NCBI GenBank assembly: GCA_944320725.1
Contig: CALUIM010000016.1
Location: 1-64,000, forward strand
From: an uncultured Coriobacteriaceae bacterium
Lineage (GTDB): Bacteria > Actinomycetota > Coriobacteriia > Coriobacteriales > Coriobacteriaceae
Reading direction: 5' to 3'
Length of the DNA: 64,000 nucleotides
Part shown: piece after piece, positions 1 through 64,000 of the stretch
Layout of the letters: the number at the start of each line of letters is the position of its first letter
Numbering within the stretch: position 1 is the stretch's first letter
Position numbers and translations under genes: made by a program
Notes under the pieces: model-generated
What the model was told of the DNA's origin: nothing
Database searches by the model: none
The model's input: the letters and a program-made list of their open reading frames with translations, nothing else

Positions 1-123
1 CATCTCGGCGGCCTCCCGCCTGCTCATGCCCTCCTCGACGGCCAGCAGCGCCAGCTCGACGTCGTCCCTACAGTACACGCGGACCTCCAATCCGGACCCG
101 ATGGTCCAACTTTTCGTCCGCAT
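1..123 (-). CDS. N-terminal fragment of a helix-turn-helix protein, probably a transposase (partial)
   Basis: The open frame reads leftward from an ATG at 123 and runs off the window edge after 41 residues. GGGG just before the ATG could serve as ribosome binding site. The visible part has a short basic start, then an Asp-Asp-Val-Glu-Leu stretch and a Glu-Gly-Met-Ser-Arg-Arg-Glu-Ala-Ala segment that looks like the first helices of a helix-turn-helix domain. Similar openings occur in OrfA-type or IS481-like transposases that scan for EG-S--EAA motifs. The remainder lies outside the window, so the family is inference. The reverse complement contains a GGACC-ATCG-GGTCC dyad within the coding part. 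Confidence 0.5.
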   Translation of the reverse strand, partial: MRTKSWTIGSGLEVRVYCRDDVELALLAVEEGMSRREAAEM

Positions 124-185
124 CCCCGAATACGTGATATTTCGCGTAGTGGATAGCTTGGTTTGTCGTGATGTGGTCACGAGAG

Positions 186-213
186 AGCAAAAGGGCCGCT
201 TTACGCGGCCCTT
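186..213 (-). terminator. Rho-independent terminator after the NlpC/P60 gene
   Basis: A perfect 9-bp stem, AAGGGCCGC at 191-199 and GCGGCCCTT at 205-213, encloses a 5-base loop. On the minus strand it is followed by TTTTGCTC. It sits about 30 bases downstream of the stop codon at 242. Confidence 0.85.
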
Positions 214-241
214 CAACAATTTTGTAACGGGGATGCCGTAG

Positions 242-1333
242 CTACACGCGGACGTACCACATGCCGCTCTGAACCGACGTGATGCAGACCGACTTACCAG
301 GCGAAGGCGCGTGAATCATCTGGCCGTTGCCGATGTAGACGCCCACGTGACCGGGACGCACGCAGATGTCGCCAGGCTGCGGGTTAGAAACAGAAGGATA
401 GCCGCACAGCGTGGACGAAGTGAACGCACGCGTATGGCGACCCGTAACGCAATAGCTCACGAGACCAGAGCAGTCATAGGCATCCGGCCCCACGGCTCCA
501 TACACATACGGGACACCGATGCAGCTGTAAGCACGGTCGACGATGGCGTTGCCCGTAGAGGGGCTGTAGGAAGGCTCCTGCTGAGAGGAGTTGTCATTCG
601 AGGATGAGGAATCATCAGACGAATCCTCCTGCTCGTCACGGCTGGGCGCGGCAGGCGTCGTATCCTCCTCAACCACCTGAGGTTCGTCAACTGTTGGCTG
701 CGGGGCCTCCTCAGCCTGACTCGCCTCGATAGCGGCCTGAAGCGCTGCGTTCTCTTCTGCCTCGCGCTCGAGCTGCGCACGCACCTCAGCGCTCAGCGAA
801 TCGACGAGCGCAGATGCCGCAGATTGCTGCGCGTTCAGACTGTCAATCTGAGATTGCGTATCTGAGATAGCCTGCTCGTGCTGCGAGCGTTGCTCCTCAA
901 GATCAGACTTGATGGTCTTAATGTTCTCGATGGCATCAGCCTGAGAATCGGCAACCTTCGAGAAATAGAACAGCTGATTAACCATATCGTCGAGCGTATC
1001 GACGCCCACGATAGCACGGACAAGCCCGTTGCTGCCGTTCTTGTACTCGCTGGAAACATAGTTGGAAAGCTGCACCTGATAATCGGTGAGTTGCGTCTGT
1101 TTCTCGGCAATCTGGTAATCGGTCTGCTCGAGCTGATCGTTCAGCTCGGCGAGCGTACCCATGATCGAGTCGGTCTGCGAGCCGATCTCTTCGAGACGGG
1201 CGCGCGCCGCATCGAGATCAGACTGCGGATCGGCCACCGCGGTAACGGGAAGCGCAGAGCAGATGAGCGACGCGGACACCAAGCCAGCAGAAACAAAGGA
1301 AAGCGCCTTGCGCGCGCAAGGACCAGAAATCAT
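242..1333 (-). CDS. Secreted PcsB-like peptidoglycan hydrolase with coiled coil and NlpC/P60 domain
   Basis: This is a predicted exported cell-wall hydrolase of about 363 residues. The ATG at 1333 is chosen over one 12 codons upstream because GAGGGGA precedes it by 7 bases and it opens directly into a signal peptide with an Ala-rich hydrophobic core ending near AVA-DPQ. A long coiled-coil segment follows (roughly residues 20-190), as in PcsB and CwlO-type hydrolases. Next comes a low-complexity Glu/Ser/Asn/Pro linker. The C-terminal ~100 residues form an NlpC/P60 domain with the catalytic Cys in YDCSGLV and the His in RPGHVGVYIG. Such enzymes cleave peptide stems and are often controlled through the coiled coil by FtsEX. 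A 10-bp-spaced direct repeat lies just upstream of the start. Confidence 0.92.
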   Translation of the reverse strand: MISGPCARKALSFVSAGLVSASLICSALPVTAVADPQSDLDAARARLEEIGSQTDSIMGTLAELNDQLEQTDYQIAEKQTQLTDYQVQLSNYVSSEYKNGSNGLVRAIVGVDTLDDMVNQLFYFSKVADSQADAIENIKTIKSDLEEQRSQHEQAISDTQSQIDSLNAQQSAASALVDSLSAEVRAQLEREAEENAALQAAIEASQAEEAPQPTVDEPQVVEEDTTPAAPSRDEQEDSSDDSSSSNDNSSQQEPSYSPSTGNAIVDRAYSCIGVPYVYGAVGPDAYDCSGLVSYCVTGRHTRAFTSSTLCGYPSVSNPQPGDICVRPGHVGVYIGNGQMIHAPSPGKSVCITSVQSGMWYVRV

Positions 1334-1362
1334 CGAATCGTCCCCTCGTATAAGGTTCGACG

Positions 1363-1387
1363 CGTACATGTTCGTACATTCAGTATA
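1363..1387 (-). promoter_or_regulatory. Candidate promoter -10 and tandem TGTACG sites upstream of the NlpC/P60 gene
   Basis: On the minus strand TGTACG occurs twice, at 1373-1378 and 1363-1368, exactly 10 bp apart. TATACT at 1382-1387 is a good -10 hexamer whose start site would fall inside the repeat. Hexamers spaced by one helical turn are typical of tandem OmpR-family response regulator sites, and PcsB/NlpC hydrolases are classic WalR or MtrA targets. The spacing is one base shorter than the WalR box, so the regulator is inference. Confidence 0.35.
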
Positions 1388-1420
1388 AACAGCCGGTCGC
1401 CTGCATTCCAGACGACCGGC
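1383..1420 (-). terminator. Possible terminator hairpin after apt
   Basis: An 8-bp perfect stem, GCCGGTCG at 1392-1399 and CGACCGGC at 1413-1420, is followed on the minus strand by TGTTTATAC. The T-tract is weak and overlaps the candidate -10 of the next gene, so it may be partial. Confidence 0.5.
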
Positions 1421-1469
1421 CCCATTATCGAATAACCTTCAAAGGTTCACCGCATGCATCATGCGAGCG

Positions 1470-2003
1470 CTACTCAACAACCACAAGGCTCTTGAACGCA
1501 AGTTCGCCCAGCTCAGCAAGCGCAGCCCGCGGATGCAGGAACGCTAGCTCGAGGATGCAGCCGAAGCCGATGAGCTGAGCGCCGGTTTCGTGCACCAGTT
1601 TGCCGGCGGCGCATACGGTGCCACCGGTGGCGATAAGATCGTCAATAATAAGCACACGATCCTCGGGCGTAAGCGCATCCTCATGAATCTCAAGCGTATC
1701 GGTACCGTACTCCAGCTCGTAGCTCATCGAGATGGTCTTGCGGGGCAGCTTACCGGGTTTACGGGCAGGCACGAAGCCAGCACCGAGCTTGAGCGCCACC
1801 GGCACACCGACCATGAAACCGCGCGCCTCGGGACCGATGACCTTCGTGATGTTATACGAACGGAACGCCTCGGCAATCTCGTCGATCGCATGCTCCAGCG
1901 CGGTGGCATCGGCAAAGAGCGGCGTGATGTCCTTAAAGACCACGCCGGGCTCGGGATAATCGGGGATGCTGGCGATATACGAATCAAACGGGAAATCAGA
2001 CAT
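1470..2003 (-). CDS. apt: Adenine phosphoribosyltransferase
   Basis: This cytoplasmic purine salvage enzyme makes AMP from adenine and PRPP. The 177-residue length is normal for the family. The PRPP-binding loop VLIIDDLIATGGT is clear, as are the family motifs PDYPEPGVVFKDITPLF near the start and GPEARGF. The ATG at 2003 is preceded by GAGGAG. In many Gram-positive bacteria apt lies next to relA and recJ, but here it follows the MerR regulator gene by 36 bases and precedes a wall hydrolase. Confidence 0.96.
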   Translation of the reverse strand: MSDFPFDSYIASIPDYPEPGVVFKDITPLFADATALEHAIDEIAEAFRSYNITKVIGPEARGFMVGVPVALKLGAGFVPARKPGKLPRKTISMSYELEYGTDTLEIHEDALTPEDRVLIIDDLIATGGTVCAAGKLVHETGAQLIGFGCILELAFLHPRAALAELGELAFKSLVVVE

Positions 2004-2039
2004 GGAAACTCCTCAATCAGAAGATATCAGACACCAGTG

Positions 2040-2915
2040 TTACGATCGTCGATTGCCGCGTGACGAACGAGTTCGCTTGGCAGCCGGCTTGGAAGCGGAT
2101 TGCGGCTTCGCAGCGTCTTGTTCGGCTGCAATCTTGCGCTTATGCTCGCTTTTTGTAAGCTCGGCATCGATTACATCAACATCGGCATCCTCAACAATCG
2201 CATGGAGCGATTCAAAGACGCGATTCTTAAGCAGCGCCGTATGCACGCCGTCGGTTAGATCGTGCAGCTTCTTAAACGCACGCTCGAGTTTAGCGTCGCG
2301 CTCCTCATCGCTGTTATCGTTGCCGAGCATGCCGATAAGTACCTGTTCGAACATCGTCGACTCACGGTTTGCCGCGAGGACGTACTGACGCAGATTGCGC
2401 GGCTCGATGTGAAAGCGCGCCAGTTCGGAGCAATAGCGGATGATTTCAAAATCACGCCCGTCGATAAGCTCACGATTCTGCGGACTGCGAATGATGCGTA
2501 CGAGGTCATTCTCGGCAAGCTGGCGTACAAACGAGATATTGACGCCCAAGAGATCGGGAATATCCTCGATGGGATGCAGCTTCTGCTTCGTTTCCTTCGG
2601 CTCAGCCTTGAGCGGCACATCGGAAAGCAAGCCGACCTCGTAAGCAAGCGTCGAGAGATCCTCAGCGTTATCGAGGCGCTGCTTGATCACGTTGAGCGGC
2701 ATGTAGCGGGTCTTCTGCAAATGCAGAATAACCTCAAGGCGATCGACGTCCTCTTTCGAGTACTGACGATACCCCTTGGGCGTACGGTGCGGGGTGATGA
2801 GCCCTTCGTCTTCGAGGAAGCGAATCTTTGAGTTAGAGAGATCGGGATAGGAACCGCGCAGAAGGTTGACGACCTGACCGATACTAAGAAAGCTGCGATC
2901 GGCCAAGCTATTCAC
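2040..2915 (-). CDS. MerR-family regulator, FtsR-like
   Basis: This is a predicted DNA-binding transcriptional regulator of 291 residues. The N-terminus (about residues 10-80) is a MerR winged helix: LSIGQVVNLL, then KIRFLEDEGLITPHRTPKGYRQY. The central region matches the actinobacterial FtsR type, which is longer than classic MerR proteins and has no Cys metal site. The C-terminus is a basic Lys/Arg/Ser-rich tail. The start overlaps the end of the upstream FHA gene by 8 bases, so the two are translationally coupled. A FHA-MerR pair is a conserved actinobacterial arrangement; in Corynebacterium FtsR activates ftsZ. The target here is unknown. Confidence 0.85.
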   Translation of the reverse strand: MNSLADRSFLSIGQVVNLLRGSYPDLSNSKIRFLEDEGLITPHRTPKGYRQYSKEDVDRLEVILHLQKTRYMPLNVIKQRLDNAEDLSTLAYEVGLLSDVPLKAEPKETKQKLHPIEDIPDLLGVNISFVRQLAENDLVRIIRSPQNRELIDGRDFEIIRYCSELARFHIEPRNLRQYVLAANRESTMFEQVLIGMLGNDNSDEERDAKLERAFKKLHDLTDGVHTALLKNRVFESLHAIVEDADVDVIDAELTKSEHKRKIAAEQDAAKPQSASKPAAKRTRSSRGNRRS

Positions 2916-3342
2916 CTGTTTCGATGCGCTCCGGCTTGCTCTCGTGATAGATCAACGTAAAGGTGCCGACCTGAATCGAGGAGCCGTCGTGCAGCGGCGC
3001 AGAGTTAACGATGGCGCCATCGACCCACGTACCGTTGAGCGAGCCAAGGTCCTCGACAACCATACCCTGCGGACCGCGCACGATTTTCGCATGCGCACGC
3101 GAGACAGTCATATCGTTCAAGAAGATCGAATTCGACGGATCGCGCCCGATGGTCGTCTCGTTCGCATCGAGCTCAAAGGTATTGCCCGTCTGGGGCCCCT
3201 TGATGATCGTGACAACGGGCTGGACAATGGGCATGCTCTTCATAAGATCAGGTGCCGTTGCATCATCGAAGGGGATGCGGAAGACGCGGGTTGCGTCGGT
3301 TCCCTGGGCTCCGTCGTGCATATCGTGCGTCATATCTGCCAT
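2908..3342 (-). CDS. FHA-domain protein, GarA/OdhI-like
   Basis: This is a 144-residue protein with a C-terminal forkhead-associated domain that binds phosphothreonine peptides. The FHA signature residues are present: GRDPSNSI, then SRAHAKI, then DLGSLNGTWVDG. The N-terminal ~45 residues are acidic and contain DATRVF, which resembles the phosphorylated ETTSVF segment of GarA. A link to Ser/Thr-kinase control of 2-oxoglutarate metabolism is therefore possible but inferred. It is the first gene of a short operon with the MerR gene and is separated from the upstream synthase gene by 95 bases. Confidence 0.88.
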   Translation of the reverse strand: MADMTHDMHDGAQGTDATRVFRIPFDDATAPDLMKSMPIVQPVVTIIKGPQTGNTFELDANETTIGRDPSNSIFLNDMTVSRAHAKIVRGPQGMVVEDLGSLNGTWVDGAIVNSAPLHDGSSIQVGTFTLIYHESKPERIETGE

Positions 3343-3437
3343 GAGCTCCCCTATCGCTTGCGGACAGCAGTCTTCATATTCTTATCTATTCTACCGCACC
3401 GCCATAGGTTATGCGCGGCATGCCCCATTGAGTTACC

Positions 3438-4145
3438 CTAGGACTCCACGATTTCGGGATTGAGGAAGTCCTCATCCTCCTCATCGGGGTGTTCAAGCGC
3501 ACGCTTGATGGCAAGGGCACCCTTCACGGTATAGACAACCGCCGTGATAAGCGAGAACACCACGCCGAGATACACGAGGTAGATACCAAACGGCGCAGCC
3601 GTGCCATCGAGTCCAGGTAGCAGCGTGGACGGGCCAGCAACGAGATCGGGCCCTGTGATGACGGGCATGCCGAGCAACATGAACGAAAAACCGGTCATAA
3701 GCAGCGCGGTTGCAGCCTTACCCGTATACACCACGTCGATGGGCCGCTTGTGGTAGCGGCGTACGACGAGGTTGCCGGCGGCAAGGTAAACATCGCGCAG
3801 GATAATAACGAAGCAAATCCACATGGGCAGCTCGTGACGCGCCACCAAGCCAACGACACCGGTAAACAGCAGGGCACGGTCGACCACGGGATCCATCATT
3901 TTGCCAAGCCAGCTCACCGTTTTGGTCATGCGGGCAATCTGCCCGTCGAGCCAATCGGTCGAGGCCGCTACGGCATAGATAACCAGCGCAATATAACGGT
4001 TGAAATCGGTGACAAACAGGTATAGGAAGACGAACGTGAGCACAAGGCGCAAGGCGGTGATGAAGTTGGAGATGGTGAAGATCTGGTTCGACGGGTAGTC
4101 AGAGGTGCCAATGAGCTCCCGTTTGATCTTATGCTTCAGGCCCAC
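3438..4145 (-). CDS. pgsA: CDP-alcohol phosphatidyltransferase, PgsA-like
   Basis: This membrane enzyme of phospholipid synthesis probably transfers the phosphatidyl group from CDP-diacylglycerol to glycerol-3-phosphate. The CDP-alcohol signature D-x2-DG-x2-AR-x8-G-x3-D-x3-D is complete within STDWLDGQIARMT and GKMMDPVVD. Several hydrophobic segments follow, then an acidic cytosolic C-terminus (HPDEEDEDFLNPE). The length of 235 residues is slightly longer than usual for PgsA because of a ~40-residue segment before the last membrane helix. The alcohol substrate (glycerol phosphate or inositol phosphate) cannot be fixed from sequence alone. Confidence 0.85.
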   Translation of the reverse strand: MGLKHKIKRELIGTSDYPSNQIFTISNFITALRLVLTFVFLYLFVTDFNRYIALVIYAVAASTDWLDGQIARMTKTVSWLGKMMDPVVDRALLFTGVVGLVARHELPMWICFVIILRDVYLAAGNLVVRRYHKRPIDVVYTGKAATALLMTGFSFMLLGMPVITGPDLVAGPSTLLPGLDGTAAPFGIYLVYLGVVFSLITAVVYTVKGALAIKRALEHPDEEDEDFLNPEIVES

Positions 4146-4230
4146 GATGTTCCCCAGATCCTATCGATAACAAATCACGCTGAAAGGGATGATACCCAGC
4201 TTGCGTAACCTTAACAACATCAGTTTGTAA

Positions 4231-4259
4231 ACAAAAGGGCACCGGTTGCCCGATGCCCT
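4231..4259 (-). terminator. Rho-independent terminator after tRNA-Pro
   Basis: On the minus strand a 10-bp stem (AGGGCATCGG with CCGGTGCCCT, one G-T pair) closed by a GCAA tetraloop is followed by TTTTGTTT. It lies 12 bases past the tRNA 3' end. Confidence 0.88.
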
Positions 4260-4270
4260 GAACATTCTGG

Positions 4271-4344
<74 letters not shown>

Positions 4345-4411
4345 AAATGGCCATCCTCTCGGACAGCACAAGATACTTTACTCAACTCCGGCGTTCAGTG
4401 CAAGTAAAAAA

Positions 4412-5629
4412 TCAGCTTCGCGTGAAATCTTTTCGCGCACGCGTGCCGGCGCGATGCAAAATCTCGTGCGCAAGCTCGCGCTTTTCCATGACGGGAAGCT
4501 CGACCGTGCCATCGGCATCGAGCCACCACGCTTTGTTCGTATCAGTACCAAACCCAGAGTCCTCACGAGAGACATCGTTGGCAACGATGGCGTCACAACC
4601 CTTCGAAGCAAGCTTCGCGCGTGCGTTATCGATAAGATCATTGGTCTCGGCCGCAAAACCAACGACAACACGATCTTCCTTGCGAGAACTCAGCGCTGCG
4701 AGAATATCGGTTGTTTCGGCAAGTTGAATTGCGTCGAGGCGACCATCACGCTTCTTAAGCTTGTGGCTGGCAACGTGGACAGGCGTATAGTCGGCCACCG
4801 CCGCGGCGCAGATCGCGATATCGGCACCGTGAAACGCATGAATTGCAGCCTCATGCATCTCGGCCGCCGTCTCAACGGACACGAGCTCAACACCGGCGGG
4901 TGCACGAAGTTCGGTAGGACCGCTCACGAGCGTCACCTGGGCGCCCATGCGGCGCGCCTCACGTGCGATGGCATAGCCCATCTTGCCGGAGGAACGATTG
5001 GCAATGTAGCGCACGGGGTCGATGGGCTCATGCGTTGGCCCTGCGGTAACCAGCACATGGAGGCCGGAAAGCTCATCGGTCGCCTCAAGTGCATCTAGCA
5101 CCGTCTGCGCGATGATGTGAGGCTCCTCCAACCTGCCTGCATCGACGGTGCCGCAGGCAAGATATCCCGTGCCGGGTGCGATAAGGGTTACTCCTCGTTG
5201 ACGAAGCCGCTCAAGGTTTTCCTGTGTTGCAGCAGCGTGCAGCATCCCGGCATTCATGGCAGGCGCAACGAACACGGGAGCGTCCGTGGCCAGAAGCGTT
5301 GTCGACATCAAATCATCGGCAATGCCGTTTGCCATCTTCGCAATGATGTTCGCCGTCGCGGGAGCCACGAGCACCGCATCAGCTTCCCGAGCAAGCGAGA
5401 TATGGTGAATGGGGTCCTCGGGATCGTCAAACAGGCCAATGGCAACCTTCTCATGCGTAAGCGCGCGAAACGTCGTGGGGCCAACGAAGCGCGTAGCATG
5501 CTCGGTCATGAGCACCTTCACGCGATAACCCTGCTTTTGCAGCAACCGCAGAATCTCACACGACTTATACGCCGCGATGCAACCGGTGACGCACAGCAAC
5601 ACCGTGCGCTGATCCGCTCCCCCGCTCAT
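4412..5629 (-). CDS. coaBC: Bifunctional phosphopantothenoylcysteine decarboxylase / phosphopantothenate-cysteine ligase
   Basis: This enzyme carries out two consecutive steps of coenzyme A synthesis. The N-terminal flavoprotein half (about residues 1-180) has VTGCIAAYKS, the catalytic His in IHHISLAREAD, PATANIIAKMANGIADDL and the PAMN segment. A substrate-recognition clamp GTGYLACGTVDAGRLEEP follows. The C-terminal CoaB half has VTAGPTHEPIDPVRYIANRSSGKMG (given here in two parts: VTAGPTHEPIDPVRY and IANRSSGKMG). The total of about 405 residues is normal. Translation is coupled to the upstream zinc-ribbon gene by a TGATG overlap; a GTG one codon upstream (5632) is an alternative start. Confidence 0.95.
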   Translation of the reverse strand: MSGGADQRTVLLCVTGCIAAYKSCEILRLLQKQGYRVKVLMTEHATRFVGPTTFRALTHEKVAIGLFDDPEDPIHHISLAREADAVLVAPATANIIAKMANGIADDLMSTTLLATDAPVFVAPAMNAGMLHAAATQENLERLRQRGVTLIAPGTGYLACGTVDAGRLEEPHIIAQTVLDALEATDELSGLHVLVTAGPTHEPIDPVRYIANRSSGKMGYAIAREARRMGAQVTLVSGPTELRAPAGVELVSVETAAEMHEAAIHAFHGADIAICAAAVADYTPVHVASHKLKKRDGRLDAIQLAETTDILAALSSRKEDRVVVGFAAETNDLIDNARAKLASKGCDAIVANDVSREDSGFGTDTNKAWWLDADGTVELPVMEKRELAHEILHRAGTRARKDFTRS

Positions 5630-6345
5630 CACTGCGCATCCGTATCACGAACAAGAATACGATGGCAATAGGGGCACGTGGTAATACCGCCCTTGCGCTC
5701 AAGATCGGAAAGCGAGGACTCGGTGAGCGTCATGCGGCAGATGCTCGGCACCTTGCCTTCCAGCTTCTCGACGGCAAGGCCCTTGAAGCGCTTGGAGGCC
5801 ACCGCATACGCTTTGAGTGCATCATCGGAAAGCGAGGCTGCCGCACGCTCACGCTTGGCTTCGAGCGTGGCAACATCGGCTTGGATGCTCTCTGCCGCGG
5901 CGCGCGCCGCTTTGGCAAGATCGAGAATAGCCTGCTCGACCTTCTTGGTACGTGCCGTGAGCGCCTGCTCATCTGCGAGCAGCTGATCGATCTGCGCATG
6001 CTTCTCACGTTGACCATACGCCGCTTTATCGAGCTGTTTTGCAAGATCGCTCAGACGCTGCTCGAGTTCCTGCACGCGACGGTAATCGGTAAGGTCCTCA
6101 GAGGAAGCCTGGGCCTCCTCGACGGCCGCCTGGGCAAGGCGCTCATCGTCTTCCAGATCGATAAGCTCAAGTTCAAGGTCCTTGCGGCGCGCCACAAGAT
6201 CGGTGTGGTCTGCCTTGAGGCGCATGAGCTGCTTGCGACGTTGCGCAAGCTCCTTGATCTGAGGAATATCTTGAAGGGCTTGCTTGCTGCGATTGAGCGC
6301 AAGATCGATCGCCTGAAGATCGAGCAGGGCCTCGCCTACGTTCAT
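5629..6345 (-). CDS. Coiled-coil protein with C-terminal zinc-ribbon-like domain
   Basis: This 238-residue protein is of the C4-type zinc-ribbon/CdsZ-like family, whose role is poorly known (possible RNA or tRNA-associated function). The ATG at 6345 is chosen because AAGGAGAA precedes it and the product then opens with the family-typical LLDLQAIDLALNR. Residues ~10-180 are an antiparallel coiled coil rich in Leu, Glu, Arg and Ala. The C-terminus holds Cys203, then Cys224 and Cys227 in TTCPYCHRIL. The second Cys of the first knuckle is Thr206 (CRMT instead of CxxC), so metal binding may be altered. It lies between Nif3-like and CoaBC genes. Confidence 0.8.
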   Translation of the reverse strand: MNVGEALLDLQAIDLALNRSKQALQDIPQIKELAQRRKQLMRLKADHTDLVARRKDLELELIDLEDDERLAQAAVEEAQASSEDLTDYRRVQELEQRLSDLAKQLDKAAYGQREKHAQIDQLLADEQALTARTKKVEQAILDLAKAARAAAESIQADVATLEAKRERAAASLSDDALKAYAVASKRFKGLAVEKLEGKVPSICRMTLTESSLSDLERKGGITTCPYCHRILVRDTDAQ

Positions 6346-6355
6346 TGCGTTCTCC

Positions 6356-7150
6356 TTATCTGCACGTCCACCAAGCACGTGGCGGAACATTGGTTGTGAT
6401 GATAGCGGGCTCAACGCCAGCATGAATCATGGCACCGGTAAGCACCTCGGCAAACGCTGCCTCCGATGCATCGTGTCCGAGCAGTATGACATGCACGCCG
6501 CGCGCGTCCAAATCTTGACAGATATGGTATCCACATTCACCGCACACGATAGCGTCAAGACCAGCCTTCACCGCAAGCTCACCAAGGTCACCAAGCGACC
6601 CGCCGAGCATGCCAACGCGCGTTATGGCGTGGTTTGGATCGCCCCAAACCCGAGGCTCGGTATGAAAGGCCTGGGCTGCGCGTTTCGCAAGGTCGAGCAG
6701 CGTTCCTTCAAACGCGTTAAAGATGCAGCCAAACCCCGTGCTGTCTACATCGTCCGTGTGCTCGAGCGAACCTGTTGCCCGCATGCCCAGGCGCTGAGCC
6801 AGCACATCACGCGCCTCATGCGAGCGGTCGAGATTCGTATGCATCGAGATGATGGCAACACCCAAGCGCGCCGCCTCGAATACCGCGGCTGCCGTCTGGG
6901 GCGTGTGCGCATTCGGCGAAGGCGAGAAACACGACGGAGCTTTGATATAGACGGGATGGTGCGCCACCAGAACGTTCGCTCCCGCCTCATAGGCACGGTG
7001 AACGTCATCAACCGTTGCGTCAAGTGTGACGTAGATACGCTTGACCTCGGCTGCTCGATCGCCAACGGATAGGCCAACGTGATCCCAGGCTTCTGCATCT
7101 TCTGCTGGAAAAGCAGCAAAGAGCGCCCGTTCAAGCTCGTCAACGGTCAT
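6356..7150 (-). CDS. Nif3-like dinuclear metal centre protein
   Basis: This 264-residue protein belongs to the Nif3/YbgI/YqfO family, toroidal hexamers with a two-metal site; members are sometimes annotated as GTP cyclohydrolase I type 2. Metal-binding residues are visible in VLVAHHPVYIKA, SMHTNLD and GHDASEAAF near the end. WDHVGLSVGD replaces the usual WDNxGL at the start. Short members of the family lack the central PII-like insertion, as does this one. It overlaps the cysteine desulfurase gene by four bases (ATGA), so the two are probably co-translated. The cellular role is not established. Confidence 0.9.
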   Translation of the reverse strand: MTVDELERALFAAFPAEDAEAWDHVGLSVGDRAAEVKRIYVTLDATVDDVHRAYEAGANVLVAHHPVYIKAPSCFSPSPNAHTPQTAAAVFEAARLGVAIISMHTNLDRSHEARDVLAQRLGMRATGSLEHTDDVDSTGFGCIFNAFEGTLLDLAKRAAQAFHTEPRVWGDPNHAITRVGMLGGSLGDLGELAVKAGLDAIVCGECGYHICQDLDARGVHVILLGHDASEAAFAEVLTGAMIHAGVEPAIITTNVPPRAWWTCR

Positions 7151-8334
7151 CGGACTCCCCTCTCCACGATGCCGAGGAGCGCTTCACCACAAACTCGCAC
7201 CTCATCGGGGTCAACGCGATCGTCAAACGAAATGCGGAGCGAACCAAAAGCAAGGTTCGAGGGCATGCCCATAGCGCGTAGCACATGGCTTGGGTCGAGT
7301 GACGCACTCGAGCACGCCGATCCGGCAGAAACCTCAAACCCAGCGGCATCAAGTTGCAAGATGAGCTCCTCCGAGTCCATGCCGTCAACCACGATCGAGG
7401 CGATGCCCGGCAGGCGCTCGACACGATCCAGGTCACCGACCGTCGCAGCGATATGCGACGACGCGCAGACCTGGCGATACAGCTCGTCGCGCACTGCCTC
7501 CACGCGCTCACGCTCGGAATCTACGTGTGGGGCAAGCTGCTCAACCACCGCGGCAAACGCAACAATGGCACGGAGATCTTGCGTACCCGGACGCTTGCCG
7601 AACTCCTGGCCTCCGCCTTTGGTAAGCGCAGCAAACGGCGTGCGCCCTTTTAGGTAGAGCGCTCCGGTCGAAACCGGACCGCCGACCTTATGTGCCGCGA
7701 CAGACAGCGCATCGACACCGAGCTCGTGCACATCGACGGGGATATGGAGATACCCCTGAATGGCGTCGGTGTGAAAGCGCGCTCCATGCGCATGCGCGAT
7801 CGCGGCGAGTTCGCGAATGGGCTGCACCACGCCGGTCTCGTTGTTGGCAAGCATGACCGAGACGAGCGCCACGTTGTCATCCATCATAGACGCAAGTGCC
7901 TCGGGCTCCACGTAGCCCTGTGCGCACACAGGTACCGTATCTACCGCGAACCCGCGAGCGCGCAAAGCGGCGATATTGTCGAGGACCGAGTCGTGCTCAA
8001 TCGCTGAGACAAGTACCCGGGTACGCTTTGTTTGCGCACGAACGCCCTCGGCGATACCAAAAAGCGCAAGGGCATTTGCCTCGGTACCGCCGCCAGTGAA
8101 GATAATCTCACTGGGACGCACGCGCGCACCGAGCGAAGCGGCAAGTACACCGCGTGCGCGCTCGAGTTCAAGCGCGGCGGCGCGGCCGAGCGCATGCAAT
8201 GAATTCGGGTTTGCCCCAGCGATCGCAGAGACATCGTATGCGCGCATCGCCGCAAGCGCCTCGGGGCGCAAGGGCGTGGAAGCGGCATAGTCGAGATTAA
8301 TGCGATCGAGGTCAGCTTGAGCGTGACTACGCAT
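7147..8334 (-). CDS. Cysteine desulfurase (NifS/IscS-like)
   Basis: This PLP enzyme mobilises sulfur from cysteine for iron-sulfur clusters or tRNA thiolation. The 395 residues include NLDYAASTPLRPEAL at the start, GGTEANALALFG, the PLP lysine in SVAAHKVGGP, and the active-site loop GSACSSASLDPSHVL with the catalytic Cys. The short loop and SACSSAS motif fit group I (IscS/NifS) rather than SufS. No IscU or ThiI/MnmA gene is adjacent in the window. The gene overlaps rpe by 8 bases and the Nif3-like gene by 4 bases. Confidence 0.93.
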   Translation of the reverse strand: MRSHAQADLDRINLDYAASTPLRPEALAAMRAYDVSAIAGANPNSLHALGRAAALELERARGVLAASLGARVRPSEIIFTGGGTEANALALFGIAEGVRAQTKRTRVLVSAIEHDSVLDNIAALRARGFAVDTVPVCAQGYVEPEALASMMDDNVALVSVMLANNETGVVQPIRELAAIAHAHGARFHTDAIQGYLHIPVDVHELGVDALSVAAHKVGGPVSTGALYLKGRTPFAALTKGGGQEFGKRPGTQDLRAIVAFAAVVEQLAPHVDSERERVEAVRDELYRQVCASSHIAATVGDLDRVERLPGIASIVVDGMDSEELILQLDAAGFEVSAGSACSSASLDPSHVLRAMGMPSNLAFGSLRISFDDRVDPDEVRVCGEALLGIVERGVR

Positions 8335-9007
8335 CGCGATCGGCGATGCCTTGGGTGCCCAGCTCGCGCATGGTCACAATCTCGGCCGCGGGATCGGCGG
8401 CGCCAAAGACGGCAGACCCTGCAACAACCACATCGGCACCAGCGGCGCACACGCGGCGGACGTTCTTGGCGGAGACGCCACCGTCCACCTCGATGAGCGG
8501 CGACACGCCATGCTCGGCGCAAAGCGCGCGCAGCTGGCGCAGCTTCGCATCGGTGCCGGGGATATAGGACTGGCCGCCAAAGCCGGGGTCGACGCTCATC
8601 ACGAGCACCATATCGACGTCCTCGATGATGCTCTCAAGCGAGCAGACCGGTGTCGCAGGATTCAGCACGACACCAGCCTTAACACCGCGATCCTGGAGGT
8701 TCTTGATAATGCGGTGCAGGTGCGTGGCTGCCTCCATGTGCACGGTCACGTAGTCGGCACCGGCATCGGCATACCACAGCGCCGTCTCATCGGGGTTCGT
8801 GACCATCATGTGCACGTCGAGCGGAACGTTCGAGATGCGCTTGCACATGCGCACCATCTCAACACCGAAGGTGAGATTGCCGGTGAAATGCCCGTCCATT
8901 ACATCGATATGGATGAGGTCCGCGCCCGAGATGGTCTCGAGATCGCGCGCCATATAGGCGAGATCGGCGGAGAGGATGGAAGGAGCAATCTGAGCCTGAG
9001 CTGCCAT
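8327..9007 (-). CDS. rpe: Ribulose-phosphate 3-epimerase
   Basis: This pentose phosphate enzyme interconverts ribulose-5-phosphate and xylulose-5-phosphate. The TIM-barrel motifs are all visible: IAPSILSADLA with the N-terminal start, HIDVMDGHFTGNLTFG, DVHMMV, MSVDPGFGGQSYIPG and IEVDGGV. The ATG at 9007 is preceded by AAAGG and gives the expected short start MAAQAQIAPS; the longer frame adds 19 unrelated residues. The product is 226 residues. Confidence 0.95.
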   Translation of the reverse strand: MAAQAQIAPSILSADLAYMARDLETISGADLIHIDVMDGHFTGNLTFGVEMVRMCKRISNVPLDVHMMVTNPDETALWYADAGADYVTVHMEAATHLHRIIKNLQDRGVKAGVVLNPATPVCSLESIIEDVDMVLVMSVDPGFGGQSYIPGTDAKLRQLRALCAEHGVSPLIEVDGGVSAKNVRRVCAAGADVVVAGSAVFGAADPAAEIVTMRELGTQGIADRDA

Positions 9008-9020
9008 GGGTAGTGCCTTT

Positions 9021-10028
9021 CTATCGATTGATGCCGTAGAACTCCTCGGTGGGAATTCGTTCAAGCAGGACCTTCATAGCCTGCATCTTGTCCACGCCCT
9101 TGTAGAGCGCCGATTCGAGGGCGAACGTGATGGGGACATCGACCCCGAGCGTACGCGCCAGCTGGGCGCAGGAAAGCGCGGCCGCCGCGCCCTCGACCAC
9201 CATATGCGTGCGCTGCTGGTACGCATCAAGCGACTCACCGCCCGCGAAGGCCACGCCAAAGGAGCGGTTGCGTGAATGCGGCGAGGTGCAGGTAGCAACC
9301 AGATCGCCCATGCCGGCGAGACCCATGCAGGTCATGGGATCACCGCCACGCGCCGAGACCACGCGACTGATCTCGGCCAAGCCGCGCGTCATGATGAGCG
9401 CGAGCGTGTTGTCGCCGTAGCCCATGCCGGCGGCGATGCCGCAGACGATGGCGATGACGTTTTTCACCGCAGCGCAGGTCTCAATACCCACCATGTCGTT
9501 CGTGGTGTAGATGCGAAACTCCGGCGAGATGAGCAGCGTCTTGAAGAACTCGGCGATCTCGGTTTGCTCGGAAGCGATGACTGCAGCGGAGAGGCTTCCC
9601 TTGCAGATCTCTTCGGCATGATTGGGGCCCGACAGTGCCGCGACGCGCTCGGGATGCCCGATCTCTTCGGCAACGACCTCACTCATGAGCTTGCCGGTAC
9701 CCGCCTCGATGCCCTTCGTAAGGCAGAGCACGGGCGTTGCCGGCGCAATATAGGCCGCCGCCTCATGAATCGTCGAGCGCAAAAACGGCGAGGGTACGAC
9801 CACAATGATGCCATCGGCGCCATCAAGCGCCTCGGCATAGTCGCAGCTCGCAACAACGTTCTCGGGCAGTGTGTAATCGGAGAGGTAGAGTGGGTTGACG
9901 TGACGCTCGTTGATGCCGTCGCGTGACTCGATATCATGCGACCACAGGGTGACCTTGTCGGCGCGGCGCGCCGCCACACCCGAGATGGCCGTGCCCCAAG
10001 AGCCGGCGCCGATGACGGTGATGTTCAT
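9021..10028 (-). CDS. gpsA: Glycerol-3-phosphate dehydrogenase [NAD(P)+]
   Basis: This cytoplasmic enzyme reduces dihydroxyacetone phosphate to sn-glycerol-3-phosphate, the backbone for phospholipids. The dinucleotide fold opens with ITVIGAGSWGTAISG; LSGPNHAEEI, the catalytic Lys in AAVKNVIAI and the GLAGMGDLVATC motif follow. The length of 335 residues is typical. It is immediately downstream of plsY (stop and start abut), which uses its product, so the pair forms a substrate-linked unit. Confidence 0.96.
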   Translation of the reverse strand: MNITVIGAGSWGTAISGVAARRADKVTLWSHDIESRDGINERHVNPLYLSDYTLPENVVASCDYAEALDGADGIIVVVPSPFLRSTIHEAAAYIAPATPVLCLTKGIEAGTGKLMSEVVAEEIGHPERVAALSGPNHAEEICKGSLSAAVIASEQTEIAEFFKTLLISPEFRIYTTNDMVGIETCAAVKNVIAIVCGIAAGMGYGDNTLALIMTRGLAEISRVVSARGGDPMTCMGLAGMGDLVATCTSPHSRNRSFGVAFAGGESLDAYQQRTHMVVEGAAAALSCAQLARTLGVDVPITFALESALYKGVDKMQAMKVLLERIPTEEFYGINR

Positions 10029-10706
10029 CTACTTCTCCCCCTTCTTGCTGGAGAACGAGAGCTTCGACTCGTTGCCGTGGATGAGCTTCTTGATATTCGA
10101 ACGATGCGCCCACACCACAAGAATCGCCATGACAGCATAGATGATGCGCATGGCAAGCGAAGACGTGGGATAGAACACCATCGTCCAGATGGGCAGCGAA
10201 ATGGCTGCTGCGATGGAGCCCACCGAAACGTAGCGCGTGGCGATGACGCCCACCAAAAACGGAATCCACAGGGCCAGACCCACCGGCCAGATCCACCCCA
10301 GGCAGACGCCAAATCCCACCGCGATGCCCTTACCGCCCTTGAAATGCAAGTACGGCGTAAACATATGACCGGCTAAGCCTGCGAAGGTAACGAGCGAAAG
10401 CGCCCAGTCGCATCCACCGCCAGGAAGCAGCAGCGCAGGAGACGGGTCGCAAAACCATGAGAGCACCACGTGCGAGACGAGTACGCAAATGAGACCCTTG
10501 AGCACGTCGCACAACAGCGTGAGCGCGCCCACGAGCTTGCCGCCTACACGCAGCGCGTTCGTGGTCCCAATGTTACCCGAGCCGGATTTACGGATATCGC
10601 CTTTTCCGAACAGCTCGCCGATGATGAGCCCGAAGGGGATGCCGCAAATGAAATACGTTGCCGCCATACAGGCGATGAGCGGCAGGATGAGCTCCGATCC
10701 CAGCAT
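10029..10706 (-). CDS. plsY: Acyl-phosphate glycerol-3-phosphate acyltransferase
   Basis: This multi-pass membrane enzyme acylates glycerol-3-phosphate from acyl phosphate, the first step of phosphatidic acid synthesis. The PlsY motifs are present: GIPFGLIIGELFGKGDIRKSGSGN (motif core DIRKSGSGNIGTTNALR) and HMFTPYLHFKGGKGIAVGFG. About five hydrophobic segments are seen in 225 residues, slightly longer than average owing to a loop PSPALLLPGGGCDW before the FKGGKG motif. The stop overlaps the gpsA start region. Confidence 0.95.
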   Translation of the reverse strand: MLGSELILPLIACMAATYFICGIPFGLIIGELFGKGDIRKSGSGNIGTTNALRVGGKLVGALTLLCDVLKGLICVLVSHVVLSWFCDPSPALLLPGGGCDWALSLVTFAGLAGHMFTPYLHFKGGKGIAVGFGVCLGWIWPVGLALWIPFLVGVIATRYVSVGSIAAAISLPIWTMVFYPTSSLAMRIIYAVMAILVVWAHRSNIKKLIHGNESKLSFSSKKGEK

Positions 10707-10709
10707 GGC

Positions 10710-12044
10710 CTACCTCCCCTCGTCACGCGAGCTCTTGTTGCGGAAGCGCAAGCGAATGGGCGTCCCCTCGAAGTCGAAGGCACCGCGCATGCGATTCTCG
10801 ATATAGCGCCGATACGTATCGTCGACCATATCGGCGTGGTTCACAAAGAAGGTGAACGTAGGCGGCTTCACACCGGTCTGCGTAACGTAATGCATGCGAA
10901 GCCGGCGCTTGCCGTCGACGATCGTGTGACCAAACTCACGAAGCTCGGTGAGGAACTGATTGAGGCGCGAGGTCGAGACCTTGGCGGCACGAGATGCAGC
11001 CGCCTTCTCCACGAGGTTCCAGATCTTCTCGACTGAGCGACCGGTGAGCGCCGAGATGCGCAGTTGAGGTGCCCACGGGGCCATGGTGAGGCGTCGCGCA
11101 ACGGTCTCCATGACCTGCTCGCGTGCACGATCATCTTTGAGCAGGTCCCACTTATTGAGCAGCACGATGAGTGCGCAGCCACGCTCGATGGCAAGTCCGG
11201 CGACCTTCTGGTCTTGCTCGGTCACACCGATGCTTGCATCGACCACGAGCAGCGCCACATCGGCGCGATCGATCGCGCGCAGACCGCGAACCATCGAGTA
11301 GTACTCGATGTTCTCGTAAACGGTGCTTTTCTTGCGAATGCCCGCGGTATCGACCAAGCGGTAATGCACGCCGTCACGCTCGATAATGGTGTCGATGGCA
11401 TCACGCGTGGTACCGGCCACATCGGAGACGATGGATCGATCGGAGCCAATCACCTTGTTGAAAAGCGACGACTTACCCGCGTTCGGGCGGCCGATAATCG
11501 CGATGCTCAAGAGATCGCCATACGGATCGTCCTCCTCAACCTCCTCGGGCAGCACCGCAACGACCTCATCGAGCAGATCGCCCGTACCGTGGCCGTGCAC
11601 CGCCGAAATGGGACATGGATCGCCCACGCCAAGCGAGTAGAACTCCCACAGGCGTTCTTCCTCGCGTTCGGGATTGTCGAGTTTATTCACCAGCAGGAAC
11701 GTGGGCTTCTTGACACGTTTGAGCAGGCGCGCCACCGTCTCATCCTCTTCGGTGACGCCCACCGAGCCATCAACGACAAAGAGAATCGCGTCAGCCTCTT
11801 CTGCAGCAGCGAGCGCCTGATCACGGATGGACGTGGCGAAGACATCGTCGCTCTTCATGGGTTCGATACCACCGGTATCGACGAGGGTGAACGTGCGGCC
11901 GTTCCAGTCGGCATCATGATACGAGCGGTCGCGCGTGACACCGCGGCTCTCATGGACGATGGCGTCCTGGGTTTGAGCGAGGCGGTTCACCAACGTGGAC
12001 TTACCCACGTTGGGGCGACCGACAACGGCAACGATAGGTTTCAT
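10710..12044 (-). CDS. der: Ribosome biogenesis GTPase Der (EngA)
   Basis: This essential GTPase acts in 50S subunit maturation. It has two tandem G domains, with P loops VGRPNVGKSTLVN near residue 8 and IGRPNAGKSSLFN near residue 185, each followed by DTGGIE/DTAGIR and NKLD/NKWD motifs. A C-terminal KH-like domain (about 350-440) completes the 444 residues. The C-terminal tail is basic. Gene order DUF512 protein - der - plsY - gpsA is widely conserved in Gram-positive bacteria. Confidence 0.97.
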   Translation of the reverse strand: MKPIVAVVGRPNVGKSTLVNRLAQTQDAIVHESRGVTRDRSYHDADWNGRTFTLVDTGGIEPMKSDDVFATSIRDQALAAAEEADAILFVVDGSVGVTEEDETVARLLKRVKKPTFLLVNKLDNPEREEERLWEFYSLGVGDPCPISAVHGHGTGDLLDEVVAVLPEEVEEDDPYGDLLSIAIIGRPNAGKSSLFNKVIGSDRSIVSDVAGTTRDAIDTIIERDGVHYRLVDTAGIRKKSTVYENIEYYSMVRGLRAIDRADVALLVVDASIGVTEQDQKVAGLAIERGCALIVLLNKWDLLKDDRAREQVMETVARRLTMAPWAPQLRISALTGRSVEKIWNLVEKAAASRAAKVSTSRLNQFLTELREFGHTIVDGKRRLRMHYVTQTGVKPPTFTFFVNHADMVDDTYRRYIENRMRGAFDFEGTPIRLRFRNKSSRDEGR

Positions 12045-12055
12045 TGAGCGTGCTC

Positions 12056-13480
12056 CTAAAGCGACTCGTGAGGCATAGCAATGTACTGGAGCTCATCTTC
12101 GATGCGCTCCATAAGCGCGACCGGCGTCGTGGGGCACACGGCAACACGCGCACCGCGACACCCAAGCTCGCGCTCGATGTCATCTCGATGATAACCGTCG
12201 AGCGTACGCGCGTCGGCGTTGAAGATGATGTCCGGTAGAAAGAGCATAACATCATCGAGTGCCGCCGGGAGCTGTTCGAGAAGGTCACATCCGCAGATGA
12301 GGCCGGTCACATCGACGTTACCGCCGAAGTAGTTGTTCTCGATGGCGATAACCTCACCGCCAAGAGCGGAATGTGCAACGAAGCGCGCTACGGTCTCTCG
12401 CGCCGCACAGCCGGAAACAACACATAGCTGCTTGCGCCGCGCGGCAAGCTCGTCGCGAATGTTCTGGAGGCGTGGCTCGTCGGCGGCAAGCACGGCGTCC
12501 GTCTCATCGAGAAACGAGCGAATCATCCCAATGCCATCATAGAACTGCGGATACCCATCGTATTCTTCCGCCGGAGGCATCGAGCGATTCGCGTCGAGGT
12601 AGAACTCATCCGAGAGCTGGAAGATGCTTCGGCCCGTGCGCGCGCGAGCCCGCGCCTGAAACGGTGCCACCTGCTCGATGACGCGCAACGCGGCGGCTGG
12701 ATCATCCGAATACGAGGACGTGAAACGTTTCTGGAAACGCGTGTACCCCAATGGCACGATCCCGACGCTCGTAATGAGGGGATGCTCCTCAAAATACGTG
12801 AGTGTGCGGTCGAGCTCCTCGCCATCGTTGATGCCCGGACAGAGCACGATCTGAGCATGGACTTCGATACCAGCATCGAGCAGCTGCTCGAGCACCTCCA
12901 TTCCCCGCTGCGCGTTTCTGCCCATAAGACGACGGCGAACCTCAGGCGAGACGGCGTGCACCGAGACGTTCATGGGGCTCAGTTGCTTCTCGATAACGTT
13001 TGCCACATCCGCCTCGCTCATGTTGGTGAGCGTGACGAAGTTCCCCTGTAAAAAGCTCAAGCGATAGTCGTCATCGCGAATATAGAGCGTGCCGCGCATA
13101 TGAGGCGGCAGCATCGACATAAAGCAAAACGTGCATGCGTTCACGCAGGTGCGCATGCCATCGAACACGGCGCCGTCAAACTCGAGCCCCCAGTCCTCGC
13201 CGGGGAACCGCTCGAGCTCGCACGTCGAGGTGGTGGCGTCGGAGGGATCAAAGACCTCAAGCGCCACGGTGTCGCCGTCGGCGTGCCATAGCCACTCGAT
13301 CATATCGGTGAGTGCCACGCCATCGACAGCTGTGATTACCATTCCGGCCTCGATGCCGGCGTCCCACGCAGGCGAATCCTCACGCACGGCAGCAACGACG
13401 GCACCGGTGGGAACAGCCGACGCGCCCTCCCCGCCGTAATCGGCGCGACCGGTGGCATAGGGCGGAACCGTACCGCTCAT
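12056..13480 (-). CDS. DUF512 family radical SAM-like protein with N-terminal PDZ segment
   Basis: The ATG at 13480 overlaps the ispH stop (TGATG) and gives a 474-residue protein; the longer frame upstream is Cys/Arg-rich shadow sequence. A PDZ-like segment comes first (DSPAWDAGIEAGMVITAVDG). The radical SAM-type cluster motif follows, C-x3-C-x2-C in TCVNACTFCFMSMLP, together with DDYRLSFLQGNF. The C-terminal DUF512 domain contains VVSGCAARE. The reaction is unknown. The constant neighbourhood with der suggests a housekeeping role, but this is not demonstrated. Confidence 0.88.
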   Translation of the reverse strand: MSGTVPPYATGRADYGGEGASAVPTGAVVAAVREDSPAWDAGIEAGMVITAVDGVALTDMIEWLWHADGDTVALEVFDPSDATTSTCELERFPGEDWGLEFDGAVFDGMRTCVNACTFCFMSMLPPHMRGTLYIRDDDYRLSFLQGNFVTLTNMSEADVANVIEKQLSPMNVSVHAVSPEVRRRLMGRNAQRGMEVLEQLLDAGIEVHAQIVLCPGINDGEELDRTLTYFEEHPLITSVGIVPLGYTRFQKRFTSSYSDDPAAALRVIEQVAPFQARARARTGRSIFQLSDEFYLDANRSMPPAEEYDGYPQFYDGIGMIRSFLDETDAVLAADEPRLQNIRDELAARRKQLCVVSGCAARETVARFVAHSALGGEVIAIENNYFGGNVDVTGLICGCDLLEQLPAALDDVMLFLPDIIFNADARTLDGYHRDDIERELGCRGARVAVCPTTPVALMERIEDELQYIAMPHESL

Positions 13481-14325
13481 CAGGCACTCACGATTTCGCG
13501 GATCCGCGTACGCACGCGCTCGATATGCTCGGCAGGCGTTGAGGCACCGGCCGTGATGCCGATAGTCTCGGCACCTGCAAGCCATGTAGGATCGATTTCA
13601 TTGGCATCTTCGATATGGTGCGTCTTGGCACACATTTCGTGACAGATCTGCGCCAGGCGCTGCGTGTTGCCGCTCTCGCGTCCACCAACCACGATCATGC
13701 AATCTGCCTCTCGGGCGGCATCGCGTGCGGCGTTCTGGCGTTCGGATGTGGCCTCGCAAATGGTGTTCACGACACGAAGCTCCTCAACGCGCCCCAGCAG
13801 GCGCGCAACAATGCGGCGGAGCAGCTCGATGGTCTGGGTCGTTTGGACAACAATACCCACGCGTTTGGCGAGCGCAAGGGCATCGATCTCCTCCTCGCTC
13901 GAAACCACGAGCGCGTTCTCGCCAGCATGCCCCATGATGCCCTGCACCTCAGGATGACCGCTCTCGCCTATCACGAGCACCTGATACCCCTCGCGCGCGA
14001 GTTTCTCGGCAGCGTGGTGCACGCGTTTCACATACGGGCACGTGGCATCGATCACATCGAGTCCCAGCTCACGTGCATGAGCCGAAACCTGCGGGGTGAC
14101 GCCATGGGCGCGCACCACGAGCGTACCGGTGCCGGCATCGTCGGGCGTGGCCGCCGGTGAGACACCCCGCTGCTCAAGATCGGCAACAACTAAGGGATTG
14201 TGGATCAACGGCCCAAGCGTGTGAACAGGCTGACGCGCCTCCTGAGCGGCTTTGAGCGCCATCGAGAGCGCCCGTTCGACCCCATAGCAAGCACCGGCAT
14301 GTTCGGCGATGATGACGCGCGTCAC
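13480..14325 (-). CDS. ispH: 4-hydroxy-3-methylbut-2-enyl diphosphate reductase
   Basis: This is the last enzyme of the MEP isoprenoid pathway, an iron-sulfur protein making IPP and DMAPP. The three conserved cluster Cys residues are in HAGACYGVERAL, DATCPYVKRVH and VNTICEAT. HTLGPLIHNPLVV, the catalytic TSERQ (here ATSERQNAA) and AGASTP are also present. The length is 281 residues. Together with ispG, dxr and uppS elsewhere in this window it shows that isoprenoids are made by the MEP route. Confidence 0.96.
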   Translation of the reverse strand: MTRVIIAEHAGACYGVERALSMALKAAQEARQPVHTLGPLIHNPLVVADLEQRGVSPAATPDDAGTGTLVVRAHGVTPQVSAHARELGLDVIDATCPYVKRVHHAAEKLAREGYQVLVIGESGHPEVQGIMGHAGENALVVSSEEEIDALALAKRVGIVVQTTQTIELLRRIVARLLGRVEELRVVNTICEATSERQNAARDAAREADCMIVVGGRESGNTQRLAQICHEMCAKTHHIEDANEIDPTWLAGAETIGITAGASTPAEHIERVRTRIREIVSA

Positions 14326-14327
14326 CG

Positions 14328-15056
14328 CTATCGCCTCCCGGGATGCTCATCGCGCAGCGCATCGCGGATGGCGTACATGCGACCGATGGCCTCATGCTCA
14401 ACCCAATCCGTACGAGCACGGCGCTTGATGTCGGCCGGCGCGTCGTCAAACGAGACGCGATCGCCTGCGCGCATCCACGTTTTCACCGGACGCATGATCT
14501 TCTTACCGAGCGGCGTGATGTCGCGAAAACCGCAGACTGCCATCGGGATGACATCGGCCTTGCCCATCTGCGCCATAATCGCGAAACCACCATGCACCTC
14601 GACCGGCTGCTCGTCTGAGCGAATGCGCGTGCCCTCGGGGAAGATGAGGATGTCCTCGCCACGCTGGAGCGCCTTGCTCGCCCGGCGCAGCGCTTTCATA
14701 TCGGCGGTGCCGCGATTGACGGGAATAGCTCCCACACGGCCAAAGAACCACTCGATGATCTTGTTCTTGTTGAACTCGGACTTCATGATGGGGCGCATGC
14801 GGCGGCCCGATACATAGACATGCGTGACGATGGCGATGACCTCGGCCATCGAGGTGTGATTACAGATAATGACCGAGCCGTGCTCGCCACGCGGCAAAAG
14901 CTTCTCGGCGTCTTCCATCTTCCAACGCCACATGAGCTTGGAGAATACGTAAAGAATCATGATGACAGCCCAGTAGAACACCTTGAGCGGCACCGGGTAC
15001 TCACGCATCGCGGTGTCGTAGTAGAACTCCGTGGGCTTGGTGAACGGCATGCTCAT
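14328..15056 (-). CDS. plsC: 1-acyl-sn-glycerol-3-phosphate acyltransferase-like protein (PlsC), HX4E variant
   Basis: This predicted membrane-bound acyltransferase makes phosphatidic acid from lysophosphatidic acid. A hydrophobic segment near residues 24-40 precedes the acyltransferase blocks. Block I reads CNHTSMAEV, so His67 is followed four residues later by Glu72 rather than the canonical Asp of HX4D. Block II is AIPVNRGTADMKALRRA and block III is IFPEGTRIRSDE. The substrate-binding blocks are intact, so it is likely active, but the Glu substitution needs a test. It sits between ispH and cmk; plsY and gpsA are in the same operon, giving three consecutive lipid steps. Confidence 0.85.
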   Translation of the reverse strand: MSMPFTKPTEFYYDTAMREYPVPLKVFYWAVIMILYVFSKLMWRWKMEDAEKLLPRGEHGSVIICNHTSMAEVIAIVTHVYVSGRRMRPIMKSEFNKNKIIEWFFGRVGAIPVNRGTADMKALRRASKALQRGEDILIFPEGTRIRSDEQPVEVHGGFAIMAQMGKADVIPMAVCGFRDITPLGKKIMRPVKTWMRAGDRVSFDDAPADIKRRARTDWVEHEAIGRMYAIRDALRDEHPGRR

Positions 15057-15059
15057 GCG

Positions 15060-15746
15060 CTACCGCCTCTCTTGAATCAAATCTGCGATACGCGCCACCA
15101 CTTCGTCGATGGAGGCAGCGGTGGAGTCGATGTGAACGGCATCATCGGCCGGAACGAGCGGGGCAACCTCACGGCTGGAATCGAGCTGGTCACGCCGTTC
15201 GATGGCGTCGAGCGTACGCTGGAGCTCCTGGGCAAGCTCATCGTCGCTGGGAGCAACAGCATCGGCCTCGTGGCGCTGCGCCACACGCCGACGCGCACGC
15301 TCGGCGGGATCGGCCGTGAGAAACACCTTGACCTCCGCTGCAGGAAACACCACGGTGCCGATATCGCGCCCCTCGGCCACGATGTCATGACCCTCGGCGG
15401 CGCGGCGCTGCACGTCGAGCATGGCCTGGCGCACGCCAGGATACGCCGAGACTTTCGACACGCAGGCATCGATCGCGGGAGTGCGAATCGCGTCGGTAAC
15501 ATCGGCGCCATCGAGCAGCACGCGAGCCCGCTCGCCGGCGCGGCGGGCGACCTCGATGCGCACGGTGCGTGCAAGCTCGTCGATGATGTCCTCGTCGTCG
15601 AGGTCTGCCGCGCGTTCAAGCGCCGCAAGCGCAACCGCGCGATACATCGCCCCGGTATCGAGCTTCTCAAACCCCAGACGCGCGGCCAGCTGCCCCGCAA
15701 TCGTGGATTTCCCCGAGCCCGCCGGCCCGTCTATCGCTACGATCAT
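15060..15746 (-). CDS. cmk: Cytidylate kinase
   Basis: This enzyme phosphorylates CMP and dCMP. The P loop is AIDGPAGSGKSTIAGQLA at the N-terminus, followed by LDTGAMYRAVA and the NMP-binding region AEGRDIGTVVFP. The 228-residue length matches bacterial Cmk. The TAG stop is 4 bases before plsC and the gene begins 4 bases after the pseudouridine synthase stop, so it belongs to the same operon. Confidence 0.96.
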   Translation of the reverse strand: MIVAIDGPAGSGKSTIAGQLAARLGFEKLDTGAMYRAVALAALERAADLDDEDIIDELARTVRIEVARRAGERARVLLDGADVTDAIRTPAIDACVSKVSAYPGVRQAMLDVQRRAAEGHDIVAEGRDIGTVVFPAAEVKVFLTADPAERARRRVAQRHEADAVAPSDDELAQELQRTLDAIERRDQLDSSREVAPLVPADDAVHIDSTAASIDEVVARIADLIQERR

Positions 15747-15749
15747 GAG

Positions 15750-16553
15750 CTATCCTTCCTTGCTATCGTGTGGCTCGCTTACGGCTGCAGCCGCACGCAA
15801 GCGCGCAATCTCCCCATCGGTTAAAAGCCGCCATACTCCACGTTCAAGATCGCCAAGCTCAAGCGGACCAAACGCCGGACGATGCAGGCGGAGCACGGGA
15901 TGATGCACGCGTCCGAGCATGCGCTTCACCTGGTTCTTACGACCTTCACTCAGCTCGACCTCCACAACCGAGGCGCCACGCGGCACCGCGGTGTTCCACA
16001 CGGCACGCGCCGCACGAGGTGTGAGCACGCGAGCAGGAGCGGGTTTGCACGGCCCGTCATCGAGTATCATGCCGGATCGCAGCGGTTCAAGCTCATCGTC
16101 GGACACACGGCCATCGACAAGCGCTACATAGCGTTTCGTCACGTGACGCGAGGGATGGAGCAGGGCCTGCGCAAGATCGCCGTCTGTGGTGAACAGCAGA
16201 AGCCCCGTGGTGTCGAAATCGAGCCTTCCCACAGGAAACAACCCCGGATAGCGATCGGTAGGCACGAGCTTGGCCACACAGGGCCGCCCCTGGGGATCGC
16301 TCATCGTGGTAATGAAGCCGGCGGGCTTATTGAGCATAAGGTACACCGGCGTATCGCCCCATACCACGCGCTTGCCGTCGACCTCAACCACGTCGCGTTC
16401 GGTATCGATCTTGGTACCCAGCTCGCTGGCAACCTGGCCGTTCACCGTCACGCGTCCGGCGGTCATGATGGCCTCTGAGCCGCGGCGGCTCGCCACGCCC
16501 GCGCGCGCCAAGAAGCGCTGCAGCCGCATAGTATGGGGATGCGTCTCACTCAT
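15750..16553 (-). CDS. RluB-like 23S rRNA pseudouridine synthase
   Basis: This RsuA/RluB-family enzyme isomerises uridine in rRNA. The N-terminal S4 RNA-binding domain (RLQRFLARAGVASRRGSE) is followed by the catalytic segment PVGRLDFDTTGLLLFTTDGD with the nucleophilic Asp. EGRKNQVKRMLG marks the C-terminal part. The ATG at 16553 overlaps the scpB stop by 8 bases and is preferred to the ORF start 6 codons upstream. Location after scpAB matches RluB in many Gram-positive genomes, but the exact target uridine is inferred. Confidence 0.92.
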   Translation of the reverse strand: MSETHPHTMRLQRFLARAGVASRRGSEAIMTAGRVTVNGQVASELGTKIDTERDVVEVDGKRVVWGDTPVYLMLNKPAGFITTMSDPQGRPCVAKLVPTDRYPGLFPVGRLDFDTTGLLLFTTDGDLAQALLHPSRHVTKRYVALVDGRVSDDELEPLRSGMILDDGPCKPAPARVLTPRAARAVWNTAVPRGASVVEVELSEGRKNQVKRMLGRVHHPVLRLHRPAFGPLELGDLERGVWRLLTDGEIARLRAAAAVSEPHDSKEG

Positions 16554-17253
16554 CGTAGTCGTCCGACGCATTGCCGATAATCATGAAATCGTCGTCCTCA
16601 TCCTCATAGGAATCAACGAGCTCGCGCTCCTCCTGGAGATCCTCCTCGGTCTCCTCAAGCGTGGACTGGATAGAGCGCCCCGAAAGGCGTTCGCGGATAA
16701 ACTGTCGCGCTTGCTCATCGGGGGCGAACTGCTCCAGGTCGGGCAGGTCGCGCACCGAGCGCAGGCCAAACTTCTCGAGAAACGCATTCGTGGTGCCGTA
16801 GAGGATGGCCTGACCGTGTTCGGCATCGCGCCCGAGCTCGCGAATGAGCCCCTTGTCGACAAGCGAGGAAATCACGCCATCAGAGTTAACGCCGCGAATG
16901 CCGCGCACCATCTCGCGTGTGGCGGGCTGGTGATAGGCAATAACCGCGAGGGTCTCGAGCGCAGCTTGGCTGAGCTTCTGCGTGTCCCAGGAGAGCACGA
17001 ATGCCTCGACCTGATCATGAAACGCCGGATGGGTAAAGAGACGCCAGCCACCGGCAACCTCACGCAGCTGGAACCCGCGATTAGCCTCCTCGTACTCCAC
17101 CTTAAGTTCGGCCAAAAGCGACGCGACCTCACCGGGTGCCACATCAAGCGCCTGTGCGAGCGCGCTGGCGCTCACCGGATCGCTCGACACGAGCAGCAGC
17201 GCTTCGAGCGCGCCCTTAATCGAGCTTGGTGACAGATTCTCCAGCGATTCCAA
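16546..17253 (-). CDS. scpB: Segregation and condensation protein B
   Basis: ScpB is a winged-helix kite subunit that bridges ScpA and Smc in chromosome condensation. The 235 residues include IKGALEALLLVSSDPVS at the start and the family core LSQAALETLAVIAYHQPATR with RGVNSD (here RGIRGVNSDGVIS). GRDAEHGQAILYGTT is the second winged-helix signature. The C-terminal ~45 residues are a strongly acidic extension (EETEEDLQEERELVDSYEDE) longer than in Bacillus. It follows scpA by 3 bases. Confidence 0.95.
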   Translation of the reverse strand: MESLENLSPSSIKGALEALLLVSSDPVSASALAQALDVAPGEVASLLAELKVEYEEANRGFQLREVAGGWRLFTHPAFHDQVEAFVLSWDTQKLSQAALETLAVIAYHQPATREMVRGIRGVNSDGVISSLVDKGLIRELGRDAEHGQAILYGTTNAFLEKFGLRSVRDLPDLEQFAPDEQARQFIRERLSGRSIQSTLEETEEDLQEERELVDSYEDEDDDFMIIGNASDDYDE

Positions 17254-17256
17254 CTT

Positions 17257-18057
17257 CTACTCCTTTTCGACAAAGAGCGCGTCACCGGGATGATATTCCG
17301 GCGCGCCCTCAACGCGGTCGATGGTGATCGTTCCAAAGTTCTCGTCCTGCGCGAGCGTGAGCGATCCGCGCTTGGCAAGCTCCAAGATCGCCAAGAAGGT
17401 CGAGACGATCTGTTCGGTGGTGGCCCCCTCGTCCAGCAGGTCACGGAACGTGCAATGCCCGCGCGAGATGGTGAGACGGTCCACCGAGGCAACCGTAAGC
17501 TCAAGAGGAACACGATGCGGCGCCACATGCTCGGCCTCAAGCAGAAACGTCTCGCGTCGGCCATCCAAATCGGCGCAGATCACGGCAAGCCCGCGCAGGG
17601 TGATGCCCGCAAGATAGTCGGGCATGAGATTCAAGAACTCGGGATCAGGGCCGGCCACGCGCGGGTGCATGCGGCTCTCGGCCTCCATGCGGGCACCGAG
17701 CGCCGCCGCAGCTCCCTTGAACTGACGGTACGCAATGAGGCGCTGAATGAGCACTTCACGCAGGGCATCGGCATCAAGCCCGGCATACTCGTCGTACTCA
17801 TCGTCCACATCGGGCGAGACGGGCTTATCCTCGGGCACGAGCGAGGCGGCCTTGATATCGAGAAGAGTGGCGGCAACAAGCAGAAAATCGCTCGCCACAT
17901 CAAGATCGAGCGCGTCGAGCCGGTCGACCTCCGCAAGATACTGCTCGGCAACCTCGCTGATGGAGATGGCCCCGATATCGACCTTCTGCCGCGAGACCAG
18001 CTGCAGGAGCAGATCGAACGGTCCGCTATATGCCTGGGTTGTCACCCGATACGACAC
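17257..18057 (-). CDS. scpA: Segregation and condensation protein A
   Basis: ScpA is the kleisin that closes the Smc ring. The N-terminus shows the ScpA core YSGPFDLLLQLVSRQKVDI and EVAEQYLAEV, with a following DFLLVAATLLDIKAASLVP that is nearly invariant in the family. The C-terminal winged helix lies around residues 190-250. The 266-residue length is normal. It is the first gene of the long operon running to gpsA; 60 bases separate it from the upstream M50 protease gene. Confidence 0.95.
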   Translation of the reverse strand: MSYRVTTQAYSGPFDLLLQLVSRQKVDIGAISISEVAEQYLAEVDRLDALDLDVASDFLLVAATLLDIKAASLVPEDKPVSPDVDDEYDEYAGLDADALREVLIQRLIAYRQFKGAAAALGARMEAESRMHPRVAGPDPEFLNLMPDYLAGITLRGLAVICADLDGRRETFLLEAEHVAPHRVPLELTVASVDRLTISRGHCTFRDLLDEGATTEQIVSTFLAILELAKRGSLTLAQDENFGTITIDRVEGAPEYHPGDALFVEKE

Positions 18058-18117
18058 GCCGTGCCCTCCCCTCGTATGCTTCCAACTGATAAAGTTTACC
18101 GCATACGGCGCGCAGCA

Positions 18118-18792
18118 TCACGCAAGCGCCCACGAGAGCAGCGCATCTCCAAGGGGATACACGGTAACGTTGAAATAGAGCCCAATGAGATCGATGCCGG
18201 TAAGCTGTGGCAGCAGATACAGCACGATGATGAGGATGGGCATGGCGTACTGTTGAATCTGGTAATACGCCCGCAGCGCCTCCCCTTTTAAAAACGGCAC
18301 GAGGATGGACGATCCATCGAGCGGCGGTAAGGGAATGAGGTTGAAAAACGCCAAGGAGAGATTAACCGAGAGCACCGTAACAAGGACGTTCAAGATAGCG
18401 GTGGCGGACTCATAGTCGAGCATCCCGTGCATGATTGCAGGATTGAGCGTACTCACGAGCGCAGCCGCGATCACGGCGAGCACGATATTCGACGCAGGCC
18501 CGGCAAGTGCCACCAAGACCTCGTCGCGCTTGGGATGCTTGAGGTTGCCCAGATACACCGGCACCGGCTTAGCGAAGGCGAAAACCGGCCCGCCCAAGGC
18601 GATCATGATAAGCGGCAGGATAACGGTGCCAAACGGATCGATGTGCGCAAACGGATTAAGCGAGACGCGGCCGCGCGCACGAGCCGTATGGTCGCCGAGC
18701 ACATAGGCACTCAGGGCGTGCGCGCTCTCATGCACGGTAATACCTAAGATGATGGCAAGCGCGCTTGCAAGAAGATGCTGAAGGTTAGCCAT
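18118..18792 (-). CDS. Site-2-protease-like M50 membrane metallopeptidase
   Basis: This is a 224-residue integral membrane protein with the zinc motif HESAH in ITVHESAHALSAYVLGD on the first membrane helix. The third zinc ligand lies in FNLIPLPPLDGSSIL, the usual second motif. About five hydrophobic segments are visible and there is no PDZ domain, unlike the larger RseP at 30846-32210. Homologues often neighbour scpA/scpB in Gram-positive bacteria. The substrate is unknown. Confidence 0.9.
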   Translation of the reverse strand: MANLQHLLASALAIILGITVHESAHALSAYVLGDHTARARGRVSLNPFAHIDPFGTVILPLIMIALGGPVFAFAKPVPVYLGNLKHPKRDEVLVALAGPASNIVLAVIAAALVSTLNPAIMHGMLDYESATAILNVLVTVLSVNLSLAFFNLIPLPPLDGSSILVPFLKGEALRAYYQIQQYAMPILIIVLYLLPQLTGIDLIGLYFNVTVYPLGDALLSWALA

Positions 18793-18805
18793 GGCGCATC
18801 ATGTC

Positions 18806-19102
18806 CTAGCGAAGGGCACGCGATGCGCGAGTACACGCGTAATCCAACACAAAGCAGATCGCAGCTACCAATGCGAAGTCGAAGCGGAACACACCGCCGA
18901 AAGGCGACGCGATAACCCCGTAGCCCGCAATGGCCCCGGGGATGGTGCGGGAAAGATCCACCACAAGCCCCACGATGTTGAGCTTTGCCGCAATACCGCT
19001 AAAGCACAGTGCAATCACGATCAAGCACATCGCAATGCCGCAGAGTCTCAGCACGAACGCCAAGATATTGAGCACCACAGCACCCGCCTTACGCGCCTCC
19101 AT
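18806..19102 (-). CDS. Small hydrophobic membrane protein of unknown function
   Basis: About 98 residues are predicted from the ATG at 19102, which overlaps the end of the ABC-F gene by 14 bases and has GAGG upstream; a start six codons earlier (19120) is possible. Two or three hydrophobic segments are visible (about residues 8-30, 30-50 and 75-92), with short basic ends. No recognisable motif was seen. The overlap suggests co-translation with the ABC-F ATPase, but no functional link is implied. Confidence 0.6.
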
Positions 19103-21122
19103 GGGCAACCTCTTCCTCAATCTCGGTCGATAGCTCGAGCCACTCGTCCTCGAGCGCAGGCAATGTTTGCTTCAGGCCGTTATATTCCCCCAACGCCTCG
19201 TTGAAACGCGCCTGGTCGGCATAGAGCTCCTCGGAAGCCATGAGCTCCATGAGCTCATCATATCGGGCGCGCTTGCGCTCGAGCTCGGCCTCAACCTTCT
19301 TCAGGCGGTCGCGCTTCGACTTGAGGCGCTTGTTCAAGGCCGCGCGCGCCTCGGCCTCGGCGCGGCGCTGCTCGCGGGTCTTCTTGCCCTCACGCGCGGG
19401 GGCCTCTCCCCCCTCGTGGTGACGCCTGAGCGTGCGAGAGCCCTCGGCGGGCGCCGGCGCGGGAGCTGCGGGCTTGGCCTCCTGTTCGGCCGCGAGGGCG
19501 CGCTGCGCCAGGTCCTCGCGCTTGAAGAGGTAGTAGTCGTAGTCGCCGTCGATGACGGTCATCTTGCCGTCGCGGATGTCGATCACGCGGTTCGCCACGG
19601 CGCGCACGAGATGCTCGTCGTGGGAGATGAGGACGAGCGTGCCGGGGAAGTTCATAAGCGCGTTCTCGAGCATGTCCACCGAGTCGATATCGAGGTGGTT
19701 CGTAGGCTCGTCGAGGCAGAGCAGCGCCTCGGGCGCCACGAGCATCTTGGCGAGCGCCAGACGCGCCCGCTCCCCGCCCGAGAGCACTCCCACGCGCTTG
19801 TCGACGTCGTCGCCCGAGAAGAGGAAGGCGCCCAGAAGGCTTCGCTGCTGGGGCACCGTCCAGGTGGGTGCCACGGAATCGATCTCCTGGAGCACCGTGT
19901 TCGACTCCTTGAGCCCTTCGAGCTGGTGCTGCGCGTAGTAGGCAACGCCCACGTTCACGCCGAGGTCGCGGGTACCCGAGCTCGGCGCCTCGATGCCGGC
20001 GAGCATCTTCAGGAGCGTGGACTTGCCCGCGCCGTTGGGGCCCACGAGCGCCACGTGGTCGCCGCGGTAGAGCGTGAGGTCGATGTCACTGTAGACGTGC
20101 TTGTCCGCGTAGGACTTGGACATGCCCTCGAGCTTCACGACCATGTCGCCGGAGCGCGGCGGGTCGGGGAACTTGAAGTCCACGTGCTTGTGCCCCTCGG
20201 GTAGGATTACAAGTTCGCTCTTGATCTGCTCGATGCGCTTCATACGCTCCTGTGCCTGCGCGGCCTTAGTTGGCTTGTAGCGGAACTTGTCGACGAAGAC
20301 CTGCATGTGCGCGATCTCGCGCTCCTGGGCAGCACGTTTGGCGCGCATCTGCTCGAGGTTATCCTCGCGTTGCTTGAGATATGAGCTGTAGTTGCCCGTG
20401 TAGACCGTGATGCGGCGGTTCTCGAGCGCCGCCACGTGGTCCACGCAAGCATCCATGAAGGCGCGGTCGTGGCTGACGATGAGGACGGCTCCCTCGTAGT
20501 TCGAGATAAAGGAGCGTAGCCACTGGACGCTCTCGAGGTCGAGGTGGTTCGTAGGCTCGTCGAGGAGCAAGAGATCAGGGTGGCGGAGGAACAGCCTCGC
20601 GAGCGCGATGCGCATCTGCCAGCCGCCCGAGAACTCGGCGCAGGGTTTGTTGAAGTCCTCGACGGGAAAGCCCAGGCCGGCGAGGATCTGACGGGCGTTG
20701 CTCTCGAGCTCGTAGCCGCCGAGCCCCTCGAAGCGGTCCTGCACGCGGCCGTATTCATCGAGGAGCGACTGCGGCACCTCGCCCGTCTCCCCCGCCTCGG
20801 CGATCTTGAGCTGCAGGGCCTCCGCGCGCTCGCCGAGCTCGCGGATCTCGTGCGCGGCAGCCATGACCTCGTCGATCACGGGCACGTCGCTCGCGAGCTT
20901 CGTCTCTTGCTCGAGGTAGCCCACGTTCACGTCCTTCGCGAACGTGATGGAGCCGCCGTCGGCGATATCGAGCCCCATGATGATCTTCAGAAGCGTGGTC
21001 TTGCCAGCGCCGTTGGGACCCACGAGGGCGAAGCGGTCGCCAGGATTCACCTGGAAGGACGCACCGGAAAAGAGCGTGCGCGCACCGAAGCTCTTCTCGA
21101 TCTTGTCTACGTTGAGGATCAT
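19089..21122 (-). CDS. ABC-F family ATPase
   Basis: This soluble protein has two ABC domains and no membrane segment, as in ribosome-associated ABC-F translation factors. Walker A motifs are [14 protein letters not shown] (residue ~40) and [14 protein letters not shown] (~360). Signature motifs are [16 protein letters not shown] and [16 protein letters not shown], both followed by LDEPTNHLD. The interdomain linker [16 protein letters not shown] is typical. The C-terminal ~110 residues form a charged coiled coil, as in Uup or YfmR/YdiF types. The ATG at 21122 opens [13 protein letters not shown]. The gene is noticeably G+C-rich at third positions, which fits high expression. The exact subfamily (housekeeping versus antibiotic resistance) is undecided; there is no adjacent resistance context. 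Confidence 0.92.
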
Positions 21123-21174
21123 CTGCTCACCCCGCACCCAACGCGCAGCGCATACCGCACTGTGAACCGTACGA

Positions 21175-21208
21175 TAAGAAAAAGGGCCGGCGATTGCTCC
21201 CCGGCCCC
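21175..21208 (-). terminator. Rho-independent terminator after tRNA-Val
   Basis: On the minus strand GGGCCGG and CCGGCCC (21184-21190 and 21201-21207) pair in a 7-bp perfect stem with a 10-base loop, followed by TTTTTCTTA. It separates tRNA-Val from the ABC-F gene. Confidence 0.88.
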
Positions 21209-21218
21209 GTTCAAGTTC

Positions 21219-21293
21219 TGGTGGGCGTTACAAGATTTGAACTTGTGACCCCTTCCGTGTGAAGGAAGTGCTCTACCCCTGAGCCAAACGCCC
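21219..21293 (-). tRNA. tRNA-Val (CAC anticodon)
   Basis: The minus strand gives a full cloverleaf with acceptor GGGCGTT/AACGCCC, anticodon stem CTTCC/GGAAG and loop TTCACAC (anticodon CAC). The T arm is ACAAG-TTCAAAT-CTTGT. The CCA end is encoded in the DNA. Confidence 0.95.
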
Positions 21294-21314
21294 TTGTGCT
21301 TTTCAGCAAAAGTT

Positions 21315-21343
21315 ATAGTACCACGCTACTCCCCCGCTGCCAA
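21315..21343 (-). promoter_or_regulatory. Sigma-70-type promoter of tRNA-Val
   Basis: On the minus strand TTGGCA (21338-21343) and TACTAT (21315-21320, continuing into AAC) are separated by 17 bases. The tRNA begins about 22 bases downstream of the -10. The same -10 form, TACTATAA, is seen at rplU. The IS30 element ends 43 bases upstream, so the insertion left this promoter intact. Confidence 0.65.
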
Positions 21344-21371
21344 GCCTGAATTTTTGAATCGAAATATCTGT

Positions 21372-21387
21372 TCCGCATATTTGACGT
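21372..21387 (+). repeat. Left copy of direct repeat flanking the IS30-type element
   Basis: TCCGCATATTTGACGT occurs here and again at 23031-23046, on either side of the element. Fourteen bases lie outside the inverted-repeat terminus; the last GT overlaps its first two bases. It is probably a target-site duplication. Confidence 0.75.
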
Positions 21388-23030
21388 TGATTTCCAAATT
21401 CATCGAGACGCCTCCAGCACTCAACGAAACACGTATCGGTGAGTATGGGAACCTCCCCCTCGGGGGTCGGAGAGGCCGGCCCGCGAGACCGAGGAGGCAT
21501 CATGCCAAAGAAAGCGAAGAAGGACAAAAAGAGGAGGTCGCGAGAGAGATCCTATGCAAGGCTCACGAGGCATGAGCGGCAGACGATTGAAAGGATGCTC
21601 GACCGTGGAAAGGGCTGCCGGGAGATCGCGCGCGAACTCGGCCGCGCGCCATCCACCGTGGCCAACGAGGTCGGAAGACACCGGTTCGTGACCTCGCCGC
21701 GCGCGCACCGCGGTGAGCCGGCGCCGAAGGCGGAGACGCTGGCGGCCGAATGCCCCAGGCTGGGGTCGTGGCCCCGTTGCTGCAATGGCTGCATCAGACG
21801 CAGGGGTTATGGCTGCAACAGGAGACCGCGCGTGTTCTATGGCGCCAGGGCGGCGCAGCGCGCCGCCGACGAGGAGCTCAGGGAGAGCAGGCGCGGCATC
21901 GACGAAACCGAGCAATCCGTCGCGGCCAAGCTCGACGCGATACGGGAATGCCTGCGACGCGGCCTATCGCCGAAGCAGATCGCCGCTACGCGCCCCGGCC
22001 CGGGGCTCTCAGCGAGCACCATCTACCGCTGGATCGATGCCGGCTATGCCGAGATGACCAATATGGATCTGAGGAGAAAGGTCGGTTACAGGCCGCGGAA
22101 GAAGTCCCGGGCAAGACGCAGCGAGAAGCATTCCGCACGCAGGTCGCACGACTCATTTGAAAAACTCCCCGAAGATGAGCGGGCCGGTGCTTGGGAGATG
22201 GATACCGTAGAGGGCTCGGCCTTGGATTCCGCTCGCCTGCTCACGCTCTACCACCGCCCGACGAGTTTTCAGCTGGCGATACCCATAGCCGACGGCGCCT
22301 GCGCCTCGGTCCTTGCAGGCCTCGGGCTCGTGCACGGCGTTCTTGGCGCCGACGGCATGGAGCGCGTGTTCAGGCTGGTGCTCACCGATAACGGTTCTGA
22401 GTTCGCTGACGAGCGGGCCATCGCCTCTTTGCTTTGCGAGGCGGAAGGCGAGACGAGGCTCTTCTATTGCGATCCCCGCCGGGCCGATCAGAAGGGCGGC
22501 TGCGAGAAGAATCACACCGAGGTCAGGAAGCTTCTGCCCAAGGGGCGGGGCATCAGGTTCGACCGTCTCGACCGCGCCGCCGCGGCGCTCGTCATGTCGC
22601 AGATTAACTCCGAACCCAGGGGCAAGCTTGCCTGGCGTTCGTCCTCGGAAATGTTTCTCGCCGCCTTCGGCAGCGACGCGCGGGCGATCTTGGACGCCTT
22701 CGGGATTGAGATGCTGGCGCCCGCAGGGCTCGACCTGACACCGGAATGCGTGGAGCGCGCTCGCGCAAAGAGAGGCGAGGCGCCGCTGGCCGAGTAAAAC
22801 CCCGAAAGGACGATTGAATCTAAGCCTTAAGAGCCTGTCGCGCTGAGTCTGGAAGAAAGCCGCGACGGGATGATGGCGCTTACCTCTCGAACCTATCGCG
22901 ACGCCTCCTCGCAAATCCTACACCTGCCAAAACATAAAAGGGAAACCCATTTTGGAGTCTCCCTTCTGTCTCGCTAAGTGCAAAAACAGATAATTTGCCC
23001 AAAGCGTTTCGCTAAGATAGAAAATCAACC
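21386..23030 (+). mobile_element. IS30-family insertion sequence
   Basis: The element of about 1.64 kb carries one transposase gene. Its ends are imperfect inverted repeats: GTTGATTT is identical at both ends (21386-21393 and the complement of 23022-23029), and about 18 of the first 26 positions match. Direct repeats of 14-16 bases flank the ends. The insertion lies between the tRNA-Val promoter and the DUF2442 gene and interrupts no obvious coding region. The exact outer base on the right (23029 or 23030) is ambiguous by one. Confidence 0.8.
21502..22797 (+). CDS. IS30-family transposase
   Basis: This is a DDE transposase of 431 residues from the ATG at 21502, which is preceded by GAGGAGG; an ATG 21 codons upstream lacks a better signal. 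It starts with a Lys/Arg-rich tail, then the IS30 helix-turn-helix ERQTIERMLDRGKGCREIAR and LGRAPSTVANEV. A Cys cluster (CPRLGSWPRCCNGC, then GYGC) precedes the second HTH (GLSPKQIAATRPG). The catalytic acidic residues are in AWEMDTVEGS, VLTDNGSEF and KGGCEKNHTEVR, giving D-D-E. The frame is intact, so the element may still be active. Confidence 0.95.
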   Translation: MPKKAKKDKKRRSRERSYARLTRHERQTIERMLDRGKGCREIARELGRAPSTVANEVGRHRFVTSPRAHRGEPAPKAETLAAECPRLGSWPRCCNGCIRRRGYGCNRRPRVFYGARAAQRAADEELRESRRGIDETEQSVAAKLDAIRECLRRGLSPKQIAATRPGPGLSASTIYRWIDAGYAEMTNMDLRRKVGYRPRKKSRARRSEKHSARRSHDSFEKLPEDERAGAWEMDTVEGSALDSARLLTLYHRPTSFQLAIPIADGACASVLAGLGLVHGVLGADGMERVFRLVLTDNGSEFADERAIASLLCEAEGETRLFYCDPRRADQKGGCEKNHTEVRKLLPKGRGIRFDRLDRAAAALVMSQINSEPRGKLAWRSSSEMFLAAFGSDARAILDAFGIEMLAPAGLDLTPECVERARAKRGEAPLAE

Positions 23031-23147
23031 TCCGCATATTTGACGTACGTTTAAGCGAAAACATGGCCCCGAATGGACGAATGCTCCGTCCAAGCCTGTT
23101 ATAAGATTGGGTAAAGTAGATTCCACCAATGTAGCCGGAGGTGAATC
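22798..23147. other. Right end of the IS30-type element and upstream region of the DUF2442 gene
   Basis: No gene is visible in these 350 bases. The left part up to about 23030 is the non-coding right end of the element. It holds a stem-loop at 22938-22965 (AAGGGA with TCCCTT plus inner pairs) followed on the minus strand by TTTTATGTTTT, which could terminate transcription entering the element. The right copy of the direct repeat follows. Beyond it lies a 6-bp dyad TGGACG/CGTCCA at 23074-23092. No convincing -35/-10 pair for the DUF2442 gene was found. Confidence 0.6.
23031..23046 (+). repeat. Right copy of direct repeat flanking the IS30-type element
   Basis: This copy is identical over 16 bases to 21372-21387. 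Joining the flanks at this repeat restores a continuous A+T-rich sequence upstream of the DUF2442 gene. Confidence 0.75.
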
Positions 23148-23456
23148 ATGTATATCGTTGATGACATCTGCTACGCCGGCAACCCTTGCGACAATCCCCG
23201 CGTCATCGAGGCAAAGCCTCTTGTGGGCGGTATGATGCTTCTACGCTTTTCTACAGGCGAGCTCAAGCTGTTCGACACAACGACTCTTGAAGGCAGCGCC
23301 TTTGACATCCTCGCCGATCCGGAGGTTTTCAATGCGCCTCGCGTCGAGCATGGGTTCGTATCTTGGGCAGACGGAACGGTCGATATTGCGCCGGAATACC
23401 TGTATGAACATGGTGTTACCTACTGCCAAGATGATGACGTCTTGCTAGCGGGATAA
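23148..23456 (+). CDS. DUF2442 domain protein
   Basis: This small acidic protein has 102 residues. The DUF2442 pattern is clear: an N-terminal beta-rich half with MMLLRFSTGELKLFDTTTL, then FDILADPEVFNAPRVEHGFVSW and GTVDIAPEYLYEHG. GGAGGTG lies 6 bases before the ATG. DUF2442 genes often pair with a DUF4160 gene and such pairs are suspected toxin-antitoxin modules; no DUF4160 gene is present here. The gene stands alone on the plus strand and converges on the hipA stub. Function is unknown. Confidence 0.85.
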   Translation: MYIVDDICYAGNPCDNPRVIEAKPLVGGMMLLRFSTGELKLFDTTTLEGSAFDILADPEVFNAPRVEHGFVSWADGTVDIAPEYLYEHGVTYCQDDDVLLAG

Positions 23457-23477
23457 AAAGTACCTGCTTGCAATTGT

Positions 23478-23561
23478 TCAAATTCGCTTGTAAGCGCGCC
23501 CCACGAGGACATCCTGGCCATTTTCACCCGTGGAGAGATAGACGTCTACTGAGGGGATCAC
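23478..23561 (-). pseudogene. Truncated start of a hipA-like toxin kinase gene (27 codons)
   Basis: Directly overlapping the stop of the HipB-like gene is a GTG start with AAGGAGG about six bases upstream. It reads VIPSVDVYLSTGEN then GQDVLVGRAYKRI and stops at 23478-23480. The VDVYL and VGRAY pieces match the opening beta strands of HipA kinases, where the gene normally continues for about 400 codons. Nothing HipA-like follows in any frame before the convergent DUF2442 gene. The overlap and ribosome binding site are those of an intact hipBA operon, so this is best read as a deletion remnant. The homology rests on a short segment. Confidence 0.5.
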
Positions 23562-23863
23562 ACCTGCCTCCTTACGCGTTGGGGAAGCTCATGGTCTGCA
23601 CGAATGCGCCCTATCTCGGTCTCATAGGGGTCGGTCGCCTCGATAACGCGACCGAGAATGCCGAGTGTTCGGCAGATGTTCAGCATGGTTGCGAAGCTCA
23701 CAGTAGGGTCGCCGTTTTCGATGCGCGAAAGCGTACTGCGGGAAACGGCAGCTTTTGCAGCCACCTGTTCAGAGGTGAGCTTGTGCATCTTCCGCCACGT
23801 GGCTAGGTTCTCCCCCACCTGCTTGGCGGCAAGTTTGGTTCGCATAGGGATCGGTCGCTTCAT
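23558..23863 (-). CDS. HipB-like XRE-family transcriptional regulator
   Basis: This 101-residue protein has one XRE helix-turn-helix (about residues 15-75): VGENLATWRKMHKLTSEQVA, then AVSRSTLSRIENGDPTVSF and NICRTLGILGRVIEA. The SRIENGDPTVS and LGI segments are typical of HipB-type antitoxins, which repress their own operon and neutralise HipA. The short C-terminal tail is Arg-rich (ELPQRVRRQV). An ATG 6 codons downstream is an alternative start. Only a 27-codon hipA stub follows, so it is an orphan. A 61-bp double palindrome lies 9 bases upstream of the start and is very likely its operator. Confidence 0.85.
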   Translation of the reverse strand: MKRPIPMRTKLAAKQVGENLATWRKMHKLTSEQVAAKAAVSRSTLSRIENGDPTVSFATMLNICRTLGILGRVIEATDPYETEIGRIRADHELPQRVRRQV

Positions 23864-23871
23864 GAATGATA

Positions 23872-23932
23872 ACCTAACGTCTGGTATCTAAGACACTAGT
23901 TAAGTTAGTGTAGCGTATACCAGACGTTAGGT
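23872..23932. promoter_or_regulatory. Coaxial double palindrome, likely operator of the HipB-like regulator
   Basis: An outer inverted repeat has two perfect 16-base arms (ACCTAACGTCTGGTAT at 23872-23887 and its complement at 23917-23932). An inner inverted repeat has perfect 6-base arms (ACACTA at 23893-23898, TAGTGT at 23906-23911). Both have their centre at 23902. Each outer arm is itself roughly palindromic (CCnnACGTnnGG). The site lies between the regulator start and the end of the surface-protein gene. Inference: four-site or looped binding by the XRE dimer for autoregulation. Confidence 0.75.
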
Positions 23933-23954
23933 ATATCGAGAGCTATGGAAAACT

Positions 23955-26141
23955 CTACAGGGACGTCCTCTTGCGGAGACCAGCAGCGACGAGCGCTATG
24001 CCGAAGATTCCAGCCAGCGCGCAGGCCAAAGGAGCCACATCGCCCGTGGCGGGGATGGTTTCTTCGTCCTCGGCAGGCTCTTTAGAACCGCAGACCGTGC
24101 AGACTCCGTCGATGAAATCATGGCCGGTAGCGGGGATCGTTTTGCCCTTCGCGATCACGTATCCGCAGACGGAGCAGACCGTGTCGCCCGTGTAGCCCTC
24201 CTCGGTGCAGGTGGCATTCTGCTTGCCCACAATCTCGGGCTCGTGCGTGGCATAGTCGAGCTCGTCGCCGCAGGCCTCGCATGCGTGCCAGTGGCCGCTT
24301 TCGTCGCTCGTCCACCCAGAGGCGGGCTTGTGCACGTGGTTCACGATGAGGGTTGCGGGGTCGCTCTCGATCGCCACCTGACCGGACGTCACGACACATC
24401 GGTACTGGTTGCCGTCCATGTCCATGGTGGTCGCCGGCGTGGTGTAGATGGCGCCAGTCGCACCGTCGATGTCGGTCCAAGACGCGCCGTCGTTGGCGCT
24501 AACCTGCCATTGATACGTCTTCGTGGTGCCCCCGTTCGCGGTAACGCTGAAGGACGCGGTTTCGCCCTCAATGACTTCAATGGCCTGCGGCTGATTGGCA
24601 ACGCTGAGACCCAGGGTGTTTTCAAGAGTCACCTCAACGGTGTAGGGCTCTAGCGTATCCAAATCAACCGTGGCAGTATCACCGAACTGCACCTTAGGAT
24701 CCTTGGCATATCCGACGTACAACGTGATCGTGCCGCCGTACGTTCCGTTTGGGACGTCATTCATATCCATAGGATCTGCATATGCGCATAGGGTGTAGGG
24801 CGCGCTCTGCCCGCCATCGAATACGGAAATCACGTGTATCTCATTGGATGACTGAAGGTAACAGGTGGACGAACCGTCATACGCGTCAACATACAACGGA
24901 ATGGAATAGGCCTGGTCCTCCTCATTCTGCAGCCTCGTGACAGCGCTAGATATGGCGTACACGATGATTCGTCCGTCCTCGCCCAAAACAGGGTCATCGG
25001 TCAGAGAGAGGGCGCCCTTCGCTGCGTAATAGCCACCCGAAGATTCTTGCAGCTCCAATTCGCCTGGGCACTCAAATGCGTACGCCGGAAGTGCCTTTAT
25101 CGTTCCGCTTCCGGGTATGCCGCTCGGCAGAGTTGCTCCCTCGCCGTTGTAGATGGTCCCGTTGTTGACGATGCTTCCGGCACCCGTCACGGTGCCCTCG
25201 TTGATGAGGGAGCTGCCCTCTGGGATCGTCAGCTTCGATCCCTGGCCAATCGTCAGGGTCTCGCCCTCGCCAATCGACAGGTCCTCCTGCGGGGTCACCG
25301 AGCCGTACACGGTACCGGCGTTGCCGTTGAAGTACATGCCGCCGGAAGCGCTGTTGTACTGGTGCTGGAGTGTGTGCCCCGACAGAACGGCGACCCTGTT
25401 CGCTCGGACGACGGCGTTATCGGCGAGCCTCAGGTAGAACTTTGCCGTGCCCGCGCCGCCCAATCGAGAGAAGAATATGCCGCGCGCGTCTCCCGTGGGG
25501 TACCACCCGTTCGCGGTGAGGCTGGCGCCCATCACCGTTAAAATGGCCTCGCCGCCCGGCCTTGCATAGAACATCACGGCGGTTGACTTGGGGCAGTTCG
25601 ACACGACGTTGGCGCCATCACTGATGGTCAGGTAGCTGCCGCCTCCCGTAGTCATCTTGGCACCGCTCATAAGGAAGATGCCGCCGTTGCCCCATACGGT
25701 CCCCTCGGCGATCAGCTTTCCGTCGCCAACGATGTTCAGCTCGGAATACCCGGTATCGCTGGTGACGTAGATCGGCACGCCGCTGCTGAGGTGGCTTTCG
25801 CCGGCAAGGCGAATGGTGAGCGACACGCCGGATTCGCCAAACGCGTAGATGGAGTGCGTCCCGGTTGCCAGGGAGGAACTCTTGCCGACCGTGGCGTTGT
25901 TCAGATACAGCGTGCCCTCGTCCGCATCGTAGCGAACGTTGTAGGCGGCGGTGTCCTGCGTAACGGTCAGCTCGCCGGTCGCGGGGTCCGTCGTCCAGTA
26001 GCCATCCTGCGTCGCGTCGACGGTGACGTTGCCCACTACCAGCTGTTCGGGAGCATGGTCCGCCGCCAGCGCCGTGGCGGGCAGCATCACCAGGCACAGC
26101 AGCGCCGCAGCGAGCACCGACCAGATCGTTCTTCTCGCCAT
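23955..26141 (-). CDS. Large secreted surface protein with sortase-type anchor
   Basis: This is a predicted wall-anchored protein of 728 residues. The ATG at 26141 has GGAGGT 6 bases before it and opens a signal peptide (RRTIWSVLAAALLCLVMLP, then ATALAADH). Residues ~30-350 are Gly/Ser/Thr-rich with beta-helix-like short repeats such as LTIGQGSKLTIPEGSSLINEG. An Ig-like domain follows (about 510-600, with YQWQVSANDG and YRCVV). Next come Cys-rich repeats with HWHACEACG, TVCSVCG and GVCTVCG, a type common in gut Gram-positive surface proteins. The end has IPATGD, a hydrophobic helix and RKRTSL, an LPxTG-like sorting signal with Ile for Leu. The ligand is unknown; the regulator gene just upstream may control it. 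Confidence 0.85.
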   Translation of the reverse strand: MARRTIWSVLAAALLCLVMLPATALAADHAPEQLVVGNVTVDATQDGYWTTDPATGELTVTQDTAAYNVRYDADEGTLYLNNATVGKSSSLATGTHSIYAFGESGVSLTIRLAGESHLSSGVPIYVTSDTGYSELNIVGDGKLIAEGTVWGNGGIFLMSGAKMTTGGGSYLTISDGANVVSNCPKSTAVMFYARPGGEAILTVMGASLTANGWYPTGDARGIFFSRLGGAGTAKFYLRLADNAVVRANRVAVLSGHTLQHQYNSASGGMYFNGNAGTVYGSVTPQEDLSIGEGETLTIGQGSKLTIPEGSSLINEGTVTGAGSIVNNGTIYNGEGATLPSGIPGSGTIKALPAYAFECPGELELQESSGGYYAAKGALSLTDDPVLGEDGRIIVYAISSAVTRLQNEEDQAYSIPLYVDAYDGSSTCYLQSSNEIHVISVFDGGQSAPYTLCAYADPMDMNDVPNGTYGGTITLYVGYAKDPKVQFGDTATVDLDTLEPYTVEVTLENTLGLSVANQPQAIEVIEGETASFSVTANGGTTKTYQWQVSANDGASWTDIDGATGAIYTTPATTMDMDGNQYRCVVTSGQVAIESDPATLIVNHVHKPASGWTSDESGHWHACEACGDELDYATHEPEIVGKQNATCTEEGYTGDTVCSVCGYVIAKGKTIPATGHDFIDGVCTVCGSKEPAEDEETIPATGDVAPLACALAGIFGIALVAAGLRKRTSL

Positions 26142-26309
26142 CTCGTACCTCCGTCCCATGGGCGCTCTGCCCACGTAGCGGGCCATGAAGCCATTGTTGA
26201 GGAGGAGGCACCGGCTTCCCCTACCCGACGGACGGGGCAATATGGGGAGGGTGAGGGTGTCTCACGCTGAAGTAGCCAGACAATCTTCTGTATGCGCCCG
26301 AAAGCCTGC

Positions 26310-27518
26310 CTACGCCAACATGAATTGCGCCAGATCCTTGCGGCTCGACACCCCGAGCTTGCGAAACGCGTTGGACAGGCACTCCTTCACGCGGTTCACC
26401 GAAAAGCCCATGTGCTCGGCAATCTCGGCGTTTGACCAATCGCGCGAGGCGAGCATGCAGACCGCGAACTCAGTGGTGGTGAGGTTATCCGCCACATCGT
26501 CGGCCGTCGATGGGTTGTGGACGCGCCGCCAGCCAGCGCTGAAGCGGTAGGTGATGTCGATCATGCGCTTGAAGTCGTCCGGCCATGCGGGCTTGATCGC
26601 GGCTTCGAGCATGCCGCCCAGAAGCCCGTGGTGCTCGCCGAAGGGCTGGATGAGGCCGTCCGGGCGCGCGATGTCCCAAGCGGCGAGGACGTGCCTGCGC
26701 GCCTCGTCGGTACGGCGGAGCGTCATGAGGCTCATGACGGCCGCCAGGTGCAGGTAGATGGCCGGAATAGGATAGAGCGTATCCGCCATAGCGAAAGCGC
26801 CCAGCACGATGCCGTAGCTCTGCTCGTAGGCGCCCTCGAGGTAGAGGCGGTGCGCCTTAACGTAACAGGCGAAGAGCCTAAGGCCGGACGGCAGGAGGGG
26901 AAGCAGGTCGAGCGCGGGTTGTGCGGGCTTAGGTGCAGGCAGGTGCAACAAGGCGCTCGCGGCGTTACCGATGAAGGCCGCCATGGCCGCTACCTCGGGA
27001 GGCGTATCCCCTCCCAGCTCGGAATTCATGCTGCCGAGCGCGCCATCGAGCGCGAAGCGGGCGTCGTTGATGCGACCGAGGGTGAGGTTGGAGAACGCGC
27101 AGATGAGGCAGGCGGAGAGGCGCGCCTCGGCGTCGTCGCTCTTGAGGAGCGGGGCGGCAAGGTCGCGCGCACGCTCAGCGTCGCCGGAAAAGTAGGCGAG
27201 CTCTGCCTGCGCGACGGACGCACGCGTGCCCCTCGCAAGGGAGGCAACAAATGCCTTCGTAGTTCCCGGGGAATAAGCCGTACCTATAAGCGGCATGAGG
27301 TTCTGAAAAGAGGACGTGGGACGCGGGCTTGGCGCCTGCGGCGTGGAAGCACGCTCTCCCCTGCGCGGGTCGTCGGGCTTGACCGTGCCCTCGGGAATGC
27401 GCCACGAGCCGCCAAACTTCTCAGCACCCACTATGCGCCCCTGCTTGCAGTAGCGCTGGACGAGGCGCGTCGTCACGCCCCAGCGGCTGGCCGCTTCCTC
27501 TGCCGAGATGTAGCGCAT
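26310..27518 (-). CDS. Dual-HTH regulator: MerR/excisionase-like N-terminus, LuxR-type C-terminus
   Basis: This 402-residue regulator starts at the ATG at 27518, which has AAGGGG 7 bases upstream; longer frames run into tRNA-like sequence. Residues 1-50 form a MerR/excisionase-like HTH: YISAEEAASRWGVTTRLVQR and GGSWRIPEGT. The middle (about 80-320) is Ala/Leu-rich helical repeats resembling TPRs, as in LuxR regulators with a sensory repeat domain. The C-terminal ~60 residues are a LuxR HTH: LTTTEFAVCMLASRDWSNAE, then FSVNRVKECLSNAFRKLGV. There is no receiver domain. Its stop is 168 bases upstream of the surface-protein start, so control of that gene is a reasonable guess, not shown. Confidence 0.85.
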   Translation of the reverse strand: MRYISAEEAASRWGVTTRLVQRYCKQGRIVGAEKFGGSWRIPEGTVKPDDPRRGERASTPQAPSPRPTSSFQNLMPLIGTAYSPGTTKAFVASLARGTRASVAQAELAYFSGDAERARDLAAPLLKSDDAEARLSACLICAFSNLTLGRINDARFALDGALGSMNSELGGDTPPEVAAMAAFIGNAASALLHLPAPKPAQPALDLLPLLPSGLRLFACYVKAHRLYLEGAYEQSYGIVLGAFAMADTLYPIPAIYLHLAAVMSLMTLRRTDEARRHVLAAWDIARPDGLIQPFGEHHGLLGGMLEAAIKPAWPDDFKRMIDITYRFSAGWRRVHNPSTADDVADNLTTTEFAVCMLASRDWSNAEIAEHMGFSVNRVKECLSNAFRKLGVSSRKDLAQFMLA

Positions 27519-27593
27519 GCGGTCCCCTTCCATGCTGTTAGGTACCCCGTGTTTGGAAGCAGCATAGCAGAACGAACGGTTCGGCAGAACGAA

Positions 27594-27624
27594 CAGAAAA
27601 AGGCCAGACTCGACGCCTGGCCTT
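27594..27624 (-). terminator. Rho-independent terminator after the CAU tRNA
   Basis: An 8-bp perfect stem, AAGGCCAG at 27600-27607 with CTGGCCTT at 27617-27624, is followed on the minus strand by TTTCTG. It lies 9 bases past the tRNA 3' end. Confidence 0.85.
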
Positions 27625-27632
27625 GAAATACT

Positions 27633-27708
27633 TGGTGGGCCCTGGGGGATTCGAACCCTCAACCCAGGGATTATGAGTCCCCTGCGCTAACCGTTGCGCC
27701 AAGAGCCC
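27633..27708 (-). tRNA. tRNA with CAU anticodon (Met elongator or Ile2)
   Basis: The minus strand forms a cloverleaf of 76 bases including an encoded CCA. The acceptor pairs GGGCTCT with AGGGCCC (one G-T). The anticodon loop CTCATAA carries anticodon CAU. This loop occurs both in elongator tRNA-Met and in lysidine-modified tRNA-Ile2; the identity elements do not settle which. It is not an initiator type, since the acceptor starts with a G-C pair and the anticodon stem lacks three G-C pairs in the initiator order. Confidence 0.9.
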
Positions 27709-27714
27709 GTATAG

Positions 27715-27742
27715 CAAAACGCCCTCCGATTCCTCGGAGGGC
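27715..27742 (-). terminator. Terminator-like hairpin between tRNA-Ala and the CAU tRNA
   Basis: GCCCTCCGA (27721-27729) and TCGGAGGGC (27734-27742) pair in a perfect 9-bp stem with a TTCC/GGAA loop. On the minus strand GTTTTGC follows. It stands between two same-strand tRNA genes only 49 bases apart. Confidence 0.8.
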
Positions 27743-27757
27743 GGCGGTTCACTTGGG

Positions 27758-27830
27758 TGGAGACGAGGGGGATCGAACCCCTGACCTCTTGACTGCCAGT
27801 CAAGCGCTCTCCCAGCTGAGCTACGCCCCC
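27758..27830 (-). tRNA. tRNA-Ala (GGC anticodon)
   Basis: A 73-base cloverleaf is seen on the minus strand. The acceptor GGGGGCG pairs with CGTCTCC through two G-T pairs. The anticodon stem CTTGA/TCAAG holds loop CTGGCAG, anticodon GGC. The T arm is AGGGG-TTCGATC-CCCCT. The CCA is not encoded. Confidence 0.94.
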
Positions 27831-27846
27831 AAGCGGTGCGGGAAAT

Positions 27847-27875
27847 AATATACGGTAACGAGACGAGCATTGCAA
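27847..27875 (-). promoter_or_regulatory. Promoter of tRNA-Ala
   Basis: TTGCAA (27870-27875) and TATATT (27847-27852) on the minus strand are separated by exactly 17 bases. The tRNA 5' end is 16 bases past the -10. The -35 form TTGCAA also occurs at rplS and rpsP. Confidence 0.75.
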
Positions 27876-27950
27876 GCAAAAAGTCGAACTTTTTTTGACG
27901 ACATTTCGCGCTGCATGACGCTCGCCTCAACACCGCAGGTAGTAACGTCC

Positions 27951-29675
27951 CTACCGACGGCCGGCTTCCACCAACTCCGAAAGATGTGCCACAACATCAG
28001 AGAGCGCCACATCCGTACGCTCGCCCGTAGCACGATCCTTAACCTCAACGGTGCCAGCCCTGATGCCGCGCTTACCCACAACGACCTGATACGGGAAACC
28101 CATGAGGTCGTTGTCGGCAAACTTCACGCCAGGACGCTCAGCGCGATCGTCAAAGACCACCTCGATGCCCGCCTCAGCAAGCTGGGCGGCAATCTCGGCC
28201 GCAGCATCGAACGCCTCGCCCTTCTTATCGAGGGCGATGACCGACACCTCATAGGGAGCCACCGAGACAGGCCAGATGATACCGTGCTCGTCGTGGTGCT
28301 GCTCCACCACGGCAGCCAGCGTGCGCGAGATGCCGATACCATAGCAGCCCATGTAGAACGGCTGCTCGCGGCCATTCTCATCGGCAAAGGTGGCACCCAT
28401 CTTCGCAGCGTACTTATCCGGGCCGATCTGGAAGACCTGACCGCACTCGATACCACGGCCGCCCTTGAGGGGCTTGCCGCAATGCGGGCACGGATCGCCG
28501 GGTTTCACCGTAACGAGATCTTCCCAAGCGTCCACCGTGAAATCGCGACCAGGCTGGGCACCGGTGAAGTGATAATCCACCTCGTTGGCACCGCAGGTCC
28601 ACGACGTAGAGGCCTTGAGCGACTCATCGCATACCAAGCGAATGCCCTGAGGCAGGTTCACGGGGCCGATGAAGCCCTTGTGCAAGTCATACTCCTCGAG
28701 CTCCTCATCGGTCATGAGGTGGTACTCGCCAAAGAGCTTGGCGGCCTTGATGTCATTGAGCTCATGATCGCCGGGAACGATGGCCACGACGGGATTGCCC
28801 TCGCCGTCGATCAAGGCGAGCGATTTGCGCGTACCGTTCTCGGGGAAGCCGAAGAACGCGGCAACGGCCTCGATCGTGCCGAGACCGGGAGTCTCAACCT
28901 TCTGAAGCGTGCCGTCACCCGGGCCCTCGGAGACCGCAACCGTGGTCGAAGCGGCCTCATCGTCTGCCGCGAAGCCGCAGTCGCACCACACGAGCGACGC
29001 CTCACCGGCATCGGCAAGCGCCATGTACTCAACCGAGGCGTCGCCACCAATCTCGCCGGAGTCTGCCGCCACCGGCAGGGCCTTCAGGCCGCAGCGCTCG
29101 CAGTAACGCGCGTAGGCACCCTTCATGTCCTCGTAGACCTCGCTCAGGCTCTCCTGCGTAGCCGAGAAGCTGTAGGCGTCCTTCATGATGAACTCACGGC
29201 TGCGCATGAGGCCGAAGCGTGGACGCAGCTCGTCACGGAACTTATCCTGGATGTGGTAGAGCGTCACAGGCAGCTGCTTGTACGAGCGCAGCTCGTTGCG
29301 CACCAAATCGGTGAAGGTCTCCTCATGGGTGGGGCCAAGGCAGAAGGTGCGGCCGTGGCGGTCCTCCAAGCGCATGAGCTCGGGACCATAGGCGCCAATG
29401 CGACCCGACTCCTCCCAGAGCGCGGCATCCGTAAGGATGGGCGCAAGCATCTCCTGGGCGCCAACGGCGTCCATCTCCTCACGGCAGATCTGCTCGATCT
29501 TCTGGATGGAGCGCCACGCGAGCGGCAGGTAGCTATAGAGACCCGCTGCCTGCTTGCGGATCATACCGGCGCGCAGCAGCAAGCGGTGGCTTGCAAGCTC
29601 CGCCTCGGCCGGATCCTCCTTCAAGGTGGGCGCATACAGGCGGCTCATCTTCATCACGGGTAGCGATTTAGACAC
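27951..29675 (-). CDS. proS: Prolyl-tRNA synthetase (bacterial type with editing insertion)
   Basis: This class II synthetase charges tRNA-Pro. Its 574 residues have motif 1 near the N-terminus (RLYAPTLKEDPAEAELAS), motif 2 in GPTHEETFTDLVRNELRS and FRDELRPRFGLMRSREFIMK, and motif 3 in GCYGIGISRTLAAVVEQHHD. The ~180-residue YbaK-like editing insertion lies between motifs 2 and 3 and contains CDCG and GPVNLPQG. The anticodon-binding domain is at the end. Translation starts at GTG 29675 with GGGGAGG upstream. It is the last gene of the isoprenoid/translation cluster. Confidence 0.96.
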   Translation of the reverse strand: MSKSLPVMKMSRLYAPTLKEDPAEAELASHRLLLRAGMIRKQAAGLYSYLPLAWRSIQKIEQICREEMDAVGAQEMLAPILTDAALWEESGRIGAYGPELMRLEDRHGRTFCLGPTHEETFTDLVRNELRSYKQLPVTLYHIQDKFRDELRPRFGLMRSREFIMKDAYSFSATQESLSEVYEDMKGAYARYCERCGLKALPVAADSGEIGGDASVEYMALADAGEASLVWCDCGFAADDEAASTTVAVSEGPGDGTLQKVETPGLGTIEAVAAFFGFPENGTRKSLALIDGEGNPVVAIVPGDHELNDIKAAKLFGEYHLMTDEELEEYDLHKGFIGPVNLPQGIRLVCDESLKASTSWTCGANEVDYHFTGAQPGRDFTVDAWEDLVTVKPGDPCPHCGKPLKGGRGIECGQVFQIGPDKYAAKMGATFADENGREQPFYMGCYGIGISRTLAAVVEQHHDEHGIIWPVSVAPYEVSVIALDKKGEAFDAAAEIAAQLAEAGIEVVFDDRAERPGVKFADNDLMGFPYQVVVGKRGIRAGTVEVKDRATGERTDVALSDVVAHLSELVEAGRR

Positions 29676-29759
29676 GGAATTCCTCCCCTATTAGGTGCTG
29701 CGTGATACGGCAGCATGATACAACAGCATGAGGTCTGCGCGCGTTGCGCAGCCGAGGCG

Positions 29760-30821
29760 TTACAGCGCCTCAATCTCGGCCATGAGGGCATCGACAATCT
29801 CGCCCTCGGCAATCTTGCGCACCGGCACGCCATGTTTAAACAAGAGCGCCGAGCCCTTGCCGCAGGCCACGCCCACATCGGCGTCGGCCGCCTCACCGGG
29901 CCCGTTGACCACACACCCCATCACCGCCACGGAGATAGGCTTCGCGACGTTGCGCAGCCGACGCTCGACCTCTTCGGCGATGGGAATAAGATCGACCTGC
30001 GTGCGCCCGCATGTGGGGCAGCTCACCAGCTCGGGCCCGCGCCGCCGAATACCCAGGCACTCCAGAATGCCCCACGCCACCGGCGGCTCCTCCACCGGAT
30101 CAGCCGTAAGCGAGACGCGCAGCGTGTCGCCGATGCCATCTGCAAGCAGCGCTCCCAGCCCAACAGCGCTTTTAATGGTTCCCTGCTGTACGGTGCCCGC
30201 CTCGGTTACACCCAGATGCAGCGGCACCTGCGGCAGCTCGGCAGAAAGCGCGCGATAGGTCTCGATCGTGGTGGGAACGCTATGCGCCTTGGCAGAAAGC
30301 ACGATGTTGGTAAAGCCGCGCGCCTCGAAATGCTCGACAAACTTAAGCGAGGAAGCCACGAGCTTCTCGGGCAACGTGAGCTCGTCGCGGGCGGCGATCT
30401 CGTCTTCCAGCGAGCCGGCGTTCACGCCGATGCGGATGGCCGCACCGGCCTCCCCCGCTGCGTCGATCACGGCGTCGACCTTGTCCCACGAACCGATGTT
30501 GCCCGGGTTGATCCGCAGCTTGGCAGCACCAAGCGAGACAGCGTTGATGGCGAGCCGGTAATCGAAGTGGATATCGGCCACAATGGGCACAGGCGACGCG
30601 GCGCACACCTGCTTGAAACTCTCCTCGGCAGCCTTGTTGGGCAGCGTGACGCGCACGATATCGCACCCCGCCTCGGCAAGTGCGCGAACCTGAGCCAGCG
30701 TGGCCTCGGCATCCGAGGTAGGCGTGCACGTCATCGACTGCACGACAACCGGAGCCCCACCGCCAATGGTAACGTCGCCCACGTGTATAGGGCGCGTACG
30801 CTCACGTGGAAGCTGTGCCAT
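29760..30821 (-). CDS. ispG: 4-hydroxy-3-methylbut-2-en-1-yl diphosphate synthase
   Basis: This [4Fe-4S] enzyme is the penultimate step of the MEP pathway. The N-terminal TIM-barrel half shows VTIGGGAPVVVQSMTCTPT, VADIHFDYRLA and INPGNIG. The C-terminal half has the cluster ligands in SCPTCGR and VMGCVVNGPGEA. The length of 353 residues fits the short bacterial type. It lies between rseP (25 bases upstream) and proS. Confidence 0.96.
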   Translation of the reverse strand: MAQLPRERTRPIHVGDVTIGGGAPVVVQSMTCTPTSDAEATLAQVRALAEAGCDIVRVTLPNKAAEESFKQVCAASPVPIVADIHFDYRLAINAVSLGAAKLRINPGNIGSWDKVDAVIDAAGEAGAAIRIGVNAGSLEDEIAARDELTLPEKLVASSLKFVEHFEARGFTNIVLSAKAHSVPTTIETYRALSAELPQVPLHLGVTEAGTVQQGTIKSAVGLGALLADGIGDTLRVSLTADPVEEPPVAWGILECLGIRRRGPELVSCPTCGRTQVDLIPIAEEVERRLRNVAKPISVAVMGCVVNGPGEAADADVGVACGKGSALLFKHGVPVRKIAEGEIVDALMAEIEAL

Positions 30822-30845
30822 CTTGAACCTTCCTTCCCGTACCGC

Positions 30846-32210
30846 CTAGAGGAGAAACCGTAGCACATCGGCGCGCAGCATATACACGAACAGCAGACCG
30901 AAGAGCGCAATACCCGCATAGGAGAGTGCGTTTTGCACCTTTAAGGGCACGGTGCGACGTGTGACGGCCTGGATGATCTCGATAAGGAGCTTGCCGCCAT
31001 CGAGCGGCGGAATGGGCAACAGGTTCATGAAACCGAGCGAGAACGAGATGAGCGCGGCAAACGTGAGGTACGTGTCGGCCCCTTCCTCTGCCGCCTGTGC
31101 CGACATGACGGAGATGCCCACGATCGAGGTGGAGCTGTCCAAGACCTCCATGGTTTGCGAGGGGTTGATGAGGTCGAGCACCGATTGCGCTGTCATGGCG
31201 ACATACGACCACGAGAGCTGCGCGGAATCGATGGGATTGAGATGCACGGTCTGCGTGGGCACGGTGATACCGAGCATGTCATCCTGGCCCAGCTCGACCT
31301 CGCACGTGCCGGTTGCGCCATCGCGCTCGTACTCGATCGTGATGGCCTCGTCGCGCGGTGCCTCGGAGATGGCGGCAACAAGCGTCTCCCACGAGGTGGT
31401 CTCGACACCGCCCACCGCAAGGATATCGTCGCCCGCCTGCAGCCCCGCCTCGGCGGCAATCGAGCCCGCTTCAACCGTGCCGATCTGGCTCTCGTTGACC
31501 GAGACAGTGATGCCCACGATGGAATAGATGCTCATAAGCAGCAAAAAGCCAGAGATGATGTTGACCGCAATGCCCGCAACGAGCATGAACGCGCGCGCCC
31601 AGAAGCCCTTGCCCAGATACGTGTGAGCGCGCTCCGCCTCGAAAAACGCCTCATCGGAAAGCTCCGTGGTCCATGGTGCACCCTCGGCGGTGGCATGCGC
31701 GCGATCGAACGCACGGCCGTCATAGATAGTGTTGCCCGCCGCATCGCGCGGCATGGCGGCATAGGTGGTGGGATAATACGCGCCGTTGGGCATCTCCCCC
31801 TTCTCGGGGTTATACACCGGCGCCACCGAACCCCAGCCAAGCAGCTGCACGCACGCTTCCATCGCATCGTCTTCACTTATGGAAAGCGCCTGTGCGATAT
31901 CTTCGACGCTCGCTTTGCCCTGGCGATGGATATAGGCGAGCACGCGCGGCGCATGCGGGTTCTTAGTGGGCTCCATGCCACAGATCATCGCATAGCCACC
32001 CAAGAGCAACGGCGTCACACCGAACTTCGTGCCGATGCGCTTCGAGACGTGATGGATGTTCCAACGAAACGGCAAGCCGAGGAAGAACTCGGTCACACGT
32101 ACGCCCACGGCACGCGCGGCGAGAAAGTGCCCGCCCTCGTGAATGAACACGAGCACGGAGAGCATGAGCAAGCCCCAGAATATGGGGGCGATGACATCAA
32201 GTGGGTTCAT
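30846..32210 (-). CDS. rseP: RseP-like M50 site-2 protease with large insertion
   Basis: This membrane zinc protease releases membrane-anchored regulators by intramembrane cleavage. HEGGH at residues 24-28 lies on the first membrane helix, a PDZ-like domain is at about 230-310 (EAGLQAGDDILAVGG), and LLPIPPLDGG near residue 400 gives the third zinc ligand. Between GGYAMICGM (about residue 76) and the second membrane helix at about 200 there is a 120-residue insertion not seen in E. coli RseP. Its first part, KASVEDIAQALSISEDDAME, looks like a winged-helix DNA-binding fold. The 454 residues are therefore long for the family. It is placed in the usual dxr-rseP-ispG order. Confidence 0.9.
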   Translation of the reverse strand: MNPLDVIAPIFWGLLMLSVLVFIHEGGHFLAARAVGVRVTEFFLGLPFRWNIHHVSKRIGTKFGVTPLLLGGYAMICGMEPTKNPHAPRVLAYIHRQGKASVEDIAQALSISEDDAMEACVQLLGWGSVAPVYNPEKGEMPNGAYYPTTYAAMPRDAAGNTIYDGRAFDRAHATAEGAPWTTELSDEAFFEAERAHTYLGKGFWARAFMLVAGIAVNIISGFLLLMSIYSIVGITVSVNESQIGTVEAGSIAAEAGLQAGDDILAVGGVETTSWETLVAAISEAPRDEAITIEYERDGATGTCEVELGQDDMLGITVPTQTVHLNPIDSAQLSWSYVAMTAQSVLDLINPSQTMEVLDSSTSIVGISVMSAQAAEEGADTYLTFAALISFSLGFMNLLPIPPLDGGKLLIEIIQAVTRRTVPLKVQNALSYAGIALFGLLFVYMLRADVLRFLL

Positions 32211-32225
32211 GAATACACCAATCGG

Positions 32226-33395
32226 TTAGCGGGCGCGCTGTGCAAGCAGATTCTTGGCGGTTGTGCGAGCCCATGCGTCGACGTCGTGCAGTTGCTCGAA
32301 GGATTCGACCCGCTCGACCGTATGAGCATCCATCGTGCCCTCAACGATGCGCGCGATATTGGTGAATGAGCACGCATGTGCCAAGAACGCGGCCACTGCC
32401 ACCTCGTTGGCGGCGTTCATCACGCACGGCAGCGTACCGCCCGTGATGCCGGCGCGTTCTGCCAGCGCGAGGCACCGGAATGCCTGCGCGTCGGGCGCGT
32501 CGAAGGTAAGTGAGCCCAGCGTACGGAAATCGACGCGGGGCGCCGGTGTATCCCAGCGCGCGGGATACGAGAACGCGTATTGGATGGGCAGGCGCATATC
32601 GGAGGCACCGAGGTGCGCAATCACAGCACCATCGGCAAACTCGACCATGGAGTGAATCTTCGATTCGCGTTGTATGAGCACACGGATATCCTCGATTGCG
32701 GTGCCAAACAGGTGCATCGCCTCGATACGCTCAAGACCTTTGTTCATAAGCGTCGCGCTATCGACGGTAATCTTTGGCCCCATCTTCCACGTAGGGTGCG
32801 CGAGCGCCTCACGTGCGGTGACATGCTCGAGCTCAGATGACGACCTGCCAAAGAACGGACCACCCGAGCAGGTGAGCCAGATGGCGTGAACATCCGCACG
32901 GTCGCCATCGAGCAGGCATTGGAAGATGGCGCTGTGCTCGGAATCAACCGGCAGCAGCTGCCCGGGGGCGGCAAGGGGCATTAAGAGATCACCGGCAACT
33001 ACCAGCGATTCTTTGTTGGCGAGCGCCAAGCGCTTACCAGCCGTGAGCGCGGCATGGCTTGCAGGAAGCCCGGCAGCCCCCACCACGGCCACGAGCACGC
33101 AATCGACATCATCACGTGCCGGAATCTCGGTCAAAGCCGCATCACCGGTTATGAGCGTCGTACTTCCGGGAAGCTCGCTCAGCACCGGATCATCTGCATG
33201 CGCAGGATCGGTCACGCCCACGCACGCAGGCGTGAACTCGCGCGCCAGCGCCACCAACTCGTGCGTGCTTCTATGCACCGTAAGCGCCACGATCTCGAGC
33301 TTATCGGCATGCTGACGGCACACATCGATGGCCTGCGAGCCAATGGAACCGGTGCAGCCGATGAGCGCTACGCGCAGGCGCTTACCCTGTGTCAT
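32226..33395 (-). CDS. dxr: 1-deoxy-D-xylulose 5-phosphate reductoisomerase
   Basis: Dxr converts DXP to MEP, the committed step of the MEP pathway. The NADPH fold begins with ALIGCTGSIGSQAIDVC. NKESLVVAGD, PVDSEHSAIFQCL and the metal-binding TLMNKGLERIEA motifs are present. The 389 residues match the family. The start overlaps the cdsA stop by four bases. Confidence 0.96.
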   Translation of the reverse strand: MTQGKRLRVALIGCTGSIGSQAIDVCRQHADKLEIVALTVHRSTHELVALAREFTPACVGVTDPAHADDPVLSELPGSTTLITGDAALTEIPARDDVDCVLVAVVGAAGLPASHAALTAGKRLALANKESLVVAGDLLMPLAAPGQLLPVDSEHSAIFQCLLDGDRADVHAIWLTCSGGPFFGRSSSELEHVTAREALAHPTWKMGPKITVDSATLMNKGLERIEAMHLFGTAIEDIRVLIQRESKIHSMVEFADGAVIAHLGASDMRLPIQYAFSYPARWDTPAPRVDFRTLGSLTFDAPDAQAFRCLALAERAGITGGTLPCVMNAANEVAVAAFLAHACSFTNIARIVEGTMDAHTVERVESFEQLHDVDAWARTTAKNLLAQRAR

Positions 33396-34252
33396 AGAAT
33401 GCCTCCCAAAACGAGCAGAATCTCGGCCGTGATGCAGCCGAAGATCAACGAATCGCAGCGGTCGAGCATGCCGCCATGACCAGGAATGAGATTCCCCGAA
33501 TCCTTGACGCCTACACCGCGCTTGATACGCGACTCGATAAGATCACCAAAAACTCCCAGGATCGAAACGACCACACCGCACACAACGGCATAGAACGCAT
33601 CGAACCCGTAGAGGCCCGTCGCCCACAAGATGAGCCACACGATGACCGCGCCGGCGATGCCGCCCGCAAAGCCCTCCCAGCTCTTCTTGGGCGAGATCTT
33701 AGGCACCATCTTGTGTTTGCCGAACTTGCTGCCCACGAGATAGGCAAACGAGTCGGAGACCCAGAGCGATGCGCAGACGCCCACCGAGAGCAATGCGCCG
33801 GCAAGCCCGGGGACGAGGCTCCGCAGCAGCACGACGGCCGAGAGCATGAGACCGGTATAGAGCGGCCCCATGAGGGTGATGGCAACATCGGCGATGCGCG
33901 TACGGGGCGAGTAGACATACCACAGCCCCACCGAGAGCACGAGCAAGAAGAGCAGCGCGCTGATGAGGATGCTATCGCCCAGCGCGCAAAACGGAAAGAG
34001 CACCGCGGCGGTGAGTCCCAACAACTCGTTGGGCACCTTGCCGTCGAGGCGCATCATCATGAAGAACTCTTTGCAGCAAAACCAGCTCATGATGGCAACG
34101 AACACGGCCGTGGGCACGGTGCCCAGCACGAGCGAACCAATGAACACGCCGACGTAGATAAGGCCGGAGGCTACGCGGGTCCAAAACGAGGAGAGCCCGC
34201 GAGCGGGCTTCTCCTGTGGCTGCCGGTCTTGAGAAGCGCTTCGCTCCCCCAT
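33392..34252 (-). CDS. cdsA: Phosphatidate cytidylyltransferase
   Basis: CdsA makes CDP-diacylglycerol, the precursor for phosphatidylglycerol by the pgsA-like enzyme at 3438-4145. The C-terminal family signature is complete: SRIKRGVGVKDSGNLIPGHGG with MLDRCDS. About eight hydrophobic segments are seen in 286 residues. The ATG at 34252 is preferred because AAGGAG lies 8 bases before it and the product then starts with a short polar tail; the longer frame adds a Pro/Arg-rich shadow. Confidence 0.95.
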   Translation of the reverse strand: MGERSASQDRQPQEKPARGLSSFWTRVASGLIYVGVFIGSLVLGTVPTAVFVAIMSWFCCKEFFMMMRLDGKVPNELLGLTAAVLFPFCALGDSILISALLFLLVLSVGLWYVYSPRTRIADVAITLMGPLYTGLMLSAVVLLRSLVPGLAGALLSVGVCASLWVSDSFAYLVGSKFGKHKMVPKISPKKSWEGFAGGIAGAVIVWLILWATGLYGFDAFYAVVCGVVVSILGVFGDLIESRIKRGVGVKDSGNLIPGHGGMLDRCDSLIFGCITAEILLVLGGIL

Positions 34253-34254
34253 CG

Positions 34255-35049
34255 TTATGACTCCTTGCTTTGGGTGAGGCCGCCGAAACGACGGTCGCGC
34301 CCCTGGAAGGCCAGGATGGCGCGGATAAGACCCCACCGGTCGAAATCGGGCCAATAGGTATCGGTGATATAGAACTCGGCATAGGCTACCTGCCAGAGCA
34401 GATAGTTGGAAAGCCGCAGTTCACCAGAGGTACGAACCACGAGCTCTGGGTCAGGCAGGCCGGCAGTGTAGAGATGCGCCGCCACGGTATCTTCATCAAT
34501 CTGCTCAGGATCAAGCGTGCCGGCGCGCACATCTTCCGCGATGAGCCGTGCGGCACGCGCAAGCTCGGCACGAGCACCATAGTTTACCGCGAGCGCGAGC
34601 GTCATGCCCGTATGGTCCTCGGTCTGTTTCAGGCCATACTCGAACACCTCGCGCGTCTGCTCGGGCAAGGCCGAGATGTCGCCCAAGAACACCACCTTGA
34701 CGTTCTCGCGATGGAGCAATGGCAGCTCCTCGATGAACGTCTTGGCGAACAGATGCATGAGTAGGTTGACCTCCTGCTGCGGGCGTGACCAGTTCTCGGT
34801 GGAAAAGGCGTAGGCAGAGAGGACCTCGACATCCAAACGAACGCACGCGGTGATGATCTCACGCAGCGAAACGATACCCGCTTTGTGACCCTCCCCGCGC
34901 GAAAGCCCGCGCGACGTTGCCCACCGACCGTTGCCGTCCATGATGCACGAGATATGGCGCGGCACACGGGAGCGGTCAAACGCCTCCATGTCGATGTCGG
35001 CAGGAGGATTGGCAAAATACGTTTCGAAGGTACTATCGTCGCTGTTCAA
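34255..35049 (-). CDS. uppS: Isoprenyl transferase (undecaprenyl diphosphate synthase)
   Basis: This cis-prenyltransferase makes the C55 lipid carrier for cell-wall synthesis from the IPP produced by the MEP enzymes. The catalytic Asp motif CIMDGNGRWATSRGL and GHKAG are present, with SAYAFSTENWSRP and ELRLSNYLLWQ further on. The N-terminal 30 residues are acidic and probably unstructured. The length of 264 residues is normal. One base separates it from frr. Confidence 0.95.
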   Translation of the reverse strand: MNSDDSTFETYFANPPADIDMEAFDRSRVPRHISCIMDGNGRWATSRGLSRGEGHKAGIVSLREIITACVRLDVEVLSAYAFSTENWSRPQQEVNLLMHLFAKTFIEELPLLHRENVKVVFLGDISALPEQTREVFEYGLKQTEDHTGMTLALAVNYGARAELARAARLIAEDVRAGTLDPEQIDEDTVAAHLYTAGLPDPELVVRTSGELRLSNYLLWQVAYAEFYITDTYWPDFDRWGLIRAILAFQGRDRRFGGLTQSKES

Positions 35050-35050
35050 C

Positions 35051-35584
35051 CTAGATCTCCATGACCTCTGCTTCTTTTGCCTTCAACATCTCGTCGATCT
35101 TCTTGATGTAGGCGTCGGTGTGCTTTTGGACCTTCGCCTGCTCACGACGGACATCGTCTTCCGAGAGCTCCTCGTCACGCTCGATCTTGTTGTTGAAGTC
35201 GCGACGGATGTTGCGAATAGACACGCGGGCCTGCTCGGCAAGTTCACGGCACTCGCGCACCAGCTCGCGACGGCGCTCCTCGGTGGGCGCCGGGAACGGC
35301 AGGCGCACCACAGTGCCATCGGAAGACGGGGTGATGCCCAGATCGGACGCGCTGATGGCCTTCACGATTGCGTTGAGCAGGGCCTTGTCCCATGGCTCGA
35401 CCATGAGCATGTGGGCCTCGGGGACCTTCACTGCGGCAACCTGGGTGATGGGGGTTGCAACACCGTAGTAGTCGACCGTGATATCGGAAAGGATGTTGGC
35501 ATTGGCACGGCCCGTGCGCACCTTGGAGAAGTTATGCTTGAGCGCCTCGAGGCTCTTGTCCATGTTGCTGGTGATGTCGGCCAT
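35051..35584 (-). CDS. frr: Ribosome recycling factor
   Basis: RRF splits post-termination ribosomes with EF-G. The 177 residues from the ATG at 35584 (AGGAGG upstream) begin MADITSNMDKSLEALKHNF, followed by VRTGRANANILSDI and DYYGVATPITQVA. The C-terminal helical bundle includes IRRDFNNKIERDEELSEDD. The long frame upstream of 35584 is pyrH shadow. Confidence 0.97.
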   Translation of the reverse strand: MADITSNMDKSLEALKHNFSKVRTGRANANILSDITVDYYGVATPITQVAAVKVPEAHMLMVEPWDKALLNAIVKAISASDLGITPSSDGTVVRLPFPAPTEERRRELVRECRELAEQARVSIRNIRRDFNNKIERDEELSEDDVRREQAKVQKHTDAYIKKIDEMLKAKEAEVMEI

Positions 35585-35585
35585 G

Positions 35586-36308
35586 TTAGTCCTCCTGTAC
35601 AACGACGGTGCCAACCGATTCTCCGGCAAGCGCTCGTTTGATCTGTCCCTCGCCCTCGATGTTGAGAACGATGATCGGCATGTTGTTGTCCTGGCATAGC
35701 GCGGTTGCCGTGGAATCCATGACCTGCAAGCCGCGGACGAGCACCTCATGATAGCTGATGGTGTCGAAACGCACCGCATCGTCGTGCGTTGCAGGATCCT
35801 TGTCGTAGACACCGCTCACCTTGGTTGCCTTGATGAGACAGTCGGCATCGATCTCGCACGCGCGCAGCGCGGCCGCGGTATCGGTGGTGAAATACGGATT
35901 GCCGGAACCGGCGGCGAAGATCACCACGTCACCCTTCTCGAGATGATTCATAGCGCGGCGGCGAATATAGGGCTCACAAACCTCGTTCATCTGGATGGCG
36001 CTCATCACACGGCACTCGCAGCCCGCACGCTCGAAGGCGTCCTGCAGAGCAAGCGCATTCATGACGGTTGCCAGCATACCCATGTAATCGGCCTGAGCAC
36101 GATCCATACCCTTAGCGGCACCAGCCATACCGCGGAAGATATTGCCGCCACCAACGACGATACCAACCTCGATACCCTCGTCATGAAGCTCGCGCACCTG
36201 ACGCGCCAGGCGGTCGGTAACAGCAGGATCGATACCGTAGCCCCCCTCGCCCATAAGCGCCTCACCGGACAGCTTGAGTAGAACGCGCTTGTATCGATAA
36301 CCGGACAA
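35586..36308 (-). CDS. pyrH: UMP kinase
   Basis: PyrH phosphorylates UMP. The amino-acid kinase motifs are [24 protein letters not shown] and [24 protein letters not shown] at 36308 is preferred as start: AGGAGG lies 6 bases upstream and the product then begins [17 protein letters not shown] as in the family. In-frame ATGs further upstream would place extra residues before this core and lack such a site. The product is 240 residues. The gene precedes frr by one base. Confidence 0.93.
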
Positions 36309-36365
36309 GATATCCTCCTTTTGTCGAAGCTTCATCCATTCTAGCAAAGAAGCAGAATCGACCCG

Positions 36366-36402
36366 TAAAAAAGCAGGCTGTCGGTGTAAACCCACAGCCT
36401 GC
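36366..36402 (-). terminator. Rho-independent terminator between tsf and pyrH
   Basis: GCAGGCTGT (36373-36381) pairs with ACAGCCTGC (36394-36402) in a perfect 9-bp stem with a 12-base loop. On the minus strand TTTTTTACGG follows. It separates rpsB-tsf from pyrH and the downstream genes. Confidence 0.9.
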
Positions 36403-36435
36403 GTACGTCATGGCGCTATCGAGCGATGCGCGAAA

Positions 36436-37308
36436 TTAAGCCTCGCCGTGAGCAAGACGATCGAAGCCGGTGATCTTGATGGTGTCGCCGACCTCCTTGG
36501 AGACCTTGGCGGCGTACTTGGAGATGGTGAGGCTGGAATCCTTGATGAACTCCTGCTCGTTCAGAACAACGCCCTTGTAGAACTTCTCCAGACGGCCAAC
36601 AGCCATCTTCTCCTGGATGGCCTCGGGCTTACCGGACTCGGCAGCCTGCGCCTTGTAGATGGCGACCTCGTGCTCGACGGTCTCGGCCGGGACGTCCTCG
36701 CGGACAGCGCAGATGGGCGCGGTAGCCGCAACCTGCATAGCGACATCGTGCGCGAAGGACTTGAAGGCCTCGGTGGACGCGGTCTCGGGCTTATCGAACG
36801 CAAACTCAACGAGCACGCCAATCTTGCCACCCATGTGGATGTAGCTGGCAACAGCGCCGTGAGCGGGCTTGCGCACCGCGAAACGGACGAGCTTCATGTT
36901 CTCGCCGATGATGTGGATGAGCTCGGTGAGGCCAGCCTCAACGGTCTCGCCGTCCATGTCGCAGGCAAGCAGGGCCTCGACGTCAGCGGGCTCGTTCTCG
37001 GCGGCGCACTTAGCCACGTTAGCGGCAAAGCCGGTGAACTTGGGGTTGGAACCAACGAAGTCGGTCTCGCAGGCAACCTCGACGAGCGCACCGAGGGTGG
37101 CATCGTCGGAGACATAGGCGGCAACGGCGCCCTCGTTAGTGGCGCGGCCAGCCTTCTTGGCGGCAGCGGCAAGGCCGTTCTTGCGCAGGACGTCGACTGC
37201 GGCGTCCATATCGCCGTCAGCCTCGACGAGCGCCTTCTTGCACTCCATCATCGGGGAGTCGGTGAGCTCGCGGAGCTGCTTGACCATTGCGGCGGTGATC
37301 TGGGCCAT
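36436..37308 (-). CDS. tsf: Translation elongation factor Ts
   Basis: EF-Ts exchanges GDP on EF-Tu. The N-terminal UBA-like part reads ITAAMVKQLRELTDSPMMEC followed by KKALVEADGDMDAA. The core domain has CETDFVGSNPKF and the family-typical VASYIHMGGKIGVLVE. The ATG at 37308 has AAAGGAG upstream. The product is 290 residues. It is followed by a strong terminator. Confidence 0.97.
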   Translation of the reverse strand: MAQITAAMVKQLRELTDSPMMECKKALVEADGDMDAAVDVLRKNGLAAAAKKAGRATNEGAVAAYVSDDATLGALVEVACETDFVGSNPKFTGFAANVAKCAAENEPADVEALLACDMDGETVEAGLTELIHIIGENMKLVRFAVRKPAHGAVASYIHMGGKIGVLVEFAFDKPETASTEAFKSFAHDVAMQVAATAPICAVREDVPAETVEHEVAIYKAQAAESGKPEAIQEKMAVGRLEKFYKGVVLNEQEFIKDSSLTISKYAAKVSKEVGDTIKITGFDRLAHGEA

Positions 37309-37350
37309 GATGGCTCCTTTCACAAAGTCGTGTGTCTAACTAGACGGTTC

Positions 37351-38115
37351 CTACTCAGCAGCGGCCTCGGTCGCAGCCTCGGCAGCGGGCGCCTCGGCAG
37401 CCATCTCGGCCTCGGAGATCTGCTCCTTGCCGGTGCCCGCGAGGCAGGCGTCGGCCATGAGCTCGCACATGAGGGTCACCGCGGAGATAGCGTCATCGTT
37501 GCAGGGGATGCCGATGCCGTTCTCGAAGACCTCGTCCGGATCGGAGTTGGTGTCGATGAGGGCGATCACGGGGATGTTGAGGCGGCGGGCCTCCTTGATG
37601 GCGTTCTCCTCGCGCTTGGTGTCGATCACGAAGAGCGCGGAGGGCAGACCCTTGAGGTCGCGCGCACCACCAAGGTTGTTCTGAAGCTTGGCGAGCTCCT
37701 TGCCGAGCACCGCCTGCTCCTTCTTGCCGCGGAGCGCCATGGAGCCATCGGCGACCATGGCCTCGAGCTCCTCCATGCGGTTGATGCGCGAGCGGATGGT
37801 CACGAAGTTGGTGAGCATGCCGCCCAGCCAACGCTGGTTGATGTAGGGCATGCCAGCGCGCTCGGCAGCGGCCTTGACGGGCTCCTGAGCCTGCTTCTTG
37901 GTACCCACGAAGAGCACCTTGCCGGTCTTAGCGGCGTTGCGCAGGAAGGTGTACGCCTGGTCGGCGTTCATGATGGTCTGCTTGAGGTCGAGGATGTAGA
38001 TGCCGTTGCGCTCGCCGAAGATGAAGGGCTTCATCTTGGGGTTCCAGCGGCGGGTCTGGTGACCAAAGTGGCAGCCAGCCTCGAGCAGGGTGCGGATGTT
38101 AATCTTGGTAGCCAT
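37351..38115 (-). CDS. rpsB: 30S ribosomal protein S2
   Basis: This is the S2 subunit protein of 254 residues. It begins TKINIRTLLEAGCHFGHQTR and contains RWNPKMKPFIFGERNGIYI and LPSALFVIDTKREENAIKEA. The C-terminal ~30 residues are an Ala/Glu-rich tail (AAEAPAAEAATEAAAE), as is common in actinobacterial S2. The ATG at 38115 has AGGAGG upstream. It is the first gene of the rpsB-tsf unit. Confidence 0.97.
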   Translation of the reverse strand: MATKINIRTLLEAGCHFGHQTRRWNPKMKPFIFGERNGIYILDLKQTIMNADQAYTFLRNAAKTGKVLFVGTKKQAQEPVKAAAERAGMPYINQRWLGGMLTNFVTIRSRINRMEELEAMVADGSMALRGKKEQAVLGKELAKLQNNLGGARDLKGLPSALFVIDTKREENAIKEARRLNIPVIALIDTNSDPDEVFENGIGIPCNDDAISAVTLMCELMADACLAGTGKEQISEAEMAAEAPAAEAATEAAAE

Positions 38116-38313
38116 GTAAACCTCCTGTGGTTTGCCTCCGCGCGGTGTCGACCCCTCTTGGCCACCCCGTTTTCTGCTACCGATACCAGGGCACCACGGC
38201 AAGAGAGTAGCCGCGCGTGTGTGATACTGCATGTTGCCATGTGGCAACCCGATGAATGATAGCAGGAAATCTGTTGTTGTGCAGCTTCCTGCGAAATATT
38301 CTCATTTCGTGCG
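38116..38313 (-). other. Upstream region and probable long leader of rpsB
   Basis: These 198 bases carry no gene. TATCAT on the minus strand at about 38260-38265 could be a -10, but its -35 is poor. Downstream a 6-bp perfect hairpin (GTTGCC-4-GGCAAC, 38233-38248) would lie near the transcript 5' end, leaving a leader of more than 120 bases before the ribosome binding site. Long S2 leaders are often autoregulated by S2; that is inference here. Confidence 0.4.
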
Positions 38314-39243
38314 CTACGCGCGTGGATGGGCCTGTGCCACGGCCGATTTCAGACGCTCGGGCGTGAGATGCGTGTAGATTTGGGTTGTCGAGAGGCTCGC
38401 ATGGCCCAGCAACTCCTGAACGCTGCGGAGGTCGGCGCCTCCCGCAAGCAGATCGGTTGCGAAGGTGTGGCGCATCGCATGGGGTGAGATATCGTGCGGG
38501 ATGCCCGCCTTGCGCGCGAGCGCCTTGAACCGGTAGCGAATGGCATTGGCGTCCATACGGTTGCCCCGAGCTGAAATGAAAAGCGGGTGCCAGGTGCCGG
38601 GCGTCTCGGTACGCCCTGCCGCCGCAAGCAGCTCCGGCCTTCCCGACTCCACGTACCGCATAAGTTTATCCAGCGCACGGCGATAGACAGGCACGATGCG
38701 CTCTTTCGAGCCTTTGCCGAAGAGCCGGACGGTTTTGTTGCCCGCATGCACGTCCTCAAGATCGAGCCGTGCAAGCTCGGAGATACGCGCACCGGTTGCA
38801 TAGAACAACTCGAGAATCGCGGCGTCGCGCATGCCCTCGGGAGTCGTAGCGTCGGGCGCAGCGAGCAAGGAGTCCATCTGGGCGGCGGTGATCGTTTTCG
38901 GCAGGCTCTTAGGAATCTTTGGCGTGACGAGCGAGAAGACCGCCTGGGGGTCCGCGATGCCTTCGAGCTTGAGCCAGCGCGCGAACGTGCGCAGCGCCGA
39001 GAGATGCGCCGAGACCGTTCGCGGCGCGTAGCCGCCCCGCCTCAGATCTGCCAGATAGCGTCGCAACTCCGGCATCGTGGGGTTCAGTGCGTTGGCTTCC
39101 GCTCGTGCCGCCCAGGCCCCATATGCTTCCAGATGGCTGCTATACGCACGCACCGTCTCGGGCGACAAGCCTTCTACCTGCGAAATATAGGCGATGAAAC
39201 CATCAAGCGCATTGAGAAAGCGCTCGTCGACCTCCCGCATCAC
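38314..39243 (-). CDS. xerC: Tyrosine recombinase XerC
   Basis: XerC resolves chromosome dimers at dif. Residues 1-95 are the SAM-like core-binding domain. The catalytic domain has all residues of the family: Arg in TGARISELARL, Lys in GKGSKERIVP, His and Arg in HAMRHTFATDL, His in LGHASLSTTQIY and the Tyr nucleophile in the same segment. The 309-residue length is normal. The start (ATG 39240 or GTG 39243) overlaps the trmFO stop. No dif-like site was searched beyond this window. Confidence 0.93.
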   Translation of the reverse strand: MMREVDERFLNALDGFIAYISQVEGLSPETVRAYSSHLEAYGAWAARAEANALNPTMPELRRYLADLRRGGYAPRTVSAHLSALRTFARWLKLEGIADPQAVFSLVTPKIPKSLPKTITAAQMDSLLAAPDATTPEGMRDAAILELFYATGARISELARLDLEDVHAGNKTVRLFGKGSKERIVPVYRRALDKLMRYVESGRPELLAAAGRTETPGTWHPLFISARGNRMDANAIRYRFKALARKAGIPHDISPHAMRHTFATDLLAGGADLRSVQELLGHASLSTTQIYTHLTPERLKSAVAQAHPRA

Positions 39244-40583
39244 GAGATAGGCACTCCTCGGAACAGATCCGCACGCGTGGCAAGATAGGCATCGAGGTCT
39301 GCGAGCGCGCGCTCAGCATAAGCACGATAGCGGTCGCGCTTGCTGCGACGCACACCATCCTCGAGCGGCGGCACGATGCCAAAGTTGACGTGCATGGGCT
39401 GGTACGGGTTGGTCTCGGGATTCGTTGCGTAGGCAACAAGCGAGCCCAACGCACCGGTGAGGGGCAGCGAGACCGCAGGCGCTCCCTGAAGCTCAGCATA
39501 GGTGTTGAGCGCGGCGAGCAAGCCGGACGCGATGGCCTCGACATACCCCTCTGTACCGCTGATCTGCCCGGCAAGCCGAACGCCCGTGCCGGGAATCTTG
39601 AAGGTTGCATCCACGGAGCGCGGAGAGTCGATAAACGTATTGCGATGCATGACCCCGTAGCGGAAGAACTCGGCGTGCTCGAGCCCCGGAATCATGCGGA
39701 ACACGCGGCGCTGCTCCGGGAAGGTAAGATTCGTCTGAAAACCCACGAGGTTATAGGCCGTGCGGTCACGATTCTCCGCACGAAGCTGCACCGCCGCCCA
39801 CGGCCGACGGCCGCTTCGCGGATCGGTGAGCCCAACGGGCTTCATCGCACCGAAGCGCACCGCATCGCGACCAGCGCGGGCAATCTCCTCGATAGGCTGG
39901 CACGCCTGGAAAAGATCGCGCTGCTCGAACTCCTTGGCTACCACGCGATCGGCGCCAAGAAGCGCATCGATGAAGGCCTCGTACTCCTCTTTGTTCATAG
40001 GGGCGTTGAGATAGTCGCCCTCCCCTTCCTGCTCATAGCGCGACTGCGAGAACAGCACGTCGAAATCGAGCGTCAACGCATCGACGATGGGCGCCGCGGC
40101 ATCGAAAAATGAGAGCGAACTGCCGCCCACGAGCTTTGTCACCTCATCGGCGAGCGCCTGCGAGCAGAGCGGACCCGCCGCGATCACCACATGTCCCTCG
40201 GGAATCTGAGTAACTTCCTCGCGCACCACGGTAATGAGATCTTGCGCGCGCACGCGTTCCTCAACAAGACGGGAAAACTCATCGCGGTCGACGGCGAGCG
40301 CGCCGCCGGCCGGAACTGCCGCCTCTTCAGCACACGAAAGCAAAACGGATCCCATGCGATGCAGTTCCTGCTTGAGCAAGCCAGCAGCGGAATCGATCCG
40401 CGTCGCCTTGAGCGAATTCGAACAAACGAGCTCGGCCAGATGATCGGTATGATGTGCGGGCGATAATTGCACAGGACGCATCTCATAGAGCTTCACCGGC
40501 ACGCCACGCGCTGCGAGCTGCAGAGCGCATTCAGAGCCCGCAAGCCCGCCGCCGATAACTACTACCGCTTCACGCTGCATCAT
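39240..40583 (-). CDS. trmFO: Folate-dependent tRNA m5U54 methyltransferase
   Basis: TrmFO methylates U54 in the T loop using methylenetetrahydrofolate and FAD. The FAD-binding motif AVVVIGGGLAGSECALQLAA is at the N-terminus, followed by AHHTDHLAELVCSNSLKA and the catalytic Cys region. ALNTYAELQG and VNFGIVPPLE mark the C-terminal part. The product is about 447 residues. The dprA-trmFO-xerC order is known from Firmicutes, where topA lies between dprA and trmFO; here topA is missing from the cluster. Confidence 0.95.
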   Translation of the reverse strand: MMQREAVVVIGGGLAGSECALQLAARGVPVKLYEMRPVQLSPAHHTDHLAELVCSNSLKATRIDSAAGLLKQELHRMGSVLLSCAEEAAVPAGGALAVDRDEFSRLVEERVRAQDLITVVREEVTQIPEGHVVIAAGPLCSQALADEVTKLVGGSSLSFFDAAAPIVDALTLDFDVLFSQSRYEQEGEGDYLNAPMNKEEYEAFIDALLGADRVVAKEFEQRDLFQACQPIEEIARAGRDAVRFGAMKPVGLTDPRSGRRPWAAVQLRAENRDRTAYNLVGFQTNLTFPEQRRVFRMIPGLEHAEFFRYGVMHRNTFIDSPRSVDATFKIPGTGVRLAGQISGTEGYVEAIASGLLAALNTYAELQGAPAVSLPLTGALGSLVAYATNPETNPYQPMHVNFGIVPPLEDGVRRSKRDRYRAYAERALADLDAYLATRADLFRGVPIS

Positions 40584-40608
40584 CGATACTCCATTCCATC
40601 GTTTCATC

Positions 40609-41535
40609 TCACCTATTCTGACCGATGGATGTCCGTGCGTGAAGAGTCTCCTTCGAAGATGCGAACCTTCCGTCTGGCAGTCGCTCGATCACGCCGTCGA
40701 CCTCAAGTGAGCTCACCAGCTCCATCGCATCAAGTACATCCCGATGCAGCATCGCGGCGATTTCCTCCATACGCATGGGAGAGGCAACGAGCGCCTCCGC
40801 CACACGTCGCCCCTCGCCCGGCACGTCTCCCGAACGCACCGCGCGCTGGCGATACCGCCGCAGGCGCCCGTAGATGCGCGATATGGCTACCTCCAGCGCC
40901 TCTTCGTCTCCTATGCAGGTGGCACCGTTGGCAATCAGGTAATTCGTGCCCAGCGACATGGGCGAGAAGATCGAGCCCGGGGCAACGAGCACCTCATGGC
41001 CGATCTGCATGGCGCACTCCGCGGTGCTGAACGTCCCCGAGGGCATACCCGCCTCGGCGATGAATACGGCATCGGAGAGCGCCGCAATCACGCGGTTGCG
41101 CTTTGGGAACGTGTAGCGCATGGGCTGCGTACCCCAGGGTTCGAGCGAAATGACGGCACCTCCTCCCTCCAGCGTGTCATCAATCAATGCCGCCGAGGTG
41201 CGCGGATATACCACGTCGGCTCCGCTACCCAAGACCACGATGTGCGTGGCACCGCACCGAAGCGCTTCGGTCCCGGCAAGCTGGTCGCACCCAATCGCGC
41301 CGCCGGCAACAACGTGCAATCCCGCATCCGCCGCAATGCGAGCAGCCATCTCGGTAATCGCCTCACCATAGGGCGTGGGATGGCGTGTGCCGATGATCGA
41401 GATGCACGGCTCGGATAACACGTCGGGATTGCCGCGCGCAAACAGTTGCGGAGGCGGGCTGGGCAGGCGTTTGAGCTTCTCGGGATACCAGGGGCTCTCA
41501 AGGTCGATTACGATGCGCGTTGAAGATGCGGTCAT
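40609..41535 (-). CDS. dprA: DNA-processing protein DprA
   Basis: DprA loads RecA on incoming single-stranded DNA during natural transformation. The Rossmann-like core shows ISIIGTRHPTPYGEAI, VVAGGAIGCDQLAGTEALRC and FPKRNRVIAALSDAVFIAEA. A C-terminal winged-helix follows (SPMRMEEIAAMLHRDVLDAM). The 308 residues fit the family, without the N-terminal SAM domain seen in some members. It overlaps comM by four bases. DprA and ComM are general DNA-uptake factors and do not prove competence by themselves. Confidence 0.92.
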   Translation of the reverse strand: MTASSTRIVIDLESPWYPEKLKRLPSPPPQLFARGNPDVLSEPCISIIGTRHPTPYGEAITEMAARIAADAGLHVVAGGAIGCDQLAGTEALRCGATHIVVLGSGADVVYPRTSAALIDDTLEGGGAVISLEPWGTQPMRYTFPKRNRVIAALSDAVFIAEAGMPSGTFSTAECAMQIGHEVLVAPGSIFSPMSLGTNYLIANGATCIGDEEALEVAISRIYGRLRRYRQRAVRSGDVPGEGRRVAEALVASPMRMEEIAAMLHRDVLDAMELVSSLEVDGVIERLPDGRFASSKETLHARTSIGQNR

Positions 41536-43001
41536 GGCGTACGCTCACCCCCATGAAAGAGCGATGCTTCGAGCAAGTGCTCGCGTGTGACGTCATCACA
41601 CTGGACAAGATCGGCAACGGAGCGGGCGATGCGCACCAAGCTCGCAATGCCTCGCGCGGTGAGCCGTTTAGCGTTCGCAATTGCCAGCAAGGCATCGCGT
41701 GCATCGCAGCCGAGCTGCTCATGGTCGCAGGTACGAAGCAGGCGCCATGCGCGAAACTCCCTGCCGCGCGTTACCGCCGCGCGCATGTCGCTCGTCGACA
41801 TGCCTTCGGCACCGTTCACGATCAGTTTTGCATCGGGGCGGGTTACCGGTATGACCAAATCGATTCTGTCGATAAGCGGTCCGCCCATGCGCGCCTGGTA
41901 GCGCGCAATCGCCTGCGGCGAGCATGTGCAACTGCGCTCGCGATCGCCCAAAAACCCACAGGGACAGGGATTGCAGGCGGCAACAAGCTGAAATGAAGCG
42001 GGAAAGGCATACACGCCGCTCACGCGCACGATGCGCACCACGCCCTCCTCCATGGGTTGGCGCAACCCTTGCAAGACGCCAGGCGAGAACTCGGCAATCT
42101 CATCAAGAAAGAGCGCGCCACCATGGGCGAGACTAATCTCTCCTGGACGAACGGGCCGCCCGCCTCCCATGAGGCCGGCCGCGGAGATGCTATGGTGCGG
42201 ATTGCGAAACGGACGCATGCCCCTCAAGAGATCGTCAAGCGGCTCGCCCGCCACCGAATGGATGCATAGGGCGTCTTGCAAAACGGCATCGTCGATAGCA
42301 GGCAGAATGCCGCAGATACGCTGCGCCAGCATCGACTTGCCCGAGCCTGGCGCACCAACCATGAGTACCCCTAAGTCACCGGTAGCGGCGATCATCATAC
42401 CCCGCTTCGCCATCTCTTGACCCACCACATCGCAGTAATCAAGCTGGGGTCGACACAGCTCCTCGCGTTGCTGCAACAGCACCGGCGGTTGCGGCAAGCT
42501 TGCAACACCCATGCGCAGGCGGGAAAGCTCGTGTATGCGATATGCCTCGCACCCATCGAGCACCATGCCCGGCTCACACGCGCTCACAAGACGCAATCCC
42601 ATCTCGCGCGCCAGCACCTGAAATGCAATATCGCCAGGAACCGCGCTGATTGATCCATCGAGCGCAAGCTCTCCTACAAAAAGCGCATGGTCAAGCTCCT
42701 CGATGGGAATCTGATCGGAGGCGGCCAATATCGCGACGGCGATGGGCAGATCAAATCCTGAGCCTGTCTTGCGCACATTCCCTGGAGCGAGATTGACCGT
42801 GATACTTTTCCGCGGCACGCTGAAGCCTGCCGCCCTGAGCGCACAGCGCACGCGTGAGCGCGCCTCGAGCACCACGGCATCTGCCATACCTACGACAGAC
42901 ATCGAGGGAATGCCGCCCGCCATGGAAACCTCAACCGAGACATGCTGCGCCTCGACACCGCGAATAAAAGCCGCATGTACCGCGAACGTGGAGCGCTCCA
43001 T
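41532..43001 (-). CDS. comM: ComM/YifB-family Mg-chelatase-like AAA+ ATPase
   Basis: This helicase-like ATPase promotes branch migration during integration of transforming DNA. The N-terminal Lon-like fold (VEVSMAGGIPSMSVVGMADA) is followed by Walker A GAPGSGKSMLAQRI and Walker B GGALFLDEIAEF. NPCPCGFLGD and the Cys in DRERSCTCS are typical. The ATG at 43001 overlaps the yraN stop (TGATG) and gives 489 residues. dprA overlaps its end. Confidence 0.94.
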   Translation of the reverse strand: MERSTFAVHAAFIRGVEAQHVSVEVSMAGGIPSMSVVGMADAVVLEARSRVRCALRAAGFSVPRKSITVNLAPGNVRKTGSGFDLPIAVAILAASDQIPIEELDHALFVGELALDGSISAVPGDIAFQVLAREMGLRLVSACEPGMVLDGCEAYRIHELSRLRMGVASLPQPPVLLQQREELCRPQLDYCDVVGQEMAKRGMMIAATGDLGVLMVGAPGSGKSMLAQRICGILPAIDDAVLQDALCIHSVAGEPLDDLLRGMRPFRNPHHSISAAGLMGGGRPVRPGEISLAHGGALFLDEIAEFSPGVLQGLRQPMEEGVVRIVRVSGVYAFPASFQLVAACNPCPCGFLGDRERSCTCSPQAIARYQARMGGPLIDRIDLVIPVTRPDAKLIVNGAEGMSTSDMRAAVTRGREFRAWRLLRTCDHEQLGCDARDALLAIANAKRLTARGIASLVRIARSVADLVQCDDVTREHLLEASLFHGGERTP

Positions 43002-43489
43002 CACTCGGCACCCCATTCAAACGCGTCATGGATATGCTCGATGCGCGCACGTTGGCCATGCTTAAACGTGATGGCAATCACATCAAAGCGAATTGCCTGC
43101 ACCGGAAAATGATCCATGAGGTAGCACGATGCGATGCGGCGATACCGGTTGCGTTTCGCCGCATCGACCGCCTCTTCTGGAAAGAGATCCTCATCGTTTT
43201 TCCGGGCGCGCCTGCTTTTCACCTCAATGAGCACGAGCATGTCCGCTGCGCGATCATAGGCAACGAGGTCTGCCTCGCCCTCGATGCAGCGGTATCCATG
43301 TTGCAGTACCTCGTAGCCGCGATACTCAAGATACGAGAGAGCAAGCGTCTCCCCCAACACGCCCAGCTCATGTGGTGATATCGATTCGATGATGGCGGGA
43401 TACGATTCATCGACATCGATCCCCGCATCATGCCAGGCGCTCGCTGCCGATGGCTGGACCAAATCGTGGTCGTTCCAGGTTTCGCTCAT
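43001..43489 (-). CDS. UPF0102 family protein YraN
   Basis: This 162-residue protein has an endonuclease-like fold. Residues GEADLV and LIEVKSRRARKNDEDLFP give the E-x-D...E-x-K pattern of PD-(D/E)XK nucleases, but no activity has been established for the family. An N-terminal extension of ~45 residues (acidic, Ser/Pro-rich) precedes the conserved part GVLGETLALSYLEYRGYEV. The ATG at 43489 has GGAGGC upstream. yraN beside comM/dprA is a common arrangement. Confidence 0.9.
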   Translation of the reverse strand: MSETWNDHDLVQPSAASAWHDAGIDVDESYPAIIESISPHELGVLGETLALSYLEYRGYEVLQHGYRCIEGEADLVAYDRAADMLVLIEVKSRRARKNDEDLFPEEAVDAAKRNRYRRIASCYLMDHFPVQAIRFDVIAITFKHGQRARIEHIHDAFEWGAE

Positions 43490-43520
43490 GATGCCTCCAA
43501 CCCTCGATGGTGGAAGCATC

Positions 43521-43605
43521 TTCGCAGAGCGTTCTCACAGCTTTGCCAGAAGCTCTTACAGATTTGCTAGCAAAGCTCACCAGATTTTCAGGCGTTTCTA
43601 ACAGG
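43521..43605. repeat. Degenerate 21-bp tandem array between yraN and rnhB
   Basis: Four adjacent units of 21, 21, 22 and 21 bases start at 43521, 43542, 43563 and 43585. On the plus strand each begins TTTGC or a variant, has (C)AGA or AGG near position 6, and ends in TCTCACAGA or a close form (TTCTCACAGC, TCTTACAGA, CTCACCAGA, TTCTAACAGG). Unit three contains the 12-base palindrome TTTGCTAGCAAA. The array lies in the 5' flank of yraN and has no open frame with a ribosome binding site. Confidence 0.45.
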
Positions 43606-43649
43606 GCAGCTCAGAGGCCCCGGGAACGTCGCGCGCCTCCATAGCTTCT

Positions 43650-44438
43650 CTAGAAAAGACGACCCGTCTCTACGAAGTTTCCGCAAAAACTCACCCGATG
43701 CATGTCTGTTAAACCATGCGCGCGAATCGCTGCGATGTGCTCGGGCGAAGCATATCCCTTGGAGTCGGCAAAGTGATACCCGGGATATTCGGCATCGAGC
43801 TCAACCATGAGCTCATCGCGCGTAACCTTGGCCACGATGGAGGCGGCAGCAATGCAGGCAACTGTCGCATCGCCATGTACGACATCACGCTCCCGCTCGA
43901 CCGCGCCCAAGGGGTTGCCGTCCATGAGCACGCAATCGGGCGTAAGACCGGTATCCGCCACCGCGCCAGCAACCGCTTGGCGAAGTGCGCGCGCCATACC
44001 CACGCGATCAATCTCGGCAGCTGGAACATGGCATATACCAATCGCAAGCGCCACATCGGCGATACGCGCCGCAAGGAGCTCGCGTTTTGAGGGCGTGAGC
44101 TTCTTGGAGTCATTCAAGCCCCATATGCGAGGCTCAGCGGGCAGCTGCACGGCGCACACGGTAAGCGGGCCGGCCACAGAGCCCCTGCCCACCTCATCCA
44201 CACCAACCACCACGCCGCTACCGCCAAGTTCGGCCATCGCCTCATACATCTTTGATACGCGGTCGCGTTCAGCGCGCTCCTTGTCGCGGCGGCGGCGCGC
44301 GCGCTCACAAGCCTTCTGCACCTGCACGCGCGGATCATCGTGGAAGAGATCGAGCAGGATGTCGAGCTCATCGATCGAGGCACTCGCAAGCTCCGCCGCG
44401 ATCTGCGACGCTGAAGCAGATGACGTTTGATTGGCCAT
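43650..44438 (-). CDS. rnhB: Ribonuclease HII
   Basis: RNase HII removes ribonucleotides from DNA. The catalytic DEDD pattern is visible in VVGVDEVGRGSVAGPLTVCA, and further on in MDGNP and DATVACIAAASIVAKVTRD. DSKKLT and SKGYASPEHI are family motifs. The N-terminal ~75 residues form a basic coiled-coil extension (ERARRRRDKERAERDRVSKM) longer than in most homologues. The ATG at 44438 has AAGGAGAT upstream and gives 262 residues. Confidence 0.95.
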   Translation of the reverse strand: MANQTSSASASQIAAELASASIDELDILLDLFHDDPRVQVQKACERARRRRDKERAERDRVSKMYEAMAELGGSGVVVGVDEVGRGSVAGPLTVCAVQLPAEPRIWGLNDSKKLTPSKRELLAARIADVALAIGICHVPAAEIDRVGMARALRQAVAGAVADTGLTPDCVLMDGNPLGAVERERDVVHGDATVACIAAASIVAKVTRDELMVELDAEYPGYHFADSKGYASPEHIAAIRAHGLTDMHRVSFCGNFVETGRLF

Positions 44439-44463
44439 GCGTATCTCCTTGGCAACCATGCAA

Positions 44464-44495
44464 TAGAAAAGGGGCCGCCCCACATGGGACGGCCC
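44464..44495 (-). terminator. Rho-independent terminator after rplS
   Basis: GGGCCGTCCC and GGGGCGGCCC pair on the minus strand across an ATGT loop, followed by CTTTTCTATT. It lies 24 bases after the rplS stop. Confidence 0.88.
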
Positions 44496-44519
44496 GCAAA
44501 CAACACCGTGAAATGGCGT

Positions 44520-44861
44520 TTAGCGCTTCTCGGGAATACGAGCAGCCTTGCCGATCTTGTCACGCAGGTAGTAGAGCTTAGCGCGACGCACGCGGCCATG
44601 ACGCACGACCTCGAGCTTGGCGATCTTGGGGCTGTGAAGCGGGAAGGTACGCTCGACGCCCACGCCGAAGGAGATCTTGCGAACGGTGAAGGTCTCACGG
44701 GAGGAGCCGCCGCTCATGCGGATGACGTCGCCCTGGAAGACCTGGATGCGCTCGCGATCACCCTCCTTGATGCGATAGTGCACCTTGACGTTGTCGCCAA
44801 CGCGAACCTGCGGGATGTCCTCGCGGATCTGCTGGCGCTCGATTGCGCGGATGTAGTCCAT
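44520..44861 (-). CDS. rplS: 50S ribosomal protein L19
   Basis: L19 sits at the subunit interface. All 113 residues fit the family: [20 protein letters not shown] near the start, [20 protein letters not shown] in the middle and [19 protein letters not shown] at the end. It is monocistronic here, bracketed by a good promoter and a terminator. In many bacteria it follows trmD; here trmD lies 4 kb away in the next operon. Confidence 0.97.
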
Positions 44862-44930
44862 TTCAATTCCTTACTCTAATCCAGAGGTGCCGCATCCGAA
44901 GACCGACACATGGGTTTGACAAACGAAAAC

Positions 44931-44958
44931 AGTATACGCAAAGCCGGCGCGCTTGCAA
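44931..44958 (-). promoter_or_regulatory. Promoter of rplS
   Basis: TTGCAA (44953-44958) and TATACT (44931-44936) on the minus strand are separated by 16 bases. The leader before the rplS ATG would be about 63 bases. Confidence 0.75.
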
Positions 44959-44988
44959 GAGAATTCTCGCAAGCAACAAAACAGCCCC

Positions 44989-47085
44989 TTAGCGCTTCTT
45001 GGCAAGCGCCCCCATGTCTGCGACATCGGCAAACACCGCTTCAAAGCGGTTGAGCAGACGGAGACGATTCTCGCGCAGGCGAAGATCCTCGTCCATAACC
45101 ATGACGTCGTCGAAGAAGGCATCGATGGGTGCACGCAGCGCCGCAAGCGCCGAGATCACGGCCGGGAAATCACGTGCTGCGAGCGCAGACGATGTGGCCT
45201 GCTCTGCTGTGCTCGATGCCTCCAGGAGCCTGCGCTCGGCATCGCCCATCAACGTCTCGTCGACATCGACGCCAAGCGACGCATCCGCAAGATGGCTCGC
45301 ACGGGCATACGCAACCGCCAGGTTCTCGAAGGTCTCGGGATCCTGCTCGCGCGCTTCGCGCAGCGCGGCAGCAAGGGCGAAGAAGTCTGCCGGCGCCGAT
45401 ACCGAACCGGCGGAAACGGCACTCACGACATCGGCCGGAATCTTCTGGTCGCGCGCCATCTGCTCCATGCGGCCCTTCAAGAACGCGCAGACCGATGCGG
45501 AGACCTCGTCTGCATCGAACTCGATGCCCTGCTCGGCATAGAGCCCAAGCGCAGCAGCCACAAGCGGCTCATAGGCGCAACCCAGGCGCTCGCGCAGGAT
45601 GTTGATCACACCGATTGCCGAGCGACGCAGCGCGAAGGGGTCCTTCGAGCCGGTGGGAGGCTCGCCGATAGCGAACATGCCGCAGATGGTATCGAGCTTA
45701 TCGGCCACCGCGACGATGCAGCCCGCAATGCCCTCAGGCAGCTCATCGCCGGCAAAGCGCGGGCGATAGTGGTCACGAATGGCGGCGGCTACCTCGGGCG
45801 TCTCTCCGGCAGCGGTAGCATAGTAACCGCCCATGACACCCTGCTGGCTCGTGAACTCCACGACCGCGGAGCTCACGAGGTCGGCCTTGGCAAAATGAGC
45901 TGCGCGCTGCGCATCGGATGCGGCATGGGCACCCACGTGCGCCTCAGAGGCGATGGCGAGCGCCAAATCCTCGATCCGCTCGGACTTCTGCAGGACGCTG
46001 CCCAGCTTCTCTTGGAATGCAACATCGGCAAGACGCGAGCGGAACTCCTCGAGCGGGACCTTGAGATCCTCGTCGTAGAAGAACTTGGCATCGTAGAGTC
46101 GTGCACGCACCACGCGCTCGTTGCCATCGATGATGGTCTCGGCGCATGCGGGACGACCGTTACCCACCACGACAAACTCGCGCGTCAGGGCACCCGAAGC
46201 GTCGTAGATGGGGAAATAACGCTGGTTGGAGAGCATCGATTCGCAGATGATCTCATGCGGGACTTGGAGGAACTCCTCGTCAAAGGTGCCGGTGAGCACG
46301 CTCGGCCACTCGCACAGGTTGACCACCTCATCGAGCACCTTCTTCGGTGTATCCACATGAGCTCCGCCACGCTCGGCCTCGATGCGCTCAATGCCCTCGG
46401 CGATCACGGCACGGCGGCGCTCCTCGGAGAGCACGCCCGCGGCCTCGAGCACCTGCTCGTAGACGGCTGGTTCGGCAACTTCGTGCTCCCCCGGCGCCAG
46501 CACGCGATGCCCGCGCGTGGTATTGCCCGAGGTGACATCGGCGTAACGCACCGGGATGACCTCGGAGCCCAGCAGTGCACAAATCCAACGAACGGGACGC
46601 ACGAACGTCTCGTGCGTGGAACCCCAGCGCTGGCTGCGATAGTTGGGCCACTGCAGGTTCGCGATGATCTGCTCACAGAGCTTCGAAAGCATCGGCAGCG
46701 CGGGAGCAGAAGGGATGTTCTTCTCGGCAAACACATACTCTCGCCCGTCGGTATCCACACGACGAACAAGCTCAGAGGCAGAGAGGCCGAACTTGCGGGC
46801 GAAGCCCTCGGCCGCCTTTGTGGGCGCACCCTCGGTATCGAAGGCAATCTGCGCCGCCGGTCCACGCTTTACCTCATGGACCTCGTCGGTGGCGCAGGCA
46901 ACATCGCGCACCAGCGCGGCAAGACGACGCGGGCTTGAGATGACGCGCGCCTCGCCATGAGCGAGACCGGCCTCATCGAGACCCTTTTCCACCATCGGCG
47001 CAAGCTGTGCCACAGCATTCATCAACGGTGCCGAGGGCATCTCCTCGGTTCCGATCTCAAACAGGAAGTCACGAGTCTCAGCCAT
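44989..47085 (-). CDS. glyS: Glycyl-tRNA synthetase beta subunit
   Basis: This is the large subunit of the alpha2beta2 bacterial GlyRS. The 698 residues start at the ATG 47085 (GGAGGTGG upstream) with RDFLFEIGTEEMPSAPL, which is the family opening. KRGPAAQIAFD, RFVRPVRWICALLG-type (here TFVRPVRWICALLG), DKLDTICGMFAIGE and SKDPFALRRSAIGVI are recognised. The anticodon-binding DALR region is C-terminal. It follows glyQ by a single base. Confidence 0.96.
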   Translation of the reverse strand: MAETRDFLFEIGTEEMPSAPLMNAVAQLAPMVEKGLDEAGLAHGEARVISSPRRLAALVRDVACATDEVHEVKRGPAAQIAFDTEGAPTKAAEGFARKFGLSASELVRRVDTDGREYVFAEKNIPSAPALPMLSKLCEQIIANLQWPNYRSQRWGSTHETFVRPVRWICALLGSEVIPVRYADVTSGNTTRGHRVLAPGEHEVAEPAVYEQVLEAAGVLSEERRRAVIAEGIERIEAERGGAHVDTPKKVLDEVVNLCEWPSVLTGTFDEEFLQVPHEIICESMLSNQRYFPIYDASGALTREFVVVGNGRPACAETIIDGNERVVRARLYDAKFFYDEDLKVPLEEFRSRLADVAFQEKLGSVLQKSERIEDLALAIASEAHVGAHAASDAQRAAHFAKADLVSSAVVEFTSQQGVMGGYYATAAGETPEVAAAIRDHYRPRFAGDELPEGIAGCIVAVADKLDTICGMFAIGEPPTGSKDPFALRRSAIGVINILRERLGCAYEPLVAAALGLYAEQGIEFDADEVSASVCAFLKGRMEQMARDQKIPADVVSAVSAGSVSAPADFFALAAALREAREQDPETFENLAVAYARASHLADASLGVDVDETLMGDAERRLLEASSTAEQATSSALAARDFPAVISALAALRAPIDAFFDDVMVMDEDLRLRENRLRLLNRFEAVFADVADMGALAKKR

Positions 47086-47086
47086 C

Positions 47087-47998
47087 CTAGGCCACCTCCC
47101 CTTCCGAAGTCTCGGCGCAGGTCTTGCCCGCCACCTCGGCGAGATACGCCTCACAGCACGCCTTGGCAACGGTGCGCACGCGCAGAATGTAGTTCGCACG
47201 CTCAACGGCCGAAAGCGCACCACGTGCATCAAGGATGTTGAACGCATGGCTGCACTTCATCACGCAGTCATACGCCGGAAGCGGCAGCTTCGCATCCAAA
47301 CACGCATGGCACTCGCGCTCGTAGTCATCGAACTTGGCGCGCATCATGGCAACATCGGCCACCTCGAAGTTGTAGGCCGAGAACTCGCGCTCGTTCTCGA
47401 GGAAGACATCCCCGTAGGTCATAGGCGTGCCATCGGGCAGATAGCTCCACACCAGATCGTAGACGGAGTCAACGCCCTGCACGTACATGGCGAGACGCTC
47501 GAGGCCATAGGTAATCTCGACGGGCACAGGGTCGACCTCGATGCCACCGACCTGCTGGAAGTAGGTGAACTGCGTAACCTCCATGCCGTTGAGCCACACT
47601 TCCCAGCCCAGGCCCCAGGCGCCCAGCGTGGGGCTCTCCCAGTCGTCTTCCACAAAGCGAATATCGTGATCCGCCGGATCGATACCAATGGCCTTGAGCG
47701 AATCGAGGTAGAGCTCCTGCGAGTTCACCGGGCTCGGCTTGATGAGCACCTGGAACTGATAGTAGTGCTGCATGCGGTTGGGGTTCTCGCCGTAGCGGCC
47801 ATCGGCCGGACGGCGGCACGGCTGCGCATAGCACGTACGCCACGAGCTGGGACCCAGCGAGCGAAGCGTGGTTGCCGTATGGAAGGTGCCAGCACCCACC
47901 TCGGAGTCATAGGGCTGCATGATCACGCACCCCTGTGCACCCCAGTATTGCTGCAACCTCAAGATGATGTCTTGGAAGGTTAGCGTTGAAGCATCCAT
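47087..47998 (-). CDS. glyQ: Glycyl-tRNA synthetase alpha subunit
   Basis: This is the catalytic class II subunit of GlyRS with 303 residues. Motifs include [54 protein letters not shown] and [16 protein letters not shown]. The C-terminal ~60 residues are helical. RBS GAGGAG precedes the ATG at 47998. No T-box leader is present in the 44-base gap to lepB. Confidence 0.97.
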
Positions 47999-48042
47999 GC
48001 TCGATACGTCTCCTCTTCTCGGGTAACAAAACGAATGAACAG

Positions 48043-48603
48043 CTACATAGGCCCAATGCGCGTGAGCGGCCAGTACCGGAACACCACGACGGCGATGAGA
48101 TCCTCGCGCGAGACGGGGCCGAAATAACGGGAATCGGCCGAGTTCTCACGATTGTCGCCCATCACCCACACGCAGCCCTCGGGCACGGTATAGGGATACG
48201 AAAGCGAAACACCGTCGGCCTGAACAGCAAGCGGGTAGCTCTCCCCTTGCGCATAGTCCTCGTCGAGCGCGACACCGTCGACGAGCACCTGCCCGCCCTC
48301 AAACGACACGGTTTGCCCAGCGGTGGCGATAACGCGCTTCACGAGGATATCGTGATCGGAGGTGGCATCGGGGTTGTGGAAAACCACGATGTCGCCGGCA
48401 GCAACGTCCTGCCCTAGCTTGAGCGAGATCTTCTCGCCCATCACCTGATCACCAATCTCGATGGTCGATTCCATCGAACCGGTGGGAACCACATAGGGCT
48501 CCATGATGAAGGTGCGCACACCCACCATCACCACGCAGGCGATAGCGAACACGACAATCCATTCCAGGATGCCGCGGATGAACGAATGTTGCTGTGGTAC
48601 CAC
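48043..48603 (-). CDS. lepB: Signal peptidase I
   Basis: This membrane serine protease cleaves Sec signal peptides such as those of the hydrolase at 242-1333. One N-terminal membrane helix ([19 protein letters not shown]) is followed by the catalytic Ser in PTGSMESTI and the Lys in [27 protein letters not shown] is box E. A GTG at 48603 is chosen because AGGAGC lies 5-6 bases upstream, giving 186 residues; the longer frame is trmD shadow. Confidence 0.95.
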
Positions 48604-48611
48604 GGTCGCTC

Positions 48612-49376
48612 CTATTCCTCTGGCGTGTGGGAACCATGATAGCGCTCGATGAGGACCGCTGCCTCGAGGCACTCCTCCGCCGTAAGATCGGCAGCATCGA
48701 TGAGGTCGGGGCGCCAGCGACAGGTTCGCTCGAGCGCATCATGCCGACGCCACTGCGCAATGCGCGCATGATCACCCGAAAGCAGCACCTCTGGCACATC
48801 CTGTCCACGAAACGTGGCGGGTCGCGTGTACTGCGCGTACTCGAGCAGGCCGCCGCGCTCGCCCGTGGCAAACGATTCGTCTTTACTGCTCTGCTCGTCG
48901 CCAAGCGCACCGGGAAGCAGGCGCACAATGGCATCGGTGACTACCATGGCGGCAAGCTCGCCGCCCGTGAGCACATAATCGCCAATGGAGAGGCATTCGT
49001 CGGCATACGCATACGCGCGCTCGTCCATGCCCTCGTAGCGCCCGCAGACAAACAGAATGCGCTCCTGGGACGCGAGTCGTTCGGCGACATGCTGGTCGAA
49101 TCGCGCCCCACAGGGCGTGAAAAACACAACATGACAGGAAGGCGTGCGCGGGATGATGTCGTCGAGCGCCTCGGCGATGGGCTCGACCTTCATAAGCATG
49201 CCCTGACCGCCACCATAGGGCGCATCATCAACGGTGCGATGCCGGTCGTGCGTCCAATCGCGCAGATCGTGCGCCTCGAACTCGAAGATACCGCGCTCGC
49301 GTGCGCGGCCAAGAATCGAGGTCGACATCACATCATCGAACATGCCGGGAAACACGGTGAGCGCTTCGATCTTCAT
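48612..49376 (-). CDS. trmD: tRNA (guanine-N1)-methyltransferase
   Basis: TrmD makes m1G37 in tRNA and prevents frameshifting. The knotted SPOUT core is clear: EALTVFPGMFDDVMSTSILG at the start, DDAPYGGGQGMLMK, CGRYEGMDERAY and ECLSIGDYVLTGGELAAMV. The 254 residues are normal. It overlaps rimM by four bases and is followed by lepB, in the rpsP-khpA-rimM-trmD order. Confidence 0.97.
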   Translation of the reverse strand: MKIEALTVFPGMFDDVMSTSILGRARERGIFEFEAHDLRDWTHDRHRTVDDAPYGGGQGMLMKVEPIAEALDDIIPRTPSCHVVFFTPCGARFDQHVAERLASQERILFVCGRYEGMDERAYAYADECLSIGDYVLTGGELAAMVVTDAIVRLLPGALGDEQSSKDESFATGERGGLLEYAQYTRPATFRGQDVPEVLLSGDHARIAQWRRHDALERTCRWRPDLIDAADLTAEECLEAAVLIERYHGSHTPEE

Positions 49377-49894
49377 GCGTAATCACCGCCTGTAGATGCA
49401 CGAGACATATCGACAAGGCCGTCGGGAAGGTCGACGGGAATGGCCCCCTCTTGCGGGATGGAGGCGACGACCTGCTCGACGACCGGCACGAGCACCTCAC
49501 CAAAGGAGCCGCCCTGAACCACCCAAACATCGTTGGCAGGCGTTTCCATAACCTCGACGATCTGCCCGATGACGCCAGCGCGGGCATCGATCACCTCGCG
49601 CCCGATGAGATGATCAAACGGGGCGTCGAGCGGTCCCAGTTCGATATCGCTTGTGCTGGCAAGCACGTAGCAGCCTACGATGTCTTCAGCCGAACTGATA
49701 TCATCGATGCCAGAAAAGCCCACGCAGCCACCCTCGCCGACGGTGCGCACACGGCAGAAGCGGTCACGCGAAAGCGAAGGCGGCGTGAGCGCCGCGCGCA
49801 TGCCCTGCGTGAGCAGAAAAGGGAGGCCGCGCACTGGTTGCACGACGACCTCCCCGTGTCGACCTCGCGTCTTAACAACGCGAGCTATGTTCAT
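49373..49894 (-). CDS. rimM: Ribosome maturation factor RimM
   Basis: RimM binds S19 and helps 30S head assembly. The 173 residues start at the ATG 49894, giving NIARVVKTRGRHGEVVVQPV as expected. The C-terminal PRC-barrel has LGREVIDARAGVIGQIVEV-type sequence and VPVVEQVVASIP. The ribosome binding site is weak. The frame upstream of 49894 is not RimM-like. It overlaps trmD by four bases. Confidence 0.93.
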   Translation of the reverse strand: MNIARVVKTRGRHGEVVVQPVRGLPFLLTQGMRAALTPPSLSRDRFCRVRTVGEGGCVGFSGIDDISSAEDIVGCYVLASTSDIELGPLDAPFDHLIGREVIDARAGVIGQIVEVMETPANDVWVVQGGSFGEVLVPVVEQVVASIPQEGAIPVDLPDGLVDMSRASTGGDYA

Positions 49895-49913
49895 ATAGCC
49901 AGACGACAAAGCC

Positions 49914-50195
49914 CTATCCCAACACCTCGACAGCGACAGACGTGCCCAGGCGAGCGGCAAGAGCGCGCGCGAGTGTACGAATGGCCTTGATGGTGCGGCC
50001 ATGACGGCCGATGACCTTGGCGACATCGTCCTCAGCAACCGTGATCTCGATCGTCGAGGAATCGGCACCATCGATCACCTCGAGGCTCACCGCATCGACA
50101 TCGTCGACAATGTTCACCACGAGATACTCGACGAGGTCGGCGATGCGGTCTGAAAGCAGCGCCTCACCCTCATATACCGTCTCTTCAGCGGTCAC
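49914..50195 (-). CDS. khpA: KH-domain RNA-binding protein KhpA
   Basis: This small KH protein of 93 residues has the GxxG loop in KVIGRHGRTIKAIRTLARAL. The first 35 residues include LVEYLVVNIVDDVDAV typical of the family. The GTG at 50195 has GAGGAG upstream and the product then has the normal length; the longer Arg/Pro-rich frame is rpsP shadow. KhpA pairs with KhpB in Gram-positive bacteria and influences cell division and RNA levels. Confidence 0.92.
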   Translation of the reverse strand: MTAEETVYEGEALLSDRIADLVEYLVVNIVDDVDAVSLEVIDGADSSTIEITVAEDDVAKVIGRHGRTIKAIRTLARALAARLGTSVAVEVLG

Positions 50196-50199
50196 GAGC

Positions 50200-50541
50200 C
50201 TACTCCTCGGCGCCCTCGGCCTCGGCGGCAGCGGCCTTAGCGGCCTCAGCCTCGCGAGCGAGCTGCTTCTTGGACTTCTTGACCTCAGTCTGGGTCTTGG
50301 GGCCCTCCTCAGCAGCCTTGATAAGGGCGGCAACAGCGTCGCTCACCTGAGCGCCATGGCTGCGCCACTCAGCGATCTTCTCAAGGTCGAGATCGATGGT
50401 CTTCGGGTTGGTAAGCGGGTTGTAGCGACCAACCTCCTCGATGGGACGACCCTCGCGACGCTTACGGGAATCGGTAACGACAACGCGATAATACGGACGC
50501 TTCTTAGAGCCGTGACGGGAAAGGCGGATCTTGACTGCCAA
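50200..50541 (-). CDS. rpsP: 30S ribosomal protein S16
   Basis: S16 is a primary binder of 16S rRNA. The family opening is [20 protein letters not shown], followed by [20 protein letters not shown] at 50541 is the likely start: GGAGGAG lies 6 bases upstream and the product begins (M)AVKIRL; no ATG is available at that place. The C-terminal ~45 residues are Lys/Ala/Glu-rich, an extension common in actinobacteria. Product 113 residues. Confidence 0.94.
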
Positions 50542-50669
50542 TGAAAACTCCTCCAACCAAGCAGCATGATGCTGCGACTACAGACAAACAGGTTTGTATG
50601 ATACGCCAACGGTGGGGCAAATGAAGTGCCAACGCGCAACTTCCTCGGTGGTACCGCAGGCAAAACCAT

Positions 50670-50697
50670 AGTTTACGCACTATTTTTGATTTTGCAA
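50670..50697 (-). promoter_or_regulatory. Promoter of the rpsP operon
   Basis: TTGCAA (50692-50697) and TAAACT (50670-50675) on the minus strand are 16 bases apart. The leader would be about 120 bases and includes two small hairpins, ACAAAC-2-GTTTGT (50584-50597) and GCAGCA-3-TGCTGC (50561-50575). Confidence 0.6.
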
Positions 50698-50705
50698 GCA
50701 TGTTG

Positions 50706-50711
50706 TATACT
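50706..50711 (+). promoter_or_regulatory. -10 element of dinB; transcript probably leaderless
   Basis: TATACT ends 7 bases before the dinB ATG, which would put the transcription start at or next to the A of the start codon. No ribosome binding site precedes the ATG. A T-rich -35 (TTTTTG, 17 bases upstream) is weak. The site overlaps the rpsP promoter region on the other strand. Confidence 0.5.
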
Positions 50712-50717
50712 CATGCT

Positions 50718-51989
50718 ATGGAAAACCACGAACACATATTCGATGATTCGCTTGCCAATCTCGTGGGCAGCTGGAGCGGTCCTGCCATAGGGCTCATGGA
50801 CCTTGACGCGTTTTTTGCGAGTGTCGAGCAACTCGATCATCCCGAGTGGCGCGGCAAGCCCGTGATTGTGGGCGGATCGCCCCAAGAGCGTGGCGTGGTT
50901 TCCACTGCCTCGTATGAAGCGCGGCCCTTCGGCGTGCGCTCGGCCATGCCCTCAGCGCAAGCACAACGCCTATGCCCGCAGGCCATCTGGACCCACGGCC
51001 ATTTTGACCGGTACCGTGAGGTCAGCTCGCAGGTCATGGCGATTCTTGCTTCCGAGACCCCGTTTGTCGATCAGGTCTCCATCGATGAGGCGTTCTTCGA
51101 CATCACACCCGGACGCTTTGCCAACGAAAGCCCCATCGCCATTGCTGCACGTATCCAGCGCCGCGTGCGCGAGCTGGGAGTTACGTGCTCGATTGGTCTG
51201 GGGTGCAACAAAACGGTCGCTAAAATTGCAAGCGAACGCGATAAGCCGCGCGGCCTTACCGTGGTTCCACCGGGTACCGAGCGCGCGTTTTTGGCCCCGC
51301 TCCCCGTCCGCACGATGAGCGGCATTGGCTCTGCTGCCGAGGCGGCCCTTGCCCGGGCGCATATCCGCACCATCGGTCAGCTCGCTCAAGCAGACCATGC
51401 CATACTCACCAAGGTATTTGGCGTCAACGCCGAGATGATGCGCGATCGCGCGCTCGGACGCGAACGAAGCGAGGTCACGTCCATCGATGCGGTCGACGAC
51501 GTGAAATCGGTAAGCAATGAGCGCACCTTCGCGCACGATCTCACCGATCGCGCCGATGTCGACGCCGCGCTTGCCCTGCTCGGCGAATCGGTGGGGCGGC
51601 GCCTGCGAAAACGAGGGCTCGCCGGGCGTACGGTGACGGTAAAACTCAAGTTCTCCTATGGATCGGGTCGCACCATCCAGCGCAAGCTCCCCCATCCCAC
51701 GGATGATGAGAACCTGTTTGTTCCCGCCGCGCGCGAACTCATCGACTCGATATGGTTTGATGGGATGCACATCAGGCTCCTCGGCATTGGCATGAGCGAT
51801 TTTGCCGATGAAGCCGCCGTGCAAACCGACCTGTTCTGCGAGGTAGACGAGCGCGGTGCCGCGCACAGCGACAAACGCGACCTCTCGGTTGCCGTCGATA
51901 AGGTGCGAGAAAAGTTTGGCGCGGGTGCCGTGGGATTCGGCAGAGCGGCGCGATTCGACCGCGATGTTGTGCGCCAGGATAAAGCATAG
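50718..51989 (+). CDS. dinB: DNA polymerase IV
   Basis: This Y-family polymerase performs translesion synthesis. The catalytic motifs are GLMDLDAFFASVEQ, VVSTASYEARPFGVRSAMPS and SIDEAFFDIT. The thumb HhH region has TMSGIGSAAEAALARAHIRT and the little-finger domain has VSNERTFAHDLTD. Product 423 residues from the ATG at 50718. No C-terminal beta-clamp motif was identified with certainty. No LexA box of the GAAC-N4-GTTC type is visible upstream. It is one of three plus-strand genes in the window. Confidence 0.94.
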   Translation: MENHEHIFDDSLANLVGSWSGPAIGLMDLDAFFASVEQLDHPEWRGKPVIVGGSPQERGVVSTASYEARPFGVRSAMPSAQAQRLCPQAIWTHGHFDRYREVSSQVMAILASETPFVDQVSIDEAFFDITPGRFANESPIAIAARIQRRVRELGVTCSIGLGCNKTVAKIASERDKPRGLTVVPPGTERAFLAPLPVRTMSGIGSAAEAALARAHIRTIGQLAQADHAILTKVFGVNAEMMRDRALGRERSEVTSIDAVDDVKSVSNERTFAHDLTDRADVDAALALLGESVGRRLRKRGLAGRTVTVKLKFSYGSGRTIQRKLPHPTDDENLFVPAARELIDSIWFDGMHIRLLGIGMSDFADEAAVQTDLFCEVDERGAAHSDKRDLSVAVDKVREKFGAGAVGFGRAARFDRDVVRQDKA

Positions 51990-52014
51990 GGCCCGGGGGC
52001 GAACCCCGGACCCT
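51988..52014. terminator. Strong hairpin between convergent dinB and rsfS
   Basis: AGGGCCCGGGG pairs with CCCCGGACCCT around a 5-base GCGAA loop with one internal mismatch. The stem starts within the dinB stop codon. No T-tract follows on either strand, so intrinsic termination is uncertain. Confidence 0.4.
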
Positions 52015-52043
52015 CACATGCCACCTACGGTATAGATCTGCGG

Positions 52044-52532
52044 TTAGTCGAGCCCACAATCGAGTACCGGAGCATCGCCCCAGAGCTTCTCGATGCGATA
52101 GTACTCGCGTGCCTCGGGCGCGAAAACGTGCACGATCACCGAGCCATAATCCATGAGAATCCATGAACGCTCATCGCGACCCTCGATAGAGAACGGGTGC
52201 TCGCCATAGGCCTTCGCCACCTTCTCCTCCACCTCGTCGACCACGGCATCGGCCAGGCGACCATTCGAGCCGGTGGCGATCACAAAGTAATCGCACACAT
52301 CGGAGAGCTCAGTGAGGTCGAGCACCACGACATCATCGGCCTTCTTATCAGAACAGGCACGTGCGGCCTCGACGGCGATCTCACGCGCAGAGACACCAGA
52401 CGCCGAAAGCGATGCGGCGGTGCGCTCGGACGTGTTCGCGTAGGTCGCGTTGCGGGCATCTTCGAGATCCTGCATATCCTCGAGACCCTCACTTTGGACG
52501 TCGGCGGACGTAGTTAACATGTCTTCCTGCAT
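52044..52532 (-). CDS. rsfS: Ribosomal silencing factor RsfS
   Basis: RsfS binds L14 and keeps 50S subunits from joining 30S in starvation. The family core is DDVVVLDLTELSDVCDYFVI, ATGSNGRLADAVVDEVEEK and the C-terminal WILMDYGSVIVHVFAPEARE. A 50-residue polar N-terminal extension is longer than usual (162 residues in total); an ATG a few codons downstream may be the true start. It overlaps yqeK by one base. Confidence 0.93.
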   Translation of the reverse strand: MQEDMLTTSADVQSEGLEDMQDLEDARNATYANTSERTAASLSASGVSAREIAVEAARACSDKKADDVVVLDLTELSDVCDYFVIATGSNGRLADAVVDEVEEKVAKAYGEHPFSIEGRDERSWILMDYGSVIVHVFAPEAREYYRIEKLWGDAPVLDCGLD

Positions 52533-53158
52533 TATGCGTTACCTTTCTGCTGCTTGAGCACATAGTGGTTATAGATGTCGATAGCCGTGGGATAGAGATA
52601 ACGGCTCGTATCGATTACGTATACGAGTCCTTGCGCGAAGCACGTTACGAAAAGCTCCTCGAGCGAAACCGCGCCAACGAGTTTCCGCAGACGATCGGCA
52701 TGGGCGCCATGCCTGCCCGGCTCCATGGCATCGGCAACGAAGACCACCATATCGAGCGGGCTCATATCCTCTGCCCCCACGGTATGACGCGCTACCGCTT
52801 GGAATACCTCGGCCGAAAGCTCGGGGAAGAGCTCGGGGAGCTCACGCGCCGCAACGGGCCCGTGCAGCAGCGGTGCCGCAAGAACCGGCGAACCGGCGAG
52901 CGGCAGGCGATAGTGCACGGCGCGGGCAATGAGCTCGTCCTCGGGCAGCACCTTATCCCAATCATGAATAAGACCTGCCGTATAGGCATGATACGTATCG
53001 ACCCCGTAGGTCTTCGCAAGCTCATAGGCGGTACGCGCCACGCCAAGCGAATGCGTATGCCGCTTCTTGGCATCCTTCATGCGCACGGCGAGCATATCCT
53101 CGATGTGCTCGATATAGCTACGCTGAGCCTCATCGAACTCGGCATATTCCTCATGCAT
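52532..53158 (-). CDS. yqeK: HD-domain hydrolase YqeK, probable Ap4A hydrolase
   Basis: YqeK proteins hydrolyse diadenosine tetraphosphate symmetrically. HD residues are visible in KRHTHSLGVARTAYELAKTY, AGLIHDWDKVLPEDELI and ARHTVGAEDM. The product is 208 residues from the ATG at 53158; an ATG three codons upstream (53167) is possible. The nadD-yqeK-rsfS order is conserved in Gram-positive bacteria. The stop overlaps rsfS. Confidence 0.93.
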   Translation of the reverse strand: MHEEYAEFDEAQRSYIEHIEDMLAVRMKDAKKRHTHSLGVARTAYELAKTYGVDTYHAYTAGLIHDWDKVLPEDELIARAVHYRLPLAGSPVLAAPLLHGPVAARELPELFPELSAEVFQAVARHTVGAEDMSPLDMVVFVADAMEPGRHGAHADRLRKLVGAVSLEELFVTCFAQGLVYVIDTSRYLYPTAIDIYNHYVLKQQKGNA

Positions 53159-53828
53159 CGCGTTCATTCCCTTCGAAGCGGTACAGACCGTTCTTCTGGA
53201 TGTATCCGATGACGGATTCTGATGTTAGATAACGCACGCTCTTGCCCATTCGCACGCGGTCGCGGATGTTGCTCGAGCTGATGGCAAGCGCCGGGATCTG
53301 GATATAGCGGACATCGAACGGATAGCCAGATTCCTCGATACTCGCCTGCGCCTGACCGATATCATACCCGGGGCGCGTTGCGGCAATCAACGTCGCGAGC
53401 TCGGCGATACTCGCAGCATCGCGCCAGGAGACAATATCGAGAATGGCGTCGGCGCCGGTAATGAAGTAGAGCTTCACATTTGCCGGGTATTCCTCGCGCA
53501 GCGCCCGCAGGGTGTCCACGGTATAGGTAACCCCGTCTCGATCGATCTCGAATCGGCTCGGATAGAAGGCGGGATTTGCCGCTGTGGCGAGCACGCACAT
53601 GGCATAGCGGTCCTCGGGCGCGCTGACGTGCTTGCCAAGCTTGAACGCAGGAGCACCCGCGGGCATGAACAGCACCAAATCGAGCGCAAGCGCCTCACGG
53701 GCCTGCTCGGCGGTCACCAGATGGCCGTAATGGATGGGGTCGAAGGTACCGCCCATGATACCTAAGCGGTACTCGCGCGCAGGATCCTCACCAAGCCGAG
53801 GCAATCGCTGTCGAACGACATCCATCAT
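53151..53828 (-). CDS. nadD: Nicotinate-nucleotide adenylyltransferase
   Basis: NadD makes deamido-NAD from nicotinate mononucleotide. The nucleotidyltransferase motif GIMGGTFDPIHYGHLVTAEQ has the HxxH-type active site (IHYGH). Further motifs are VSAPEDRYAMCVLA, FITGADAILDIVSW and the C-terminal ISSSNIRDRVRMGKSVRYL. The ATG at 53828 has AGGTGG upstream, with a second ATG following directly. Product 225 residues. It overlaps yqeK by 8 bases. Confidence 0.95.
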   Translation of the reverse strand: MMDVVRQRLPRLGEDPAREYRLGIMGGTFDPIHYGHLVTAEQAREALALDLVLFMPAGAPAFKLGKHVSAPEDRYAMCVLATAANPAFYPSRFEIDRDGVTYTVDTLRALREEYPANVKLYFITGADAILDIVSWRDAASIAELATLIAATRPGYDIGQAQASIEESGYPFDVRYIQIPALAISSSNIRDRVRMGKSVRYLTSESVIGYIQKNGLYRFEGNERDA

Positions 53829-53838
53829 GGCACACCAC

Positions 53839-55212
<1,374 letters not shown>

Positions 55213-55215
55213 TCA

Positions 55216-55251
55216 AACAAAAGGAGACCCCTGCCCAAGCAGAGGGTCTCC
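55216..55251 (-). terminator. Rho-independent terminator between rpmA and obg
   Basis: On the minus strand GGAGACCC and GGGTCTCC (extended by inner pairs to about 13 bp) form a stem followed by TTTTGTTTG. It lies 30 bases after the rpmA stop and 16 bases before the obg start, so obg transcription depends on readthrough or a hidden promoter. Confidence 0.87.
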
Positions 55252-55280
55252 CGCATATTCACGCTATGAAGGGTAGTGCG

Positions 55281-55538
55281 TTACGCGTTAGCGAACGGAC
55301 GAACATTGACCCTGTGCTTCACACCGCGGGTGTATTCGACGGTACCGTCGACGAGCGCGAACAGCGTGTCATCCTTGCCGCGACCAACGTTGTCGCCGGG
55401 GTGGATGTGGGTGCCGCGCTGACGAACGAGAATCGTGCCCGTCGTCACAGCCTGACCGCCAAAGCGCTTGCAGCCAAGGCGCTGGCCGCGGGAGTCACGG
55501 CCGTTACGGGAGGAACCAAGTCCTTTTTTGTGTGCCAT
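55281..55538 (-). CDS. rpmA: 50S ribosomal protein L27
   Basis: L27 reaches the peptidyl transferase centre with its N-terminus. The 85 residues begin [20 protein letters not shown] and contain [17 protein letters not shown] and [17 protein letters not shown]. There is no cleavable N-terminal extension of the Firmicutes type: AHKKG follows directly after the start Met. Gap to rplU is 33 bases. Confidence 0.97.
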
Positions 55539-55571
55539 GTCTTCTACCTGCTCTTTCGTGTGTTGTGCGTG

Positions 55572-55943
55572 CTACTCAGCAGCAGCTTCGGTCTCGGCCT
55601 CAGCGGCCTTGGTGGTCTTCTTCGCAGCGCGCGAAGTAGCCTGGACCTTCGTGATCTTCAGCTTGGTGAGCTGCTGACGATGGCCCTTGAGACGACGATA
55701 GCGCTTACGCTTCTTGAGCTTGAAGACGAGTTGCTTCTCGCCCTTGAACTGGTCGAGGATCTCGGCGGTGACCTTGGCCTTGGCCAGCTTGGCGGCGTCG
55801 GTCACGATCTTCTTGCCATCGTTCAGGAAGATGACAGGGAGCTCGACCTTGTCGCCCACGTTGCCCTCGAGCTTCTCGACGGTAACGATGTCATCGGTGG
55901 CAACCTTGTACTGCTTGCCGCCAGTGGATACGATTGCGTACAT
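55572..55943 (-). CDS. rplU: 50S ribosomal protein L21
   Basis: L21 binds 23S rRNA near helix 46. The 123 residues open with YAIVSTGGKQYKVATDDIVT and include LVFKLKKRKRYRRLKGHRQQ and LTKLKITKV. The last 25 residues are an Ala/Lys/Glu-rich tail (AKKTTKAAEAETEAAAE). It leads the rplU-rpmA unit behind a clear promoter. Confidence 0.97.
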   Translation of the reverse strand: MYAIVSTGGKQYKVATDDIVTVEKLEGNVGDKVELPVIFLNDGKKIVTDAAKLAKAKVTAEILDQFKGEKQLVFKLKKRKRYRRLKGHRQQLTKLKITKVQATSRAAKKTTKAAEAETEAAAE

Positions 55944-55985
55944 GTCCTTTACCCTTCATGCATCTGGTAGTGCAACAGCCGATTA

Positions 55986-56014
55986 TAGTAGCAGGCCAAA
56001 CACGGCGCGTCAAC
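55986..56014 (-). promoter_or_regulatory. Promoter of rplU-rpmA
   Basis: TTGACG (56009-56014) and TACTAT (55986-55991, continuing into AAT) on the minus strand are exactly 17 bases apart. The leader before the rplU ATG would be about 35 bases, with AAAGGA near the start. Confidence 0.75.
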
Positions 56015-56067
56015 AAACTATCTGCTCGTAGGCGCGCATCCCTCACAATATGTCGATACTTTGCGCA

Positions 56068-56811
56068 TTAGGCACGCTCGTCCTCACATGACTGCTCCAC
56101 GCGCACGATCGCAGCAACCGAAAAGCACAGAAACGATGCGATACCCGTCTCAAGCACCGGCAGCTCGACATCGGGCAGATAGCGCGCTGCAAGCATGGCA
56201 TCGAGCGCGCCGAGCAAGATCTCGGGGCGCATCGAGCCGTCGTTATCCTGGTGCGTATCGAGCGTGATTTGAAACGCACCAGAAGCCGCGTGCTCCACGC
56301 TGAAGGCCGTGAGCGTCCGCGCCACATCGAGTCGCTTGGTCTTTTTACCGCGCAGATACTCGATGCTGCCGCGATCGCAGATACGAGCAAGCGCATCCTC
56401 GATATCGGCAGGCGAGATCGCCAGCCCCTCCGCCGACGTCATATCGATGCGATACACCGCGCGTGTGAGATGAGCCGTAAGCGCTTTCGCACGGATGTCA
56501 ACGTATGCAGCCTCAAGGGGCACAAGGTCTGTTGGCGTAGCAGCGACAAGGCGCGCGAGCGCCTCGGGCGCGGGCACGTATTCGGTGAGCACCAGGTCGT
56601 ACCATTCGCTCTCGGAATAGGTGCCCACCGGCAACGCCGCAGAGAACGCAACGCGCATGTGGGGTGAGAACCCCTGGGTGACGGCGTAGGGCAACCCCGC
56701 CCGGCGCACCACGCGCTCGATGGTGTGCGCCACCTCCAGGTGACCGAGATACCGCAGGCGACCGCGCTTGACATAGCGCACGCGCAATTTGAATAGCGTG
56801 GGTTCCGTCAT
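56068..56811 (-). CDS. DUF2344 (TIGR03936-type) radical SAM-associated protein
   Basis: This 247-residue protein has no Cys cluster of its own and is always found with, or fused to, a TIGR03960-type radical SAM protein. The family opening is RVRYVKRGRLRYLGHLEVAH, with GLPYAVTQGFSPHMRVAFSA and VGTYSESEWYDLVL following. The start overlaps the end of the radical SAM gene by four bases, so the two are co-translated. The reaction is unknown; the constant place upstream of rplU/rpmA suggests an RNA-related role, which is inference. Confidence 0.88.
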   Translation of the reverse strand: MTEPTLFKLRVRYVKRGRLRYLGHLEVAHTIERVVRRAGLPYAVTQGFSPHMRVAFSAALPVGTYSESEWYDLVLTEYVPAPEALARLVAATPTDLVPLEAAYVDIRAKALTAHLTRAVYRIDMTSAEGLAISPADIEDALARICDRGSIEYLRGKKTKRLDVARTLTAFSVEHAASGAFQITLDTHQDNDGSMRPEILLGALDAMLAARYLPDVELPVLETGIASFLCFSVAAIVRVEQSCEDERA

Positions 56812-58685
56812 GACCGCTCACCTACCAATACATTGCCGGCGCCGAGCGTGGGACATACACCACAGCCCGTACACGTATCCCGCGTACAGTCGTGCGTGGT
56901 CTTCCCCTCCAACGCGCGACGATACTCGCGCTCCAAGAAGCCCCGCGACACACCCGGGCTCACATGCTCCCAAGGCAGCTTTGCATCGAGCGGGAACGGT
57001 TCCTGCACCGCCTCGCGCAAGTCGATGCCGCATGCAGATGCCGCATCGAGCCACCTTGAAAGCTCGAACTGCTCGGTCCACGCGTCGAATCGCTGACCGC
57101 GCTGCCAGGCGCCCAGAATCACAGGCGCGAGCTCGCGTCCGCCGCGCGAGAGCACCGCCTCGATGAGCGAGGTTTCCGCATCGTGATAATGCACGCGCAC
57201 CGCACGGCTCTTCACGCTTGCGAGCAACAGCTGCTGGCGGCGCTTCACCTCGGCATCGTCGAGCTGCGCGCACCACTGAAACGGCGTCCATGCCTTCGGG
57301 ATAAACACCGCCACCGAGATGGAAACGCCAATGCCTCCGCGCTGCTCGGGCGGAACCACCTCACGTGTCACCTCGACGACATGATCCGCCAGATGTGCAA
57401 TAGCCACGATGTCCTCATCGCGCTCGCCAGGAAGCCCCATCATGAAATAGAGCTTGCAGCGCCGCCATCCCGCCTGGAAGGCAGCTCGTACCGCGCGATC
57501 GAGATCTTCTTCCGTCACGTTCTTGTTGATGATGTCGCGCATGCGCTGGCTACCGGCCTCAGGAGCAAAGGTAAGCCCGCCCTTCTTCTCCCCCGCTACC
57601 TCGAGCGCCATCTCAACGCCAAAGGAATCGAGACGCTGGGAGGGAATGGAAACGGAGATACCGGTATCGGCAAGACGACGATTGAGACGCGAGAGGATCT
57701 CTTTCACGCAAGAATGGTCGGTCGTGGAAAGCGAGGTGAGCGACACCTCGTCGTAGCCGGTTTTCTCAAGACCGTGCACCACCGCCGAAACAACCTGGTC
57801 GGCCGAACGCTCGCGCACAGGACGATAGGTGATGCCCGCCTGACAGAACCGGCATCCGCGCGCGCACCCACGCAAAACCTCGACGGAGAGGCGGTCGTGC
57901 ACGAGCTGTGCGTAGGGCACCACCGATTGTGGAACGGGATCGGTGACACCGAAGTCGGCGGCGACGCGCTTGTAGATGACCTCGGGCACGTCTTCTCCTG
58001 CCCGAGGCACCGTGTGGCCCCAGCGTGTCGATGCCTCATCGTGTACCAGCTCGTACAAACTCGGCACATACACGCCGGGAATTTTCGCAAGCTCGCGCAG
58101 CTGCTCGGCACGCGTGAGGCCTGCCGCCTTAAGCTCGCGGTGGCGCTCACAAAACTCCACGATCAAATCTTCGCCCTCGCCCACCAAGAATGCGTCGAAG
58201 AAGGCATAAAGTGGCTCGGGATTGTACACAGAAGGACCGCCTGCAACAACAAGCGGGTCATCGTCTGTGCGCTCCTGCGCCATAAGCGGAATATCGGCAA
58301 GGTCGAGCGCCTCGAGGTAGTTGGTTGCCGCGAGCTCATGCGGAATGTGGAAACCCACCACATCGAATGCGGCCACAGGCGCGGCACCCTCCAGCGAAAG
58401 CAGTGGCACGCCGGCAGCACGCATCTCATCGGCCATATCAATCCACGGGATGTACCCGCGCTCGCACGAGATGCCCTCAGCCTTGTTCAGGTTGTTATAC
58501 AAAATCGCGATGCCCTGATTAGGCAGACCGACCTCATAGACATCCGGATAGATCAGGCAGACACGATACGCAGCATCGGGCTTGGCAAGCGTCCCCCATT
58601 CGTGATCGATATAGCGACTCGGCTTCTCTACGCGATTGAGCAGCGGCTCAATCTCGGCAAATCGATCCTCATATACGTGGCGCAC
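56808..58685 (-). CDS. TIGR03960-type B12-binding radical SAM protein
   Basis: This is a 625-residue predicted iron-sulfur enzyme. The N-terminal half (about 40-200) resembles a B12-binding domain: VCLIYPDVYEVGLPNQGIAI and VVAGGPSVYNPEPL. The radical SAM cluster motif is C-x3-C-x2-C in LRGCARGCRFCQAGITYRP. A further Cys cluster at the C-terminus, DCTRDTCTGCGVCPTLG, could hold another cluster. The GTG at 58685 has AAGGAGG 6 bases upstream. It lies between the DUF697-like gene and its DUF2344 partner. The substrate is unknown. Confidence 0.9.
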   Translation of the reverse strand: MRHVYEDRFAEIEPLLNRVEKPSRYIDHEWGTLAKPDAAYRVCLIYPDVYEVGLPNQGIAILYNNLNKAEGISCERGYIPWIDMADEMRAAGVPLLSLEGAAPVAAFDVVGFHIPHELAATNYLEALDLADIPLMAQERTDDDPLVVAGGPSVYNPEPLYAFFDAFLVGEGEDLIVEFCERHRELKAAGLTRAEQLRELAKIPGVYVPSLYELVHDEASTRWGHTVPRAGEDVPEVIYKRVAADFGVTDPVPQSVVPYAQLVHDRLSVEVLRGCARGCRFCQAGITYRPVRERSADQVVSAVVHGLEKTGYDEVSLTSLSTTDHSCVKEILSRLNRRLADTGISVSIPSQRLDSFGVEMALEVAGEKKGGLTFAPEAGSQRMRDIINKNVTEEDLDRAVRAAFQAGWRRCKLYFMMGLPGERDEDIVAIAHLADHVVEVTREVVPPEQRGGIGVSISVAVFIPKAWTPFQWCAQLDDAEVKRRQQLLLASVKSRAVRVHYHDAETSLIEAVLSRGGRELAPVILGAWQRGQRFDAWTEQFELSRWLDAASACGIDLREAVQEPFPLDAKLPWEHVSPGVSRGFLEREYRRALEGKTTHDCTRDTCTGCGVCPTLGAGNVLVGERS

Positions 58686-58695
58686 GGCGCCCTCC

Positions 58696-59613
58696 TTAGC
58701 AATGATCCTGGGCGGCAGCGCCCTCGGCGGCATGCGCGGAAGCGGTGCCGGCAGCAGCCTTTACGCGGTTCGCAACCTGACCAAGCACCTCGTTCGCACG
58801 CGAGTAGTCGATGCCATGACGATAGGCCGCGGCGAGCGCGCAGCCCATACCGTACGTGCCAAAACCCGCTACGAGCGCTTTGACCAAAAAGCCCACATGC
58901 GGCGTGTGCCGTGTAATGACGCGTGACAGCCCGCGTAGCCCCAGGCCGGCACCTACCACGGCAGCAATCTCGTAGCCGCGCTCGGGCTTCATACCGTATC
59001 CGTAGATTGAGGCAAGCTTGAGCGCCATGCCAATCTGCGCGGCAGTCATCACCGGAAAATCCGCTCCAGGAATGATGAAAAGTGCGCCCGTAGCCATATT
59101 GGTAATGGCACACGATGTGATGGCACGCATGGATGCAGCGGCACGCATGAACTCAAAGTTCGCCGAGAACGCGGCATCCTTCTCGGTGCGGTCGAGGATC
59201 CAGCGCGCAAGATCCTCAAGCAGATGCGTGCGCTCGGTTGCCGCAATAAGACCTAGAAGCGGCGTGTCGGCGGTGATGAACGGCACCTCGACGCTCGATT
59301 CGGCGATCACGCACACCGGAGCGCCGGCAATCACGAGCTGCTGTACCGCATCATGCAGATGCTCCGAGCCGCAGGTGAGTACCAACACGATATCGGTATC
59401 GGGCTTGGGTGCCACGGGCGTGATCTCAAGACGCGCAACGCGCACGAGTGCCGCGGTGGTGTGCGGTACAAAGGCCTCGCGCACGGTATCGATGAGAAAC
59501 GGCGTCGCCGTTTCATCGACATAGACGGCAACGCGAACCGGCGCGTCGGTCTCGCGAGACGTGGTGAGACCAACCTTGAACAGGTCGGCAAGAGCATCGA
59601 ATCCTATGCGCAT
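58696..59613 (-). CDS. DUF697-like membrane protein of unknown function
   Basis: The 305-residue product starts at ATG 59613 with AAGGAGG upstream. Residues ~1-150 look like a soluble alpha/beta fold (VRVAVYVDETATPFLIDTVR, TDIVLVLTCGSEHLHDAV), reminiscent of a nucleotide-binding remnant without a P loop. The C-terminal part has two or three hydrophobic segments including TGALFIIPGADFPVMTAAQI and GFLVKALVAGFGTYGMGCAL, similar to DUF697 proteins. It sits between rodA and the radical SAM gene, just outside the mre/rod set. No function is assigned. Confidence 0.6.
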   Translation of the reverse strand: MRIGFDALADLFKVGLTTSRETDAPVRVAVYVDETATPFLIDTVREAFVPHTTAALVRVARLEITPVAPKPDTDIVLVLTCGSEHLHDAVQQLVIAGAPVCVIAESSVEVPFITADTPLLGLIAATERTHLLEDLARWILDRTEKDAAFSANFEFMRAAASMRAITSCAITNMATGALFIIPGADFPVMTAAQIGMALKLASIYGYGMKPERGYEIAAVVGAGLGLRGLSRVITRHTPHVGFLVKALVAGFGTYGMGCALAAAYRHGIDYSRANEVLGQVANRVKAAAGTASAHAAEGAAAQDHC

Positions 59614-59630
59614 AGCTGCCTCCTTGAAGC

Positions 59631-60839
59631 CTACGCGGCCTTCGCGCGATGTCGCCAGATAGATTGCACCATACCCACCGCGGCGCACTGCGCAATCATC
59701 GACGACGAGCCAAAGCTGATAAACGGCAACGGGATGCCGGTGATGGGCATCAACCCGATGCACATGCCAATGTTCTCGAAGATCTGGAACATCCACAATC
59801 CCACAATGCCCGTGCACACAAGTCTCAAAAACAGGTTCTCGGACTTCGCAGCCACGCGAATGGTGGAAAACATGAGCAATGCGAACAGCGCCAAAAGCAC
59901 GATAGCACCCGCGAACCCAAACGTCTCAGATGTGAGGGCGAACACGAAGTCCGTGTGCGCCTCGGGCAAAAAGCCCGACGTAGCCTGCGTGGCATTGCCG
60001 ATGCCCTTGCCAAAGAAGCCGCCCGATCCCACCGCGATAAGCGATTGCTGAAGGTTGTAGCCAGAGCCCGACGTATCCGACGAAGGATCGATGAACACGA
60101 GCAGACGCCTCATCTGGTAGTTCTTGAAGATGGAGTTGTTATCGCCGAAGATACCGTCGATGATCGAGTCGGTGGCAAGCAACAGCGACACGAGGCCGAT
60201 GAGGATCGCGATGGTCGAGAGCACCCATTCCTTCTTGGCGCCGCTCATCATAATCACCACCGCGCCGCCAAAAAAGACCACCAGCGCGCTTCCCAGGTCG
60301 CCCTGGACGATGACGCAGCAAAACGGCACGGCGAGCATGCCGCACAGGCGCACGTAATCACGCACGGTATCGATCTTGCCGTTATACTGCGCCCCGAGCG
60401 CCGAGATGAAGCATATCGTGACGAGCTTCACGATCTCGACCGGCTGGAAGTTGAGCCCGACAAGCGGTATGCGGATCCATCCCGTCATGCCCTGTGCGGT
60501 CACCGAGAGACCGGGGACATACGGTAAAAAGACCAGCATGATATCGACGACAAGCAGCACGTTCGATATGTTCGCGAGGTTTCTCAGGTCGATATGCCAG
60601 ATAACGGCGGCGACCACCACGCCGATACCAATACCGAGCAGATGACGCGGGAACGACGCCTCGGCATTCGTGAGCGAAGCAGACCAGATGATCACCGCGC
60701 CATACGCCATGAGCAGCACCCACGCAATGAGCACACCGGGGTTAACGAGCTGCCTAAATGAGCTGCGCTGCGTGCTAATCTTTTTGTTGACGCGATTCAG
60801 GCTGCTCGCCGAGGAGCGCGCCGGAGCTTTTGCTGCCAT
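59631..60839 (-). CDS. rodA: Rod shape protein RodA (SEDS glycosyltransferase)
   Basis: RodA polymerises lipid II during cell elongation together with PBP2. The 402 residues contain about ten membrane segments. SEDS motifs include the PVEIVKLVTICFISALGA region, IVQGDLGSALVVFFGGAVVI with the catalytic Asp, and the C-terminal FENIGMCIGLMPITGIPLPF and FISFGSSSM. The N-terminal ~35 residues are basic and cytoplasmic. The gene follows mrdA by 9 bases. Confidence 0.95.
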   Translation of the reverse strand: MAAKAPARSSASSLNRVNKKISTQRSSFRQLVNPGVLIAWVLLMAYGAVIIWSASLTNAEASFPRHLLGIGIGVVVAAVIWHIDLRNLANISNVLLVVDIMLVFLPYVPGLSVTAQGMTGWIRIPLVGLNFQPVEIVKLVTICFISALGAQYNGKIDTVRDYVRLCGMLAVPFCCVIVQGDLGSALVVFFGGAVVIMMSGAKKEWVLSTIAILIGLVSLLLATDSIIDGIFGDNNSIFKNYQMRRLLVFIDPSSDTSGSGYNLQQSLIAVGSGGFFGKGIGNATQATSGFLPEAHTDFVFALTSETFGFAGAIVLLALFALLMFSTIRVAAKSENLFLRLVCTGIVGLWMFQIFENIGMCIGLMPITGIPLPFISFGSSSMIAQCAAVGMVQSIWRHRAKAA

Positions 60840-60848
60840 CTTGCTCCC

Positions 60849-62909
60849 CTATCTCGTCGCCGTGTCAACCGAGTCGGATGTATCGGGCTCGTTATAGATG
60901 ACGCCAAACACATCGCGCACCGCGCGCAACGCGGTCGCGGAGCCGCCGCCGCCCTGTTCGAGCACGCAGGCGACAACATACTTAGGATCGTCGGCGGGCG
61001 CGTAGGCAACAAACCAGGCGTACTCGTCTTCGCCGGCCTTCTCGCCCGTGCCCGACTTGCCGGCGATCTGCACCGAAAGGTTGTTGAAGTGCGACGCCGT
61101 CGAAGCGTTCGTGCTGTAGATAACGTCATGCAGACCGGCCTTGACGAGCTCAAGGTCGGCATCGGAATTGATGTGGGGCTTCAGGTGCTCTTTCTTGCCC
61201 GTCTCGTTATAGAGGTAGGCATCGCCCTCGCCGTCGCGGGCTACTGCCGAGAGGAACACGTGTGGGGTGTACTCCACACCGTCCATGGCAATACCGGCAT
61301 ACACCATGGCCATCTGCAGGGGCGTGACTAGGATGTCACCCTGCCCGATGACGATGTTGGTCATATCGCCCGCGTTCCACGCACGCTCCTCGGCCGACCA
61401 ATCCTTGAAGAACGACTCCTTCCACGCGGCATCGGGCACACGGCCCTCGCCTTCACTGGGCAGGTCGACACCGGTCTTGGCGCCCAGACCCCAGCGGCGA
61501 AACATCTCCTGCAGGCCTTCGGGGTTCTCGTCGTTATAGAAGAAGTCACGCCCGATGTCATAGAACACCGGGTCGCAGGAGTTGGCAATACCGCTCTGCA
61601 GATTCATCGTGCCATGACCCGAGTGGAGCCAGCACCATTTGCCGTTGGCCTCGCCATTGCCCGTCCACCAACCGGTGCAGTTCGACGTCCTGCTCGAGGA
61701 ATAGATGCCGTATTCAAGACCGGCCAGGGCCGAGAGCGACTTGATGGTAGATGCCGACATGTACTGGCCGCTTACCGCACGGTTGATGAGCGGTTGCCCG
61801 CCATCATCGCTGTTAAATTGTGACCAGAGATCGGAGGAGATACCGCCCACGAATACGGTGGGGTCGAATGTGGGCAGGCTCGCCAAACCCAAGATCTCAC
61901 CGTTCGTGCAGTCGAGACACACGCAGGCTCCTGCACCGGCGTTCTCATACCCCTCCTGCTTCGCAACCTCGATCGCATGGGCCAGGCCCTGTTCGCAGCC
62001 CTGCTGGATGGTGAGGTCGAGGGTGAGGCGAATATCCGAGCCGGCACGCGCGGGCACGGCGCCCTCCTGGCCGGTCACGTTGCCGCCAGCGTCCACGGTC
62101 ACTGTCTGCTCGCCGCGGATGCCCTGAAGCAGCTTCTCGTATTCAATCTCAACGCCGGCTTGTCCCACGATGTCGCCCGACTGGTACTCGATGCGGCTCG
62201 CATCGCTCCCCTGCGCCTCGGCTTCCTTCTGCGCCTCGAGCTGCTCCTGTGTGATGGTGCCCGTATAGCCCAGCACATGCGCCGCCGTCGTGCCGTACGG
62301 GTACACGCGCTCGGTGCGCTCAGCAATCTGCACACCGGCGAAATCTCCCGCATGCTCTTGGATGTAGGCAATCGCGGAACGCCGAACGTCGGTCGCGATG
62401 GTATGCTGCGCCTGTGCTCCCTCGGTGTTGTCTTGGATGTTGCGACGGCAGGCAACGTACGGGATGCCCAGCACGTTGGCGAGATGGCGCACCATGACCG
62501 TATCATCGGCCAGATCGCGATACGCGGTCACCGCAAGCGAGGAGCGATTGGTGACAAGCGGGGTGCCGTTGCGATCGAGAATCCTGCCGCGCGGCGCGGG
62601 CGTGGTCACCGTGCGGGTCTGGTTTTTCTGGGCGAGCGAATCGTAATAATCGGAGCTCACCATCTGCATGCTCCAGAGCTTCGCCACCAGCGCCGTGAAC
62701 ATGGCACCAACGCCCAAGGTAAGCAAGGTAAAGCGACCTTTGAAGGCAACGCCTGAGGTGTTACCCTCGCCCTCGGATGCGCGCGGCGCGGTACCACCGG
62801 AGGTATCAAACGTGAATTTTCCCGAATACCCACGCAGGAACAGAACCGAGCCAACGATGACGGCCGCTAGAAGGATTCCCGCGATGACGACGACCAACTG
62901 TGCGTCCAA
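60849..62909 (-). CDS. mrdA: Penicillin-binding protein 2 (elongation transpeptidase)
   Basis: This class B PBP crosslinks peptidoglycan with RodA. One N-terminal hydrophobic helix (VVVIAGILLAAVIVGSVLFL) and a second segment near residue 65 are followed by the dimerisation domain with RGRILDRNGTPL. Transpeptidase motifs are SxxK in YMSASTIKSLSAL, SxN-type in GIANSCDPVFYD (Cys-Asp instead of the usual N), and KSGTG. A TTG at 62909 is the likely start, with AGGAGG 6 bases upstream. Product 686 residues. Confidence 0.94.
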   Translation of the reverse strand: MDAQLVVVIAGILLAAVIVGSVLFLRGYSGKFTFDTSGGTAPRASEGEGNTSGVAFKGRFTLLTLGVGAMFTALVAKLWSMQMVSSDYYDSLAQKNQTRTVTTPAPRGRILDRNGTPLVTNRSSLAVTAYRDLADDTVMVRHLANVLGIPYVACRRNIQDNTEGAQAQHTIATDVRRSAIAYIQEHAGDFAGVQIAERTERVYPYGTTAAHVLGYTGTITQEQLEAQKEAEAQGSDASRIEYQSGDIVGQAGVEIEYEKLLQGIRGEQTVTVDAGGNVTGQEGAVPARAGSDIRLTLDLTIQQGCEQGLAHAIEVAKQEGYENAGAGACVCLDCTNGEILGLASLPTFDPTVFVGGISSDLWSQFNSDDGGQPLINRAVSGQYMSASTIKSLSALAGLEYGIYSSSRTSNCTGWWTGNGEANGKWCWLHSGHGTMNLQSGIANSCDPVFYDIGRDFFYNDENPEGLQEMFRRWGLGAKTGVDLPSEGEGRVPDAAWKESFFKDWSAEERAWNAGDMTNIVIGQGDILVTPLQMAMVYAGIAMDGVEYTPHVFLSAVARDGEGDAYLYNETGKKEHLKPHINSDADLELVKAGLHDVIYSTNASTASHFNNLSVQIAGKSGTGEKAGEDEYAWFVAYAPADDPKYVVACVLEQGGGGSATALRAVRDVFGVIYNEPDTSDSVDTATR

Positions 62910-62919
62910 CGCGCGCCTC

Positions 62920-63465
62920 CTAACGTATGCCCTTGAAACGCGAACCGCCGCGAGACGAGAAGCTACGATGAGTGGCCTCGGAACCGCGATAGAGCATCAT
63001 AAACGGAATCGCGACAATCGAGGTTATGATTGCCGAGGTAAGGCCGTGCGAGAACAGTGCCGCGACGATGGAACCTTCGCTCCCTAAAATCATGAGCGCA
63101 ACGCCGTTGATAAGCGATACCGCGAGCGCGAACACGCTGAAGAACTGCATCGAAAGCGGTGAGAGGCCGCTGCCGGCCGAGCCCGACGCATGGGCAAGCA
63201 CGAAGGCGCCCACCGAAAGCAGCAACGACATGAGACCCACCGGGACGGCAGCCGTAAGGTCGTAGAACAGCCCAGCGAAAAAGGCCGTGATCACCGCTTT
63301 CTGCGCGTCTTCGGAAAGCGCTACAACACCGGCGAGGATAAGCATGAAGTTGATGCGGCCGCCAAAGACCGAGATCTGGGGTGCCAGTGCGACCTGCAGC
63401 ACGCAGCAAACAATCGCGAGCATCGCAAGCGACCGCGACGTTTGCGGTGTGTCCATATACGCCAT
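62920..63465 (-). CDS. mreD: Rod shape-determining protein MreD
   Basis: MreD is a 181-residue membrane protein of the elongasome with about five hydrophobic segments. The family features FFAGLFYDLTAAVPVGLMSL and INFMLILAGVVALSED are clear. The C-terminus is basic (SFSSRGGSRFKGIR). GGAGGAG of the mreC end serves as ribosome binding site. It lies between mreC and mrdA as is usual. Confidence 0.92.
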   Translation of the reverse strand: MAYMDTPQTSRSLAMLAIVCCVLQVALAPQISVFGGRINFMLILAGVVALSEDAQKAVITAFFAGLFYDLTAAVPVGLMSLLLSVGAFVLAHASGSAGSGLSPLSMQFFSVFALAVSLINGVALMILGSEGSIVAALFSHGLTSAIITSIVAIPFMMLYRGSEATHRSFSSRGGSRFKGIR

Positions 63466-63470
63466 CGTGC

Positions 63471-64000
63471 TTACTCCTCCTCTCCGGTGCCGTCACTATC
63501 CTGGGTATCGGAATCATCGTCGCTCGTATCGCTCGACGCGTCGTCTTGCGTCTGTGCATCGCGCGAACCACCTTGCGGCGCGTCGTTTGCGGCCGCCACA
63601 TCGTCATCTGAGGCGACCTGCTCATCGGTGAGCGACGTGATCACGAGCACCTCTTCGTTGTTCTCCGCAGATGCCGCAGCGCTCACCATAACCGTGTAGT
63701 AGATGTCATTCGATGCACTCGTCACCGAGGTCACCGTACCCAAGGGAAGACCCTTGGGATAGACACCGCCGATACCCGAAGTAACGATGATGTCGCCTTC
63801 TTGAACATCGGAATCGGTCGTAATGTATTCAAGGCGCAAGGTCCCGTCGGGCTGTCCTTGGAGCATGCCCTGCGCACGCGTTGCCTGCACCATTGCCGAG
63901 ACGCCGGAGTTCTCATCGGTGATGAGGCGCACGGTCGAGGTATTGGCGCCCACCTCGATGATCTGGCCAATCACGCCGGCGGAGTTGCACACCGGCATGT
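63471..64000 (-). CDS. mreC: Rod shape-determining protein MreC (C-terminal part, cut by the window edge)
   Basis: Only the last ~176 residues are visible; the frame is open to the right edge. The beta-domain of MreC is seen: GVIGQIIEVGANTSTVRLIT, then DENSGVSAMV, and GDIIVTSGIGGVYPKGLPLG. The tail of ~60 residues is highly acidic, Asp/Ser/Thr/Gln-rich, and unlike most MreC proteins. mreB is expected further right, outside the window. Confidence 0.93.
   Translation of the reverse strand, partial: MPVCNSAGVIGQIIEVGANTSTVRLITDENSGVSAMVQATRAQGMLQGQPDGTLRLEYITTDSDVQEGDIIVTSGIGGVYPKGLPLGTVTSVTSASNDIYYTVMVSAAASAENNEEVLVITSLTDEQVASDDDVAAANDAPQGGSRDAQTQDDASSDTSDDDSDTQDSDGTGEEE

Follow-up and report, generated by a model that had tools for sequence, protein, structure and literature searches.

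Several HipB-type regulators are known to act at inverted repeats placed before their own genes. For Escherichia coli hipBA, PMC3376134 and PMC3920265 describe HipB binding to TATCC-N8-GGATA at four sites: two half-sites 8 bp apart form each palindromic operator, and several operators stand in series before hipB. As measured on the O1O2 oligonucleotide printed in PMC3376134, their pitch is 28 bp. In the Legionella hipBST system, conserved inverted-repeat operators lie before the HipB gene and were bound by HipB in gel shifts (PMC10653801), and a series of inverted repeats is described for the Caulobacter hipBA1 and hipBA2 promoters in PMC7029023.

Here we analyse a 61-bp nested palindrome upstream of a hipB-like gene, found in a 64,000-nt stretch of DNA (the window) on contig 16 of a 2.07-Mb, 20-contig Coriobacteriaceae genome that is 99.5% complete. 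Our main reading, to which we assign a probability of about 0.87, is that this site is a hipBA-type operator region, made up of two neighbouring 24-bp operators for two HipB dimers and serving autoregulation. The locus shares with E. coli hipBA an XRE-type antitoxin gene placed before a HipA kinase gene, as well as palindromic operators with an 8-bp half-site gap that stand in series before hipB. It differs in its half-site (TATCC in E. coli, an 8-bp TAAYGTCT or TAACAGAA here), in the number of operators (four against the two found here), in their pitch (28 bp against 31 bp) and in its hipA, of which the window has only a truncated form. TATCC-N8-GGATA, the E. coli consensus, does not itself occur in the array, whose half-sites were listed for this comparison as TAACGTCT, TAGTGTAG, TAGTGTCT and TAACGTCT. 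The likeness to Legionella hipBST likewise lies in several inverted-repeat operators before a HipB gene, whereas that system, according to PMC10653801, comprises three genes and has three sites of 18 nt separated by gaps of 53 bp. The original prediction had set the site apart from the linear operators of E. coli, yet it resembles two E. coli-type operators in tandem. Judged by its sequence, it is a hipBA-operator-like site at a hipB-type gene, variant in half-site and pitch, in an operon that here appears to be without its toxin.

The nested palindrome and its two component operators

On the minus strand, the palindrome (23872-23932) lies downstream of a surface-protein-like ORF with its stop at 23955 and upstream of the hipB-like gene, whose ATG (23863) is 8 bp from the edge of the palindrome. 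In the window sequence, the outer arms (23872-23887 and 23917-23932) are complementary at 16/16 positions with 29 nt between them, and the inner arms, ACACTA (23893-23898) and TAGTGT (23906-23911), at 6/6; both repeats have their axis at 23902, so that the description of two perfect palindromes on one centre proved exact. A scan of the window for perfect arms of at least 12 within an 80-bp span returned 23902 as its sole axis. When the window was shuffled ten times by mononucleotide, the counts of such axes were 0, 0, 1, 0, 0, 0, 0, 0, 0 and 0, with a second arm of at least 6 on the same axis in none of the ten. Given these counts, the nested palindrome is not a product of chance, in line with the original prediction, which had called a random overlap of the two repeats unlikely. 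Each arm had also been called nearly palindromic by itself ('CCnnACGTnnGG'); this holds in the window, but the next relative, Olsenella sp. An293 (L037), has AATAACGTCTGA instead, and the self-symmetry is therefore probably incidental. A mobile element or dispersed repeat was considered and rejected, the arm occurring nowhere else in the genome at up to 2 mismatches; at 3 mismatches there were two further places, and the reversed control gave 7 matches in all.

A four-half-site geometry scan resolved the site into four copies of one 8-bp half-site, alternating in orientation and spaced by 8, 7 and 8 bp (TAACGTCT-8-CTACACTA-7-TAGTGTCT-8-AGACGTTA). On the coding (minus) strand, the upstream operator O1 (23906-23929) comprises half-site H1, TAACGTCT (23929-23922), an 8-bp gap and H2, CTACACTA (23913-23906), whereas O2 (23875-23898), beside the start codon, comprises H3, TAGTGTCT (23898-23891), an 8-bp gap and H4, AGACGTTA (23882-23875). 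Between them lies a 7-bp central segment (23899-23905) with the axis of both palindromes, 23902, at its centre. More than one palindromic site with an 8-bp gap thus precedes hipB: each operator is a 24-bp palindrome, the two are 31 bp apart centre to centre, and with the central segment and three symmetric flanking bases on each side they make up the full 61 bp. The inner half-sites are weak in the window, H2 agreeing with the outer half-site at 4/8 positions and H3 at 6/8. Against a degenerate operator pattern drawn from the window site, O2 has 0 mismatches and O1 has 2; elsewhere in the genome the pattern was found at 10 places, one with 2 and nine with 3 mismatches. A HipB regulon across the genome was rejected, as the true pattern gave 12 matches per strand versus 44 for the reversed control.

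This anatomy also accounts for the shared axis. Because two adjacent palindromic operators order their half-sites right-left-right-left, the two outer half-sites form one pair around the midpoint and the two inner ones another, and concentric inverted repeats therefore arise. The looped binding proposed for the site is accordingly not needed to explain the common axis, and with only 7 bp between them, the operators are close enough for contact along straight DNA. The other half of that proposal, cooperative binding, fares better, as two side-by-side dimers, possibly cooperative, would fit the anatomy. That the palindrome is a regulatory site of the HipB-like gene also stood up: very probably it serves this gene as its operator region.

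The hipB-like gene and its neighbourhood

The hipB-like antitoxin/repressor gene (23558-23863, minus strand) encodes a 101-aa protein with an XRE helix-turn-helix of the Cro/C1 type (Pfam HTH_3, E=3.9e-11), which NCBIfam HipB-type models match below their own cut-offs. A profile built from 48 relatives found the E. coli HipB chains 2wiu, 4yg4 and 4yg1 (E 3.4e-7 to 1.6e-6) along with Legionella HipB chains, and the AlphaFold2 model of the protein (pLDDT 93), when submitted to Foldseek, had Pseudomonas fluorescens HipB (9u9g, E=3.3e-5) as its best PDB match, followed by weaker matches to the HipB proteins of Legionella (2.7e-3) and E. coli (7.1e-3). By these matches the protein has an XRE/Cro-C1 fold related to HipB. 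A phage origin was considered and rejected, no phage record having matched the protein at E<=1e-5. The controller (C) proteins of restriction-modification systems, e.g., C.BclI and C.Esp1396I, appear to have a related XRE fold (2b5a, E=6e-4). C proteins use paired operators bound by two dimers, at a spacing that differs from the spacing here, and no restriction-modification domain was found in the hipB product and the four neighbouring proteins scanned.

Upstream and in the same direction, a surface-protein-like ORF of 761 aa (23955-26240, minus strand) ends 91 bp before hipB. It has a weak Ig_3 match, below cut-off, and close to its end an IPATGD motif and a hydrophobic tail, which we take to resemble a sortase anchor. 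A related ORF also precedes hipB in the two closest relatives (L035 and L036). No sigma-70 consensus promoter passed our scan of positions 23800-24100, and the best promoter-like hexamers differ in position between loci.

Array geometry at related hipB loci

We collected the regions upstream of related hipB genes from the family and the class (plus 40 stretches) and later from the phylum and from plasmids, and applied a motif-free scan, in which four 8-mers in forward/reverse/forward/reverse order are scored for mutual similarity under 108 gap combinations and expressed as z versus shuffles. Two subfamilies were distinguished, one with MKRP-type HipB (subfamily 1) and one with MAGRTPIPV-type HipB (subfamily 2); removal of near-duplicates (upstreams at least 75% alike) reduced them from 31 to 26 and from 22 to 18 loci, respectively. 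In subfamily 1, with the window and its near-duplicates L035 and L036 excluded, the 25 non-redundant loci peaked at gaps of 8/7/8 (mean 28.2 of 48, z 18.9). An earlier version of the scan, on 29 loci with a near-duplicate cut of 80%, had given z 19.8. The 18 loci of subfamily 2 reached z 13.2 at 8/7/8 and a top of 15.7 at 6/9/6, a combination that leaves the pitch at 31 bp and only shifts every half-site window by one base toward its own operator centre. A held-out set from outside the class, obtained after the geometry had been fixed (14 loci: 11 from genomes and three of the ten plasmid matches listed), behaved alike, 8/7/8 giving z 16.1 and 6/9/6 giving z 18.3. The half-site itself differs between the subfamilies (TAAYGTCT in subfamily 1, TAACAGAA in subfamily 2) at an unchanged pitch, and so does the recognition-helix region (SRSTLSR versus SVPTVRK, compared by eye).

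Taken singly against dinucleotide shuffles, the array was significant (p<=0.05) at 19/26 loci of subfamily 1, 13/18 of subfamily 2 and 12/14 of the held-out set; the loci that were individually non-significant (7/26, 5/18 and 2/14) count against the operator reading, as does L041, where the half-sites, judged by eye, are present with a 6-bp centre. Twenty-five loci had been left out for unaligned starts or because they encode other proteins (L014, L059, L063-L081, L087 and L101-L103); when 16 of them were tested later, L014, L101 and L102 were individually significant at p<=0.01 and the other 13 were not at 0.05; the remaining nine are the HTH-amylase fusions taken up below as a control. A further nine HipB-like loci of the class, more divergent and several of them with hipA, lacked the geometry when taken together (z 1.7, with uncertain start codons), L102 among them having p 0.01. 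As a control set, other XRE genes (L017-L034) gave only one usable upstream, and nine upstreams of genes for HTH-amylase fusions were therefore used; these had z 2.7 at 8/7/8 and their top, 5.6, at 12/12/12. Orthologous loci devoid of the repeats had been named as what would refute the prediction. The two closest relatives keep all four half-sites, and the two subfamilies and the held-out set share the geometry; at the nine divergent loci the expectation failed.

Two plasmid-borne relatives of the window HipB, on Paenarthrobacter aurescens TC1 plasmid pTC1 (L108) and Rhodococcus pyridinivorans plasmid pA (L109), have a HipA-like gene directly after hipB, and arrays with p 0.03 and 0.003, respectively.

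Conservation and symmetry of the array

The closest HipB relatives, all within Coriobacteriia, come from Enorma burkinafasonensis (L035; 97% identity), an uncultured Coriobacteriaceae bacterium (L036; likewise 97%) and then Olsenella sp. An293 (84%). Compared with L035 and L036, respectively, the window has 0 and 0 changes in the 32 half-site bases, 7 and 3 in the 23 bases of the gaps and, in an ungapped comparison, 21 and 23 in the 40 bp upstream. For HipB, the dN/dS of the window against these two is ~0.05 (0.013 over 0.27 and 0.29). The window and L036 differ at five positions of the 61 bp, four of which make up two axis-symmetric pairs: an A-T to G-C pair at the outer edge and an A/C to T/A pair at the two ends of the 7-bp centre.

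The site could also be partitioned otherwise, with each 16-nt arm being an E. coli-type operator in its own right (TATACC-N8-GGTATA) and the inner repeat a third, separate element. The upstream arm of the window does contain a perfect TATACC-TAACGTCT-GGTATA, arranged like TATCC-N8-GGATA, the E. coli consensus given in PMC3376134. The second arm, however, is without the pattern (GATACC...GGTTAT), L035 breaks it (GGAATA) and L037 does not have it, while the supposed spacer, TAACGTCT, is unchanged in L035, L036 and L037; we consider this partition extremely improbable.

The perfection of the arms calls for a further comparison, since concentric symmetry might be mainly mutational in origin: a polymerase switching templates between inverted arms would correct them toward a perfect palindrome, atop an ordinary operator pair, which is compatible with the two-operator reading. 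Homogenisation of arms by template switching is a known process (PMC8604942), and in the window the perfect arms extend beyond the half-sites into the gaps. Within single loci of subfamily 1, moreover, nested pairs resemble each other more closely than the motif alone predicts (H1:H4 z 3.8, H2:H3 z 4.5, 8-bp gaps z 3.4; without the window 3.4, 4.3 and 3.1), with less excess among non-nested half-site pairs (z 0.7 to 1.9), and over 24 bp the nested comparison reached z 5.9 versus 2.7 for the direct one. These nested-pair tests, which used 15/18 loci in subfamily 2, rest on 19/26 loci in subfamily 1; when all 26 were placed by their non-nested pairs, a placement that favours those pairs, the nested lead was small (12.9 vs 11.9 of 24), and it was reversed in subfamily 2 (11.9 vs 12.6) and in the held-out set (11.6 vs 12.9). 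The central bases of the relatives showed no symmetry excess. As the result varies with subset and placement, the extra concentric symmetry of subfamily 1 is only tentative; its cause could be template-switch correction or a two-fold symmetric protein assembly. Template switching would account for the perfection of the arms but not for the conserved geometry, and we hold it rather unlikely that the concentric symmetry is mainly its work.

A third possibility is that the palindrome acts as RNA, with read-through transcripts from the upstream surface-protein gene folding the 61 nt into a stem that hides the ribosome-binding site of hipB or ends transcription. The orientation and proximity of that gene, which ends 91 bp before hipB, would suit such a role, and the predicted fold of 106 nt spanning the palindrome has -41.1 kcal/mol (z -6.5), whereas a 61-nt transcript starting near the axis, without the long stem, reaches only -9.3 kcal/mol (z 0.1). 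The two symmetric position pairs that differ between the window and L036 would fit such a stem, one being the A-T to G-C pair, and a terminator-like 9-pair stem with the tail GTTATCATTC was detected inside O2 (1 found; shuffle mean 0.2, sd 0.6). This stem is weak, with 3 G-C pairs, and the loop limit of the scan (3-8) cannot describe the whole nested stem. Against the RNA role, no clear T-run follows the long stem, and subfamily 2 has no excess at its nested half-sites (z -0.2 and -0.1), though it has one at the gaps (z 2.6). At L044 and its near-duplicate L046, furthermore, a terminator-like, GC-rich hairpin with a T-rich tail adjoins H1 (by eye) and the array is still present (L044 p 0.003). 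On balance, an RNA function of the palindrome seems very improbable. A search of positions 22800-26400 against Rfam gave 0 matches to described RNA families up to E=1.

Loss of hipA

While the operator pair is intact in the window, the gene that would be expected after hipB is not. A tblastn search with the HipA of L035 recovered residues 1-23 at 95.7% identity (23493-23561, minus strand), a remnant that overlaps the hipB stop codon, and all other matches in the window had E>=0.15; a hipA kinase gene directly downstream is thus reduced to 23 codons. In L035 and L036, a full-length HipA of 415 aa starts at the hipB stop (Pfam confirmation was obtained for L035: HipA_C 4.8e-39, Couple_hipA 2.7e-8). 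The rest of hipA is replaced by a 2.1-kb segment (21366-23493), beyond which blastn synteny with L035 and L036 resumes at 21366. This segment carries an IS30-type transposase gene (21439-22797, model E=3.5e-31) and a DUF2442-like ORF (23148-23456, E=0.0057, below the family cut-off), the two being convergent; a search for inverted repeats found no pair flanking the transposase gene. Since hipA is cut after codon 23 and a whole-genome HipA_C search at E<=0.001 gave no match, hipB looks like an orphan in this genome.

The 53 loci of subfamilies 1 and 2, counted with near-duplicates and the window included and inner stop codons disregarded, comprised 35 with a full-length, single-piece hipA, 1 with a split gene, 14 in which it was broken or not found and 3 cut by contig ends, i.e., hipA was broken or not found in 14/50 loci with enough sequence. 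Among the 12 non-redundant loci in which hipA was broken or not found, the array was retained at p<=0.05 in 10, L085 and L097 being the others. Across these subfamilies the toxin has repeatedly been lost and the antitoxin kept; at L037, L047, L048, L010 and L091, for example, hipA is without internal or N-terminal parts and hipB is intact.

Discussion

Building on the repeats, the conserved geometry, the half-site conservation and the hipA truncation observed above, we infer how binding, cooperativity, repression and promoter position would fit together. Each operator, TARYGTCT-N8-AGACRYTA-like in sequence, would be occupied by one HipB dimer, and because the 31 bp from centre to centre correspond to about three helical turns, both operators would lie on one face of the DNA. 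The pair of dimers would then repress transcription of hipB, O2 being predicted to extend to the ribosome-binding site of this gene. In relatives with hipA, a HipB-HipA complex would occupy the same operator pair; here, with hipA truncated and no HipA_C match, the orphan HipB would repress its own gene only.

A broader proposal, which we advance tentatively and think less likely than not to be correct in full, is that the 31-bp twin-operator pitch, as opposed to the 28 bp of E. coli, is a geometric code conserved in many hipBA operons of actinobacteria. Its reader might be a HipB or HipBA assembly with two-fold symmetry, in which outer and inner subunits would select their half-sites separately, so that outer would coevolve with outer and inner with inner. 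As it is kept even where hipA has been lost, HipB alone could read it, and the orphan HipB might persist as a pure autorepressor.

What began as an odd nested palindrome thus becomes a testable rule, namely two operators in an 8-8-8-7-8-8-8 layout, which predicts hipBA operators in many actinobacteria, including the Paenarthrobacter and Rhodococcus plasmids. Among the listings and passages that literature searches gave, which covered papers outside subscription, none described such operators in Coriobacteriia or in those actinobacteria. Should a HipA-bridged complex underlie the 31-bp pitch, the pitch would offer a handle on how this complex differs from those of E. coli; if it is kept without HipA, as in the window, HipB alone may set the pitch. 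The arrays at loci where hipA is broken or not found make the fate of orphan antitoxins measurable.

Of note, the nine class members that supplied our control upstreams (L073-L081) encode a HipB-like HTH fused N-terminally to an alpha-amylase catalytic domain, in proteins of 506-566 aa; among the 8 of 31 literature matches listed for such a fusion, no title dealt with the subject. PF00128 is present in 9/9, and most carry a HipB-like tail, DPxxSELGxIG...GVPKRVRK. From their sequences, these fusions look like an antitoxin domain captured by a sugar enzyme.
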